DNA of 64,000 nt, taken from Chiridota heheva. Lineage: Eukaryota > Echinodermata > Holothuroidea > Apodida > Chiridotidae. This document shows, in pieces, positions 1 through 64,000 of the stretch (position 1 is its first letter; each line of letters begins with the position of its first letter). The notes beneath the pieces are model-generated. The model did not search any database and was not told the origin of the DNA. It saw only the letters and a list, made by a program, of their open reading frames with translations. The stretch spans positions 1,082,501 through 1,146,500 of the forward strand of contig JAIGNY010000132.1 in the NCBI GenBank assembly GCA_020152595.1, given 5' to 3'. The translations under genes were made by a program, and so were the position numbers.

Positions 1-226
1 AGGCGAAAGTGTAAACGGATGTCAGACAAATTAAAGAGGGTTGAAGATAAACTAAATTCATGTCCAAAGGAATTGAAAGTATTGCAGGAACAAAATCAAA
101 AACTAAAAAAAAAAAAAAAGGAAAATCTCACAGACAAATTGGGGCGGTTGCATAAGAAATTGGGGGCAGGTAGGCCTAAAAGGGCAAGAAAACCTAGGGT
201 GGAAAGGGAAAACAAGCGCCTCCGCC
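1..226 (+). pseudogene. 3' part of a coiled-coil/basic coding fragment, interrupted by a hAT-like insertion
   Basis: The frame is open from the window edge, with an internal ATG at 19. It encodes a lysine- and glutamate-rich coiled-coil-like segment (VEDKLNSCPKELKVLQEQN) followed by a basic stretch (GRPKRARKPR). The frame runs into the inserted element that starts at 227. If that element and one copy of its 8-bp target duplication are mentally removed, the same frame continues from 1433 for a few codons to a TAA near 1455. This suggests a short C-terminus that was split by the insertion. An adenine run at 107-118 could be a slippage site. I do not recognise the family: it may be the end of a transposon protein or of a host gene or retrocopy. 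The 5' part is outside the window. Confidence 0.4.
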
Positions 227-1424
227 TATGCTTGGGCGATATATTTCGATATTGACCTATATCGATATGGCGGATATTGAGTTCAAGGGTTGTATCGATA
301 TATCGATATTACGTTTTTTCAATAATACACAATACATGAACTATTAAAAAGCTACACATGACTATCAAACATCCAAGTATTTTTTATCAAACAGCTACAA
401 AAAGTTAATAAATTTCATTTATATTAAAGTTTCAGGCAGTCAGTTATGATAAAATTTTATTAAAACATTATTATTGTGATAACAATTACCCAAAAATCCT
501 TCCATGAACAAAAAATTACTTGACTCGCGCAGTACAGAGGCATTGCACAATACTTCAACTTTATACTTGATGGCTTACGATGTTCAGACAACAAAAATCA
601 TAAGATGTTGAATCCTCAAACATCGTGTTAAGTTTCCTTAAAAGGAATACTGAATCTGAATTTTTATATCAAACAGTCATTAATTGACAAATTACTAACA
701 AAACTATGAGGTTTTCCACACTATTTTGTTCGTTCAGAAAGTCTTAAGTAAAAGTAACAGACTGGTCTTGCCAGATCGATCAGATAATGTACAGTGCAGT
801 AACTACATACACACAGTATCACTACTGTACAGTACTTTACTATGTACACACATACCATCTACCACTGTTTCTTCTGAGTGACTCTACTCGTGCGATGATT
901 GAAGCAGACTAGAAATTGGATAATATGCATTATATATGGACTTCTGAATGTCTAGAAGTCCATAAAATGCTACCAAAATAATGCCTTTTTAGTAGAACTT
1001 TCATAAGAAGTAAGTGAAATATAAAATTTTAAGAAGAATTGGAGTAGATTTTTGTAAGGCATACAGTGTAGGCTTAATGCCAGTTCCACAACATTTTTTT
1101 TTTAAGAATATGCTGAGGCCTAAACTTTGTCAATGTTTCTGTGATTGATCTTTTGAGATAGAAACCATGTAAAGAACATTTTTAAACATAATGGGTGTTT
1201 ATTTGAAGATGATATGTATATATTTTGCAGTGATTTCTGTTAATTTGTACAAAAAGTTTTACTTGACTTGTTTTGAGCCGAGACGAGATTACCTTGCCTA
1301 GAACAGTACATACAACTTTACTTGCGTATGGCGTCCTATAATTTGCATATCGATGTTTCGATATTATTGATATTTTTCAGGCGATATATCAATATTGCAT
1401 AATGCTCAATATCGCCTAAGCTTA
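227..1424. mobile_element. hAT-like nonautonomous DNA transposon (about 1.2 kb)
   Basis: The element is flanked by an exact 8-bp direct repeat, CCTCCGCC, at 219-226 and 1425-1432. Its ends form imperfect terminal inverted repeats: TATGCTTGGGCGATAT on the left against TAAGCTTAGGCGATAT read inward from the right. Subterminal DNA on both sides is rich in ATATCGATAT-type palindromes. An 8-bp duplication with short inverted repeats is the signature of the hAT superfamily. No transposase frame is visible, so it is a nonautonomous or internally deleted copy. It splits the coding fragment at 1-226. Confidence 0.75.
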
Positions 1425-1432
1425 CCTCCGCC

Positions 1433-4331
1433 AAGTCAATGCATTCCTGGAGAACTAACTTTGCACTTTAAATGACACCGTTGAAGAAGTGGATCTACGG
1501 ACCTAAGAATTTCTCAAAGAAAACGACATTGTCATGTCTGGAATGATCTAACCTCTCAGGCACAATTTGACCCTCGCTGTCTTGGTGCTGTTAAGCCCTC
1601 ATCAAATAAACAAACAAACTAAACATTTTCGCTCGCCGTAATCCGAATTGATTTAGCGTATATAATAACATTGGCTCGGTAAATACCACCGAATATCTCC
1701 GATTGAAAGAAAACTTTGTTTTCATTGGCTGGAGCATTAAAATACTTTCTAGCACATATGCTGATCGAGCTTGATATCCCGTTTGGGATTTCTCCCAACG
1801 TGTAGTCAAATTGGATTATAGCACTTGTAGCTGATAGCTTGTTTGGGCTATAAGTTGTGTTAAAAGACTATTAAAAGCTCAAGAATGGCTAAACTAATCA
1901 TCCTATTCATATACCACAATTAAGTATAAAATCACCAAAGTGTAAATAACTCACTAATGAAAATATACACACGGTCTGGCTTATCCACAATAAGTTGCCT
2001 CTTCACAAAAGGCCTCTTCACAAAAAATTAAAGGATGTCACTAGGTTTTCCATGATAGGTATCTTTAAGGATTACTTCAGTGGTCAAAAAAGTCCCTCTT
2101 ATTTGGAAGAGGAATTAAAAAGATATTTTTTATTTTTAACTATTGCCACTTGGAAGTGTAGTTGTGGGATGCTATTATTAATTAATTGTGATTCATTAAT
2201 TGCGATTTATTAATTGCGATTAATAATTATTTGCTCAGAATAGCTAATATATTAGCAATATGAGGAGATATGCCATAGTTGAAATCCTGTCTTGTTGCAA
2301 GGATGTAAAATTCATCTTGATTTTACACAACAGTATTTTGCTGTTAGTATGTCTGTTTATTATTTCAATTTTTAAAAAAAAACAAACATTGTTAATAAAA
2401 TTTGCATCATATTGTTGTTGAGGCTTAAGCTTTTTTTAGGCTTACTTGAAAAACAATTTTCACATATTCAAAAGTCCTGGGGCCCATGGGGATTTTGAAT
2501 TCTGCAGCGATGTCGGAACCACGGCGGTGGTTGGGAGGGGGGGGGGAGACAACGTGTAGCCCTAGAGTAAGGGGCAGAAGGTGCCCTTTTGATATTGTGC
2601 GAATGGGGGCGTGAGGTGCCCTTTTGAAATTCATATGAAATTATTCTAGGCCATTATTGAAGCTTAAAAAAAAAATAGCAATCTGCTAAGCCCTAGAGTA
2701 AGGGACAGAAGATGCCCTTTTATTATTTTGCAGACGAGAGCAGGAGGTGCCCTTTTGAAAGTTGAAGGTGGACCGGTCAGGAGGCGCCCTTTTGAAATTT
2801 TAAAGAAATTATTCTAGGCCATTCTTGAAGCTTTAAAAAAAAGAAATGCACTTGCTCACAAATACTACATAATACGTAAAGGTTGTAACATACATTTCAA
2901 GCATATCGTTTGCCAGGGGCACCGGCACAGAGGGCCGTGGTGGGAGGGGGCATGCATTAAATACATTTTTTAAGCAACAATTCTCAAAAGAAGCCTTTTA
3001 CCTATTCGCCCGATGGGCAAATGTCAACATTGGACCTGGCTTCTGAATTTCAAACCCATAGGCGGAATTTGCCTACCGAAAGTGGGGGAAAGTCAAAAGT
3101 GTGTGTGGGAAGTGGGAGGGGGGGGGGGGATCACAAAATCAGGCTAAGATACATCACATTACCATATAAAAGTACCCATTTGGACAAAAAGTAAGGGTGG
3201 GGAAGTTCCCCCTTCCTCCCCCCCAAATCCCGCCTATGCTGAAACAATATGTGAAGAAACCAAGGGGCACGTTTCCTCCACATTTTCGAAAACTGACAAG
3301 AGTGCCCCTTTTTTTAAATGAAAAGTTCCCCTTGATTACTGTAAAAAAAAAATGCGCCCTTGAATGTGATTTTCTGCTACCTCCCTTTTCCCAGAGTTCC
3401 TTCCGACACCTTTGGGTCCCATATTAAAGATATTGCAGTGTTATTGGCCAGTGCTAGACCCATATCGATTTTGCCCAGGTCCTGTAAGGTTTACCCACCC
3501 TTTTGGGCATTCCCAGCTATTTGTTGCGTCACTGCCAATTAAACATGTATTCCTCTCCTAACATGTGTTCCTTTCCTAAAACTCCTGCCTACCCAATGTA
3601 ACTCCCCACCAACAAAAATATACCCACCCCAAAACATTCATATATATTGAGCTACTACATCATTGTTCTAGCATCACATTGGTACTAAAGCTCCCGCTTG
3701 CATTTCCCAAAAAATAAACAAAAAACATGGATTTCTTTTCTTACAATTCCAGCCCAGCGCTACTCGAATTAACTACCCACCAATAAAAACAGACTTGTAA
3801 CCATCCCAAAATATAAGTTGAGTTACTACATCATTGATGTTCTACTTACCTGTAGTAGGGGCCTACATGTAGGCCTAGCCCAACTTGTGTTTTCCTTACC
3901 ATATTTAAAGTTAAAAGTCTAATATTAGCCCAATTTCTAAGTTTAGCTTTGGCCCTAGGGCCACACTAGGTAGCTCTGGCAACAAGTGTTAATTGAGGAT
4001 GTATTTATGGTGGTCCTGGGGTGGGAGGTTGACTAACTTAGGACCTAATCTTACCCTAATTTTCTTATGAAAAGAGCATGATGAAAACCCAGTATTTATT
4101 CACTTTTGTCTTTGCAAAATCCCTGGAGGGTTGTCAGAGCGATTATTGGTAAAAGGTCCTTGAAGGCTTGAAGCTGAAACTTAAAGTGCTTTGGGGATTA
4201 AATTAATGATGGAGGTTTTTTTTTGTTCATGATAATTCTATGTATTTAAGGGAAAAATGTTATTTTTCTTTGACTTTTGATTTTTACTAGCCTTATCTTT
4301 TCAAGCAGTTTTTGAAGAAAATTCTTTGGTA
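1433..4331. other. No host gene seen; AT-rich upstream DNA with low-copy repeats
   Basis: Apart from the short continuation of the fragment described at 1-226, I see no convincing coding exon. The stretch has G- and C-homopolymer tracts (2536-2547, 3117-3129) and repeat debris. The short open frames here are isolated and have no recognisable motif. Confidence 0.5.
2480..2845. repeat. Two-copy direct repeat (about 190 bp)
   Basis: The phrase AGCCCTAGAGTAAGG..CAGAAG.TGCCCTTTT occurs near 2560 and again near 2690. Each copy is followed by GAAATTATTCTAGGCCATT.TTGAAGCTT (near 2636 and 2810). It is a local tandem duplication of transposon-like DNA with no coding content. Confidence 0.6.
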
Positions 4332-4339
4332 GTACTCAG

Positions 4340-5197
4340 TAGGGATGTGCATTTTCGTAAGCGATAAACGTTCCATTTTTTTTATCATTTATCGTGTACA
4401 TGATCGCCGAAACTGCGATCACACGCCGAAAATCCCATGCATTTTTGGGGAACTGGTTTTATCCTTACAATAAACACAACATAACCATTGCGATTTCCAG
4501 CCGTGAAAGTATGTAAGGATTGTCACAAAAGTTGAGTAGAGAAGGCTATATTAAGTCTTCAGATTACCAGTAAGGCTGAAAAAAGTTGTCAAAAATAATG
4601 ATCCATGGTTTTTAACGTGCTTTAAAACAATGCAGTAATGAAATAATAGTAAGTAAAATACCATGTCTTGCAAGCATTTTGATAGGTTTTCAACTGTCGC
4701 CGTGCCGTATACAAGATTAAAAAGTGTGCCACTAGCTTGCAGCTAGCATACTGTATAAAAAATATTCATACCCAGTGTCATTCCCAACCCTCTTGGCAAA
4801 ATGGCGCTGATGCTTATGAACCACGTTGAAATCTCAGCAACTTTGAAACATTTTTGTTCGTTTATTTTGCAATCTATTTTCTTTTTTGCACAATTTATTT
4901 GACTCATCAGGAAATCTTTGCATTCACTTGTTGTGCAAATTTACATGTAACTCCCGCATTAAAAAGGATTAAATCCTTGGTTGATAGTTTGTTAAGTTTG
5001 AATTGTAAGATCATTGATTGAAAGTTTTGTCTGTGCTGTGAATGAATATTGATTTTGAATATATGCAAATTGTTGTTGGGAAACTGATAGTAGCACTTTC
5101 TGGGTGATTATTCCGTGTAAACGATGTATTAAATTTGTAAACGGAAAACAATGTTTTTGATCGTGTACATGATAATCGGTAAACGGTCACATCCCTA
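4340..5197. mobile_element. hAT-like nonautonomous element (858 bp)
   Basis: The termini are TAGGGATGTGC on the left and CACATCCCTA on the right (near-inverted). They are flanked by a diverged 8-bp duplication, gtactcag at 4332-4339 and gtattcgg at 5198-5205. Subterminal CGTGTACATGATC motifs occur near both ends (about 4394 and 5161). The internal sequence around 4855-4990 resembles the element at 47772-48829, so the two are probably one family. No transposase frame is visible. Confidence 0.72.
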
Positions 5198-5205
5198 GTA
5201 TTCGG

Positions 5206-8200
5206 GAGTGTAAAGAGTCATTGTTTAATGGTATAGAATTGACATACTGTATAGAAGAAAAATTGGGGTTCAACCAATTACAGGAAAGGTCATCAATTGC
5301 TTATGGGCATTGTGCCGTACTGTAAGACATGGGGAGATCTGAAGTTCTACAGTTGCGTTATTCTCCTACAACATGAAATTATTTCATTTGATTTAGAATT
5401 AACATTGCACGGTACTCAAAATTCTCGGTACCGGTACGGTACTGCTAAATGGTACCGGTATTACGGAAGTTACGAGTATTTTTACAGGTGACTACCCAAA
5501 AGTGGCAAATATGAAATATAACTTACTGTACTATGGAATTGTACACCCAAAGAAATCCCCACTTTACAAGGGGCTTCTGTTTTAAACATTAAAATGTAAA
5601 TATACACATAATCTCTAATCAATAAGATAAATCAATTCATTCGATTACACTCCCAGAATCTCCGACATTAATATGTTTGTTAACACAAGTTTGCAACTTA
5701 TGTTGAAAGTTTATTCAAATCTAAATTTACACTTTTTTATTTCGGCACATCCATTTGTTATAAGTGATAAATATATTTTTCAACACTAATCACGTCTGTA
5801 TATTAACAGAATTTACCCCATCGTAACATCATATGCAAGTCGTGCAATGACTTTTGCATGTGCATAATTAGCCGAAAATTTTCTATTTTTAATTATCAGT
5901 ATTTTCTAAACGAGCAAGAACTTTTGCAAAACTTCAAAAAAAGTTACGGGGCAAAATGAAAATATAAAATACTGATCGATTTCTCAACATTATTTTCAAA
6001 TTCTAAGTCTGTTCGTGCCTTTTAGGGCTTCTAATATTAAGTACAATAATCATCACTATTAGAATTCTTAATGGGCCAAAAACCTCCGTGATTCTGTTCA
6101 CCACTAGGACTGTTTTGTACACAAATCAACATTAACTGTACACATCACAGCTTATACAATAAAATAGCAATGAGTTACGGCGAAGTCCTTGAAACTTAAA
6201 CTCACCTTAAATGAGCTTAAAACCATAAATACATTGTAAGGATTACTGAAATTCCACATCCAAATGACAAAGCAACTCCCAAATTTTAAATTCAAAGCCA
6301 TCAAAGTGCTGAAATGAAAGTTTACATGTCCTTGAAAATGGCATCTGGAGCACGTTTTGTTGTAACGTTGCGCAATACGCGTATGTGGGCCAGGCAGTTG
6401 GTATAAAAGTTGGTAGTTGGTATATTGGAATTCAACTTTTGATTACAGTTTGGCTCAAATTCATACTGTAGCTTAATTTGGTTTTTTTCCGAACTGATTT
6501 GGCTTTTTACTGCTTGGGACGATCGTGACATATTCCAGTTCTTTGTTCAAGTTTGTTTGGAAATAATAGTTACTGATTGGAGGAGAATTTTTTTTAAGTA
6601 ACTTACATATTAATATTTTTTTAAGGTAAATGTGGCATGATGGGGGAAGGGGGTTTATTCTTCTTTCTTTTAACCTGCTCTTTTGTGTGGGAAAGAAAAA
6701 TTACACTCAAAATGTTCAACACTATTTTGAATTTGCAACATTTATCTATTGACTGAAGCGATTCTCACATAAAAGTGAATGCACAGATCTTTTCAAAAGA
6801 ATTATATTCTGATGAAATTTTCTTGTTAAGATACAAAAAATACTCAAAAATTAAAGCATATTTCATGACAGTTGAGTCTAAAAAGTTTACACAAAAGTTG
6901 TAATCGGTACTTTCCCACTTGTACTAACGTTACCACTCTATATTGATATATTCGCGAAACTAGTAGCATGCCACAACTACTGCTACTGTAGGCCAGCTGT
7001 TATTGAAAGTTTGAGGAGTAGTGAGAATATTTACGAACTTCACAAGTTTTGCGACCATGTCTTCCTATAAATATTATGTTCTTATGAAATTTTTAGGTGA
7101 TATAACATACTCAAATATATATATATTTCTAACAAAATCATATTTTTGCTGATTTTTAGGTGATTTGAAGGTAACTTTCATAACTTATTCCTAATTCTAG
7201 TCATAACTTAAAGAGGGAAGCTCGTCTCAGTTCGTACATCATTGGTCTCTGTAAAATTGGGGGATGCAGAACTTTGACGTCACTTCCTGTTCGAGAATGC
7301 ACAATATCCCTGTCTGTTTGTACATGTGCATACATAGCGTTGTGTTTGTGTGTGAAGATTCAATCGTAGTGCATAACGTTATAAGTTATAACGATCTATG
7401 GGAAACTTGTTTTTCCAACAGTTGTTAGAAAGAAAAAAAGTGAAAGCTAAAGATTAGTAAGATAATACAGGGGCCACGGAGGGGTGTAGGGGGGGGGGGG
7501 GGCAGGATTATCACATTTCACCTGACCTCATTAGCCTCCCCCCTCCCAATCAATAATTTGAATGCTCTGCCACTCCTGGTAGCACGGAAATAACTATTTG
7601 CACCATTGAAGCCTATAATGAAAGAGTAAAGTTTAGGGTCCTTTTCGTACCACAATGTTAGAGATTTGGGATATTTTGTGATGTTTTCCAAAAAGTTCTA
7701 TCTAATATCTCTTGGATGAGGGTACTAGGGGGTCACCAAAGGTTTTGGCCTTTTTTGAAAGGAATATTCCAATGTTTTTTGTAAAATTTTATTTGAAAAA
7801 CGTACTTCTAGAGCCAATGTTACAAAAATCAGGTTGATATCACATTCCGTTCAGGGTTCAGGAGATATGGATTTTTAAAGATTTTCCAATTGCATTTACA
7901 AATTTTTGTACAGTATGATGAATTCGTGTTTGAAGATGTCATAGAGACAATGCCATTGCAAATGTTTATGTTTTTCTTTGAACGTTAATTGATTGTTTCT
8001 GTATGATTAAAAACAATTTTTTAAAAGTTATTGAAGTAGGGTATATTCAGCAATGTATATAAATACCTGACTTTCATCATTTTATTTTTCCAGCAGGTTT
8101 TACTAATAAAAAAGGATGATAGATTTTGATGAAAAATACATAAACTTTGTGGGAGAATGTGTTGCTGTGATGTCATACTGAGCCTTTTCCTATTCATTTA

Positions 8201-9070
8201 TTGGCATTTTTTGTCAACCTTAAAATTTGAATATATCCTGATAGGAATATATGATTTTTGCACTAAATTCTTTCTAAAATTTGTCTCTTTCTTAGGAAAG
8301 GTTACGAAAAAAACATGGGAAAAAAATATTCCTTTAAAGCTGAAGTGAAGAGGTGTTATACACCCTCACCAAATCACTCAAATTTTTGTATAGGTCCATT
8401 GTAAAATAGTTCCCTATGAAACTTTTACTGAAGCAGATCTCATCAAGTTTGGATATACATAGTCAAAACCTATCTCTTCTTTACCATTCCTGAATTTTTC
8501 AACTTCTCAGCTTCCTGTCCCATTTCATGGGACCTTTCAAAATTATTTTTGATAAGCTTTTTTTTCTGAGGGTTCTCATTTTTAGCTGGCGCAATAATAC
8601 TTAATTGATTTTGTGTTACCCCCTGTAAAACTACAATAGCAGTCACCAGATGAAAATTACAATGAGCGAAAAAATAAATTTGTGCGATTTAATTTTTTGG
8701 TTCCGAAAAAATATATAAATTCCATCGCCTTACTGACTGGGCTATATCAAGCGTTAGTCATTCTTGGGGATTTAATTAATATATACCTTAAAATAAGGGC
8801 CAATGTATTTTGCAGCAATTGGTTGAAATTTCAACCAATCAAACAATGTGAATCAAGTGACAAGTTCTAAACATTGTGTCCATATGATGATTTCGCCTCT
8901 TTAACAACATCTATGAGTTTTGCAAATTTGCCCTATAGATATCTCATGATAACAATACTTTTCCAGTGCATCACATTTTCCTATATTTTGTGTCATACAA
9001 GACTTAGTATTGCAGGTCACTTTTACACAGATATATCCAGACTGATTTACATTCTCAAACATATAAACTC
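5206..9070. other. AT-rich noncoding DNA upstream of the first coding exon
   Basis: This is 5'UTR intron or 5' flank of the TBL1-family gene. I find no exon with supporting splice sites or known protein similarity. A GGTACC-rich palindromic patch lies at 5427-5456 and a poly-G run at 7489-7502. A noncoding first exon or promoter could be here, but I cannot place one from sequence alone. Confidence 0.4.
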
Positions 9071-9074
9071 AAAA

Positions 9075-10055
9075 GTTGAATGCTCCAGATGAGTAACATA
9101 AGTGGCTGAATTAAATTTGAATGCTCTAGATGAATAACATAAGAGGCTGAATTAAATTTGAATGCTTCAGATGGATAACATAAGAGGCTGAATTAAATTT
9201 GAATGCTTCAGATGAATAACATAAGAGGCTGAATTAAATTTTAATGCTCCAGATGAATAACATAAGAGGCTGAATTAAATTTTAATGCTTCAGATGGATA
9301 ACATAAGAGGCTGAATTAAATTTTAATGCTCCAGATGAATAACACAAGAGGCTGAATTAAATTTGAATGCTTCAGATGGATAACATAAGAGGCTGAATTA
9401 AATTTTAATGCTTCAGATGAATAACATAAGAGGCTGAATTAAATTTTAATGCTCCAGATGAATAACATAAGAGGCTGAATTAAATTTTAATGCTTCAGAT
9501 GAATAACATAAGAGGCTGAATTAAATTTTAATGCTCCAGATGAATAACATAAGAGGCTGAATTAAATTTTATTGCTTCAGATGGATAACATAAGAGGCTG
9601 AATTAAATTTTAATGCTCCAGATGAATAACATAAGAGGCTGAATTAAATTTGAATGCTCCAAATGAATAACATAAGTGGCTGAATTAAATTTAAATGCTT
9701 CAGATGGATAACATAAGAGGCTGAATTAAATTTTAATGCTCCAGATGAATAACATAAGTGGCTGAATTAGATTTGAATGCCTCAGATGGATAACATAAGA
9801 GGCTGAATTAAATTTGAATGCTCCAGATGAATAACATAAGAGGCTGAAATTGAATGCGCTAAATGAATAACATAAGAGGCTGAAATAAATTTGAATGCTC
9901 GAGATGAATAACATAAGAGGCTGAATTAAATTTGAATGCTCCAGATGAATAACATAAGAGGCTGAATTAAATTTGAATGCTCCAGATGAATGACATAAGA
10001 GGCTGAATTAAATTTTAATGCTCCAGATGAATGACATAAGAGGCTGAATTAAATC
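9075..10055 (+). repeat. 41-bp minisatellite (about 24 copies) ending at the 3' splice site of coding exon 1
   Basis: The unit consists of TGCTCCAGATGAATAACATA followed by AGAGGCTGAATTAAATTTGAA. Copies alternate between CTCCAGATGAAT and CTTCAGATGGAT variants. The last unit ends in GGCTGAATTAAAT and passes straight into the polypyrimidine tract and CAG at 10068-10070. The CTGAA in that last unit (A at 10047-10048) is 22-23 nt from the splice site, a normal branch-point distance. The final copy may therefore supply the branch site. Confidence 0.9.
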
Positions 10056-10070
10056 TTGGTTTTGTTTCAG

Positions 10071-10154
10071 GTGTGGATGTTTCTCATTCAACCACCATGA
10101 GCATCAGCAGTGATGAGGTCAACTTCCTGGTGTACAGATACCTTCAAGAATCCG
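10071..10154 (+). CDS. TBL1XR1: TBL1XR1-family coding exon 1 (start codon at 10097)
   Basis: The exon begins after a good acceptor (TTTTGTTTCAG) and carries 26 nt of 5'UTR. Its ATG at 10097-10099 sits in a strong context (ACCACCATGA). The coding part, 10097-10154, encodes residues 1-19 plus one base, starting [20 protein letters not shown]. This is the near-invariant N-terminus of TBL1X/TBL1XR1 and the start of the LisH dimerisation motif. The donor is G|GTAAAA (phase 1). The acceptor before the ATG shows that at least one noncoding exon lies further upstream. TBL1-family proteins act in the nucleus as subunits of the NCoR/SMRT-HDAC3 corepressor, where they exchange corepressors for coactivators and recruit ubiquitin machinery. 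The gene could equally be labelled TBL1X or ebi, since invertebrates usually have a single pro-orthologue. Confidence 0.95.
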
Positions 10155-10977
<823 letters not shown>

Positions 10978-11309
10978 TAATATATATCGTTTGTTGTCTT
11001 TTATTATAGAACTTAAAATTTGCCAATTGCAATAAGATATTGATTGGGAAACAGCAATAATATCTTCATCTTTTTTTCTGTTTATGTATAACTCATGTGA
11101 AGTTAATTTGTGGACATTGTTTTCCTTCCCAATTAATATCAATTTAATAATGATTAATATTGATATTGTTAAGTAGACACTAATGTGCAGTGTTATCCTC
11201 AGGAAGATATTCACTTATACATGCATATAATATGTTAAGCTACAGTATGTTGTGAACAATTTGTTGAAAGGTCTCATTTGTATCACCATTCAACGTAATT
11301 CTCACTACT

Positions 11310-11577
11310 TTTCTCCCCCTTCTCCTTGTCCCCTCCCCTTCCCCCTTCCCCTCCCCTTCCCCTGTCCCCTCTACTTCTTCCCATGTCTTCCTTCCCATGT
11401 CCCTGTCCCCCTTCCACACCAATTATTTTTGTGGACTATAGTTGGTCAACACCTCTTGCACATGCTATAGTTGGTCAACACCTCTCTTGCACATGTTAAC
11501 CTCCGTCCCTCTGTTGTTCTACCATCCTCCCTCCCTCCCTCCATCGTTCTACCATCCTCCCTCCCTTTGTCATTCTA
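11310..11577. repeat. Pyrimidine-rich low-complexity tract
   Basis: Imperfect CCCCTTCCC repeats at 11314-11415, then two copies of TTGGTCAACACCTCT near 11441 and 11471, then CCTCCCTCCCT blocks at 11527-11565. Open frames on either strand here reflect composition only. Confidence 0.75.
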
Positions 11578-11804
11578 CCATAATAACAAGTTGAATCTCA
11601 AGCCTGATGGAAATCGATGCTATTGAAGTTTTGCTGCATTGTATTGTATTGAAAGTTGATTTCACTTATTTATTAATTAGTAACATTTGGTTCAAAGTAT
11701 CCCTGAGTGGTAAAAACCTAATAAGTGTACGTCCCTAAACCCTGCTTTAGTACATCCTTGATATATCCAATGGTTGCAAGGCACAAAATTTCATAAAATA
11801 CACA

Positions 11805-12300
11805 AGCACTGGATGTCACAACCAGCCGATGTCAGTGATTTCCACACAAACCAAAGTGTGGATGTCACAATTAGCCAATGTCAGTGATTTCCACACAAAT
11901 CAAAGAGTGGATGTCATAACTAGCCAATGTCAGTGATTTCCACACAAATCAAAGAGTGGATGTCACAACTAGCCAATGTCAGTGATTTCCACACAAATCA
12001 AAGAGTGGATGTCACAACTAGCCAATGTCAGTTATTTCCACACAAATCAAAGAGTGGATGTCACAAGTAGCCAATGTCAGTTATTTCCACACAAATCAAA
12101 GAGTGGATGTCACAACTAGCCAATGTCAGTTATTTCCACACAAATCAAAGAGTGGATGTCACAACTAGCCAATGTCAGTGATTTCTACACAAATCAAAGA
12201 GTGGATGTCACAACTAGCCATTGTCAGTTATTTCCACACAAATCAAAGAGTGGATGTCACAACTAGCCAATGTCAGTGATTTCCACACAAATCAAAGAGA
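11805..12300 (+). repeat. 49-bp minisatellite (about 10 copies)
   Basis: The unit consists of GTGGATGTCACAACTAGCCA, ATGTCAGTGATTTCCACACA and AATCAAAGA. Copies differ at a few sites (GTGATT/GTTATT, ACTAGCC/AGTAGCC). The first two copies are the most diverged, so the more homogeneous 3' copies probably expanded later. It lies wholly within intron 2. Confidence 0.9.
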
Positions 12301-12871
12301 ACTTTAAATTAAAATCTTGTAACAGTACTTTCTATCCCCAATGAAGATGTACTTGCATGACTAAGCTCCTAGAGTCCCAGGGGGCAGCGTTCAACAAATC
12401 GCCTGTCTGGACACCCGGGCAACTATTATTTATGTCCGGGCAAGTTAATTTACAAGTTGATATGCCCGCCGGGCAACCATAAATTGATCCAAACTAATAG
12501 AGTGAATTTCTCTTTAAAAACTTAATTCCTTACACATTGACCATTTTCTTTTCGTGACTTAGATTTTATGTTGTTTTTCCTTTGGGTTTTTGGTAAGACC
12601 TTTGCATTTTTCTTCATTCCTTAGCCTACACCCATCCTCCACCTAGCCTTCCACACACATCGCACTGGGGCTTGCCGCCCAGTGCGGGTAGCTCCCAGGC
12701 TTCTCCTTAACTTCTTCCACCTTCTTTTCCACCTGCGTTTTCCTCATTTTTCATCTACCTTCTACCCCTTCCTTCTCCCAGAACTGCTGCCCTTTTTTCA
12801 CCTCCCCTCCTCATTTTTCTTGACTTCAGTCATTAGTTTTCACCCTACTCTCTACTTTTGTTTCCATCACA

Positions 12872-14051
12872 ATGGAGACATCAGACCTCAATTTCTCCCC
12901 TCAAACTTCAGAACGTTCTTGTGAAATACCTCAAATGACCTTCCTCACCCCCTCTGCCTCTTTTTTCCCTCCCCTCCCCAACCTTCCTTCTCTCCTCACA
13001 TCTTCCCACCACCCCTCCCCACCATGGCCAAAGTTGATCATAGTCTCTTCCCCTCCGGCGACACAGGTCTCAAACCCCTTTCATCCTCACCACAGCCCTG
13101 CAAGGCCTCATTGGTACCCGACCATATTAAACACCGAGATCCGGAGACCTTGTCAAATGTTCTACCTCCACCCAGTCAAAACTCCTGGCTTCCACCACCC
13201 TTGCAAACACTGGAGTCAACATCTACCCCACCCCTCACTGCTACCTCAACTACTCCAGGGGGTCATCAAATTCCCTGATCTCCAGGGCACCCTCCTTGAG
13301 GAAATCAAAAGCTGAACTAGAGCCACAGGGCGTCACACACATTTGACAACTTTCTCTCTTCCGAAACAACAACACAATTCAGACCAACAACTACTTTCTC
13401 ACATTCAACACCCCACATCCATCCATGTATCTCCCCCTTCATCCCAAATCCCCTCAGATGCCACAATTGCCAAAAATACCGCCACAGTGAAAACAATTGC
13501 CAATCCCAACCCCGCTTTGTCTCCTGCGGCTCTTTCTCACTAGAAACCACTACTTGCAATAATGAACCCAACTGCATAAACTGCTCTGGAGATTACCCCA
13601 CCTCCCCCAACTCCTGCCCCAAGTGGCTCAGAGAGAAGGAGGTATCCAGGTTAAAAACCCTTTCAAAATTTCCTACCCCGAGGCCAGAAAGATCTTGGAC
13701 TCTAAATCCCCAAACCAACTCAACCAAAACACCCGCACTTATTCCCAAATTATCACCCACTCCAACTCAACCACCACCACAAACACCACCCCCACTTCCC
13801 AACCCACCTGCACTGTCTCCAAGGGCATCCAGACTGACATAGTCTGGGTCGACCAATTTTCCATTCAGGGAAAAACTGCTCTTACACCCTCTTCCATCCA
13901 CACCCACACCCCTCTTCCTCATCCACCAACACCTCGAGCCCCTCTAACCACCACGCTGCATCCCTCCCACAACCCAGAGGAAAACCTTTTCACAAACAAA
14001 CCCCTCCAAAAGATCATAATTCCCACAAGACCACTTCACTTCAACGAATAA
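12872..14051 (+). pseudogene. LINE ORF1 (gag-like, zinc-knuckle) remnant
   Basis: Serine- and proline-rich frames starting near the ATG at 12872 lead to a zinc-knuckle region at about 13460-13625. Across frames one can read C..YRHSENNC, then a CG pair, then CNNEPNCINCSGDY and SCPKWLREKEV. These are the stacked CCHC motifs and the downstream CPKW..EKE segment of I/Jockey-type ORF1 proteins. A shift into another frame continues with VKNPFKISYPEARKIL, the usual follow-on in these proteins. Several frameshifts make it nonfunctional. The expected role is RNA binding in the retrotransposon RNP. Confidence 0.7.
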
Positions 14052-14383
14052 CCAAAGACAACTCACAAAACATCCACAGATCCCCCGCCAACCGACACAG
14101 ACCACCTTAATCTTACCTTACCATTCAAGCCAAAAAACCCAACCCAACACTAACAGAACCCCTTCAACGAATCCAACCAAACCAAACCTACCGAACTCAA
14201 GACACCATCTACTCAACATCAATCCCCCAAGTCACCCCTCAGTGATGGGGGAGAACCCTCAATCAAACTTTCTTCCTCTTTAACTCTCCCTTCCATCGAG
14301 CACAACCCCTTGCAAGACATGGAGGTCGAACAGCCCCCTCCGGACTGGGGGCCTCGGGAGTCCCTTTTTCCACATCACTTTTA

Positions 14384-15115
14384 AATGGCAGAAATTCCAG
14401 GAAATTGCCGCGGTCTCTCTGCCAACTTCGAAGAACATGAACTTCTGATATCTACCTTCAACCCTAGCATTATTTGCCTACAAAAAAACGTTTTTTACCT
14501 CCCCCAACTCCATTTCCATCCCAGGGTACACGGGATCTCATTTTATCACTCATAATGCCAGAAGAGCTCCTGGTGGCTCTTCTATTTACATCAGAAATGA
14601 CGTCCCATCCCAATTCAATCTGACCTCCAGGTTACCTACTGTTTTGCCACCTTAGACAAAAACATCACTTTTTGCAACCCCCAAACTCCCCCTTACCCCC
14701 TCTGACCTCGACGACCTCATCTCCCAACTTCCCAAACCCTTCATCCTAACAGGTGATTTCAACCCATACAACCCCCTTTGGGGCTCTACCTCTACTGCCA
14801 GAGGAAAACTAAATAAAAATCTCCTAAACCATTACAAGCTTTGCCTCCGCAACAAAGGCTCCCTTACTTATTTACACCCTGTCCATCTGCGACCTCTCCC
14901 TCTTTGTTGATTTTTCAGACTGGAAGGTTCACCCTTCACTCAGCGGGAGTGACCATTTCCCCATCCTCATCTCCACCCTCCCCCTTCGTCACATCCTTTC
15001 CCAACCAACTGGAGATTTCGGCATGCAGACTGGGGCCTCTATTCCACTCTGTGTAATATCTTCATCACCAACAACATCCTTCTCTCCAATAACCCCGTCT
15101 CTCTCTTCACTTCAA
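14384..15115 (+). pseudogene. LINE ORF2 apurinic endonuclease remnant
   Basis: The frame from 14384 reads CRGLSANFEEHELLISTFNP followed by SIICLQKN, the N-terminal motif of LINE endonucleases (CRGL..N..EL..L......ICLQE), with the catalytic E replaced by K. Further on, ILTGDFNPYNPLWGS is the GDFN.HNPLWGS core, and a GSDHFPI-like motif appears in a shifted frame near 14945. Stops and frameshifts at several points disable it. The family role is nicking the target DNA for target-primed reverse transcription. Confidence 0.75.
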
Positions 15116-15589
15116 GATCTTGGAAGTCGCCAGTTTCACTATTCCCACTTCCACCTTCACCCCACAGAACTTCAAACCCTGGTTTACCACTGACTGCAAA
15201 AAGCTATCTCCCTCAAGAACAAAGCTTTGCATCTCTTCAAACCCCCCCCCCCCCCCCACCCCCCCTCCTTACCCCAAAACCTCGATACCTTTCACCTCAG
15301 AGCCAAGGCCAGGAAGACCATCAAACTCAGCAAAAAGGTCTCCTGGGACACCTATGTCTCATCCTTGGATCTCCAGACCACCCTCCAAGGTCTGGAACAT
15401 GATGAACAACTTCAAAGGGAAAAGCTCCTCCAACAATATCTCTCATCTCATCCATAACAACACCAAAATTACTGACCTCAAACACATCACCGGCCGCCTA
15501 GCCTCCACTTTCGCCAATACCTCCTCCATTGAAAATCTTTCTCACTCCTGCAATTTCTCACTCCTTCTGCAACCAGAAAATTGAGGCTG

Positions 15590-16330
15590 AAAAGAAGCTT
15601 CCTAACTTCCAGTCTAACAATCAGAAAAACAACAACCTTCCATTCACCAACTCCGAGATCTCCTTCGCCCTAAAAAAAAATCTGGATCCTCCTCTCAAGG
15701 CCCTGACGGCATCCACTACAATCTACTCAGAAACCTCCCCAGTAATACTTAGACATCCTCAAACAATTACCTGTGGTCCTCACACTTTCTCCAATACCTG
15801 GAGAGAGGCCATCATCACCTCCATCCCCAAGCCTAACAAGAACAGGTCCAACCCCAATAACTACCAGCCCATCGCTCTTACCTCCTGCCTCTGCAAGATC
15901 ATGGAACATATGGTCAACAACAGGCTCTGTTGGTACCTTGAGAAGAACTCCATCCTCTCCCCCACTCAAAATGGTTTCAGGAAAAACCAAAACTGCCTGG
16001 ACCACATCCTCAAACTTGACATCTACATCTGTGAAAGCCTTTGTCAGAAATCATCACGCCATCTCTATCTTGTTTGACCTCGAAAAGGCCTTCACCACTT
16101 GGTGGTATGGTGTCCTCAGGGACCTTCATTCTCTGGCCTCAGAGGTCACCTCCCCACCTTCATCTAGAATTTTCATCTGAAACACTTACTCCCAAAGGTA
16201 CACCCAACAACTAGGTATCCCCCAAGGCAGCATCCTCTCCCCTACTGCCTTTATCCTCATAATTAAGAGCATCACCAAAACTCTCACCCCCAACATTAAA
16301 TGCTCCCTCTATGTTGACTATCTACTCATC
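15590..16330 (+). pseudogene. LINE ORF2 reverse transcriptase remnant
   Basis: Conserved RT blocks are readable across frames: WREAIITSIPKPNK...NYQPIALTSCLCKIMEHMV, then GFRKNQNCLDHIL, then FDLEKAFTT (block A), GIPQGSILSPTAF (block B) and LYVDYLLI (block C). In block C the expected YVDD reads YVDY, and block A lacks the usual aspartate. With the frameshifts near 16080 and 16300, this copy cannot be active. Confidence 0.8.
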
Positions 16331-16783
16331 CTTCTCATGCTTCCATACTCTCCAAAATAATCTTCAACACTGCCTGGACAGCCTGGCTCACTGGAGCAAC
16401 TCCCAACAGTTTCCGCTTCTCAAAAGACTAAACTGTTCTCATCCATTTCTACAACAAAAACTCCTTTTTCCTCCACCCCATCTCCTCCCCAAAGATGTCA
16501 ATATCCCTAGTAAAGACAGTTCTCGCTTCCCCGGAATCTCTCTCTATTCCAAACTCTCCTATCTTCCCCACATCAACACCCTCAAAACCAATTGTCACAA
16601 AAACCTGTCTCCTCAAGGTCCTCTTCAGCACTGAATGGGGAGGCAATAGTCACACACTACTCACCTTATACTGCTCCCTTCTCAGATCCAGGCTAGACTA
16701 TGGTAACTTCATCTATGCCTCCTCCCACAAACTTTACTTGAAACACCTGAAGGTCACTAAAAACACTGCCTTAAGGCTTTGCC

Positions 16784-17716
16784 TTGGCGCCACTCACACC
16801 TCTACCATCACCAGTCTACACGTCGAGGCCAACGAACTCCCCTTTGACCTCAGATGCACGAAGGCCGGCCTCTTTTTTGTTCTCTGCATCCTCACCGATC
16901 CGCGGAACCCTTGCTTCCATTCCATCCACTCCCCCTCATTCACTAACCTCTTTACTCTCAACAAATGCATCCCCCACCTTTCAGGATCCGGATGCACTCC
17001 CACTTCTCCAAAACCCAACATTAACATTTTCTCGATTGCCAGACACACCATCCCACCCACCCCCTCCTGGACTATTTCCCAAGGTATATCTTGGTCTTTC
17101 CGTCTTTATGAAAGCTTATCACAACCCAGCCTTCTTTCACTCCAAATACTTCCAACTCTGTAGACATTTCCATGACTACTCCTTCCTCTTCACTGACGGC
17201 TCCTCACAGGAAAGCTCCTTTGCAGTTGCCGCCGCCTGTCCTGTCCTTACCCTCTCCTCAAGGCTGACTGTCGGAACCTCTATCTACTCTGCTGAAGCAA
17301 AGGCCATCCTCCTGGCCTTAAACTTCATAGAACTCTCCTTCTACCCCTGTTTCGTCATCTTCTCTGACTCTAAATCCGTACTCACTGGCATTCTTAACAT
17401 GTGCTGGCCCAACCCTATCATTCTACAAATCCTCAACAAACTTCACGCTCTTTCCTCTTTAGGGAAAAAAATTATCTTTTTCTGGATCCCCAGCCATGAC
17501 GGCATCCCTGGCAACAAGAGAGCTGACAGAGCCGCCAACAAAGCTCTGTCAAATAACATTTATCTTTTTCCAATTCCGCACTCAGATCTCCATCTCTCCA
17601 TTTCCAATTACATCGGTAAGACCTGGCAAGACTCCTGGAATCATGAAACCAGTAACAAACTTCACACCATCAAACCCAAAGTCGGGACCAAGACCCCCTT
17701 CCCCCCCGCACAGTAG
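16784..17716 (+). pseudogene. LINE ORF2 C-terminus with RNase H domain
   Basis: This 310-codon frame is the longest surviving piece of the element. Near its middle it reads FLFTDGSSQESS, then IYSAEAKAILLALNFIELS, then FVIFSDSKSVLTGI and FFWIPSHDGIPGNKRADRAA. These are the D-E-D-H(D) motifs of a type I RNase H as found in I-superclade LINEs. The following region, in another frame, reads VVTRIRLGHSSLTHSHLLSG (near 17735), the usual C-terminal R.R.GH...TH motif. Catalytic residues look intact, but the upstream RT is broken. Confidence 0.8.
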
Positions 17717-17945
17717 CAATCGCAGGGAAGACGTCGTTGTCACCCGCATCCGCCTCGGTCACTCCTCTCTCACCCACTCCCATCTCCTTTCTGGCTTCCC
17801 TGTCCCACCTGCAACACCGAACTCTCCATGAAGCATATCTTCTTAACCTCTCCCCTATACCTGAACTCCAGGTCTCTTCTCTCCTTACCCACCTCATTCT
17901 CGGATCTATTTACCCTTACTCTCCCAAGGTTCCAAAAATAGAATA

Positions 17946-18717
17946 AACTATTTCTGAAATTTTTGGAAAGAGGATTTTTTCAGCACTTTCTGGTCCATTT
18001 GTACCAAAACAAGTTCGACTTTTATGAAAGCTAACATGTTGAACTTTCCAAAAATGTGCATATTTCCGAACTCAAATATGCAAATTAGGTCATTGAATTA
18101 GCATATTAGGTCTCCAAACATTCTATCTTTATGACACGCTTGTGCCTTGTGGCTAAATAGCAAAAAAATATGGATAGAATTTCTGAATCGTCCTTGGAAA
18201 GACCTTTCAATTGATACTATTCATGGATTTTTAGGAATCAGAAGAAAAAAATGACGCAAATATGAAAAATTGGGTACATTTTGACCTAAAAATTATCCCT
18301 CGATTCTGTGAATAATCTATCTAATGGCACTAAATTTTCCAAAAAAATGCATTTTCCCCTTTTATGATGTCCAAAACTAATAGAATGCAGAAAAACAAGA
18401 TGTTTACATCATCATTTGCAAAAAATGAAATAAGAAATTATGCAAATGATATGCAAATTAGGTCATTTACCTCATTTATTATGCACGAAAGTGTTTTTTG
18501 TTTATTTCTGACCCAATTTCAGCCATTACAAGCTTCACAGCTACTTTTATGTTGATAGACTATGCTGATTATCTATTGGACACTTACTTCTGTTCATTCC
18601 ACATGGAATTCATAAGAAATGTTTGCCGAAAAGGTCCAAATTTGTAAAGTCTTCTGCTATACCTTGTTGCTGCAAATAGAATAGAAAATAAATAAAAGAA
18701 ATTGCAACTATATTCAT
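17946..18717. other. AT-rich intron 2 segment with no gene seen
   Basis: No coding similarity or tandem repeat is evident. The text is AT-rich with repeated short phrases such as ATGCAAATTAGGTCATT (about 18068 and 18451), suggesting old repeat DNA. Confidence 0.5.
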
Positions 18718-19053
18718 TCAACTTACTTTAGTTTGGTCTTCCCATAACCAGTTACCGAAGACCTCGTGTCGATCCCGGTCACTCTCCACCAGTACTTCCC
18801 ACAGTTGATAGTCTTTATCGGCTGCAGGGATGACCTTCAACCGTTGTATCTCCTGCAGCCGAGCGTTCCGCTCTTCCTCCCTGGTTTTGAAGGCAGCTTT
18901 TTCCGCTGCAGTTGGATTTTCTTTGAGTGGTGATGGTGGCGAGACTGCAGCGGAAGGCCTGGAAGAGGGGCCTAGGCTCATCTTCAACTGTCTGTCCCTC
19001 TTCCGCTTGGGTTGGGGAGTAGCGGGCGGCTCGTCCTCTTCAAGCATACGCAT
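18718..19053 (-). CDS. Unrecognised minus-strand coding fragment (possible exon)
   Basis: This is an antisense open frame of 111 codons, with a proline/lysine-rich N-terminal half and a helical, charged half (KTREEERNARLQEIQRLKVI, then DKDYQLWEVLVESDRDRHEV). At its 3' end the minus strand reads AAA|GTAAGT, a good donor, so the frame may be an exon rather than a terminal ORF. The composition is far more GC-rich than the surrounding intron. I do not recognise the family. It could be the N-terminal exon of a transposase gene, since a piggyBac-like remnant lies just upstream on the same strand, or a host gene fragment. Confidence 0.4.
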   Translation of the reverse strand: MRMLEEDEPPATPQPKRKRDRQLKMSLGPSSRPSAAVSPPSPLKENPTAAEKAAFKTREEERNARLQEIQRLKVIPAADKDYQLWEVLVESDRDRHEVFGNWLWEDQTKVS

Positions 19054-19159
19054 AACATGTTATCGCATAACATGTTATTGTGGTTTCTAGTAGCGGGCGG
19101 CTCGTCCTCTTCAAGCATACGCATAACATGTTATCGCATAACATGTTATTGTGGTTTCT
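19018..19159. repeat. 72-bp tandem duplication containing a palindrome
   Basis: The segment TAGCGGGCGGCTCGTCCTCT through TTGTGGTTTCTA occurs twice back to back (from 19019 and from 19090). It spans the start of the minus-strand fragment and contains two copies each of the palindromic ATAACATGTTAT. The copies are identical or nearly so, which implies a recent duplication. Confidence 0.85.
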
Positions 19160-19249
19160 AACCTGCCCCACAATTTTGTGGTAACCGTGGGGACAGACTT
19201 TTACAGCCGGGAAGCCTGGGGGTACATACAGGGGTCCAAAATGTTTGTT

Positions 19250-20597
19250 TTATAGATCTAGTCATCACCACAACAGTGGCATAGCCAGGGGGAGGGGAAA
19301 AGGATCATGGTCCTAAAAAATAGGGCATAAAAATAATGTACCGGTACTAGGTTTATATACAAGCATTTTCTTCTAAATGGGCCTGGGGCACCCCCAACAT
19401 GTGTATTTTGCCCTAACATGGAACCCCTACTCCACTTTCCCCCATAAAATTGTGATTTCGGCTCCTGAAATAATGGAACTTGGATTTTGTGATATTGGGA
19501 ATACACATATTTCAGTAGGCCTAAATTTACAATTTTGCCATTGGGAAATACATATATTTCAGTCCATTTAGAAATGTTATTATTGGGGTTCAGCTTTCAT
19601 TTGTTTCATCCGGGCTATTATAGAAAGGACCTAAATCCTTTTTTTATATGTGATTTTAGTGTCCCTTTTACTTGTTTATCGTAACAAGCAAAAAATCCCC
19701 GCTAATTTATCATTAGAATTCTATAAGCCTTATTTTATTACTACACATTTACAAATGTAGTACTTTCGCTATTTTTGGAAGAAAACACTCACCAACTCCG
19801 TAATTTGGAACAGATCACTATCCATCTCAGCAGGCTCTATATTCTCCTCTTCCTTAATCTGGTCGAGTTCTGGTACATCTTCTTCATCAGAAGTACCTTC
19901 CGACCCCTCTGAGTCATCATTATTCTTAAGAAAACATAGGAGTCGGAAGGCACGTTCAACGTTGTAACTTGTATTTCGCCATTTTGTGATGTTGAATGTG
20001 CGAAGAAAAAAAAAAAAAAAAAAAAAGATGCAAATTGACGTCATCATCAGAGACCTTTTAGGCATGTAGAGGGGGTGCATCTGTTATTGTAATAGTTCGT
20101 CTGAAAGATCTATTTCTCCTCTACCCGTAGAGATTTTAAAAATTCAATACAATATTTGGGCCGGTTTTTATATTTTTTTTATCAAAAAAGGTCAAAAATG
20201 GCCCAAAATCACAAATTTTGCATATTTTCTCCAACAAAACACAAACATTGACCAAGTACAAGCAAAAATCGTGTAGCAACCAACAATTCAAACTATCTTT
20301 ATACTTTACCTGAAAAACAAAAATAGAAAAAATATTCACGTATGACATTCATCTTTCAAAAAAAAAAAAAAAAAAATGCCCGTTTTTTTTTTAAATGCAC
20401 TTTTTTGTGACGATTTTACTCAAAAAATTTCAATCTAACCCCCCAACAAAATAACCATAATATGAAAGATCTATTCAATCTGGTTTGAATGAACTTATTT
20501 GCAGCTCTATAGGATTTTGGGAAGGTACTCAAAAACATTTTTGGAAAATGGATCGTAACTGTCACGGTCACCGTGATGCTGGGAGAGTAAGGGTTAA
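19250..20597 (-). mobile_element. piggyBac-like element remnant (one end intact)
   Basis: The right end is TTAA (20594-20597) preceded by GAGTAAGGG. Read outward-in on the minus strand this is TTAA-CCCTTACTC, the target and terminal form of piggyBac elements. The subterminal region at 20410-20593 and the interior around 19390-19700 match the element at 33782-35245, for example TTATTTGCA..(C)TATAG.ATTTTGG.AAGGT. The other terminus is not recognisable and seems lost. A minus-strand frame at 19769-20080 encodes an acidic stretch (DDSEGSEGTSDEEDVPEL) of the sort found at the N-terminus of piggyBac transposases. Confidence 0.55.
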
Positions 20598-20824
20598 AAA
20601 TCAATCCTTCCTCCGACAGTATCAACTTCCTCTGTAACAACAACTAAATCCACCATATCTAATCTTCCTTTCTCTTACCTTCTACACCTAACCTTATACA
20701 CCTTTCTCTTTCACCTCAATTTTTCTCCCAAATTCACCCTCCATCTCCTCTCTGCCCTAACTCTTACACCCTAATTTTTTAACACCCTCTTGGCATATTT
20801 GACTCTGACTGTCGCGGTGCCTCA

Positions 20825-21035
20825 TAAGGTAACATTTACATGTAAATGTACTGATTGCCACATTTAAAGTATTTTGACTGTATTTCTTGATCAATTTTCC
20901 AGCTTGTAAATCAGGTCTTGATCAAAGCCTTAACGGTATGTTATTGTAGTCACTTTGACTGTCAAGAATGTTTACTGCTGCACATCGCAGTGCATATCAT
21001 AAGTTTATACTCAGATATCAGCAAAATCAAAGTGA
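20825..21035. mobile_element. Internal fragment of the hAT-like family seen at 47772
   Basis: The stretch from GGTAACATTTACATGTAAAT through TTTACTGCTGCACATCGCAG to the GCAAAATCAAAGTG motif aligns throughout with 48348-48560 of the intact element. It has no terminal repeats, so it is an eroded or partial copy. It ends about 150 bp before the acceptor of exon 3. Confidence 0.65.
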
Positions 21036-21184
21036 ACTTTTCATTTCTTGTACATGGGTAACTAATTTTTGGTTCTGTGGTTTTAATATCACAGTACCAA
21101 CACATTACTAGAAACAGGCCTGCAGACTATTGCCCCTGTGAACAAGGCACTATAATAAATATCATATTTCATTGATGTTCTCAG

Positions 21185-21374
21185 GATGGGTCTGTGATAG
21201 ATACAAGATCCTTAGACTCACTGTCCCTCATTGATGCCGTCATGCCAGACATCATATCAAACAGAAAATCGGAGCTTAGCAAGCAGGCTGCAGCCAACAA
21301 CCAAAATGCTGTTAAAGTAGAGGGCGGTGTTACAGTCAAAGAAGAAGAGAACACAAATAATTCAGTTCCACAGA
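21185..21374 (+). CDS. TBL1XR1: TBL1XR1-family coding exon 3 (linker)
   Basis: Residues 69-131 plus one base. The acceptor is GATGTTCTCAG and the donor A|GTGAGT (phase 1). It encodes DGSVIDTRSLDSLSLIDAVM and PDII, matching the conserved E-DGT...IESLSLIDAVMPDV segment of the family. A low-complexity linker rich in A, Q, N, E and K follows (KQAAANNQNAVKVEGG, then KEEENTNNS). The linker corresponds to the poly-alanine/glutamine region of vertebrate TBL1XR1, which varies between species. Reading through the donor would add only a few codons before a stop at 21395-21397. Confidence 0.93.
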
Positions 21375-22043
21375 GTGAGTTTTACAGGAAGATTTGATTC
21401 AATCAGAAATCAAGCTTATTAGCATTTTGTCAAATGAGGCATACATTTTTGTTTCTTTCAATACAGAGAATAAAGTTATAAATTCTTTTTTGGGAGAACA
21501 GGAAAATAGATTTAGTATATGTTGTTACTGTCTGAGATGGATGAGAAACAGCCTCTTCAAAAACAATTAAAGTCAAACTTTTATTTTATTTTGGTAAAGA
21601 GATTAAGAGTTTTGAACAACTGCAATTCTGATCCTTTTAGTGTCTGCATTTCATTAAAATTACTATTAAACTAATACTTTTAATCCTTAAAACTTAAGGT
21701 AGTTTAAAAGCTTACTTTGTATGTCCCAATATGAATTCTGGAAGTAAGTGACTAGAAACAGAAGACTTAATTTAATCTCTTTGCTGTACAAGTAGTTCCG
21801 GTATTCCAAACAGTCATGTTTGGGACCCTGGGAGAAACCTAAGCTGTATTGTATATATACTGTACGAGTGTTAGTGCAGGAATATGTTATATTAGTATGC
21901 TGTATGAGCGTAGTGCTCTTGTATGTATTATGCACCATAACTCCTTGCCTTATTTGTGTTGCTCTAGTTTCTGGAGCTTTATGGAGGTACGAGGGTTATT
22001 GGTTAAACTGCGCAGTGCAGGCGAATTTGTAGCAATTTACTTA

Positions 22044-24966
22044 TTTACTTCAAGTTATACCTTACCTTCCATGCTATAAATATGCAATCTGGTTACATGA
22101 CCTGATTCTAACGCACTTCTAACCGACCTTAAAAACGTAGTTACCAGCCAGCCCCTCCATATAGCTTTTACTAACCCTCACTCTTTTTCAGGGCGTTGCT
22201 TTCACAACATCGCTGGAACTGGTCAAATTTTCTTTCATAAATTTAACCTTTTTCTAACAATTTTCTCCTTTGCAACTTTTACCAGGCAGGTTTTTACGCT
22301 GCTAAATCTTATCTGGTTTGCCTTTTCAAGTCTTCTGAGGTACTGTAAGACGAGGTAGCCATGGGTCCGGGATTTCTTCTGTCAGACTTACAGGACTCTT
22401 CTGTGTAGCCTACACTTAGGATAGAGTGTTTTTGTCTCCATCCGTACAAAGCAGGTGGCTAGTTCGAGAGAGTCCCACTCTCGCGGTAAGTGTTTTTGGG
22501 CCCTAGAGCACCAAGTGTGCCTGTCCAGTGGACCTCTTGCCCCTGGGTTTAAGTGTTTTTTCACCCTCGGCCCCGCCCTTCCACGAGGAAAGCCTAGCGT
22601 TATACTATGCACTATGCATTGTATTTACATGTTAGGATATCTTCAGTACAGGTTCTCGTATGCATTAGGCCAATTTCTTCAATCGATGTTGGCGCATGCG
22701 CATTGGGTCGACGCCACCACAGAGTGTTTGAGGAGTCGGCTTTTTACTGCTCCAAGAAGCTACAGTTGTTACAAGAGAGCCTATTTCATTATTAACGTTA
22801 CCAGTGTATATGGTGTTTTCCTTTTTCTCGCATAAAATTAAGACAAAGTTTTTAATTTTTAAGCTTGAATTTTGGGGCGTTGGAGAGACCGGAAGGGGGT
22901 CTCTTCGACGTCCTATTTACAGCAGATCTATTTAATTCGCTAACCATTGGTTTAGTTCAATAAAGTTTAAATAAACTTTGCTCAGGGTCAGCAGTCTCAT
23001 CTGGACTGAAGATGGTCTCATTCAGTACCTCCACTTTACACGTTTAGTCAGTGCGGACGCTCCCACCTGTTGTGAGGAACAAAGTTTCCACCCGTTAGAC
23101 TTTCACTGTCAGTGCTGACGGATGCATCTTGATTGAGGTAGGGGCACATTTCATGTGACCCCCTATGACAGAAACTTGGACAGGTACTTGGCCTTTTTCA
23201 CAGGCAGAATGCCGAGCATTTTCACCTTTTACCGCTAGTGCTGAGCAAGGCAGTTGAGATTCGCGCCGACTTTACACTACTGTTGTGGTCTCCTTTTCAG
23301 ACAGATAAGAACGGACTCCAAGAGTTTCTGGAATCCTTCCTCTCGTCTCGGCACAGGACGAACTATGCCAGCCTTACGGCCACTCACCTCGGACTACGAA
23401 AACACGATCACAATCGTCTCGCTTCAGTGGAACCCCCACAGGATAGGCGTGCTTCCGTGGATGATCGCAGCTATCTTTTCTTTGCGTCCTTTCTCCTGAC
23501 CCGCGGGTTTCAGGGTTGTCGCATTTATTTTCAAAAGAACTCACTATATGAGTTATGTTTTCCGCCTTTCACGCTTGCACCGAAAATGCTAAGCAAGGCG
23601 ACGTACGACCGTAAGCGCCCACTTTGCCCGGTCAACTGCGGTTCCCTCAGCTGCTCATGACCTTGCAGGCTTCCTGTACAAGCCTCGGGTCAGGGAAGAC
23701 TTCTGTCTTTTTCCCGGGCTCCGGCGAACTGCATCTCCATCCCAGAGCGCTCCGTTTGACGGTGTGGCCTTAGTCCGCCTATCCTCGGTGTAGCAAGGCT
23801 TTTCTGAGGAGTTGTTTACCCCCCCTCCCCATTTTGGAGGGGGGCTTTCTCTCAGACTTGGTTCAGTCACAGGCTGTGGGACAGCTTGCAGCCATCCACT
23901 GAGGTTTTCCAGTTGGGTCTACGGTCTTTGACTCGCAACCACTGGGAAGTTACACAGAGATCTCGACGTACTGTGTCACGAGACATTTTTCTCCGATGGA
24001 TTGTCCGGTAGCTTTCTTTTAAAGTAGTCGACACTGTTTATGGAACGGTTGAGGTATGCCCTCGGGTTCAAGGCATAGCCCCTTTTACGGGATTTCTTGT
24101 GCTGCCGTTCGGAAAACGCTTATCGCCAATTTTTTCCCTTTTTTTTGTCTTACTTACTTTGCGAAGTTCGTGTCACCCCGCTGACTTTTGCTCTTAAGTA
24201 CTTACGCGCTAGCGAATTTTTCCCCGGTCCGGGATTTCTTCAATTTGTTTTAGCTAGTACACGCTTCGTTCCCAATTGTATTTATTAGCCGGTTCTGTCT
24301 CGTGGACGAACCCAGTGCGTTTTGTAGCATTTTTGTAGACACTATTATGATATTCATATTGTGTCCAAATGTTCTTCCAGTTGGCATGGTTTCCGAGTTT
24401 CTAACTCAGGTGCATGCGATGTTTGCCTCAGTTACTGTTAATGAATAGTGCCTTGTTCGGTTTGACTGTAACTAGTGGTTTAATATGTTTTAATACTTCC
24501 CACTCTGAGGTCTTTCATCCTTAAGAGGAGAAGGAATTTTGTCCTTTAAGCGGGATTAGATTAGTGAGAGTTTTAGTACCAGCCTTTAGAAATTTGTGCT
24601 GCGACCTGAACTCCCTTCCTTCCTATTCTCGGTTGCAATCTGATTGCATATTTAGAGCATGGAAGGTAAGGTATAACTTAAAGAAAATTCACCCCGCTAA
24701 GCGTAACGGGGATATTTACGAGAGTTATACTTACCTTCCATGCATCCCGCCTGCCTCCTCTCTCTTTCAGGCCTCGGTGGAATGTTGAGTAAAGTAGTGG
24801 TACAGAGGTATTATGGAGGTCAGGGCTTGGCTGGTTACTGCGTTTTTTAGGGTTGGTTGGAAGTGCGTTTAGAATCAGGTCATGTGACCAGATTGCATAT
24901 ATTAATAGCATGGAAGGTAAGTATAACTCGTAAATATCCCCGCTACGCTTAGCGGGGTAAATATAC
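22044..24966 (+). mobile_element. DIRS-like retrotransposon, short copy (A)
   Basis: The left inverted terminal repeat (about 22044-22180: TTTACTTCAAGTTATACCTT..., with ATGCAATCTGG) is the reverse complement of the right one (about 24790-24966). Just inside the right repeat, at 24640-24743, is a block made of the complement of the left terminus followed by the complement of the right terminus. That internal complementary region is diagnostic of DIRS-type tyrosine-recombinase retrotransposons. Copy A matches the two ends of copy B, and it lacks B's central approximately 5 kb. No intact RT, RNase H or recombinase frame is visible, so it is nonautonomous. Confidence 0.65.
24640..24743. repeat. 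Internal complementary region of DIRS-like copy A
   Basis: It reads GCATGGAAGGTAAGGTATAA..., the complement of the left terminus, then CACCCCGCTAAGCGTAACGG GG with GAGAGTTATACTTACC, the complement of the right terminus. In DIRS elements this block templates completion of the ends through a circular intermediate. Confidence 0.65.
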
Positions 24967-26679
24967 AGTATTACATTTGGCCTTTGTAATATCATAGTCA
25001 AGCTGAAAAGTATGAAAATTGGCTTATAGGTAGAGTTTTACGTTGTGAATATTTCTGAATATATACTTGGAAAAAATCAAGTTGGCCCTATTATTTTTTT
25101 TCCACTTCGTTTCCAATCATTAGCATTATAGCAAAAAGCACACATTTAGATACAATATGGCATAAATTGAAAACTTTCACATGAAAGTAACTGAACTGCT
25201 GACATGTCTAAATGAAGATTTTTCTAGCCTTGATCCTGTTTAAAGGTTATATAAATATATATATTTACTTCAAGTTATACCTTACCTTCCATGCTATAAT
25301 ATGCAATCTGGTCACACGACCTGATTCTAACGCACTTCTAACCGAACCTAAAAAACGCAGTAACCAGCCAAGCCCGACCTCCATAATACCTCTGTACCAC
25401 CTCACTCTTTTTCAGCGCGTTGTTGTCACTATCATCGCTGAAAACTGGTCACTTATTTTATTTTTAATTAACCTTTCTAACTCTTTTCTCTTCGGCAGCT
25501 TCTACCTGAAGGGTTTTTACGCTGCCTGTTCTCATCTGGCTCGCCTTTTCAAGTCTTCCGAGAGAAGGGTGAGATAGCCATGGGTCCGAGATTTCTTGGC
25601 CGACCTACACGACTTTACCCGTGTAGCCTACACTTAGGATAGCGGGTTTTGTCTCCATTCGTACATAGCGAGTGGCTAGTTCGAGAGCGTCCTACTCTCG
25701 TGGTGGGTGTTTTAGGTCCTAGAGCACAGGTTGTGCCTGTCTAGGGACCTCTCGCCCGGGAATTAGTCTTTTTCTCCCTTAGCCCCACCCACCTCGAGGT
25801 GACCCTAGCATTATACTATGTATAGTGTTTAACACGTTAGGATATTTCAGTACACCTTCTCGTATGCATTAGGCCAATTTCCTTTTCCGATTTTGGCGCA
25901 TGCGCATTGGGTCATAGTCACCGCTGGGTAAATGTGGGGTAGCCCTGTAACAACTCTAGGAGCTACAGTTGTTACTAGCGAGCTTATTTTCGTTTTCACG
26001 TTAACAGCATATGAATATTTTTATTTTTCTTACACAGATTTGAGATAAAATATTTAATTTTCAGGATTGAAATTGGGGTGTCGGAGAGACCGTGGGTGGG
26101 TCTCTCCGACGACCTAATTACAGGAAAATAATCTTTCCTTTTTATCTTTACAGACCTCAAGTACACAGTGGTTGGTGTTTCCCACGCTACCCGGCGCTAG
26201 TAAGGTCATTACGTTGGATCGTTTTCTCGGTTTCTAAAGTTTTCAGATAGAAAATTTTTCGTTTAAAATTTTTTCTGTTAAAGCAAGTGTTGTTGTTCTG
26301 TTTAGAATGCTATGCCTCGTCTCTCTTTAGCGTGTCCGTAAGATCATAGTTACTTTGCCGTGTTTAGGTTTGTACGCATGGACATACGTTCTTCTCTTAA
26401 GAAATTAATTTTTCAGTGAAGAATTTTTCTGTTTAAGAGAGTTTTGGTGTTCTGTTTAGACCGCTAGGCCTCGTCTCTCTTTAGCGTGTCCGTAGGATCA
26501 TACTTTGCCGTATTTGTGTAGGTCCGCATGGATATATGTTCTTCTCTTTTCAGATATAAAAGAAATTCACTGAGAAGGTTACGCTCTTAGAGGCGTTGCG
26601 CCTACAGCGTAACGGTAAGAGAGAGAGAGAGATAACCTCTTAGGGCGTTATAACGTCGCCTAAGTTGTAAACACGGTTC

Positions 26680-27450
26680 CAACGGTTCCATTGGACAGTC
26701 CCTGTCGATTCCACAGCCCTTGTAACGCGTTGAACGCTGGCTGCTGCGAGTCGGGGGCGGTTCCATACGGTTCGGAGTCCATACGGTTCCGCGGCCCGTT
26801 GTTACGGGCGAACGGTTCCATTGGACGGTTCCGTGAGTCCATACGGTTTCGCGGCCCGTTGTTACGGGCTTAACGGTTCCATTGGCGGTTCCATACGGTT
26901 CCGCGGCCCGTTATTACGGGCGAACAGTTCCATTGGGCGGTTCCATACGGTTCGCGGCCCGTTGTTACGGGGCGGACGGTTCCATTGGACGGTTCCATAT
27001 GGTTCCGCGGCCCGTTGTTACGTGGCGGACGGTTCCATACGGTTCCGCGGCCTGTGTTACGGGGGGGACGGTTCCATACGGTTCCGTTGGACCATCCCTG
27101 ACGGTTCCGCAGCCCTATGTGCGGGCATTGTGCGGTTCGGGACGGATCTTACGGTTCCGGGATCCATACGGTTCCGCGGCCCGTTGTTACGGGCGGGACG
27201 GTTCCGTGGTCCATACGGTTCTGCGGCCCGTTGTTCGGGCGGGACGGTTCCATTGGGCGGTTCCGTGATCCATACGGTTCCGCGGCCCGTTGTTACGGGC
27301 TTAACGGTTCCATTGGGCGGTTCCATACGGTTCCCGCGGCCCGTTGTTACGGGCTTAACGGTTCCATTGGGCGATTCCATACGTTTCCGCGGCCCGTTGT
27401 TACGGGCAGAAGGTTCCATTGGCGGTTCCGCGGCCCGTGTTTACGCGGGT
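26680..27450 (+). repeat. GC-rich hairpin-bearing tandem repeat inside DIRS-like copy B
   Basis: About a dozen imperfect units carry GGTTCCGCGGCCCGTTGTTA then CGGGC, separated by variable ACGGTTCCATTGGGCGGTTC blocks. Each unit contains GCCCGT-TGTT-ACGGGC, a perfect 6-bp stem with a 4-nt loop. Similar hairpins (CCCGTGTTTACGGG) recur at 28085-28245. Open frames in several phases on both strands come from this repeat structure and are not genes. Confidence 0.8.
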
Positions 27451-27469
27451 CCGTATTTAACGGGTTAAC

Positions 27470-30010
27470 GACATCGTGCGGTTTAATCGTTATCGCCCAC
27501 TAGCTACGTGGTCAGGTGACAGGTGACATTCTTGACAAGAAGTATAGCATTGACAGTTATTTTTCTTCTTGGTCCTGTAGCCATTAGCTACGCAGTTCCA
27601 CGGCTCGTGTGAACGCAATTAAGACTGTCTACGTTGAGCGTTACAAGTTCTGTATTTATTTTCACCAGTATCATGGACATGAAGGACAGGTCCCGGGTGT
27701 CGATGTTTTTACACCCAGGATGTCTCGTGATGCGAGCGTGCAAGCAAACTTCTTTAAATTACGCCCGGTGACATCCATCTCGTGTTACGGCGTGCAGATT
27801 ATGCTGCGTGTCAAATCCCTGTACTCTTTGCAGCGATTGGGATCTAGCGGCGTGGTCGGAGCACAGACTCCACCGCGACCGGTACTTTCAAAGAGCGGCG
27901 GAGAAAGTGGAGAAGCGACGGTCTGATAGGCCCTCTTCGTCTCCCCACCGCCACCCAGGTCCAAAGCCAGGGAGGCGGGCGCCGCCCACTCCTAAGCGGG
28001 CGCCTCTTGAAAGGCGTACACCGCACGGTTCATCCAGAAGTATAGCATTGAGACAGCTATTTTTCTTCTTGGTCCCGTAGCCAACGGCTACGACAGTTAT
28101 ACGGTTCCACGGCCCATGTTTACGGGTCCGTGCGGTTCCACGGTCCGTGTTTACGGGTCCGCACGGTTCCATTGGACGGTTCCGCGGCCCGTGTTTACGG
28201 GTCCGCACGGTTCCATACGATTCCACGGTCCGCGTTTACGGGTCCTTTCGCTTCCATTGGGCGGCTCCAGTGAGCGGAACTTATCTTTAATGGGATAACG
28301 ACACTGTACGGTTCACCGGTTATCGCCCACTAGCTACTACGCTCGTGGTCAGGTGACAGATGACTTTCTTTACAAGAAGTATAGCATCACGGCAGCTATT
28401 TTCTTCTTGGTCCCGTAGCCATTAGCTACGCAGTTCCACGACTCGTGCAAACGCAATTAAGATTGTCTGCGTTGAACATTACCGTTCCGTAATTATTTTC
28501 ACCAGTATCATGGGGCGTGGAGGACAGGTCCTCGGCGTCGATGCTCTACACACCCTTGATGACCCGGCATAGCGTGATAACGCTTCTTTGATTTACGCTC
28601 GGTCACATTCATCTCACGGCGTTACGGCGTGCAGATTATGCTGCGAGTCCATTCGTGGTACTCTTTGCAGCGATTGGGTTCAAGCGGCGTGGTCGGAGCA
28701 CTGACTCCACCGCGACCGGTATTTTTCAAGGTGCGACCGAGAGCGTGCGGCTCCGGTGTTCGGATGCGCACGGCTCCATAGTTTTGTAACGGGATATCGC
28801 ATACATCGCACGATTTACCCGGATATGCACCCGCTAGCTACGAGCTATGTGGCCAGGTGACAAGTGATAATCTTCACAAGTAGTATAGCGCCGTGAGAGC
28901 TATTCTATTCATGGTTCCGTGGCCATTAGCTATGCAGTTCCACGATCATGTGAACCCCATTTATACGATTATCCGCGTTGAACGTTACATTTCCGCAATT
29001 ACTTTCACCAGTATCGTGAGGCACGGAGGACAGGCCTCCGTCGCCGGCCGTCGATGCGCACGCACCTCAGAGGTCCCGCTTTGCATAGCGTGCAAACGCT
29101 TCTCTGAGACCGTACGGGCCTGTACGACTTTGGAGTTTTTGCAACAGGATAACGTACACTGTACGATGAACCCGAAGTTGAGTTCGCTAGCTAGGAAGCT
29201 GCTTGGTCATAGCTACGCTGTTCCACGGCCGTGTGAACTGCCTCTGTAGGATTTTCGCGTTGAGCGTCACAGTTCCGCGATGTTTGCGCCTATATCATCG
29301 CCGACGACGGGCAGGTCCCTAGTGTTGGTGCGTTCGGCGCCTTGACTGTCCTGCGATCGTCGCGTCGCATGTAAACGCTTCTTAGGTTGCGCTTTGGTGT
29401 TATCGACATGTTCAAACCCGTGTACACCGCTGTGGTCCTCGGTTCAGCGATGGGACGGTCGGCCAACAAGAGGCGGCGCCCACGGGGTCTTACGTGAGTT
29501 AGTCCCCTTTTTACGGCTAGTTGTAGAGCCATTGGATTCCTTGCATGCGGGTCCATTAGGGTCCGTGCGGCTCCGAACGGTTCCATACGGCCCCCCGCGG
29601 CTTGTTTTACGGCCCGTATGGGTCCGTAACACAACAAGCGGCTCCGTCCGGGGCATGGGATGACGTTTGGGTCTGTAGTGCTGCTTAGTTCTACAGCAAG
29701 GTAACACAACGTCACGTCACACCCGTTAGTTTCGAGATCCCCCGTCCGTGTGAGCTGACTTGGTGAGATTTTTCGCGTTGAATGTCACGGTTCCGCATAG
29801 TTTTTCACCAGTTCATGGACACGAGGGACGAGTCCCCGTTTGTCGACGTCACGCTCCCAGGATGCGTCGCGTGTTAGCGCTTGCTCGGGTTTCGAGGCCT
29901 AGCGCTCGGGTGATAAGATTTCCTTCTTTACGGGAGGCATACCATCAGGAGAGCTATTCCCTCCGTGTTACGTAGTTCCACGACCGTTCAAACTACTCTG
30001 AATGTGATTC
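27470..30010 (+). repeat. Decaying long direct repeats (about 0.5-0.85 kb) inside copy B
   Basis: The block from CGTTATCGCCCACTAGCTAC via AAGAAGTATAGCAT and CCATTAGCTACGCAGTTCCA to GTCGGAGCAC.GACTCCACCG at 27488-27880 is repeated at 28320-28720. Shorter, more diverged copies start near 28830, 29205, 29740 and 29960. Divergence increases 3'-ward. No protein similarity is recognised. Confidence 0.75.
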
Positions 30011-32663
30011 TTGCGTCGAACGAGACCTTGGCTCACATTCTACAGATATTAACGCGGTTTTACGACAACGTCACGATAAACCCGGTATCGGAACCGGGAT
30101 ATTGCGACCGTTAGCGCGTGTTGCAGTGTTCGCGGTCGCTTTTTCTTGCTGGGGCGTTTTTAGCGTTCGACGGCAGTCCCCACGCAGCGTAAGCCGCCCG
30201 GCCAGCGGCTCCGTGAGTGATTTTATACAAGCGGAGTTAACGGCCTATACCAGCGGCGGCTGTGTGGTAGAGGACCAGTAGCCATGAACTACTGCGTTCG
30301 CGGCCGTTTCTCTTACCGGGACACGTACTGAGTCGACGGTAGTCCCCTCTTCCCCACGCAGCTACCGGTTTCGTAGCTCCGTGAAGGAACAAACTCAGTT
30401 TACGACTCGATAGCTTGCGTGGCACGTGAACTCCTCCGTATTTCTTACGGCCTCAGTTTATATATATTTTACCTATTCTCAACGGAACGCGTGCTGTGTA
30501 CTTCTTCCCTACGCGTCGCCACTTACTCGGTGGCCCGTGGTGAATAGAGGTATAATGAGATAACGACTCACGTTACAGGTGTAGTGCGTTCACGCTATCG
30601 TGGACCTAGGCGGTCCTTTGGTACTGATAGCTACCGTTGGGACACGCGTACCAGTACCAGTTGTCCCCTCGGCGTAGCCACGAGCTTTTGCTCCGTGGTG
30701 CACAGCGACATCGCGGTGGACTCATGGTTTTTACTTGTCATGCTGGCGCCTTTGTAGACCCATAACGGATCTATTATACTTAACGGGTTGCGCGACTTTG
30801 TACGGCGTAAGTCCCCCCCAGTAGCCACGCCGCTTTTCCGCTCCGTGGTGCAGGGTGTTTAACGGTCCGTGTAGTATACACAGGACGTCACCTCTTTCGT
30901 GATTTCTACCCCAGTGTTGGGGTTTATGACTCATACGGTTGACGTGAGTACGTTACCCCCTACTTGTCAATATTACCTCCATGAAGGATATTTTTCTTGA
31001 CCATAGGTGGCCTTTTGTAGACAACCTTACGTTTGGGGTAGCTATTACCAACAACGGCACGTATGGTTCCTTCCATACTTTAACACCTTACAGCTGCTTC
31101 CTTGCGGTTTTGGCCTGTTACTTAACTGCCCGTACAGACATACGGTATTTGTTTTCTCCGCCCGTAGCCGTGAGGCCCGCGGTTTCAAGGTTGTTACTAT
31201 CGTAGAAATGCGTTAACACTTTCTCCAGTCAACTTCTTAGACGAGTTTCGCTGTTGATAGGCGTGGCCTGGAGCTCGCGCGGTCCTGCAACTGCTACAGT
31301 TTTCGGACCTCGCTTGGGTGCCGTCGACTATGTTGTGCGGCTCCGCGTCTTACGACCCATGCCGTCTCACAGCTACATAGCCTTACGGTTGGCAGCCCTT
31401 CTTGTATCGTTTTATATTAACGGCCTGCCTTTTGTTTCGCTAGCCTTTGATTTTTGGTCAGTCGGTTTCAACAACCTTTGCTCAGGGTCGGCAGCTTTTT
31501 CTGGGCTGCGGATGGTGTCGTTCAGTCCCTCCGCTTTACACGTTCAGTCGGTGGTGGTCACACCCTTTGGTGGTTGTGCGGGTGCTCCCGCCTGGTGTCT
31601 GGAGCGAAGTTTTCACCCGTCAGATATCACCGTCGGTGCCGGCGGGGCTTCTTGATCAAGGTCGGGGCACTTTTCTTGTGACCCCTTCTGTCGGAAACTT
31701 GACGGTACTTGACCCTTTTTCGTCTCGGCGCAGGGCGAACTTTGGCTGCTCGAGACCTTGCAGGCTTCACGTCGAGCCTCGGGTCAGGGACGATTTTTGT
31801 CTCTTTCCCGGGCTCCGGCGGACTGCATCTCAGTCCCGGAGCGCCGTTTGATGGTGTGGCCTCGGCCCGCCTTTCCTCGGCGTAGCATGGCTTTTCTGAG
31901 GGTGGTTCGCCCCTCCCGTTGTGGAGGTGGGCCCTCTCTCCAGCTTAGTTCCGTCATGAGCTCTGGGATACCTTGCAGCTATCCACCAGGGTTTTTCGGT
32001 GGGGTCTCACGGTCTTTGACTCGCGACCACTGGTGAGTTCTGGGAGATCTCTTCGTAGTGTGTCATGTGACATTTTCCTCCGATAGATCATCCAGTGGCT
32101 TTCTGTTAAAGTAGTCTGAACTGTTCATAGAACGCCGCGGTATGCACTCGGGTTGGGGCATAACCTCTTTTCACGGGATCTCGTGCGGCGTTCGAGAAAC
32201 CGCTTTTGCGGTTTTTCTCTTGTTTTTGGTCTGACTCACTTTTCGGCGTTCGTGTTCCCCGCTAACTTTAGCTCTTACGCGGTTATGCGCTAACGAATTT
32301 TTCCCTTGTCCGGGATTTCTTCAATTCGTTTCGTTGGTACACGCGTTCCCAATCGTAGTTTCCTCGCCGGTTCTGTCTCGTGGGCCGAATCCGGTGTGGC
32401 TTGTGGCGTTTTTGTGGACACTTTGCTGTAATTGTGTCCAAACGCTCTTCCGGTTGGCTTGTTTTTCTGGGCTTTACGCTCAGGTTCTTTCGAGGTTTGC
32501 CTCCGTTACTGTCAACGAATGGTGCCTTGTTCGGTTTGACTGTACCTCGCCGTGGTTTCCTATGTTTTAGTTCCTCCCACTCTTGAGGTCTTTCATCCTT
32601 CCGAGGTGAAGGAATTTAGTCCCTTTAAACGGGATTCGGTTCGTGTGAGTTTTCGTACCAGCC

Positions 32664-32697
<34 letters not shown>

Positions 32698-32736
32698 TGC
32701 GGCGATCTGAACTCCCTTCATATCCTCGGTTGCAAT

Positions 32737-32839
32737 CTGATTGCATATTATAGCATGGAAGGTAAGGTATAACTTGAAGTAAATTTACCCCGCTAAGCGT
32801 AGCGGGGATATTTACGAGAGTTATACTTACCTTCCATGC
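32737..32839. repeat. Internal complementary region of DIRS-like copy B, with hairpin
   Basis: It contains the complement of the left terminus (TTATAGCATGGAAGGTAAGG with TATAACTTGAAGTAAA). This is joined to the complement of the right terminus (CCCCGCTAAGCGTAGCGGGG, then TTACGAGAGTTATACTTACC). The CCCCGCTA-AGCG-TAGCGGGG piece is a perfect 8-bp stem, and the same hairpin sits at the right terminus (about 33029-33048). Confidence 0.7.
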
Positions 32840-33056
32840 ATCCCGCCCGCCTCCCCTCTTGTTCAGGCCTTGGTGGAATGTTGAGTGAGGTGGTACAGAG
32901 GTATTATGGAGGTCAGGGCTTGGCTGGTTACTGCGTTTTTTAGGTTCGGTTAGAAGTGCGTTAGAATCAGGTCGTGTGACCAGATTGCATATTATAGCAT
33001 GGAAGGTAAGTATAACTCTCGTAAATATCCCCGCTACGCTTAGCGGGGTAAATATA

Positions 33057-33589
33057 TGAATATAAATTACTTTAAACAACTTAATTAATATATGCCTTCA
33101 GACCAGTCCAAACAGTCCATCCCTACCCCACCCAACCCATTGCCTTAGAGCACTTTATGCATCACAGTAAAACAAGAGCTATGTAATAAATCATTAACAA
33201 GTTTCCTTTATAATGATCTACAGAAATTGGGAATGATGAATTGGGGTCTGTCTTGAGGGTTTCCTGTGATATATCACCATGATTGCAAAAATGAAATAAT
33301 TTGGGCATCCTGGCGTCCTGGTCCAACAGATTCGAATCCTGAATATGCTTTTTACTGTTTTGTGTAGGGTTAGGATTAGGGTTAGCTAGGGTCATGTGTT
33401 ATTTGGCTTTTTGTTGTCTTAATATGAAAAGAAACACTTCATAGCAGTTAGCAAGTACTGTATTACTACTCTTGTTGATACAAAGTTATAGTAGCGATAG
33501 TTATAGTAGTAATAATATACATTGATTTATATAGTGCTTTTGCTAAGTGCTGAAGAATGAATAGTTTTTGTGATTATATTTTTGTCCAG
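33057..33589. other. Intron 3, 3' end
   Basis: AT-rich intron sequence between the DIRS-like element and the acceptor of exon 4. It contains a short telomere-like phrase (GGGTTAGGATTAGGGTTAG near 33367) and nothing else notable. Confidence 0.6.
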
Positions 33590-33722
33590 TTAATCACAGC
33601 GAACCAATGGAGGTGGAGTCAGGTGTTGAAATTCCTTCCAGCAAAGCAACTGTCCTGCGGGGTCATGAACTGGAAGTCTTCAGCTGTGCTTGGAACCCCT
33701 GCCAAGATCTCTTAGCTTCAGG
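33590..33722 (+). CDS. TBL1XR1: TBL1XR1-family coding exon 4 (start of WD40 repeat 1)
   Basis: Residues 132-175 plus two bases. Acceptor TTTTTGTCCAG, donor GG|GTTCGT (phase 2; a weak donor). It encodes [20 protein letters not shown] followed by [20 protein letters not shown]. It aligns with the vertebrate segment leading into WD40 repeat 1 (VLRGHESEVFICAWNP...LLASGS). The GH and the hydrophobic core of the blade are present. Joining to exon 5 restores [11 protein letters not shown]. Confidence 0.93.
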
Positions 33723-33781
33723 GTTCGTATTCAGGGTAGTTTTTTGTTTGGATCATGCACATTAACTCAATAGATATTTAA

Positions 33782-35245
33782 GCCTTACTCTACCACGCAG
33801 CGATAATATTGCCGTTATGAAACTACCCAAAAATAAAATCGGGACCTTACCAAAATTCTATAGGGGTGCAAATGAAATGTCAACAAATTTGTCCAAATAC
33901 AGGAAAATCCTTCAAAGAAATACAATTTTAAGTGTTTCCAAGGGGCTGGGGGTGGGGTGGGGGTTCTGGCTTATTTATATTGGCAGGGGGAACCAGGGGA
34001 AATGCCATCCCCCCCTCAAAAAAAAATAGAAAAATATGGCCCTTTTTCAGAATCCAAATTGCTTCAAAGAAAATAATTTCCCCCTACATGGGACAGCTTG
34101 GCCTCCACCATTGGTCTCTTGCCCCAACATGTGTCTCTTTCCAACAACATGGGACCCTTTCCCCTTAAAATTTTAATCCTACTCCACTGCACCACAACCT
34201 CACAACATGGAATCGAGAATTCGCGAAATAGGTATATGGGCACTGTTGCACTACAAATTAAAGATTGATCTGTAAAGTTTCATCTAAAAGTACTATAATA
34301 AAGACAATTCATGTTAATCACTTCGGATTTTAGTGACCCATTTACTTCTTTATAATCCTTACAAGTAAATAATCCCAGCTAAATTACACTGTTTTTGCTT
34401 AATTTTGAACGGATCGGAACTAACATTAGCTATGCCTAACGTTAAGCCTAACGAGTAACGTTAGTGAGCATGAAGTTTAAAAAATGCACTCGCGATTTTA
34501 GAAATTTGAAAAAATCATTTCACCTGGTTCTGATAATCTTTAGGCCTCTTCTGGGTTGGGTCCAGGTACTAAAAGATCTCCATCACTGGCAATAGCCTTC
34601 TGACATTTTCTGATCCTCAGTTTCACTTTCAAACCAGATTCGGGATACACATTCTTCTGTCGTCTCAACGTAAATTAAAAAAAAATCTAAAATAACTTGA
34701 GTGACATAGCTATAAAACATTTTAGCAACGATCGAGGGGGTATGTTTTTTATTGCAGCAATCCATGTGAAAGCACATTGCTTTCACTACAGAATGGTGTT
34801 TGAAACTTCATTACGATATAGGGGCGGATCACATGATTTTTTAACAAAAAGGGTTAAAAAAAAATTTACCAAAAATAACAAAATTTTACATATTTTACAA
34901 ATAATTTTAAAATAATGATCAGGTATTAGCAAAATGAGATTAGATTTGGACAACATGACTTGTCTACATAATATGTTTTAAAAGAAAATATGTAAATTTA
35001 TGTTCTTCGCAATTTTTGTAAATTTTTCAAAAATATTCATTTTTCAGGACATTTGAAACAAAAAATTTGCCAAAAAAAAGTAAGTATAAATCCCCCAAAA
35101 AAGTACAATTTTATGAAAGATCTTTCCGAAATCTTTGCAATGAAGCTATTTGCACCCCTATAGAATTTTGGTAAGGTCCCGATTTTATTTTTGGAAAAAG
35201 GTAGTTTTAAAACGGCGATATTATCGCCGCGTGGTAGAGTAAAGG
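33782..35245 (-). mobile_element. piggyBac-like nonautonomous element (about 1.46 kb)
   Basis: TTAA at 33778-33781 is followed by GCCTTACTCTACCACG. The far end reads CGTGGTAGAGTAAAGG at about 35230-35245, next to TCAA, a likely mutated TTAA. Long subterminal inverted repeats match: AAATCGGGACCTTACCAAAA on the left and its complement near 35155-35190. The interior matches the remnant at 19250-20597. A minus-strand frame at 34583-34786 has an acidic segment (ETTEECVSRIWFESETEDQ) that could be a transposase N-terminal relic. It sits 55 bp after the donor of exon 4. Confidence 0.65.
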
Positions 35246-38200
35246 TCAATGTTCTAATGTTAAAATTATTCAAACTGTTTTAAAAGATTTTGCTTCAGCT
35301 TTCACCACCTAATTGCAAAACGAAATAACAGAAATGTATACAGATGTACCTTGGGTTTGTCACGCCAGACTTCATACATGTAGTTTGTAAGTTGCGCGGA
35401 AGATCTGATACATCTATCAGTATATGGGCTCAACATTTTGAAGAGGGAAAAGATAGTTTTGACTGAAAAGATTTTCATTTCCCTGCGAATTTTGAAGAAT
35501 TTTCATTTCATTTTGGCAAAAGAATTGGTGCCAAATTACTAACAAAACATGCAGGGGGCTCTTTTCTTTACATTCCACATTTGTGTGACCTTTTGAGAGA
35601 TATTTGACTCAAATATCCAATCATGATTCTTCACCTGAATTTTCTTAATTTCAGAGGAAATTAATTCTGCACCTCCTTATTGATTTTAATGTAAGCAGTT
35701 ATAATTTAAGATTTTGTGATTTTTTTTCAGCTTTTAAGCCATTTTAGTGCTTTGCCCCTGAATGCTATAGGTTATTTGTCCAAATTATTTATATTCTGCC
35801 TGATAAGAAATGGTAACCAAAATGTTTTTCTGAGTTGATTTAACGTTTGAATCTAAATTTTTCTTCCTTCTATCAATTTAATTTGGAAACTTCTGTGTTT
35901 GATTTTAAGCCATATTAGAGCATCAAAAACAAGAAAACTGCAGAGCTTCTGGGGGCTTTGCCCCCTGGACCCCTACCAGAGCTTTGCTTTTGGACCCCAC
36001 CAGGGGCTGGGGCACTGGACCCCACACCATTAAGCATACTCTTTGCATGCACAGTGAAAAGGCGGCACTTTTATACTACCCCCCTTTTAACGAAAATCTC
36101 TCACGACACCACTGCATAGCCTACCTTGCGAATTTGTGCTATTATTACATTTTGAATATATTGAGATGGTAATAACAGGAATATGCTGCTAAAGAAACAT
36201 CCTTTTTATTGACAATAAAACTGGCGTAATCGGGAAAGGGTGGTGTGGGGCTCTATAAAATCATTCAGAGATATCCTTCTAAACAAATCTTGAAAATGAG
36301 AAATCAGAGGTTCGGATTTATTAAAAAGTGGGGATATGAAAATCATGTTGGGGGGAGGGAGGGGGGGGGGGGTGAAGATCTTAGAGCTTTCCTGAATATA
36401 AATGAAAGAAAATGCGGAGGCTGCTATTCCTTTCTGAAATTGGATCAAATTCTGAAGAAGAAAATTGGATGTGTTTAAAGGTGGGAACATGAAAATCATG
36501 TCTTGTGGGGAAGGGGGGGGGCTTTGAAGATCTTTCTTTAGTAGGTAAATGGAAAGAAAAGGCGACGGCTCTTATTTCTTCTAGGAATTGAATAAGACTG
36601 AAAAAGAAGAATTTGTTATCTTTAAAGTAATAAAAAAGAAAATGCAATACACCACTTTAATTGTTGAAGTGGCACTTCATATGGATGATTTGCGAGCGTA
36701 TGTTTACTTTTTCATTTGGAACATTTCATTGTATCGTGGGGAAGCGAAATTTTGAAGATACAAAAACTTAAATGTCATGTTTCTCAAGGCTAATTGCAGA
36801 ACTTGCGTAACCTCCGATAATTTTATCTTTCAAGTTTTAATACAATGTTTAGATCACAACAGATTGGATATGAGAAAAGTAAATCATACATTCATGTATG
36901 CAGGCTTGAAATTTTTTTGCAGAACGGGAGTTGTGTGGCCTTGCACAAATCAGTGCATGTTCTTGGTACCTGTGGTCTAATTAACATAGACGTGTTATTG
37001 GCAAACTGCAAAGGAAAGATTTGACCACATGTCACGTGTTATATTCATAAACGTGTTATATTCATAACTGGCCGCTCCGTATTGAATTCAGGGTCTTCAG
37101 TCACAGAGCAAAAACAATTTCGGGGATGGGCTAAGTTAAATCACGAGTCAAAGCAACCAGTACCAGGAATTTTGATAATGGGCAGGGGATATCATATTTA
37201 GGATCATAGTCAGTTATTAGCTGCATGGTCCGTTAATGGAAATATTTATTTTCTTGTGTATTGAGAAGAAATTTGAGTAGCAAACTGAGAAATTACAAGA
37301 CAAAAATACTTGTTTATTTTTAGATAGCTTCAACACAAAGGAGCATTAAGTTTGCATTTTATTTCTGAACACACCAACGCATTTCCAATCAAAAGAAACA
37401 CATGAGTTAGAAATGAATTAACTAGGTATATTTTATTCATAATTTGAATTGGACAGAAAACTTGGGCAGCATTTTATTATGTCGTCAAGCTGTGGAAAAA
37501 AAAGAGAGAAACATTTATTTGTGCAGCATCATACATAAAGAGATGAAATACAGCAAAACAATCACAAAAGTTACATACAGAAAGATGTATTAAATCAAGA
37601 TCTATCTATTGAAAACTTTGCCTTTTGTAAATCTGACAATTGTGCCAGTCCAATTAAAGTACAGCTATTGTTATTGTAAGGAGCTTATTTCTGGTGTGTT
37701 CACTGTAGAGAATATAACTGTTTTGCCTGTAATAGGTACTCTGGGGATTTGGACATTGATGCGTGCCATTAAAGCCTTAGTAACTGGTAATTTATTTGTT
37801 CAGAAAAGAAGAAAAAAATTGCAATCGCCTATTTCCTTATTTCTCACATAGATATCAACCAATGGCATCTATACTGTAGATCTTAAATGAAATTTTGCTC
37901 TGGGTTTCTTCGAAGGAAATTTTTAGAGAGTATAATGGCAGTACTTTCATTTCCTGTGGTCCCTCCTTTAAGGGGGAAATTTCTAAGAAGAGTATCATCA
38001 ATCACCCATCTGTTTGCCCAGGTACCAGATTCATGGGTTTTATCCAGGGACCAGATTCCCTGGGATCTCATCCAGGGACAAGATTCATGGGTTTCGTCCA
38101 GGAACCAGATTTCTTGGTCTCGTCTAGGAACCAGATTCCAGATTCCTAGGCCCTCCCAGTGACCTGAGTTGGGCAATTACTTGAGAGTAACATCAGTCAC

Positions 38201-38394
38201 AGAGCACATAAGATCACAAATGCATAAAATACAAGGAACTTTCTTGTAATAAATATCTTTGTCTTTAATAAATTAACAATTTTACAAGTGTTAAAAATGT
38301 AGATTGCTCTTTTCTATCCATTGCAAATATTTGTACACAATTGTTTAGAAATATAGAAAAATTTGCAAAACCTCAAACTTGTTGTTCTGTGCAG
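35246..38394. other. Intron 4, 3' part
   Basis: AT-rich intron. A partial duplication lies at 36300-36600: ATGAAAATCATGTTGGGGGG near 36335 and ATGAAAATCATGTCTTGTGG near 36489, each followed by G-runs, GAAGATCTT and an AATGGAAAGAAAA-type phrase. No exon is recognised. Confidence 0.6.
38020..38150 (+). repeat. Short minisatellite, about 32 bp x 4
   Basis: Imperfect repeats of CCAGGGACCAGATTCATGGG plus TTT(C/T)GT/AT. Variants include CCAGGAACCAGATTTCTTGG. Small, diverged and intronic. Confidence 0.75.
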
Positions 38395-38533
38395 CTCTGG
38401 TGACTCCACGGCAAGGATATGGAATCTGAATGAAAGCAGCGGTTCTCCTCAACATATGGTGCTCAGACATTGTATCAGGGATGGCGGTCAGGAGGTACCC
38501 AGTAACAAGGATGTTACCTCACTTGATTGGAAT
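38395..38533 (+). CDS. TBL1XR1: TBL1XR1-family coding exon 5 (end of WD1, start of WD2)
   Basis: Residues 176-222. Acceptor TTCTGTGCAG, donor AAT|GTGAGT (phase 0). It encodes [11 protein letters not shown] closing WD40 repeat 1. Next come a short variable loop (NESSGSPQH) and [20 protein letters not shown] followed by TSLDWN at the start of repeat 2. The [21 protein letters not shown] string is a hallmark of the TBL1 family. Confidence 0.95.
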
Positions 38534-38639
38534 GTGAGTCATATTTTGCCTTGTGCAGGCCTCACCTTATGAATGAGGCTTAACGTTTTTACCACGGCAA
38601 TATTTTTTCACAAATGTTTTGTTTTATTATTCTTTGCTC

Positions 38640-38975
38640 AGACATATAGCGATATTTAATTCTCAGTATATAGCGATATATAGTTTTCGGTATATAGTGA
38701 TATGTAGTTTGCATTGTATAGCGATATATAGTTCTCGGTATATAGCGATATATATTTATCGGTGTATAGCGATACATAGTTCTCGGTATATAGCGATATA
38801 TAGTTATTGGTGTATAGCGATATATAGTTATCGGTGTATAGCGATATATAATTCTCGGTATATAGTGATATATAGTTCTCGGTATACAGCGATATATAGT
38901 TTTCAGTATATAGCGATATGTAGTTATCGGTATATAGCGATATATAGTTCTCGGTGTATAGCGATATACAGTGCT
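38640..38975. repeat. 24-bp minisatellite (about 14 copies)
   Basis: The unit is AGCGATATATAGTTCTCGGT followed by ATAT, with C/T and A/G variants. Because 24 is a multiple of three, frames stay open on both strands (IYRYIPRTIYRYTP-type peptides). This is not coding. The array begins about 107 bp after the donor of exon 5. Confidence 0.9.
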
Positions 38976-41900
38976 GCACACGAACAATTATCGACTAATA
39001 ACGTTGGTTACCGAAGAAAAAAGTTAGTCAACGCAATCACGTTGAAACTTGTATAATCCCCTTTACGAACTTACATGGAGTAACACATAAGTTTCTTATA
39101 TCCTCTGTAATCTTTTATGTTGAGTAAAGTTGAATCTTCACATAAGCTTCTTAAAACCACAAAACCTGATGGCAAATATCAAAGTAGTGAAATTGGGTGT
39201 CATTTACAATGACACTGAACAGTTAAAGATGGTTACATTAAAATCCAAATGGCCGGGAGTGAAATTTAAAGTTCCGCGAACGCCGCAGATATTGTTTACA
39301 GAATGCTGTTTAGAAAAGTAACGTTATTTACGCACTGAGGAGTATCTGTTTCTAAAGAATAAAGTCTATGAAACATGTACATATGTTTATAATATATTTT
39401 CCACTCGTTTCATGACCTCTTTTATTGGGTATTAAATGCGTAACGTCGCAATTGTGCAGCTAAAGTTCACCATTACGGCAATGTTTGTACAACTTGGCTC
39501 ATGCTAGTTCCGCGAATTTTAGTATTCGACGGCAATCGCAAACCTTCCATGATACCATTGATGCAAAATGAGGGTAAGCAAGACGAGCGGGCTTGTCGAA
39601 ATCGTGACCTCAAGATTACTTATGAAACTTTCCAAAATGTGTGCTAGTGCTTGTTCATATTAACCAGTTATCGGCACTCTGCAGTGGCATATCCAGCATT
39701 AAAAAAAAGTGAGGGGTCCGAGACGAAGTGTTCAAGTTTAGTCGACTTTTTTAGGTGCAATTTTGTTTTTTAACAAGTTAAAACATACTTTTCTTGCTTA
39801 GATATCCACACAAACAATATATCACTTTCACTAATATTCTTATATGCTGGAAGAGCGATAAGCCCATGATCTGTAGTCAACCCTTCCCCCTCCTCCCCTA
39901 CACACACCTACCATTCACAACTTTTAATCTGTTTAAGTGTTTTATTTGATATAACACGAAGTGAAGTGAAATCATTTGCCAGAGTACAAAATACCAACTT
40001 GTTCTCCACCGAGGTGAAGTGTGAAGACCTCGAAATGTAAAATCAGGTGTTTCCCCTCCTCCACACCAATCACAGTCCTACAACACCACCTTCAGTAGCA
40101 TAGCCAGCATTACAAATGTGAGTGGTCCGAGGAGGTCCTTGATCCCCTCCCATGGCGAAGTGTTTAAATTTAGCCCACTTCTGAGGGATTTTTTTTTTTT
40201 TAAAGCAAAACAAAAAAAAAGATATAAAAAGCAAAGTTTATCTTAATTTTTAAAAAATTCCAAAAAAATGTGGGAGTTTGGATCCTTCATGGCTACCCCA
40301 CTTCCCTCCTCCCATTGCCCGCCACAACAACCTCGGCATCACAAATGCAAGAAGACATATGAATCAGATAATCACGTTAAGTTTTAGCTACATGTAATCG
40401 TCCATTGTAGTAGTTTTCATGTCATGTCAAATTATGTGGTGTAGATTGTTGTATTTCTTGCCCCGTCCCTCCCCCCCCCCCCTCCAAAAAAAAGAAGATA
40501 GATAGATAGATTACATATAAGGGGAGATTTTCATCATTTTATGAGTAGCTTTATTAAATTATAGGGTTGTCAGATTCTATAATCTCAAACTTTGAATCAT
40601 GAAAAATGGTTTATGTATAAAGTTCTTTGGATCTCCCAATGTAAATTGCTTGAATTTCAGTGCAGTTAAAAATGAGACAGATTTCCACTTTTAATGTGTA
40701 GTGCATCAATAATCATACATCTACAATTTGCAACCAGTGTGTTTATTCCTTTAGTCAAGTATGCAGCTAGGGGACGGGCGGACTCTGTAGTCAGTGTATC
40801 GGTCACTCCAAGATTTAGCATAGATAACGAGATGTCAATTATACTGAGATCGTTGCCTTGAATTTTGTACAGTGGCCCTTAATGAACATGCAACATGAAT
40901 TCTTTCAGCGTAATTGGTGAAAAGTACAAATATTATGGCACTTAAAAGACTTCTAAAATAAAAATATGAGTAGCTTCTACTCTATTATTATTTTTTTCAA
41001 ACATTTGTCTATGGTTTATTGTCATTTTTATCGTGTACAACAAAATAAATCTCACACAGACATAAATACATCATCTCCGAGATTCTGCAAAGTTATTGCA
41101 AGTCCATGACATATACAGACCTGCCAACTAGTACGATTTTGCCGTATTTAATACGGGAAAATGTTGAGAATACGATTGTACGTTTTTTGGCACCAGAATA
41201 CGATTTATCTATTTTTATATTTTGTTATTTTTCCAAAAAAAATTTACTCATACTTTTTATGCTCGGTTGGCGTTCATGTCCTCTTGAAGGATTGATTTTG
41301 CCGACTTAACCGATTCAGATTCAGATTCGTATAATAAGAGAAACTGAAAGTACAGTGTTAATTTTTTTTCAGCCTCTAAACCTTTGTTTTGTACATTTTG
41401 TTTAAAGAGTACAGTTTTTTTTGTACTTCCAGGATACAGTTTGGTGATCCTAAAGGTTGGCAGGTCTGCATATAAATCAGCGTCCTTAATCTTGTACGGT
41501 GGCCCTTGATAAGCGTTTACCATGTTCTTGTGTTTTTCAAATCCAAGGGCATTGTTACTTGTTTTCTTAATCCTGATGACGATGGGGGAGGTATAAAAGG
41601 GAGGTGATTACCCCGGGCCCATGTAGTGGTGACACCAGGATTTTAGTCATTGTGCAAGGGAGGAGCAACTTTGTCTCATGAAGGTGGGGAGTCAAGAAAT
41701 CAGAAACAAAATGTTGCTGTATAAAATTTTCCGGGGAAGTGGGGAAATGCTCCCCCCTCATAGCATCACCACTGTGGGCTGGGCCTAGTTAACTGTAACA
41801 CTTGCCTTTGTGAAAAATGTGGGAGGAAATTTCCACCTGCCCCCGCTAGCTATGGCCCTGGGGCGTAGCTAGAGGGTTCAAATGAAGGGGTGTAGGCCTA

Positions 41901-42762
41901 CTGGTTTTTTCTGACAAAATATCGCCTTTGGTAACATGACGCACGCTTAGCATGCGTATGACGGATTGTCGTCCAGGAACCCGCAGAAGCCCTGGTAGGG
42001 GTCCAGAGGAGCAGGGGAAGCCCTGCATTAAAAGCTTTGAGATTTGTAGGTTTTTGTTTGTGTTGGCATTTACAGATGTGATTACATTTTATTCGATACT
42101 ATTCTTTTGTCTCTTGAACCTCAACCCGTGTTGATTTGCTACCAGACCATTGTATTAAGGAGGGGGGGGGGGGGGTCACTTCCCCAAACCCCCCTCTAGC
42201 TATGCCCTTGCTATAGCCTTGCTTTCAAATCAAACAAGGGAATAAAGGATCTCTAATTTTTCTTATGACGAGTTGTGAGGTAAATTAACCAAAAATGAAA
42301 ATCATACAGAAAGAAAATATAAATCTTTTGAAAGAAAATAATAAAACACCCGAAGATAGATAAACATAAACATAACATCTAACAGTCTAAACTATAAATT
42401 TTGTTGATTGTTACCTTTGACACTGCCATTTCCTGAGCTCAGCCATCCATTTATTATGATCCATTCATTATGCTGTTAAAACCAAAATGAACCATTATTT
42501 CCTTCTGGGTTTGGGTAGGAGGTATTTAGAGCGGATATTGTATCATTATTCTTTTTTCTTTTCTTTTAACAGTTGCAAGACTTCCTGTCCTACAACCTCA
42601 ATTAATTATCATTGTAAATTAGTAAATAAATTGTATGTAATCTGAAATGTGGAAAATAAATCAAATCTAGATTAAAATTTACTGAAGTAATATTTTTGCA
42701 TGTTTTAAGTTTGGTTACTTTTCAAGGCTAGAAAGCCTTTTTAATCTTCGGCTCTCTTACAG
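38976..42762. other. Intron 5 remainder
   Basis: Intron with repeat debris and no recognised exon. A phrase beginning GCAGTGGCATATCCAGCATT at 39679 recurs diverged at 40093, each followed by GAAGTGTT.AA.TTTAG.C.ACTT, indicating two copies of one repeat. Poly-C and poly-G runs occur at 40471-40482 and 42161-42174. Confidence 0.55.
41116..41468. mobile_element. 353-bp MITE with 13-bp inverted repeats
   Basis: Ends are CAGACCTGCCAAC at 41116-41128 and GTTGGCAGGTCTG at 41456-41468, a perfect 13-bp inverted pair. The element is flanked by the direct repeat CATATA (41110-41115 and 41469-41474). No coding capacity. The superfamily is uncertain: the duplication could be 6 bp, or part of an imperfect 8-bp one. 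Confidence 0.8.
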
Positions 42763-43107
42763 TGTGATGGAACAAAACTTGCTACAGGGTCCTATGACGG
42801 TCACGCTAGAATATGGAACACAGAGGGTAGATTGGTCAGTACCCTCGGTCAACACAAGGGCCCAATCTTTGCTCTGAAGTGGAATAAAAAAGGCAATTAC
42901 ATCCTGAGTGCTGGAGTGGACAAAACGACCATCATCTGGGATGCTCAGACAGGAGAGTGTAAACAGCAGTTCCCATTTCACACTGCACCTGCGCTTGATG
43001 TTGATTGGCAGTCCAATAATTGCTTTGCTTCCTGCTCCACTGATCAGTGCATCCATGTTTGTAAGCTTGGCTTAGATAAACCTGTAAAGACCTTCCAAGG
43101 ACACACG
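42763..43107 (+). CDS. TBL1XR1: TBL1XR1-family coding exon 6 (WD2-WD5)
   Basis: Residues 223-337, the largest exon, phase 0 at both ends (CTCTTACAG|TGT ... ACG|GTAAGA). It completes WD40 repeat 2 ([13 protein letters not shown]), carries repeat 3 ([32 protein letters not shown]) and repeat 4 ([25 protein letters not shown]), and opens repeat 5 (KTFQGHT). These blocks are nearly identical to vertebrate TBL1XR1. The beta-propeller mediates contacts with NCoR/SMRT partners, histones and regulatory proteins. It is the best-conserved exon in the window. Confidence 0.97.
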
Positions 43108-43669
43108 GTAAGATGTTTTCCCTCTGCGATCAAACACGGGTGAAGGTACGGGGTGGGGCTGGTAATTAAGGCCTGTTTGTTTTCATTTTAGAGAGTATCT
43201 AGAAAAGTTTAGGCAGGATTGGTTGTTTTGTTGGAGTAACTCTTTTGCACTACTAATACTCATTACGCCGCTTACCTCAGCTAGTTTGAGCCCTAATACA
43301 TCAGACAATGCTGAATTTGAATGATTTGGTGATAGAAGATGAGAGGTTGTGGTTAAATCATAAATCATCTATTGTATCACTATACATTTGCTGAAAAATT
43401 TGGATACAATATGGTAATAGTATTGCTGGGATAGGGAATTTGTAATTCAGTTCTGTAGTATATCAGAATGGTGAGGGGAGTGGTCAGTGCATAAACTGTT
43501 TGTTCATAACATATCTCAAACAGTTTGGGAAGGACTTACAGAAAATTGTAAAATGATTGCTATGTTGTAAATTATTTGCTGTTCTTACTATCTATGTCAA
43601 GGAATTACATGCTTCATTAAATCATTTGGAGACGATCCAATCCTAACATTATCAACATTCCACAACTCC

Positions 43670-44134
43670 CTGCAACAGCTGGTGCATTATCACCTCACCA
43701 ACGAAGTTGGTGAAGAGGGGCTTATAGTATCTTCGTCCATCCAGTTCATTTATCAACATCCATTGTCCGTCCAACCTCCTGCATTGTTCAGCTACTGGGG
43801 AACAAAAGATTTCTGCCCTTGGAAAGGAATTCCAACCATTTTTGTGAAAAGAAATTTATATAAAGGAGATAGCAATTAAAATATTTGTTTTGTCATGAAA
43901 AAAGTTGAATAATAGAGGCTGATGCCTCAGTAGAAGTTGTAATTAAATGTCTGGGGTCACATGAATAGAATCCTCATTTGAATAGAGTGCAAATGTAATA
44001 GACTTATGATAAACTCCAAATTAGTTTGCAATTTTTATTCTGATTTGGTAAATAGATCAGCTCTATCTTGTATTTTGAGGGAAGAAAATATCAAGTTGAA
44101 CATGTTTTAATGGGGAGTGTCAGATTTAAGCTAA
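43670..44134 (+). repeat. Dispersed repeat, copy 1, ending at a minisatellite
   Basis: It starts with TTATCACCTCACCAACGAAG TTGGTGAAGAGG and runs through TTGAATAATAGAGGCTGATG and GACTTATGATAAACTCC to TGTCAGATTTAAGCTAAGG. It aligns along its length with 57190-57668. In both places the repeat's 3' end is followed within tens of bases by a minisatellite array. The family is unknown. Confidence 0.65.
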
Positions 44135-44149
44135 GGGTTAGTGTTTTAT

Positions 44150-45832
44150 TATGAATTACCATATAAATCTAGGTTTTTGATTATGGATTACCTTATATAT
44201 CTAGGCTTTTGATTATGGATTACCTTATATATCTAGGTTTTTGATTATGGATTACCTTATATATCTAGGTTTTTGATTATGGATTACCTTATATATCTAG
44301 GTTTTTGATTATGGATTACCTTATATATCTAGGCTTTTGATTATGGATTACCTTATATATCTAGGTTTTTGATTATGGATTACCTTATATATCTAGGTTT
44401 TTGATTATGGATTACCTTATATATCTAGGCTTTTGATTTTGGATTACCTTATATATCTAGGTTTTTGATTATGGATTACCTTATATATCTAGGTTTTTGA
44501 TTATGGATTACCTTATATATCTAGGTTTTTGATTATGGATTACCTTATATATCTAGGTTTTTGATTATGGATTACCTTATATATCTAGGCTTTTGATTAT
44601 GGATTACCTTATATATCTAGGTTTTGATTATGGATTACCTTATATATCTAGGTTTTTGATTATGGATTACCTTATATATCTAGGTTTTTGATTATGGATT
44701 ACCTTATATATCTAGGTTTTTGATTATGGATTACCTTATATATCTAGGTTTTTGATTATGGATTACCTTATATATCTAGGTTTTTGATTATGGATTACCT
44801 TATATATCTAGCTTTTTGATTATGGATTACCTTATATATCTAGGTTTTGATTATGGATTACCTTATATATCTAGGTTTTTGATTATGGATTACCTTATAT
44901 ATCTAGGTTTTTGATTATGGATTACCTTATATATCTAGGCTTTTGATTATGGATTACCTTATATATCTAGGTTTTTGATTATGGATTACCTTATATATCT
45001 AGGTTTTTGATTATGGATTACCTTATATATCTAGGTTTTTGATTATGGATTACCTTATATATCTAGGTTTTTGATTATGGATTACCTTATATATCTAGGT
45101 TTTTGATTATGGATTACCTTATATATCTAGGTTTTTGATTATGGATTACCTTATATATCTAGCTTTTTGATTATGGATTACCTTATATATCTAGGTTTTT
45201 GATTATGGATTACCTTATATATCTAGCTTTTTGGTTATGGATTACCTTATATATCTAGGTTTTTGATTATGGATTACCTTATATATCTAGGTTTTTGATT
45301 ATGGATTACCTTATATATCTAGGTTTTTGATTATGGATTACCTTATATATCTAGCTTTTGATTATGGATTACCTTATATATCTAGGTTTTTGATTATGGA
45401 TTACCTTATATATCTAGGTTTTGATTATGGATTACCTTATATATCTAGGTTTTTGATTATGGATTACCTTATATATCTAGGCTTTTGATTATGGATTACC
45501 TTATATATCTAGGTTTTTGATTATGGATTACCTTATATATCTAGGTTTTTGATTATGGATTACCTTATATATCTAGGTTTTGATTATGGATTACCTTATA
45601 TATCTAGGTTTTTGATTATGGATTACCTTATATATCTAGGTTTTTGATTATGGATTACCTTATATATCTAGGTTTTTGATTATGGATTACCTTATATATC
45701 TAGCTTTTTGATTATGGATTACCTTATATATCTAGGTTTTTGATTATGGATTACCTTATATATCTAGCTTTTTGGTTATGGATTACCTTATATATCTAGC
45801 TTTTTGATTATGGATTACCTTATATATCTAGC
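44150..45832 (+). repeat. 32-bp minisatellite (about 52 copies), ends 45 bp before exon 7
   Basis: The unit is AGGTTTTTGATTATGGATTA plus CCTTATATATCT, very homogeneous, with GGCTTTTG and GCTTTTTG variants and occasional 31-bp units. Variant units recur in blocks (for example AGCTTTTTGGTTATGG near 45225 and 45766), which indicates block duplication. The array stops at 45832; the acceptor of exon 7 is at 45877. Confidence 0.93.
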
Positions 45833-45877
45833 AAAGGAGAACAACTGTAATAAATTCCTTTTTTCATTGTTTTGTAG

Positions 45878-45952
45878 AATGAAGTAAATGCTATCAAGTG
45901 GGATCCTAATGGAACAATGTTAGCTTCCTGTTCAGATGATATGACGCTAAAG
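45878..45952 (+). CDS. TBL1XR1: TBL1XR1-family coding exon 7 (WD5)
   Basis: Residues 338-362, phase 0 both sides (TTTTGTAG|AAT ... AAG|GTAAGT). It encodes [20 protein letters not shown] followed by DMTLK, the centre of WD40 repeat 5. It is identical to vertebrate family members at nearly all positions. Its small size (75 bp) and the flanking repeat arrays make splicing fidelity here of interest. Confidence 0.95.
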
Positions 45953-47034
45953 GTAAGTGTATTATCCAGTCCATGTAACATTCAAGCAACATGTTTTTGT
46001 AGAATTTTTAACAATGTCATTGTGTGCCTATTTCGTTTTCAAGTTTATGTCAGTCAGTGTTACACCCAAAGAAGATATCTCTGTAGATTTTAAAAGTTTT
46101 TGTCAGTATATGTTACACACAAAGAATAAGTGCCTTGGAGGAAACCATTCTATAAATGACATTGATTGATTGTTTTGTGAGTGTTATGAACTTAAACTAC
46201 TTTATTAATACCCAGAGAAAGATGAAAATATGTCAGCTTATGGCTGTATGGCTGATCATAGGGTTCTGTTCAGGGTTAGCAAAACCACTCGCCTACACAA
46301 AGCCGGTCATTTAGTCAACATAACCTGTAGGCAAAAAAACAACAACCTTGAAACAAAGGCATAATAGAAACAAAGGAAATGAAAAGTCACCTGGTTTAAC
46401 CCACCATTTAGCATCCATGTTAGTACCAATATTGGCAAAGTTCCTCACACTTGTGGGCTACCATATCACCAAAGGACACGGAACTACACAAAATTTGCAA
46501 CAAAAACACTAGATAAGCTACAGTTGTATGGGTAATATGGAAACCACGATCAAAGCACACAACAAAAGACTAATTAACTGCGAACTCAATCAAACAACAG
46601 AGAATTGCAATTGCAGAAAGAAAGAAGCCTGTCCACTACTAGGCAAGTGCACAACTAAAAATGTAATTCATAAAGCCAAAGTAACCACCCTCAATGACGA
46701 AAACCTATATAGGCCTTACAACCACCACTTTCAGGCACACAGGACACAAAAAGGCATCACACCGAGTTCAACAAGTATATTTGGAGCTTGAATGATGATG
46801 GCACCAACTGCAATATAAAGTGACAAATCTTTAGGCACTCCCAACCAAATCTAAATTCACCCGGAACAAGATGCTGCAGTCTATGGGGAAAATATTATGT
46901 CATAACTGCAAACAAACACACCATTTTGAACTCAAGATCTAAACTTTTTTCTACTTGTTGACACAGGAATAAGTTTCTCCACTGAACATGGATGAGCTTA
47001 CTTCTATTCAGCATACTTATTCAATGTAGCAACC
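45953..47034. other. Intron 7, 5' part
   Basis: Intron DNA holding the Penelope-like fragment listed separately. Otherwise AT-rich and without recognised features. Confidence 0.55.
46440..46890 (+). pseudogene. Penelope-like element fragment (GIY-YIG endonuclease region)
   Basis: A frame from 46528 (upstream residues are readable in a neighbouring frame) encodes NMETTIKAHNKRLINCELN, then CNCRKKEACPLLGKCTTKNV and IHKAKVT. The C.C....CPL.G.C...V.YKA.V motif, preceded by I..HN..L, is typical of the linker to the GIY-YIG endonuclease of Penelope-like retroelements. Downstream, a shifted frame reads SKYIWSLNDDGTNCNIK, the usual continuation. The GIY-YIG core itself appears deleted, frameshifts are present, and the RT is absent, so this is a short dead fragment in sense orientation. 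Confidence 0.65.
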
Positions 47035-47312
47035 ACTTTTGTCACAACGCCAATTTTTGTCACAACTACCGTAAATTACCACTTGTCACAACATCAACCA
47101 CTTTCGACGCAAACGAGGTTACCACTTTTGTTGCAAACATCACCCACTTTTGTGACAAATTTGCAGGTCACCGTTTTTGTCACAACATCGCCCACTTTTG
47201 TCACAAACGAGGTTACCACTTTTGTTACAAACGAGGTAACCAGTTTTGTCACAAAGTTCACCCATTTTTGTCGTAAATTTCCAGGTCACCACTTTTGTCA
47301 CAAAGCTGGGAT
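47035..47312 (+). repeat. Minisatellite of TTTTGTCACAAAC type, antisense to 49330-49870
   Basis: Degenerate repeats of ACGAGGTTACCACTTTTGTC plus ACAA. Their reverse complement (GACAAAAGTGGTAACCTCGT) is the unit of the array at 49330-49870. The two arrays face each other across the hAT-like insertion and a duplicated segment. Confidence 0.8.
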
Positions 47313-47771
47313 TGTTAAACATTTCAGGTCACCTCATAATATAGGTCGCCTAGCTACGGCATGGCGCAGTGCGCATCGCATTACACTATATTATAGTATA
47401 TATTATTACACTGTGTTATGTTATGTTATTTTATTTTATGTTGCTTTACTTAACGTTATTTTATGCTAAGTATGTTATGTTATATTGTAGTATAACCTTA
47501 AATACCAAATTTCTGGGGTTTCTGGGGGCTCCCATATAAAATTCTGCTGTTGATACATGCAAAAATGATGTCATTTGTAGCATATATTTGATAAGAATTA
47601 AGCTTGGTAAATACTGAATTTCTATGAGCTTATGGAAGTTCGCTACCTGGGACCGCTTATAAAATTTTTGATTCTACCAATCAATTTGCTAAGCAATTTT
47701 AAATGATAATGTTGATAAGAAAATTCAAGCAATTGGGGTCTTCTTTTCTACCATCATGCATGCCTATGTAC

Positions 47772-48829
47772 TAGAGCTGTGAACATTTAGGGGTTTTAGT
47801 AAACGTGTACACGCCAAAAAAGCGAGCGTGTATCGTGTACACGCGTTTAGTACCGTAATTTTCGGAAATACACCAAAATTGCTCCAAAACTACGAGGCGA
47901 AGTAAAAAAATCGCACAACCAGTATGGCAAAAGTACCGACTCCATTGCCCAAATAGACGCTGAGTTTTGCTTTCCAAATCGTAAAAAGTTTACTTCTACA
48001 GTATAAATCAGCATTTTTATGGAAAATATGCATAGAAATTCAGTTTAGAAAGAACAGATAACTTCCTTTCAATGTCATTTAAATTCAACATCGCGTAACT
48101 TTTTTGTCCTATTCGCTACGGCTTTCAAAGTTCTCCTGTGAAAATCTTGCATACTAGGCCTATGATATACCTCGCCGTAAAACATTTCAAAAATACGCCA
48201 CCACCAGGAAGTTCTGAAATATCGGTCCTCTCGAAAAAATGGCCGCCATCTTTGCAACGCATGCAGAATTTCAGCTCTGTTAAAACCTTTTTCTGTTTGT
48301 TTATTATGCAATATTTTTTCTTTCTTGCAAAATTTATTTGACTTAGGTAATATTTACATGTAAATGTACTGATTGTCACGATTCAAGTATTTTTCAAGTG
48401 TTTTTTGGTCGATTTAACTGCTTGTAAAACGGGTTTTGATTGCGTGAGAATTAAAGCCTCATGGCCTAACGTTAGGCCTATTGTTAGTTTCACTGTTTAC
48501 TGCTGCACATTCGCGGTGCATTTTACAAGTTAGATTACTCAGATTTCGGCGAAATCAAAGTGTATAATATCCCCTTCATTGGTGATTACTGCGCATTTGT
48601 GATTCGCACATTTAAACTTTAAGGATTATGCTAATCGGGTTTACAGTTTGTAAAAAGTAATTGATTGGAATATTGTCAGCCGAATGTGTGTGTGATTTGA
48701 ATTATGAATATTGATTTTCAACGGCAAAACATTATGTATGAAAAACGATTACTCGCAATGAAGTATTTAGTAAACGTTTACAAAATTTGCGAGCGTGTAG
48801 CGTGTACACGCTAAACGGTCACAGCTCTA
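47772..48829. mobile_element. hAT-like nonautonomous element (1,058 bp) with a paralogous empty site
   Basis: The ends are TAGAGCTGTGA at 47772 and TCACAGCTCTA at 48829, perfect over 11 bp. The 8-bp duplications are ctatgtac (47764-47771) and ctatgcac (48830-48837). Subterminal GCGTGTACACG-type motifs repeat at both ends. A homologous uninterrupted copy of the flanking DNA (CTTCTTTTCTACCATCATAC with GCCTATGTAACTAAAAGATG, 49100-49140) serves as an empty-site control. No transposase frame remains. Confidence 0.85.
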
Positions 48830-49335
48830 CTATGCACTAAAAGATTATTCCAAAAGCACATCCACATAAGACTCGCAAATCCAACTGTCCAATAAGGATA
48901 CCGGACTGTAGAAAATGGAACTAAAGACATGATTTACCTGTTTGATCAAAAATGGAGAGTAAAAAATAAGAGCCTGACCTGAAATGTGTATCAAATCAAG
49001 CTAAGTGTGTGACAAAAGTGGTTGCGACAAAAGAGGTGATCTGCAAATTTATGTCAAAAAATTTGTGGTATAGGAAAGGGAAGGAAGGGGGGGGGGGGTC
49101 TTCTTTTCTACCATCATACACGCCTATGTAACTAAAAGATGACCATAAAAAACACATCCACTTAAGACTCGCAAATCCAATTGTCCAATAAGAATACTGG
49201 ATTGCCGGAAATGATTCACCTTTCTGATCGTAAAATTTATGAAGATTAAAAAATAAGAGCCTGACCTGAAATGTGTATCAAACCAAGCTAAGTTTGTGAC
49301 AAAAGTGGTGACTTGGAAATTTGTGTCAGAAATGG
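48830..49335 (+). repeat. Tandem duplication of about 260 bp
   Basis: ACTAAAAGAT..., CACATCCAC.TAAGACTCGC, AAATCCAA.TGTCCAATAAG and AAAAAATAAGAGCCTGACCT GAAATGTGTATCAAA occur from 48835 and again from 49132. Both copies lead into ACAAAAGTGG repeats. The second copy contains the pre-insertion site of the hAT-like element. Confidence 0.85.
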
Positions 49336-49875
49336 GCAAATGTTGCGATTAAAGTGGTTACCTTATTTGTGACAAAAGTGGGCGAACGTTGCAACAAAGG
49401 TGGTAACCTCATTTGTGACAATAGTGGGTGAACGTTGCAACAAAGGTGGTAACCTCATTTGTGACAAAAGTGGGCGAACGTTGCAACAAAGGTGGTAACC
49501 TCATTTGTGACATAAGTGGGCGAACGTTGCGACAAAAGTGGTAACCTCGTTTGTGACATAAGTGGGCGAACGTTGCGACAAAAGTGGTAACTTAGTTTGT
49601 GACATATGTGGGCGAACATTGTGACAAAAGTGGTAACCTTGTTGTGACATAAGTGGGCGAACATTGTGACAGAAGTGGTAACCTCGTTTGTGACAAAAGT
49701 GGTAACCTCGTTTGTGACAAAAGTGGTGACCTTGTGTGCGAGAAAAGTGGTGATCTCGTGTGTGACAAAAGTGGGCAACGTTGTGACAAAAGTGGTGACC
49801 TATGATAGTTGTGACAAAAGTGGCGACCTATGGTAGTTGTGACAGAAGTGGGAGTTGTGACAAAAGTGGTTGCTA
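49330..49875 (+). repeat. Minisatellite of GACAAAAGTGGTAACCTCGT type
   Basis: Units of about 50 bp with internal halves: TTTGTGACAAAAGTGGGCGA plus ACGTTGCAACAAAGGTGGTA ACCTCA. The array degenerates 3'-ward into shorter GTGACAAAAGTGGTGACC units. It is the inverse of the array at 47035-47312. Minus-strand frames (VTTFVTNEVTTFVTN) are products of the repeat. Confidence 0.85.
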
Positions 49876-50063
49876 CACATTACCTATTCAGCATGCTCAT
49901 CCACTGCAAATTAACTCTATTGTATTTTAGCACACAACTTGTCTGAATGTACACCATTGTTATTCACATTGTTGGTTTTGGTTATTTGCTGACGAATCTT
50001 TAAGTGAAACAGCCTCTTCAACAAACAAACTACTAAGCTAAATCACTTTAGCCTATCTATCTT

Positions 50064-50262
<199 letters not shown>

Positions 50263-50498
50263 ACATATGTATGTATGTCTGTCTGTCCGAACAAACAAAT
50301 ATTATCTGCCACCTTTATCCAAGTGGTTTAAAATCACTTGAGGAAGTTGCCAGAAAAAATAAAAGATCGGAAGTAAAAAATAAGTTGAGGTTCAAGGAAG
50401 CCTGAAGGATTTCATTATTCTTTGAAAATGTCCAATAGACGTAGCATAGTGCCAATCCAGAGGGAAGGAATCCCAAACATTGGAACTAGTTTATAAAA

Positions 50499-51105
50499 TA
50501 GTGTTGTCATGACATATCGATTATCGCGATATCTCTTTTTCCACAACATAAAATATATCCCTCTCGCGACACATCGCGATACCAAAAACTGATACTCAAC
50601 TAAGAAATTTTTGTGCAACTAGGCTAGGCTATTCTATACGTTACAATTCTAACGTTACGGTACTAAATCTAAAAGTCAAGTTTAGGCCATTAGAAACGTG
50701 CAAAATAATCGTGAAACATAAAAACAACTAATTGAAAATTGTGCTCCGTCACCACACACTGGCATGCGCCAATGTAAGTTGGCAAAAGCACAAAAACTTG
50801 GTCCAGAATGTGCCACTCAGGTTCTCACTTTGATGATTCATGGTCACGTTGGCTAAATTAACAAACACATGCGTGATGAACGTAATAGTCACGTGATCAT
50901 GTCATCTGCTACATCTGCAAATTATTTTTTCATGCGTTCATCAAACCATGGAGTAAATTGTAACTCCATGATCATATAACGTTAGTGATATTAACAATTT
51001 GTGTCGTGAGTCAGTATTCTTGAAAAGTATCGCGATATATTGTATATCGCGATATTTTTCTCCATTATAAGCGATATGTAATGGAGGCATGTCGTGACAG
51101 CACTA
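50499..51105. mobile_element. hAT-like MITE (607 bp) with GCGATA-rich ends
   Basis: Termini TAGTGTTGTCATGACATATC and the inverse TAGTGCTGTCACGACATGCC read from the right end. The 8-bp flanks are ttataaaa (50491-50498) and gtataaaa (51106-51113). TATCGCGATATC-type palindromes lie inside both ends, as in the element at 227-1424. No coding capacity. It ends 141 bp before exon 8. Confidence 0.8.
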
Positions 51106-51246
51106 GTATAAAAGATACAAGGTTAGGAATGTATAGAAAACAAACCATATTGCAAGTTTACAGAAATTAGCTGAGAACACTACTTAGCATTGAATGAAAT
51201 ACATGCAACAATAAGAATATAACATGATTCTTGTTTTCTTACACAG

Positions 51247-51359
51247 ATCTGGTCTATGAAGCAGGACACATGTGTGCATGATTTACAGGCTCATAGCAAA
51301 GAGATCTACACCATCAAGTGGAGCCCTAGCAATCCAAATACCCCTCTTATGTTGGCAAG
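51247..51359 (+). CDS. TBL1XR1: TBL1XR1-family coding exon 8 (end of WD5, start of WD6)
   Basis: Residues 363-399 plus two bases. Acceptor CTTACACAG, donor GCAAG|GTATTT (phase 2). It encodes [37 protein letters not shown] and part of S, matching the family segment [16 protein letters not shown]...NPN..LMLASAS. The donor is poor downstream of GTA (TTT instead of AGT). The last 32 bases of this exon are the source of the 35-bp satellite that starts at the splice site. The reading frame stays open through the donor to a stop at 52123-52125, but that extension is repeat and does not resemble any TBL1 protein. Confidence 0.95.
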
Positions 51360-54300
51360 GTATTTAATCCTTTATACCCTCTTATGTTGGCAAGGTATCC
51401 AATCCTTTATACCCTCTTATGTTGGCAAGGTATCCAATCTTTTATGCCCTCTTATGTTGGCAAGGTATCCAATCCTTTATACCCTCTTATGTAGGCAAGG
51501 TATCCAATCCTTTGTACCCTCTTATGTTGGCAAGGTATCCAATCCTTTATACCCTCTTATGTTGGCAAGGTATCCAATCCTTTATACCCTCTTATGTTGG
51601 CAAGGTATCCAATCCTTTATACCCTCTTATGTTAGAACGGTATTCAATCCTTTATACCCTCTTATGTTGGCAAGGTATCCAATCCTATATACCCTCTTAT
51701 GTTGGCAAGGTATCCAATCCTGGATACCCCTTTATGTTGGCAAGGTATCCAATCCTTTATACCCTCTTATGTTGGCAAGGTATCCAATCCTATATACCCT
51801 CTTATGTTGGCAAGGTATCCAATCCTTTATACCCGCATTATGTTGGCAAGGTAACCAATCCTTTGTACCCTCTTATGTTGGCAAGGTATCCAATCCTTTA
51901 TCCCCTTATGGTGGCAAGGTATCCAATCCTTTATACCCTTATTATGTTGGCAATGTATCCAATCCTTTATGCCCTCTTATGTTGGCAAGGTATCCAATCC
52001 TTGATACCCTCTTATGTTGGCAAGGTATCCAATCCTTTATACCCTCTTATGTTGGCAAGGTATCCAATCCTTTATACCCTCTTATGTTGGCAAGGTATCC
52101 AATCCTTTATACCCTCTTATGTTGACAAGGTATCCAATCCGTTATACCCTCTTATGTTGGCAAGGTATCCAATCCTATATACCCTCTTATGTTGACAAGG
52201 TATCCAATCCGTTATACCCTCTTATGTTGGCAAGGTATTCAATCCTTTATACCCTCTTATGTTGGCAAGGTATCCAATCCTTTGTACCCTTTTATGTTGG
52301 CAAGGTATCCAATCCTTTGTACCCTTTTATGTTGGCAAGGTATCCAATCCTTTATACCCTCTTATGTTGGAACGGTATTTAATCCTTTATACCCTCTTGT
52401 GTTGGCAAGGTATCCAATCCTTTTTACCCTCTTATGTTGGCAAGGTATTCAATCCTTTATACCCTCTTATGTTGCCAAGGTATCCAATCCTTTATACCCT
52501 CTTATGTTGGCAAGGTATCCAATCCTTTATACCCTCTTATGTTGGCAAGGTATCCAATCCTTTATACCCTCTTATGTTGGCAAGGTATCCAATCCTTTAT
52601 ACCCTCTTATGTTAGAATGGTATTCAATCCTTTATACCCTCTTATGTTGGCAAGGTATCCAATCCTTTATACCCTCTTATGTTGGCAAGGTATCCAATCC
52701 TTTATACCCTCTTATGTTAGAACGGTATTCAATCCTTTATACCCTCTTATGTTGGCAAGGTATCAATCCTATATACCCTCTTATGTTGGCAAGGTATCCA
52801 ATCCTGGATACCCCTTTATGTTGGCAAGGTATCCAATCCTTTATACCCTCTTATGTTGGCAAGGTATCCAATCCTATATACCCTCTTATGTTGGCAAGGT
52901 ATCCAATCCTTTATACCCGCATTATGTTGGCAAGGTAACCAATCCTTTGTACCCTCTTATGTTGGCAAGGTATCCAATCCTTTTTCCCCTTATGGTGGCA
53001 AGGTATCCAATCCTTTATACCCTTATTATGTTGGCAATGTATCCAATCCTTTATGCCCTCTTATGTTGGCAAGGTATCCAATCCTTTATACCCTCTTATG
53101 TTGGAACGGTATTTAATCCTTTATACCCTCTTATGTTGGCAAGGTATCCAATCCTTTATACCCTCTTATGTTGGCAAGGTATCCAATCCTTTATACCCTC
53201 TTATGTTGGCAAGGTATCCAATCCTTTATACCCTCTTATGTTGGCAAGGTATCCAATCCTTTATACCCTCTTATGTTGACAAGGTATCCAATCCGTTATA
53301 CCCTCTTATGTTGGCAAGGTATCCAATCCTATATACCCTCCTAAGTTGACAAGGTATCCAATCCGTTATACCCCTGATGTTGGCAAGGTAATCAATCCTT
53401 TATACCCTCTTATGTTGGCAAGGTATCCAATCCTTTGTACCCTTTTATGTTGGCAAGGTATCCAATCCTTTGTACCCTTTTATGTTGGCAAGGTATCCAA
53501 TCCTTTATACCCTCTTATGTTGCCAAGGTATCCAATCCTTTATACCATCTTATGTTGGCAAGGTATCCAATCCTATATACCCTCTTATGTTGGCAAGGTA
53601 TCCAATCCTATATACCCTCTTATGTTGGCAAGGTATCCAATCCTTTATACCCTCTTATGTTGGCAAGGTATCCAATCCTTTATACCCTCTTATGTTGGCA
53701 AGGTATCCAATCCTTTATACCCTCTTATGTTAGAACGGTATTCAATCCTTTATACCCTCTTGTGTTGGCAAGGTATCCAATCCTTTGTACCCTCTTATGT
53801 TGGCAAGGTATTCAATCCTTTATACCCTCTTATGTTGCCAAGGTATCCAATCCTTTATACCCTCTTATGTTGGCAAGGTATCCAATCCTATATACCCTCT
53901 TATGTTGGCAAGGTATCCAATCCTATATACCCTCTTATGTTGGCAAGGTATCCAATCCTTTATACCCTCTTATGTTGGCAAGGTATCCAATCCTTTATAC
54001 CCTCTTATGTTGGCAAGGTATCCAATCCTTTATACCCTCTTATGTTAGAACGGTATTCAATCCTTTATACCCTCTTATGTTGGCAAGGTATCCAATCCTT
54101 TATACCCTCTTATGTTGGCAAGGTATCCAATCCTTTATACCCTCTTATGTTAGAACGGTATTCAATCCTTTGTACCCTCTTATGTTGGCAAGGTATCCAA
54201 TCCTTTGTACCCTCTTATGTTGGCAAGGTATCCAATCCTTTATACCCTCTTATGTTGGCAAGGTATCCAATCCTTTATACCCTCTTATGTTGGAACGGTA

Positions 54301-55045
54301 TCCAATCCTTTATACCCTCTTATGTTGGCAAGGTATCCAATCCTTTATACCCTCTTATGTTGACAAGGTATCCAATCCGTTATACCCTCTTATGTTGGCA
54401 AGGTATCCAATCCTATATACCCTCCTATGTTGACAAGGTATCCAATCCGTTATACCCCTGATGTTGGCAAGGTATTCAATCCTTTATACCCTCTTATGTT
54501 GGCAAGGTATCTAATCCGTTATACCCTCTTATGTTGGCAAGGTATCCAATCCTTAATACCCTCTTATGTTGGCAAGGTATCCAATCCTTTATACCCTCTT
54601 ATGTTAGAACGGTATTCAATCCTTTGTACCCTCTTATGTTGGCAAGGTATCCAATCCTTTGTACCCTCTTATGTTGGCAAGGTATCCAATCCTTTATACC
54701 CTCTTATGTTGGCAAGGTATCCAATCCTTTATACCCTCTTATGTTGGCAAGGTATCCAATCCTTTATACCCTCTTATGTTGGAACGGTATCCAATCCTTT
54801 ATACCCTCTTATGTTGGCAAGGTATCCAATCCTTTATACCCTCTTATGTTGACAAGGTATCCAATCCGTTATACCCTCTTATGTTGGCAAGGTATCCAAT
54901 CCTATATACCCTCCTATGTTGACAAGGTATCCAATCCGTTATACCCCTGATGTTGGCAAGGTATTCAATCCTTTATGCCCTCTGATGTTGGCAAGGTATC
55001 CAATCTTTTGTACCCTCTTATGTTGGCAAGGTATGCAATCCTTTA
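51360..55045 (+). repeat. 35-bp satellite (about 105 copies) derived from the exon 8 / intron 8 junction
   Basis: The unit is CAATCCTTTATACCCTCTTA followed by TGTTGGCAAGGTATC. The end of exon 8 reads GCAATCCAAATACCCCTCTT ATGTTGGCAAG, then GTAT, so about 31 nt of each unit is exonic and 4 nt intronic. Nearly every unit therefore has a copy of the CAAG|GTAT donor. Variant units (AGAACGGTATTC, TGACAAGGTATCC...CCGTT, CCTGATG) recur in blocks about 1.08 kb apart, for example 51631-51985 against 52710-53063, showing higher-order duplication. All three + frames are open because 35 is not a multiple of 3 and the unit has no stop codon in any phase. Confidence 0.95.
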
Positions 55046-55790
55046 TTTTTTATAATCAGAAGAAATTTCCTTAAACGTTTTTGACTTTGACCAGTTTTTC
55101 TAGCTTATACCTCAAAGCTTTGTAAAAACTTGTATTCTTTTGTTGTGTTGATTAGAATAAGCTGGTGTACACTTACGATTCCCAACTGATGGATGTGCAT
55201 GCTCTTCTAACTTACTTCCTCTAAAACTATAGTAGTTAGACCAAATATTGCATGGTTCTAGTGCTGTTGATTTGCGATTAATTCAATAAACGTTTAATCA
55301 CAAAAATTTGTAAGCGTTTAGTTATTATTCGCATTCAAGCTTCACCCAAAAATTAGTAAAAAGAGAACTTGCAAGGAACTGGTACAGTTCCCACGCAAAC
55401 ATTCCATGCATTATCAGACCAAAAATAGGCCAAGAATCTTACCTAATGCAAATAGCATGTTTTATAATTACCAGTTAGGATAAAACTAGTTGAAAATACA
55501 GATTCTGGGTTAAGATGACATTAAAACAGGTGTAGAAGTAAAATATCAACAAGAAATGTTGCCGACTTCTGGCAGTCTGAGGTTCCACCTGCTCTGTCAC
55601 AAAATGATTTTGGTACAGATTGTACAGTATTGGTTAAAGCCTGTAATCAATTTTTAGCTCGACCATGTGAAAAAAAATTCTACTACCCTTAGCATCCATG
55701 TTTTTGATTAAAGTTTTCTTAGATTGTTGGTTAAAGTTTTCTTAGTTTGTTGGTTAAACTTTTTGGATGAGTCTGTTATGATAATGACAT
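55046..55790. other. Intron 8, AT-rich unique segment
   Basis: AT-rich intron DNA with no recognised gene, repeat array or transposon end. Confidence 0.55.
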
Positions 55791-55799
55791 TCGGGAACA

Positions 55800-56290
55800 T
55801 GAATAGGAATCAGAAGATTAGTCTTGTGATAAATGAAAAAACCAAATAAAAGATTCCTCTCCTCTGAAGAATTTTTAATAAGATATTTTGGGTATCAAAA
55901 GATATAAGAAGATTAGTCTTGTGATGAATGAAAAACCAAATAAAAGATATTCCTCACCTTTAAAAGCTTCCTCTCCTTTAGAGAATATATGATAAGATGT
56001 CTCGGGTATCAAAAGATATAAGAAGATTAGTCCTGGATAATGAAAAAAACAATTAAAAGTTTCACGCCTCTAAATTATATTTAATATGATGTCTTGGGTA
56101 TCCAAAGATATAAGAATATTAGTCTTGTGATGAATGAAAAAAACAAATAAAAGTTTACTCGCCTCTAAAGAATATTAATAAGATGTCTTTGGTATCAAAA
56201 GATATCAGAAGGTTAGTCTTGTGATGAATGAAAGAACCAAATAAAAAGGTTCCTCGCCACCAAAGAATATTTAATAAGATATGTTGGGTA
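55800..56290 (+). repeat. About 110-bp tandem repeat (5 diverged copies)
   Basis: The phrase GAAGATTAGTCTTGTGATGA ATGAAAAAACCAAATAAAAG, then TCCTC.CC...AAAGAATATT and AATAAGATGTCTTGGGTATC, recurs near 55810, 55910, 56020, 56110 and 56205. Parts resemble 57455-57500, linking it to the dispersed repeat there. Confidence 0.8.
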
Positions 56291-56334
56291 TTATGGGTTT
56301 TTGGAGTAGGTTTTTGTTATGATAATGATATTAG

Positions 56335-56740
56335 GATAAGGGTGGGATTTCATGTGGGACAGGGTGGAATTTTGTAGGGCACGGTGGGGTGGCTTGTTGG
56401 ACAGGGTGGGTTGGCATGTAGAACAGGGTGGGTTGGCATGTGGAACAGGGTGGGTTGGCATGTTGAACAGGGTGGGTTGATATGTGGAACAGAGTGGGTT
56501 GGCCATGTGGAACAGGGTGGGTCGACATGTGGGAAAGGGTGGAATGGCATGTGGGTTATGTGGTGAGGTGTCATCTGGATTTCAGTTGTGATGGCATGTG
56601 GGTCATGCATGTGGTGGAATGACATACAGTATCTGGTTTTGAGGTGTGATTGCATGAAGTATAGGTAAGCATGGAATGATATTTTGGACAGGTTGGGATG
56701 GAATGTGGGACAGGCTGGAATGTGCATTATTAGCAGTGAG
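56335..56740 (+). repeat. G-rich minisatellite, about 21 bp (GGCATGTGGAACAGGGTGGGTT)
   Basis: Regular 21-22-bp units from about 56380 to 56545, then more degenerate copies. Similar in sequence to the array at 59525-60230. Both arrays are followed by a related phrase (TTATTAGC.G.GAGG.GATTTG CATCGTTT at 56727 and 60224). The two are copies of one array plus flank. Confidence 0.85.
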
Positions 56741-57189
56741 GAGGTTTGTATCGTTTCCAATGTCTAGTTTGTCGTATGTTAGGCAATATTGTTTCGCATA
56801 ATTTTGCTTTAATGTTATTGTACATTTTTCATGCTGCTTGACTTTGCTTGACACACATATTTTCTTAAATTGGTATTACAATCCATGATGTAGTTCTGGG
56901 AATGTGTAGGGATTGGGGGAGGGTACAGGTTGAAAAGGTGGTTTAATGACATTTTTTCATTGACATTGGCAAGTCAGGGCCTCTCCTTTCTTTGTTGTTC
57001 AATTGATAGAACTAAAAGAGGTGTTATAATTGTTAAGACTGTTAGCTTTTAACCTGTTTTCTGAGTTATTGGGTGATGGTAACCTTGAGCTTTTGTCTTA
57101 AGATATCTGGGAAAACCCTATAGATATTTTGAAGCTTCTAGTAAAATGTGAAAATTAACAAAGCAAATGAAAATGTAAGGGCACCTTTC
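56741..57189. other. Intron 8 spacer
   Basis: AT-rich DNA between arrays. No recognised feature. Confidence 0.5.
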
Positions 57190-57684
57190 AAAACTCAAGT
57201 AATTATCCCCTCACCAACAAAGTTGGTAAAGAGTGCTTATCGCATCTTTACCGTTTGTCCATCCGTTCGTTTGTCTGTCTGTCCGTCTGTTTGTCCGTCC
57301 ATCTGTTTGTTCGTTTGTTTGTCTGTCCATCCGTTTGTCAGTCCGTCCTTCCAGAAATGAATTGATATAAAGGAGAACAAATGCATTCCAGACTTGAATA
57401 GTAGCAATTAAAGAATTTGTTCTGGGATAAAAAACAAGGTTGAATAATAGAACTGACCCCTGAGTGGAATTTTTAATAAAGTGTCTTGGAAATGAATAGG
57501 GAAAAAATAAAAAGGTTTCTCTAGAATAGAAAGGACACATAAAAGACTTATGATAAACTCCCAAGTTAATCTGCAATGAATTTTGATCAGGTAGATAGAA
57601 CAGCCCTATTTGGTTATATAAGGTTCAGCATGTTTCATTGGAAGTGACAGATTTAAGTTAAGGCTGGGGGGCTGTAATACAATG
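57190..57684 (+). repeat. Dispersed repeat, copy 2 (with CTGTCCGTCTGT tract)
   Basis: It aligns with 43670-44134: TTATCCCCTCACCAACAAAG TTGGTAAAGAG, later AGACTTATGATAAACTCCCA and GTGACAGATTTAAGTTAAGG. It has an extra low-complexity GTCTGTCCGTCTG tract at 57255-57350. As in copy 1, a minisatellite begins directly after its 3' end. Confidence 0.65.
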
Positions 57685-59520
57685 GTGTGAGTGGAAGTTA
57701 TAATGAAGGTCTGAATGATAAGTTGGTTAAGAGTATATTTGGTAGATGAGTGAATGGCAAAAGGTGGGTTGGGGTAGTAGGTGAATGGATGATGGTTGGG
57801 GATGGTAGGTGAATGGGGATGGTAGGTGAATGGGGAGTGATAGGTGAATGGGGATGGTAGGTAAATGGGGTTGATAGGTGAATGGGGATGGTAGGTGAAT
57901 TGGGGATGGCAGGTGAATGGGGATGGTTGAGGAATAGAAGATGGTAGGTGAATGGAGGATGGTAGATGAATGGATGATGCCAGGTGAAGGGGATGGTAGG
58001 TGAAGGGGATGGTAGGTGAAGGGAATGGTAGGTGAAGGGGATGGGAGGTGAAGGGGATGGTAGGTGAAGGGGATGGTAGGTGAAGGGGATGGTAGGTGAA
58101 GGGGATGGTAGGTGAAGGGGATGGTAGGTGAAGGGGATGGTAGGTGAAGGGGATGGTAGGTGAAGGGGATGGTAGGTGAAGGGGATGGTAGGTGAAGGTG
58201 TAGGTGAAGGGGATGGTAGGTGAAGGGGATGGTAGGTGAAGGGGATGGTAGGTGAAGGGGATGGTAGGTGAAGGGGATGGTAGGTGAAGGGGATGGTAGG
58301 TGAAGGGGATGGTAGGTGATGGTAGGTGAAGGGGATGGTAGGTGAAGGGGATGGTAGGTGAAGGGGATGGTAGGTGAAGGGGGTTGGTAGGTGAAGGGGG
58401 ATGGTAGGTGAAGGGGGATGGTAGGTGAAGGGGGATGGTAGGTGAAGGGGGATGGTAGGTGAAGGGGGATGGTAGGTGAAGGGGGAATGTTGAGTTGATA
58501 GAAATGAGGGGATGGGAGTTAAAGGAAGGAATGTTGGGTGCAATGAAGTGAGTGGAGCTTATAGTGAAGGTTGGAATGATGAACTGGTCAAGAGTATGTT
58601 TGGTAGATGCATGAGTGTATGGCAAAAAGTGGGTTGGGGTAGTAGGTTATTGGATGATATAAGGGGAATGGGAGATGGTAGGTGAATTGGGCATGGTAGG
58701 TGAATGGGGCATGGCGAATAGGAGATGTTAGGCGAATGGTAGGCGATTGGGGGATGGTAGGCGAATGGGGGATGGTAGGCGAATGGGAGATGGTAGGCGA
58801 ATAGGGCACGGTAAGTGAATGGGAGATGGTAGCTGAATGGTAGGCGAATGGTAGGCAAATGGGAGGCGAATGGGAGATGGTAGGCGAATGGGGGATGGTA
58901 GGCGAATTGGGGATGGTAAGCTAATGGGGGATGGTTGGTGAATGGGGGATAGTTGAGGAATAGAGGATGGTAGATAAACGGAGGATGGCAGGTAAAGGGG
59001 GATGGTAGGTGAATGGGGTATGTTGAGTTGATATATGTGAGGGGATGGGAGTTAGAGGAAGGGATGTTGGGTGCAATGGAGTAAGTGGAGGTTATAGTGA
59101 AGGTTGGAATGATAAACTGGTTAAGAGAATATTTGGTAGATGCATGGGTGTATGGCAAAAGGTGGGTTGGGGTAGTAAGTGAATGGATAATATTAGGGAA
59201 TGGGGATGGTAGGTGAATGGGGGATGGTAGGTGAATAGGGGATGTAAGTGAATTGGGGGTGGTAGGTGAATGGGGTGGATGATAGGTGAATCGGGGATGG
59301 TAGGTGAATCGGGGATGGTAGGCGAACGGGGCATGTTGAGGAATGGAAGATGGTAGGTGAATGGAGGATGGTAGATGAATGGAGGATGGCAGGTGAAGGG
59401 GGACGGTAGGTGAATGTGGTATGTTGAGTTGATAGAAGTGAGGAGATGGGAGTTAGAGGAAGGAATGTTGGGTGGAAGATGGTAGAATGATTGTTTGATA
59501 AAGGAATTAAGATAAAAGTA
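57685..59520 (+). repeat. Composite minisatellite: 16-bp GGATGGTAGGTGAAGG runs in a higher-order unit
   Basis: Runs of the 16-bp unit (most homogeneous at 57975-58490) alternate with an approximately 150-bp spacer, itself repeated. The spacer contains TTATAGTGAAGGTTGGAATGA, AAGAGTATGTTTGGTAGATG and GGCAAAA.GTGGGTTGGGGT. It occurs at about 57695, 58557 and 59093, with a partial copy (TGTTGAGTTGATAGAAGTGA) near 59420. Long minus-strand frames (HLPSPSPTIPFTYHP) are products of the repeat. Confidence 0.92.
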
Positions 59521-59524
59521 GGAT

Positions 59525-60235
59525 GACATTGGGGACAGGATGGGATGAAACGTGGGACAGGGTGGGATGGCATGTGGGACAGGGTGGCATGTGGGACAGG
59601 GTGGCATGTGGGACAGGGTGGCATGCGGGATGGTGGCATGTGGGACAGGGTATCATGGAATGTGGGACAGGATGTCCATGGCATATAGGACAGGGTGGGA
59701 TAGCATGTGGGGACAGGGTAGAACAAGGTAGTGTCATGACATTTATGACAGGCTCTTATGGCATGTGGGACTAGGTGGGAAGGCATGTAGGACAGAGTGT
59801 AATAATATGTGAGACAGGATGGCATATCTGGATTTCAGGTGGGATAGGACGGTGGATAGCATGTGGGTTAGGATGGAATGGCCCGTAGGACAGGGTGGGA
59901 TGACATGTGGTACATGGAATGATGGCATATGGGACAGGGTAGGATGGCACATGGTACAGGGAGGGATGGGATGTGGGACAAGGTGGCATGATATATGGGA
60001 GAGGGAGGGTTGGCATGTGAGACAAGAGCGGCATGGTATATGGGACAGGGTGGCAAGGCATATAGTTAGGTGTCATCTTGATTGCAGGTGTGATGACATA
60101 TGGGTCATGTTGTGGAATGGTATCTGGATTTCCTGTATGATTTCCTGTAGGGAGGGATATAGGAAGGAATATCATACAGAACAGAGGGTGGGATGGCATA
60201 TGTGACATAGGGTGGAAAGAATGTTATTAGCGGCG
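59525..60235 (+). repeat. G-rich minisatellite, GGCATGTGGGACAGGGTGG type
   Basis: Degenerate units of about 19-22 bp, with GTGGGACAGGGTGGCATGTG best preserved at 59575-59640. Related to 56335-56740. Minus-strand HPVPHAIPPCPTCHP-type frames are repeat artefacts. Confidence 0.87.
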
Positions 60236-61700
<1,465 letters not shown>

Positions 61701-63744
61701 CCACTTTGAAGACCTGACTAGTTGTGAATTGATCTTGATATCCAACAAACAACTTTCTCATGTCCCAGTAATCAAGACCTAAACACAGCCAGGAGATTGA
61801 TGTATGCATTCATTCTTGGGGTTTTCTTCCATGCTGCTGTGGTTCATTTTATATTCCCAGAATTTTGATAATGACAAAATAATTTTACAGTCAGCATCTT
61901 TTTCTTATAGTCAGTGAATTGATATTGTGAATTAATGGGATTTACTTCATAATGATATTGCCTCCTTTGCTGGCTGATGAAATTATTCATTTCGTTTCGA
62001 TTTACATTCCTGAATCACCCAACAGACCTCCATTGGAGTATTTACATTGAGCGGTTGTGGAGCACTGGTTGGTGACCCACCGGGGATTGGTGATTAGTTG
62101 GTGACCCACGGGGGATTGGTGGTTGGTTGTTGACCCACAAGGGATTGGTGATTGGTTAGGGACCCACTGGGGAGCGGTCATTGGTTGGTAACCCACAGGG
62201 GATCGGTGATTAATTGGTGCTTGGTTACATTTTTTTTTTACTTCCTGAAGATGATCGGTGCTTTATTAATGAGGTTTAGCCTCGAGTCACATTGGGATCC
62301 CTACAGCAACCCCTGCTGCAAAGTTCTGACCTTTCACCCTTTGGATACCCCACACATATTACAAATCTGCGAAGGTCAAGTGCACTTATCAATACCTCTG
62401 GGATAAGTCAAAAGAGCATGAACATCTTACCTGATAGGCTAAAAGTCATAAATGACATAAACGATTTATCCTGAATTAAGAATATGCATGTGGTCTCATT
62501 TTGCTTGTGTTTGTTCCTTAAATCTGATCTTGCTTTACACCTCAGTAGTGCTCCAATCATTTACATATAAGAATTTCATGACCAGGATTCACACCCATTC
62601 AATCATTAAAAGAATAAATAAATAGTACTGTTAGTAAGTAAATCATGATTCAACTAATATCTCAAATGATGGAATCAAATTGCTAGCCTTAATAAGAGCT
62701 TAAGGAGAAACGTGTCTCAATGGCCAATTCAAGCCTTGTGTCTCACTTTTTGAACATGCCTAGATTTACTTTTTCTATTTACTCCCTCCTGTGTCAGGCC
62801 TAATAACTTCTCTCACAAATGGCATATCTCAAGGTGTGAGGTATTTTTATTTCATAGTTGCAAATAGCTCTTAATCCCTAAATAATTTCACTTTGGATTT
62901 CCCAGGGGAGAGTCACATTCAGGATGTTGAAATGTATGAATTATTCATTGGACGTACTTGTTAATGACGTTTGTATGCATCAGCAATTGAATGACGCAGG
63001 AAAAATACCATAGCTTATTATAAATTCTACACTTTATATTTAACTATTTTATTCATAGAAACTTTTTGCAGTTTGATGTAGTAATACATTAAAATTCTGG
63101 TGTGGAAAGATAAAGAACTAAGCTGTTAATGGAATTTGCTTTTAATTGATTGAGTGCTGCATGAATTCTTTTGAGTCTTAAATACGTCCTTTAAGTGCAG
63201 GTTCAGGATAACAAAGGCACCTTATATTTTAAAAGTCTGGTCTGTGTTCAAAGTCGTCAAATTTTATATTTAGAGATATTTTGATAATCTTATTGATGCT
63301 CTAGAAGCATCTGCCCACAGTTTCTGATTTGTTTTCAGTTAAATATATATATATGTCCTACACATCAATATTTATTATCTCTTTGAAATACAAAATTCAA
63401 AGCTTACTTGAAACTGCCCTTTCACTGATATCAGTATACTGTCTAGAAAATGATACAAATATTGCAATTCAAATTCCCTTAGAAAACATTACTGTACTAA
63501 AATTATTATATTTTGTAAAATTTATAAGTGTTTTTATTTTATTTTATGTAACACAATCTCTCTTGTACAAGATGCTACCTTGACCTTTGCTACAGATAGT
63601 CAACATGACTCATCAAAAAGACACATATTGCATTTTGAATGCACCTGACTTTTTTTAAGATTGTTAGGAAGCCAAATTTGTTAAATTGATATTGAAATAG
63701 CACCCAAGCCACCCAGCATCAGTGGGGATTTCCCAAATATTATT
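61701..63744. other. Start of the intron after exon 9; no exon seen
   Basis: AT-rich intron DNA. I searched for the expected C-terminal WD40 segment and found nothing resembling it. One short minisatellite lies at 62045-62225. Confidence 0.6.
62045..62225 (+). repeat. About 36-bp minisatellite (5 diverged copies)
   Basis: Repeats of TTGGTGACCCACGGGGGATT GGTGATTGG with substitutions, for example TAACCCACAGGGGATCGGTG. Confidence 0.8.
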
Positions 63745-64000
63745 ACAAATTATTACCTCTGCCAACGAAGTTGGACAGAGGTTATGTTTTTGCCCCTGTA
63801 AATTTGTTTGTTTGTTTGTCCTCAAGAACTGATGACTGGAATTTGGATCAGATTTGGTGTGTGGTTTTGTTACTGCTTAAGGAAGAAGTGATAATAATTT
63901 GAGACATATTAGAATGGGAAGGATGCAAATGTGGAGGGGAGGGGGGGACATGTTTGTCTGTCATCAAGATATCTCCAGAACTGATGCTTAGATTTTGATT
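63745..64000 (+). repeat. Dispersed repeat starting TTACCTCTGCCAACGAAGTTGG (partial)
   Basis: The block TATTACCTCTGCCAACGAAG TTGGACAGAGGTTATGTTTTTG has an internal hairpin (CCTCTGCCAAC / GTTGGACAGAGG). It continues with GTTTGTTTGTTTGTCC, CAAGAACTGATGACTGGAAT and GATCAGATTTGGTGTG. The hairpin plus GTTTGT tract resembles the starts of the repeats at 43670 and 57190. The copy is cut by the window end. Confidence 0.6.

Follow-up and report, generated by a model that had tools for sequence, protein, structure and literature searches.

A 106-unit, 35-bp minisatellite spanning an exon/intron boundary in a TBL1XR1-like gene of the holothurian Chiridota heheva

Minisatellite-like tandem duplications lying across an intron/exon boundary have been described in amphioxus as mirages, the cases listed being Adh3, BflGb6, BflGb9, PGBD5 and troponin C (PMC3087553, PMC3902484). 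According to the globin paper, many mirage units, but not all, carry AG/GT and with it potential cryptic sites; the same paper reports length instability, and its globin RT-PCR, together with the Adh3 data, suggests that regular splicing is unaffected (PMC3087553). In BflGb9, it is the 3' boundary of exon 2 that became duplicated (PMC3087553). No aberrant mRNAs reportedly arise from the mirages of Adh and TnC, and the PGBD5 mirage is described as repeats of 60 and 108 bp, the 108-bp one being a triplication (PMC3902484). A comparable structure is known from humans, the 31-bp VNTR of CBS, c.1444_1467+7(16_21), whose unit joins the 3' end of an exon to the beginning of the following intron (PMC2630376, PMC5188458). 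Tandem duplication of AGGT-containing segments is also the basis of the Rogers model of intron gain, reviewed in PMC4974935. As far as these accounts go, the architecture that we report here is one already described, in the amphioxus mirages and the human CBS VNTR, and what makes the present array notable is its length.

We analyzed a window of 64,000 nt of the C. heheva genome (contig JAIGNY010000132.1), in which nine exons of a TBL1XR1-like gene were mapped on the + strand by tblastn placement, with an approximate human TBL1XR1 protein sequence as the query, and then by splice sites and reading frame. Exons 1 to 7 lie at 10071-10154, 10826-10971, 21185-21374, 33590-33722, 38395-38533, 42763-43107 and 45878-45952, the 113-nt coding exon 8 at 51247-51359 and exon 9 at 60814-60979. 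The spliced reading frame of the nine exons is continuous over 455 residues, and the resulting protein matches chain 5naf_A of human TBL1XR1 with an E value of 1.8e-191, in agreement with the TBL1-type gene proposed in an earlier sequence-only reading of this DNA. For the last part of the human sequence, starting at about residue 473, no convincing tblastn match was obtained downstream in the window, and the remaining 3' exons therefore probably lie beyond the window. NCBIfam, a prokaryotic library, yielded no family for the spliced protein. Intron 8 (51360-60813) is 9454 nt long and its first 3.7 kb are taken up by the array; it begins with the authentic exon-8 5' splice site, AAG|GTATTT (intronic part at 51360-51365), and the frame resumes in exon 9 at 60814.

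The array extends over 51342-55046 of the + strand, starting inside exon 8 and running on into intron 8. TRF describes it as a 35-bp period with 106.0 copies and 92% matches. Its consensus unit is CCCTCTTATGTTGGCAAG|GTATCCAATCCTTTATA, where CCCTCTTATGTTGGCAAG corresponds to the last 18 nt of exon 8. Wraparound alignment of this consensus resolved 106 units, a number read from one haplotype that could be affected by assembly; they fall into 37 distinct types, with 36 units identical to the consensus and a mean identity of 0.96. A pattern count found 105 donors, spaced by exactly 35 nt in 94 of the 104 intervals, and the 106th, which carries a one-base deletion (52760), was added for the tallies of frame and score. 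These results confirm the existence of the array as tandem 35-bp copies of the exon-8/intron-8 junction, and the gene's own 5' splice site is indeed repeated as had been claimed, the authentic donor being accompanied by 105 further GT donors.

Above the level of the single unit, the array contains exact internal repeats of 172-280 nt, at lags that include 489, 1084 and 315 nt. The longest one found is a 280-nt block at 54208-54487, with an exact second copy 489 nt downstream (54697), and a 220-nt block at 51680-51899 recurs exactly 1084 nt downstream (52764), a higher-order duplication within the array. Overall identity is only 0.58-0.72 at the six long lags for which exact repeats reach 150 nt or more. 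Regarding secondary structure, the predicted folds of three units (105 nt; -13.5 vs -13.2) and of six units (-29.2 vs -31.0) are no better than those of shuffles, and the fold predicted for exon 8 together with the first two units is worse than in shuffles (z +2.78). Rfam gave no match at gathering score within the window and no tRNA was found there.

The longest exact identity between the end of exon 8 and the consensus unit is 22 nt, comprising 18 exonic nucleotides, all of them (18/18) identical to the coding exon end, plus GTAT. The residues encoded by this exon end belong to the LMLAS segment, which human TBL1XR1 conserves, and both results uphold the view that exon 8 is the ancestor of the unit. 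The 18 boundary segments of the nine exons (9 acceptors and 9 donors) were aligned to the unit; the exon-8 donor segment consisted of the 40 nt ending at the exon end, by which the array was excluded, and the other segments of 80 nt. In this comparison, which includes the alignment of exon 8 and unit that the sequence-only reading had proposed as a check, the exon-8 donor segment scored 42 against a null mean of 11.8, with none of 500 shuffles as high, and the remaining 17 segments gave P values from 0.038 (exon-5 acceptor, the lowest, uncorrected for 17 tests) to 1.0. Elsewhere in the window (outside 51301-55060), the longest exact match to the unit is 10 nt on the + strand and 11 nt on the - strand. 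The 22-nt exact match, with none comparable at the 17 other boundary segments, supports the origin of the array from exon 8.

The same reading had matched about 31 nt of each unit to the last 32 nt of exon 8. This part has to be corrected, as the exact match covers only 22 nt (18 exonic and 4 intronic) and agreement in register extends to 24 of 35 positions. An extended exon homology of 31 nt was not found: beyond the 18 nt, CAATCC alone, one block of 6 positions, matches in register (in shuffles, a run of 6 has P 0.003 and a run of 5, the length present in the first unit, P 0.014). From these alignments, 18 exonic plus 17 intronic nucleotides is a better description of the unit than a long exon match. 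We also compared the consensus units of seven of the 17 other arrays in our merged list with the exons; the longest shared words measured 7-9 nt (+) and 6-11 nt (-), the 11-nt word belonging to the array that starts at 9072, compared with 18 nt for the exon-8 array, and as judged from these words the seven show no sign of exon derivation.

Other repetitive sequences occur along the gene. Four further minisatellites, at 9072-10054, 38644-38972, 44144-45831 and 61045-61700, end 17, 111, 47 and 66 nt from exon edges, and the exon match of their units does not exceed 11 nt. Leaving the exon-8 array aside, 3 of the 10 arrays of at least 300 nt lie within 110 nt of an exon, where 0.39 would be expected if exon overlap is forbidden (P 0.005) and 1.74 if it is allowed (P 0.24), for an array list hand-merged from TRF output and a threshold picked after seeing the data. 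In the 24-bp repeat that follows exon 9 (61045-61700; about 27.5 copies), the acceptor-like string TTTTGTAG occurs 24 times; its eight bases are those with which the exon-7 acceptor ends. Long open frames run through this repeat on both strands. Intron 2 harbors retroelement remnants with broken frames (12824-17831), including matches to reverse transcriptase (PF00078) at 15502-16077 and to RNase H (PF00075) at 16775-17713. In intron 8, degenerate repeats such as GGGGATGGTAGGTGAA occupy 57798-59423 and show a strong G-over-C skew (GC skew +0.83 in 58001-60000).

The likeness to the mirages, as these are described, is close. The unit of C. heheva spans an exon/intron boundary (18 + 17 nt) and carries splice signals, with GT kept in 106 of 106 units and G at position -1 in 104; its 35 bp are bracketed by the unit lengths given for Adh3 (10-72 bp) and the globins (150-160 bp); internal homogenization is common to both; and, as in BflGb9, it is the 3' boundary of an exon that was duplicated. 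The mirages differ in copy number: two haplotypes of BflGb6 carry 6 and 3 units and PGBD5 has 3 x 108 bp, compared with 106 units here. The present gene is a TBL1XR1-like one known from one sequence alone. Internal block duplication may be read as an indirect sign, and the only one here, of a mirage-type length instability. The CBS VNTR likewise repeats the 5' splice site of its exon in every copy, but its unit consists of 24 + 7 nt and its 16-21 copies are polymorphic in humans and belong to another gene, whereas our 106 copies come from a single haplotype (PMC2630376, PMC5188458). The length of the array is striking, since the precedents for which we have counts (BflGb6, PGBD5 and CBS, thus not Adh3 or troponin C) reach 21 units at most.

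Besides the GT, the donor core GTA is intact in all 106 units, and 8 further unit columns are equally invariant. In permutations over the distinct unit types, conservation of the donor columns gave P values of 0.09 for GT, 0.03 for GTA, 0.07 for G|GT and 0.07 for positions -3 to +3. There is no firm sign of excess conservation and we do not claim selection on the donor columns, although the invariant GTA leaves some room for it. Donor scores, computed with approximate base frequencies, place the authentic donor (5.40) sixth among the nine donors of the gene. The commonest decoy, AAG|GTATCC, accounts for 81 of the 105 pattern-counted donors and scores 4.12; predicted pairing with U1 amounts to -5.7 kcal/mol for both the authentic donor and these commonest decoys, compared with -10.8 for the exon-7 donor. 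Four of the 105 decoys (51851, 52935, 53388 and 55031) outscore the authentic donor and one (54507) equals it. Among the stronger ones are GTAACC at 51851-51856 (7.10), which is out of frame (+491 nt), and the donor of the last unit, AAG|GTATGC at 55031-55036, with the top score in the array (8.19). With an authentic donor that is weak, U1 pairing that is equal and some decoys that are stronger, donor strength alone gives no preference for the first donor. The weakest of the nine gene donors is an unusual one, AGG|GTTCGT of exon 4 at 33722 (2.75).

Use of the other donors would have marked consequences for the protein. The exon-8 open reading frame ends at 52125, stop codon included, exactly where it had been placed before. 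Only 7 of the 106 donors leave the frame open to the end of exon 9, namely the authentic one and six that would add 35, 70, 105, 140, 210 or 245 residues; the arithmetic of in-frame modules in multiples of 35 residues was thus right, the number of alternative donors being six instead of up to about seven. The remaining 99 of the 105 extra donors lead to premature stops, in exon 9 after a frame shift in 15 cases and within the array in 84, as expected from the earlier statement that other copies shift the frame. In-frame additions would separate LMLA from SASFD, within a segment that human TBL1XR1 shares by conservation, at what we take to be a beta strand from the general topology of WD40 blades. 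On that topology, an insert of 35-245 residues would likely break a WD40 blade. Given that 99 of the 105 extra donors truncate the protein and six insert residues into it, a normal protein would be obtained from the first donor alone.

Based on our data, we consider it very probable that the array is a neutral and very long boundary-spanning minisatellite whose first donor is the one spliced, and that it probably has no function of its own. It would have begun with the tandem duplication of a 35-bp segment made up of 18 nt of exon end and 17 nt of intron start. The 5-bp direct repeat AATCC, found at 51331 and 51366 and thus exactly 35 nt apart, is a weak hint at a possible trigger that may have helped this first duplication; simple slippage at this repeat is disfavored, since after AATCC the consensus unit reads TTTATA and the exon AAATAC. 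Subsequent growth to about 106 units with higher-order blocks may have proceeded via slippage and unequal exchange, and the exact internal repeats fit block duplication by the latter process. Two points make the first donor the most likely one in use, namely that only the exon which it closes has a matching acceptor upstream and that it is the earliest to be transcribed; the entire array would then be removed with intron 8. As each unit holds a complete exon-end/donor junction, in-register exchange between any two units would restore an intact exon|GT junction. Growth and shrinkage of the array would thus leave the coding sequence unharmed, which may explain why it is tolerated.

Functional readings of the array have to be weighed against this one. 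The main rival, modeled on the association of the human CBS VNTR with activity, is an expression rheostat in which leaky use of array donors would yield frame-shifted mRNAs subject to nonsense-mediated decay, so that copy number would tune TBL1XR1 output. The commonest decoys, whose strength comes close to that of the authentic donor, the four that surpass it and the premature stops that follow from 99 of 105 donors all speak in its favor, but the donor columns carry no firm conservation signal and the amphioxus mirages reportedly do not disturb regular splicing (PMC3087553, PMC3902484), and we regard it as unlikely. The units are also acceptor-like, with a mean pyrimidine fraction of 0.70 before AAG|G compared with 0.59-0.82 for the nine acceptors of the gene, so that almost all units offer an AG|GT site with a potential double role as acceptor and donor. 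On this property might be built a ratchet or buffer for the stepwise splicing of intron 8, or the release, in some cells, of in-frame modules of 35n residues into a WD40 segment, with copy number setting the rate; this appears highly improbable to us. We give even less credit to a U1 platform, by which the array would bind many U1 particles and shield intron 8 from premature cleavage and polyadenylation. The remainder of intron 8, downstream of the 106 U1-like sites, does contain 11 A[AT]TAAA motifs (55285-57506) and the array itself has none, but this absence follows trivially from the repetition of one unit; moreover, pairing at the commonest sites falls far below that of the exon-7 donor, complementarity is by eye limited to AGGTA, and the seven other arrays compared show no sign of exon derivation, which suggests that long introns of this gene manage without a donor array. 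A decoy or U1 role thus gains little from sites whose pairing is as weak as that of the authentic donor and from donor columns with no firm excess of conservation, and the sequence-only reading was right to make no choice among noise, decoy and protector against polyadenylation.

Two further explanations concern the origin of the array. Part of its copy number could be an artefact, a genuine short array having been inflated by misassembly. Exact repeats of up to 280 nt would favor such an error, and aberrant assembly of a mirage in a draft genome is mentioned in the globin paper (PMC3087553), but the irregular order of 37 distinct unit types and the low overall identity at the long lags do not suggest a clean stack of one misplaced block, and we think this very unlikely; misassembly would in any case alter the copy number and not the nature of the feature. 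Following the AGGT model, intron 8 itself might have been born from an amplified exonic segment. Each tandem copy does contain AG|GT, the signal of that model (PMC4974935), but the array occupies the first part of a long intron, every unit is itself half intronic, and the 5.8 kb between the array and exon 9 hold no unit match above 11 nt. The model derives both intron ends from one duplicated segment, and the exon-9 acceptor region has no significant match to the unit (P 0.23), for which reason we rejected intron gain by AGGT duplication and hold it to be extremely improbable.

With the neutral minisatellite that we favor, a TBL1XR1-like gene joins those known to carry boundary-spanning minisatellites, at a length far beyond the counted cases. 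It also represents a natural test of 5' splice site choice, with more than 100 near-equal copies placed downstream, mostly at steps of 35 nt. As U1 pairing is no stronger at the authentic donor than at its commonest copies, exclusive use of the first donor, if true, would show that exon definition and the order of transcription outweigh donor strength.
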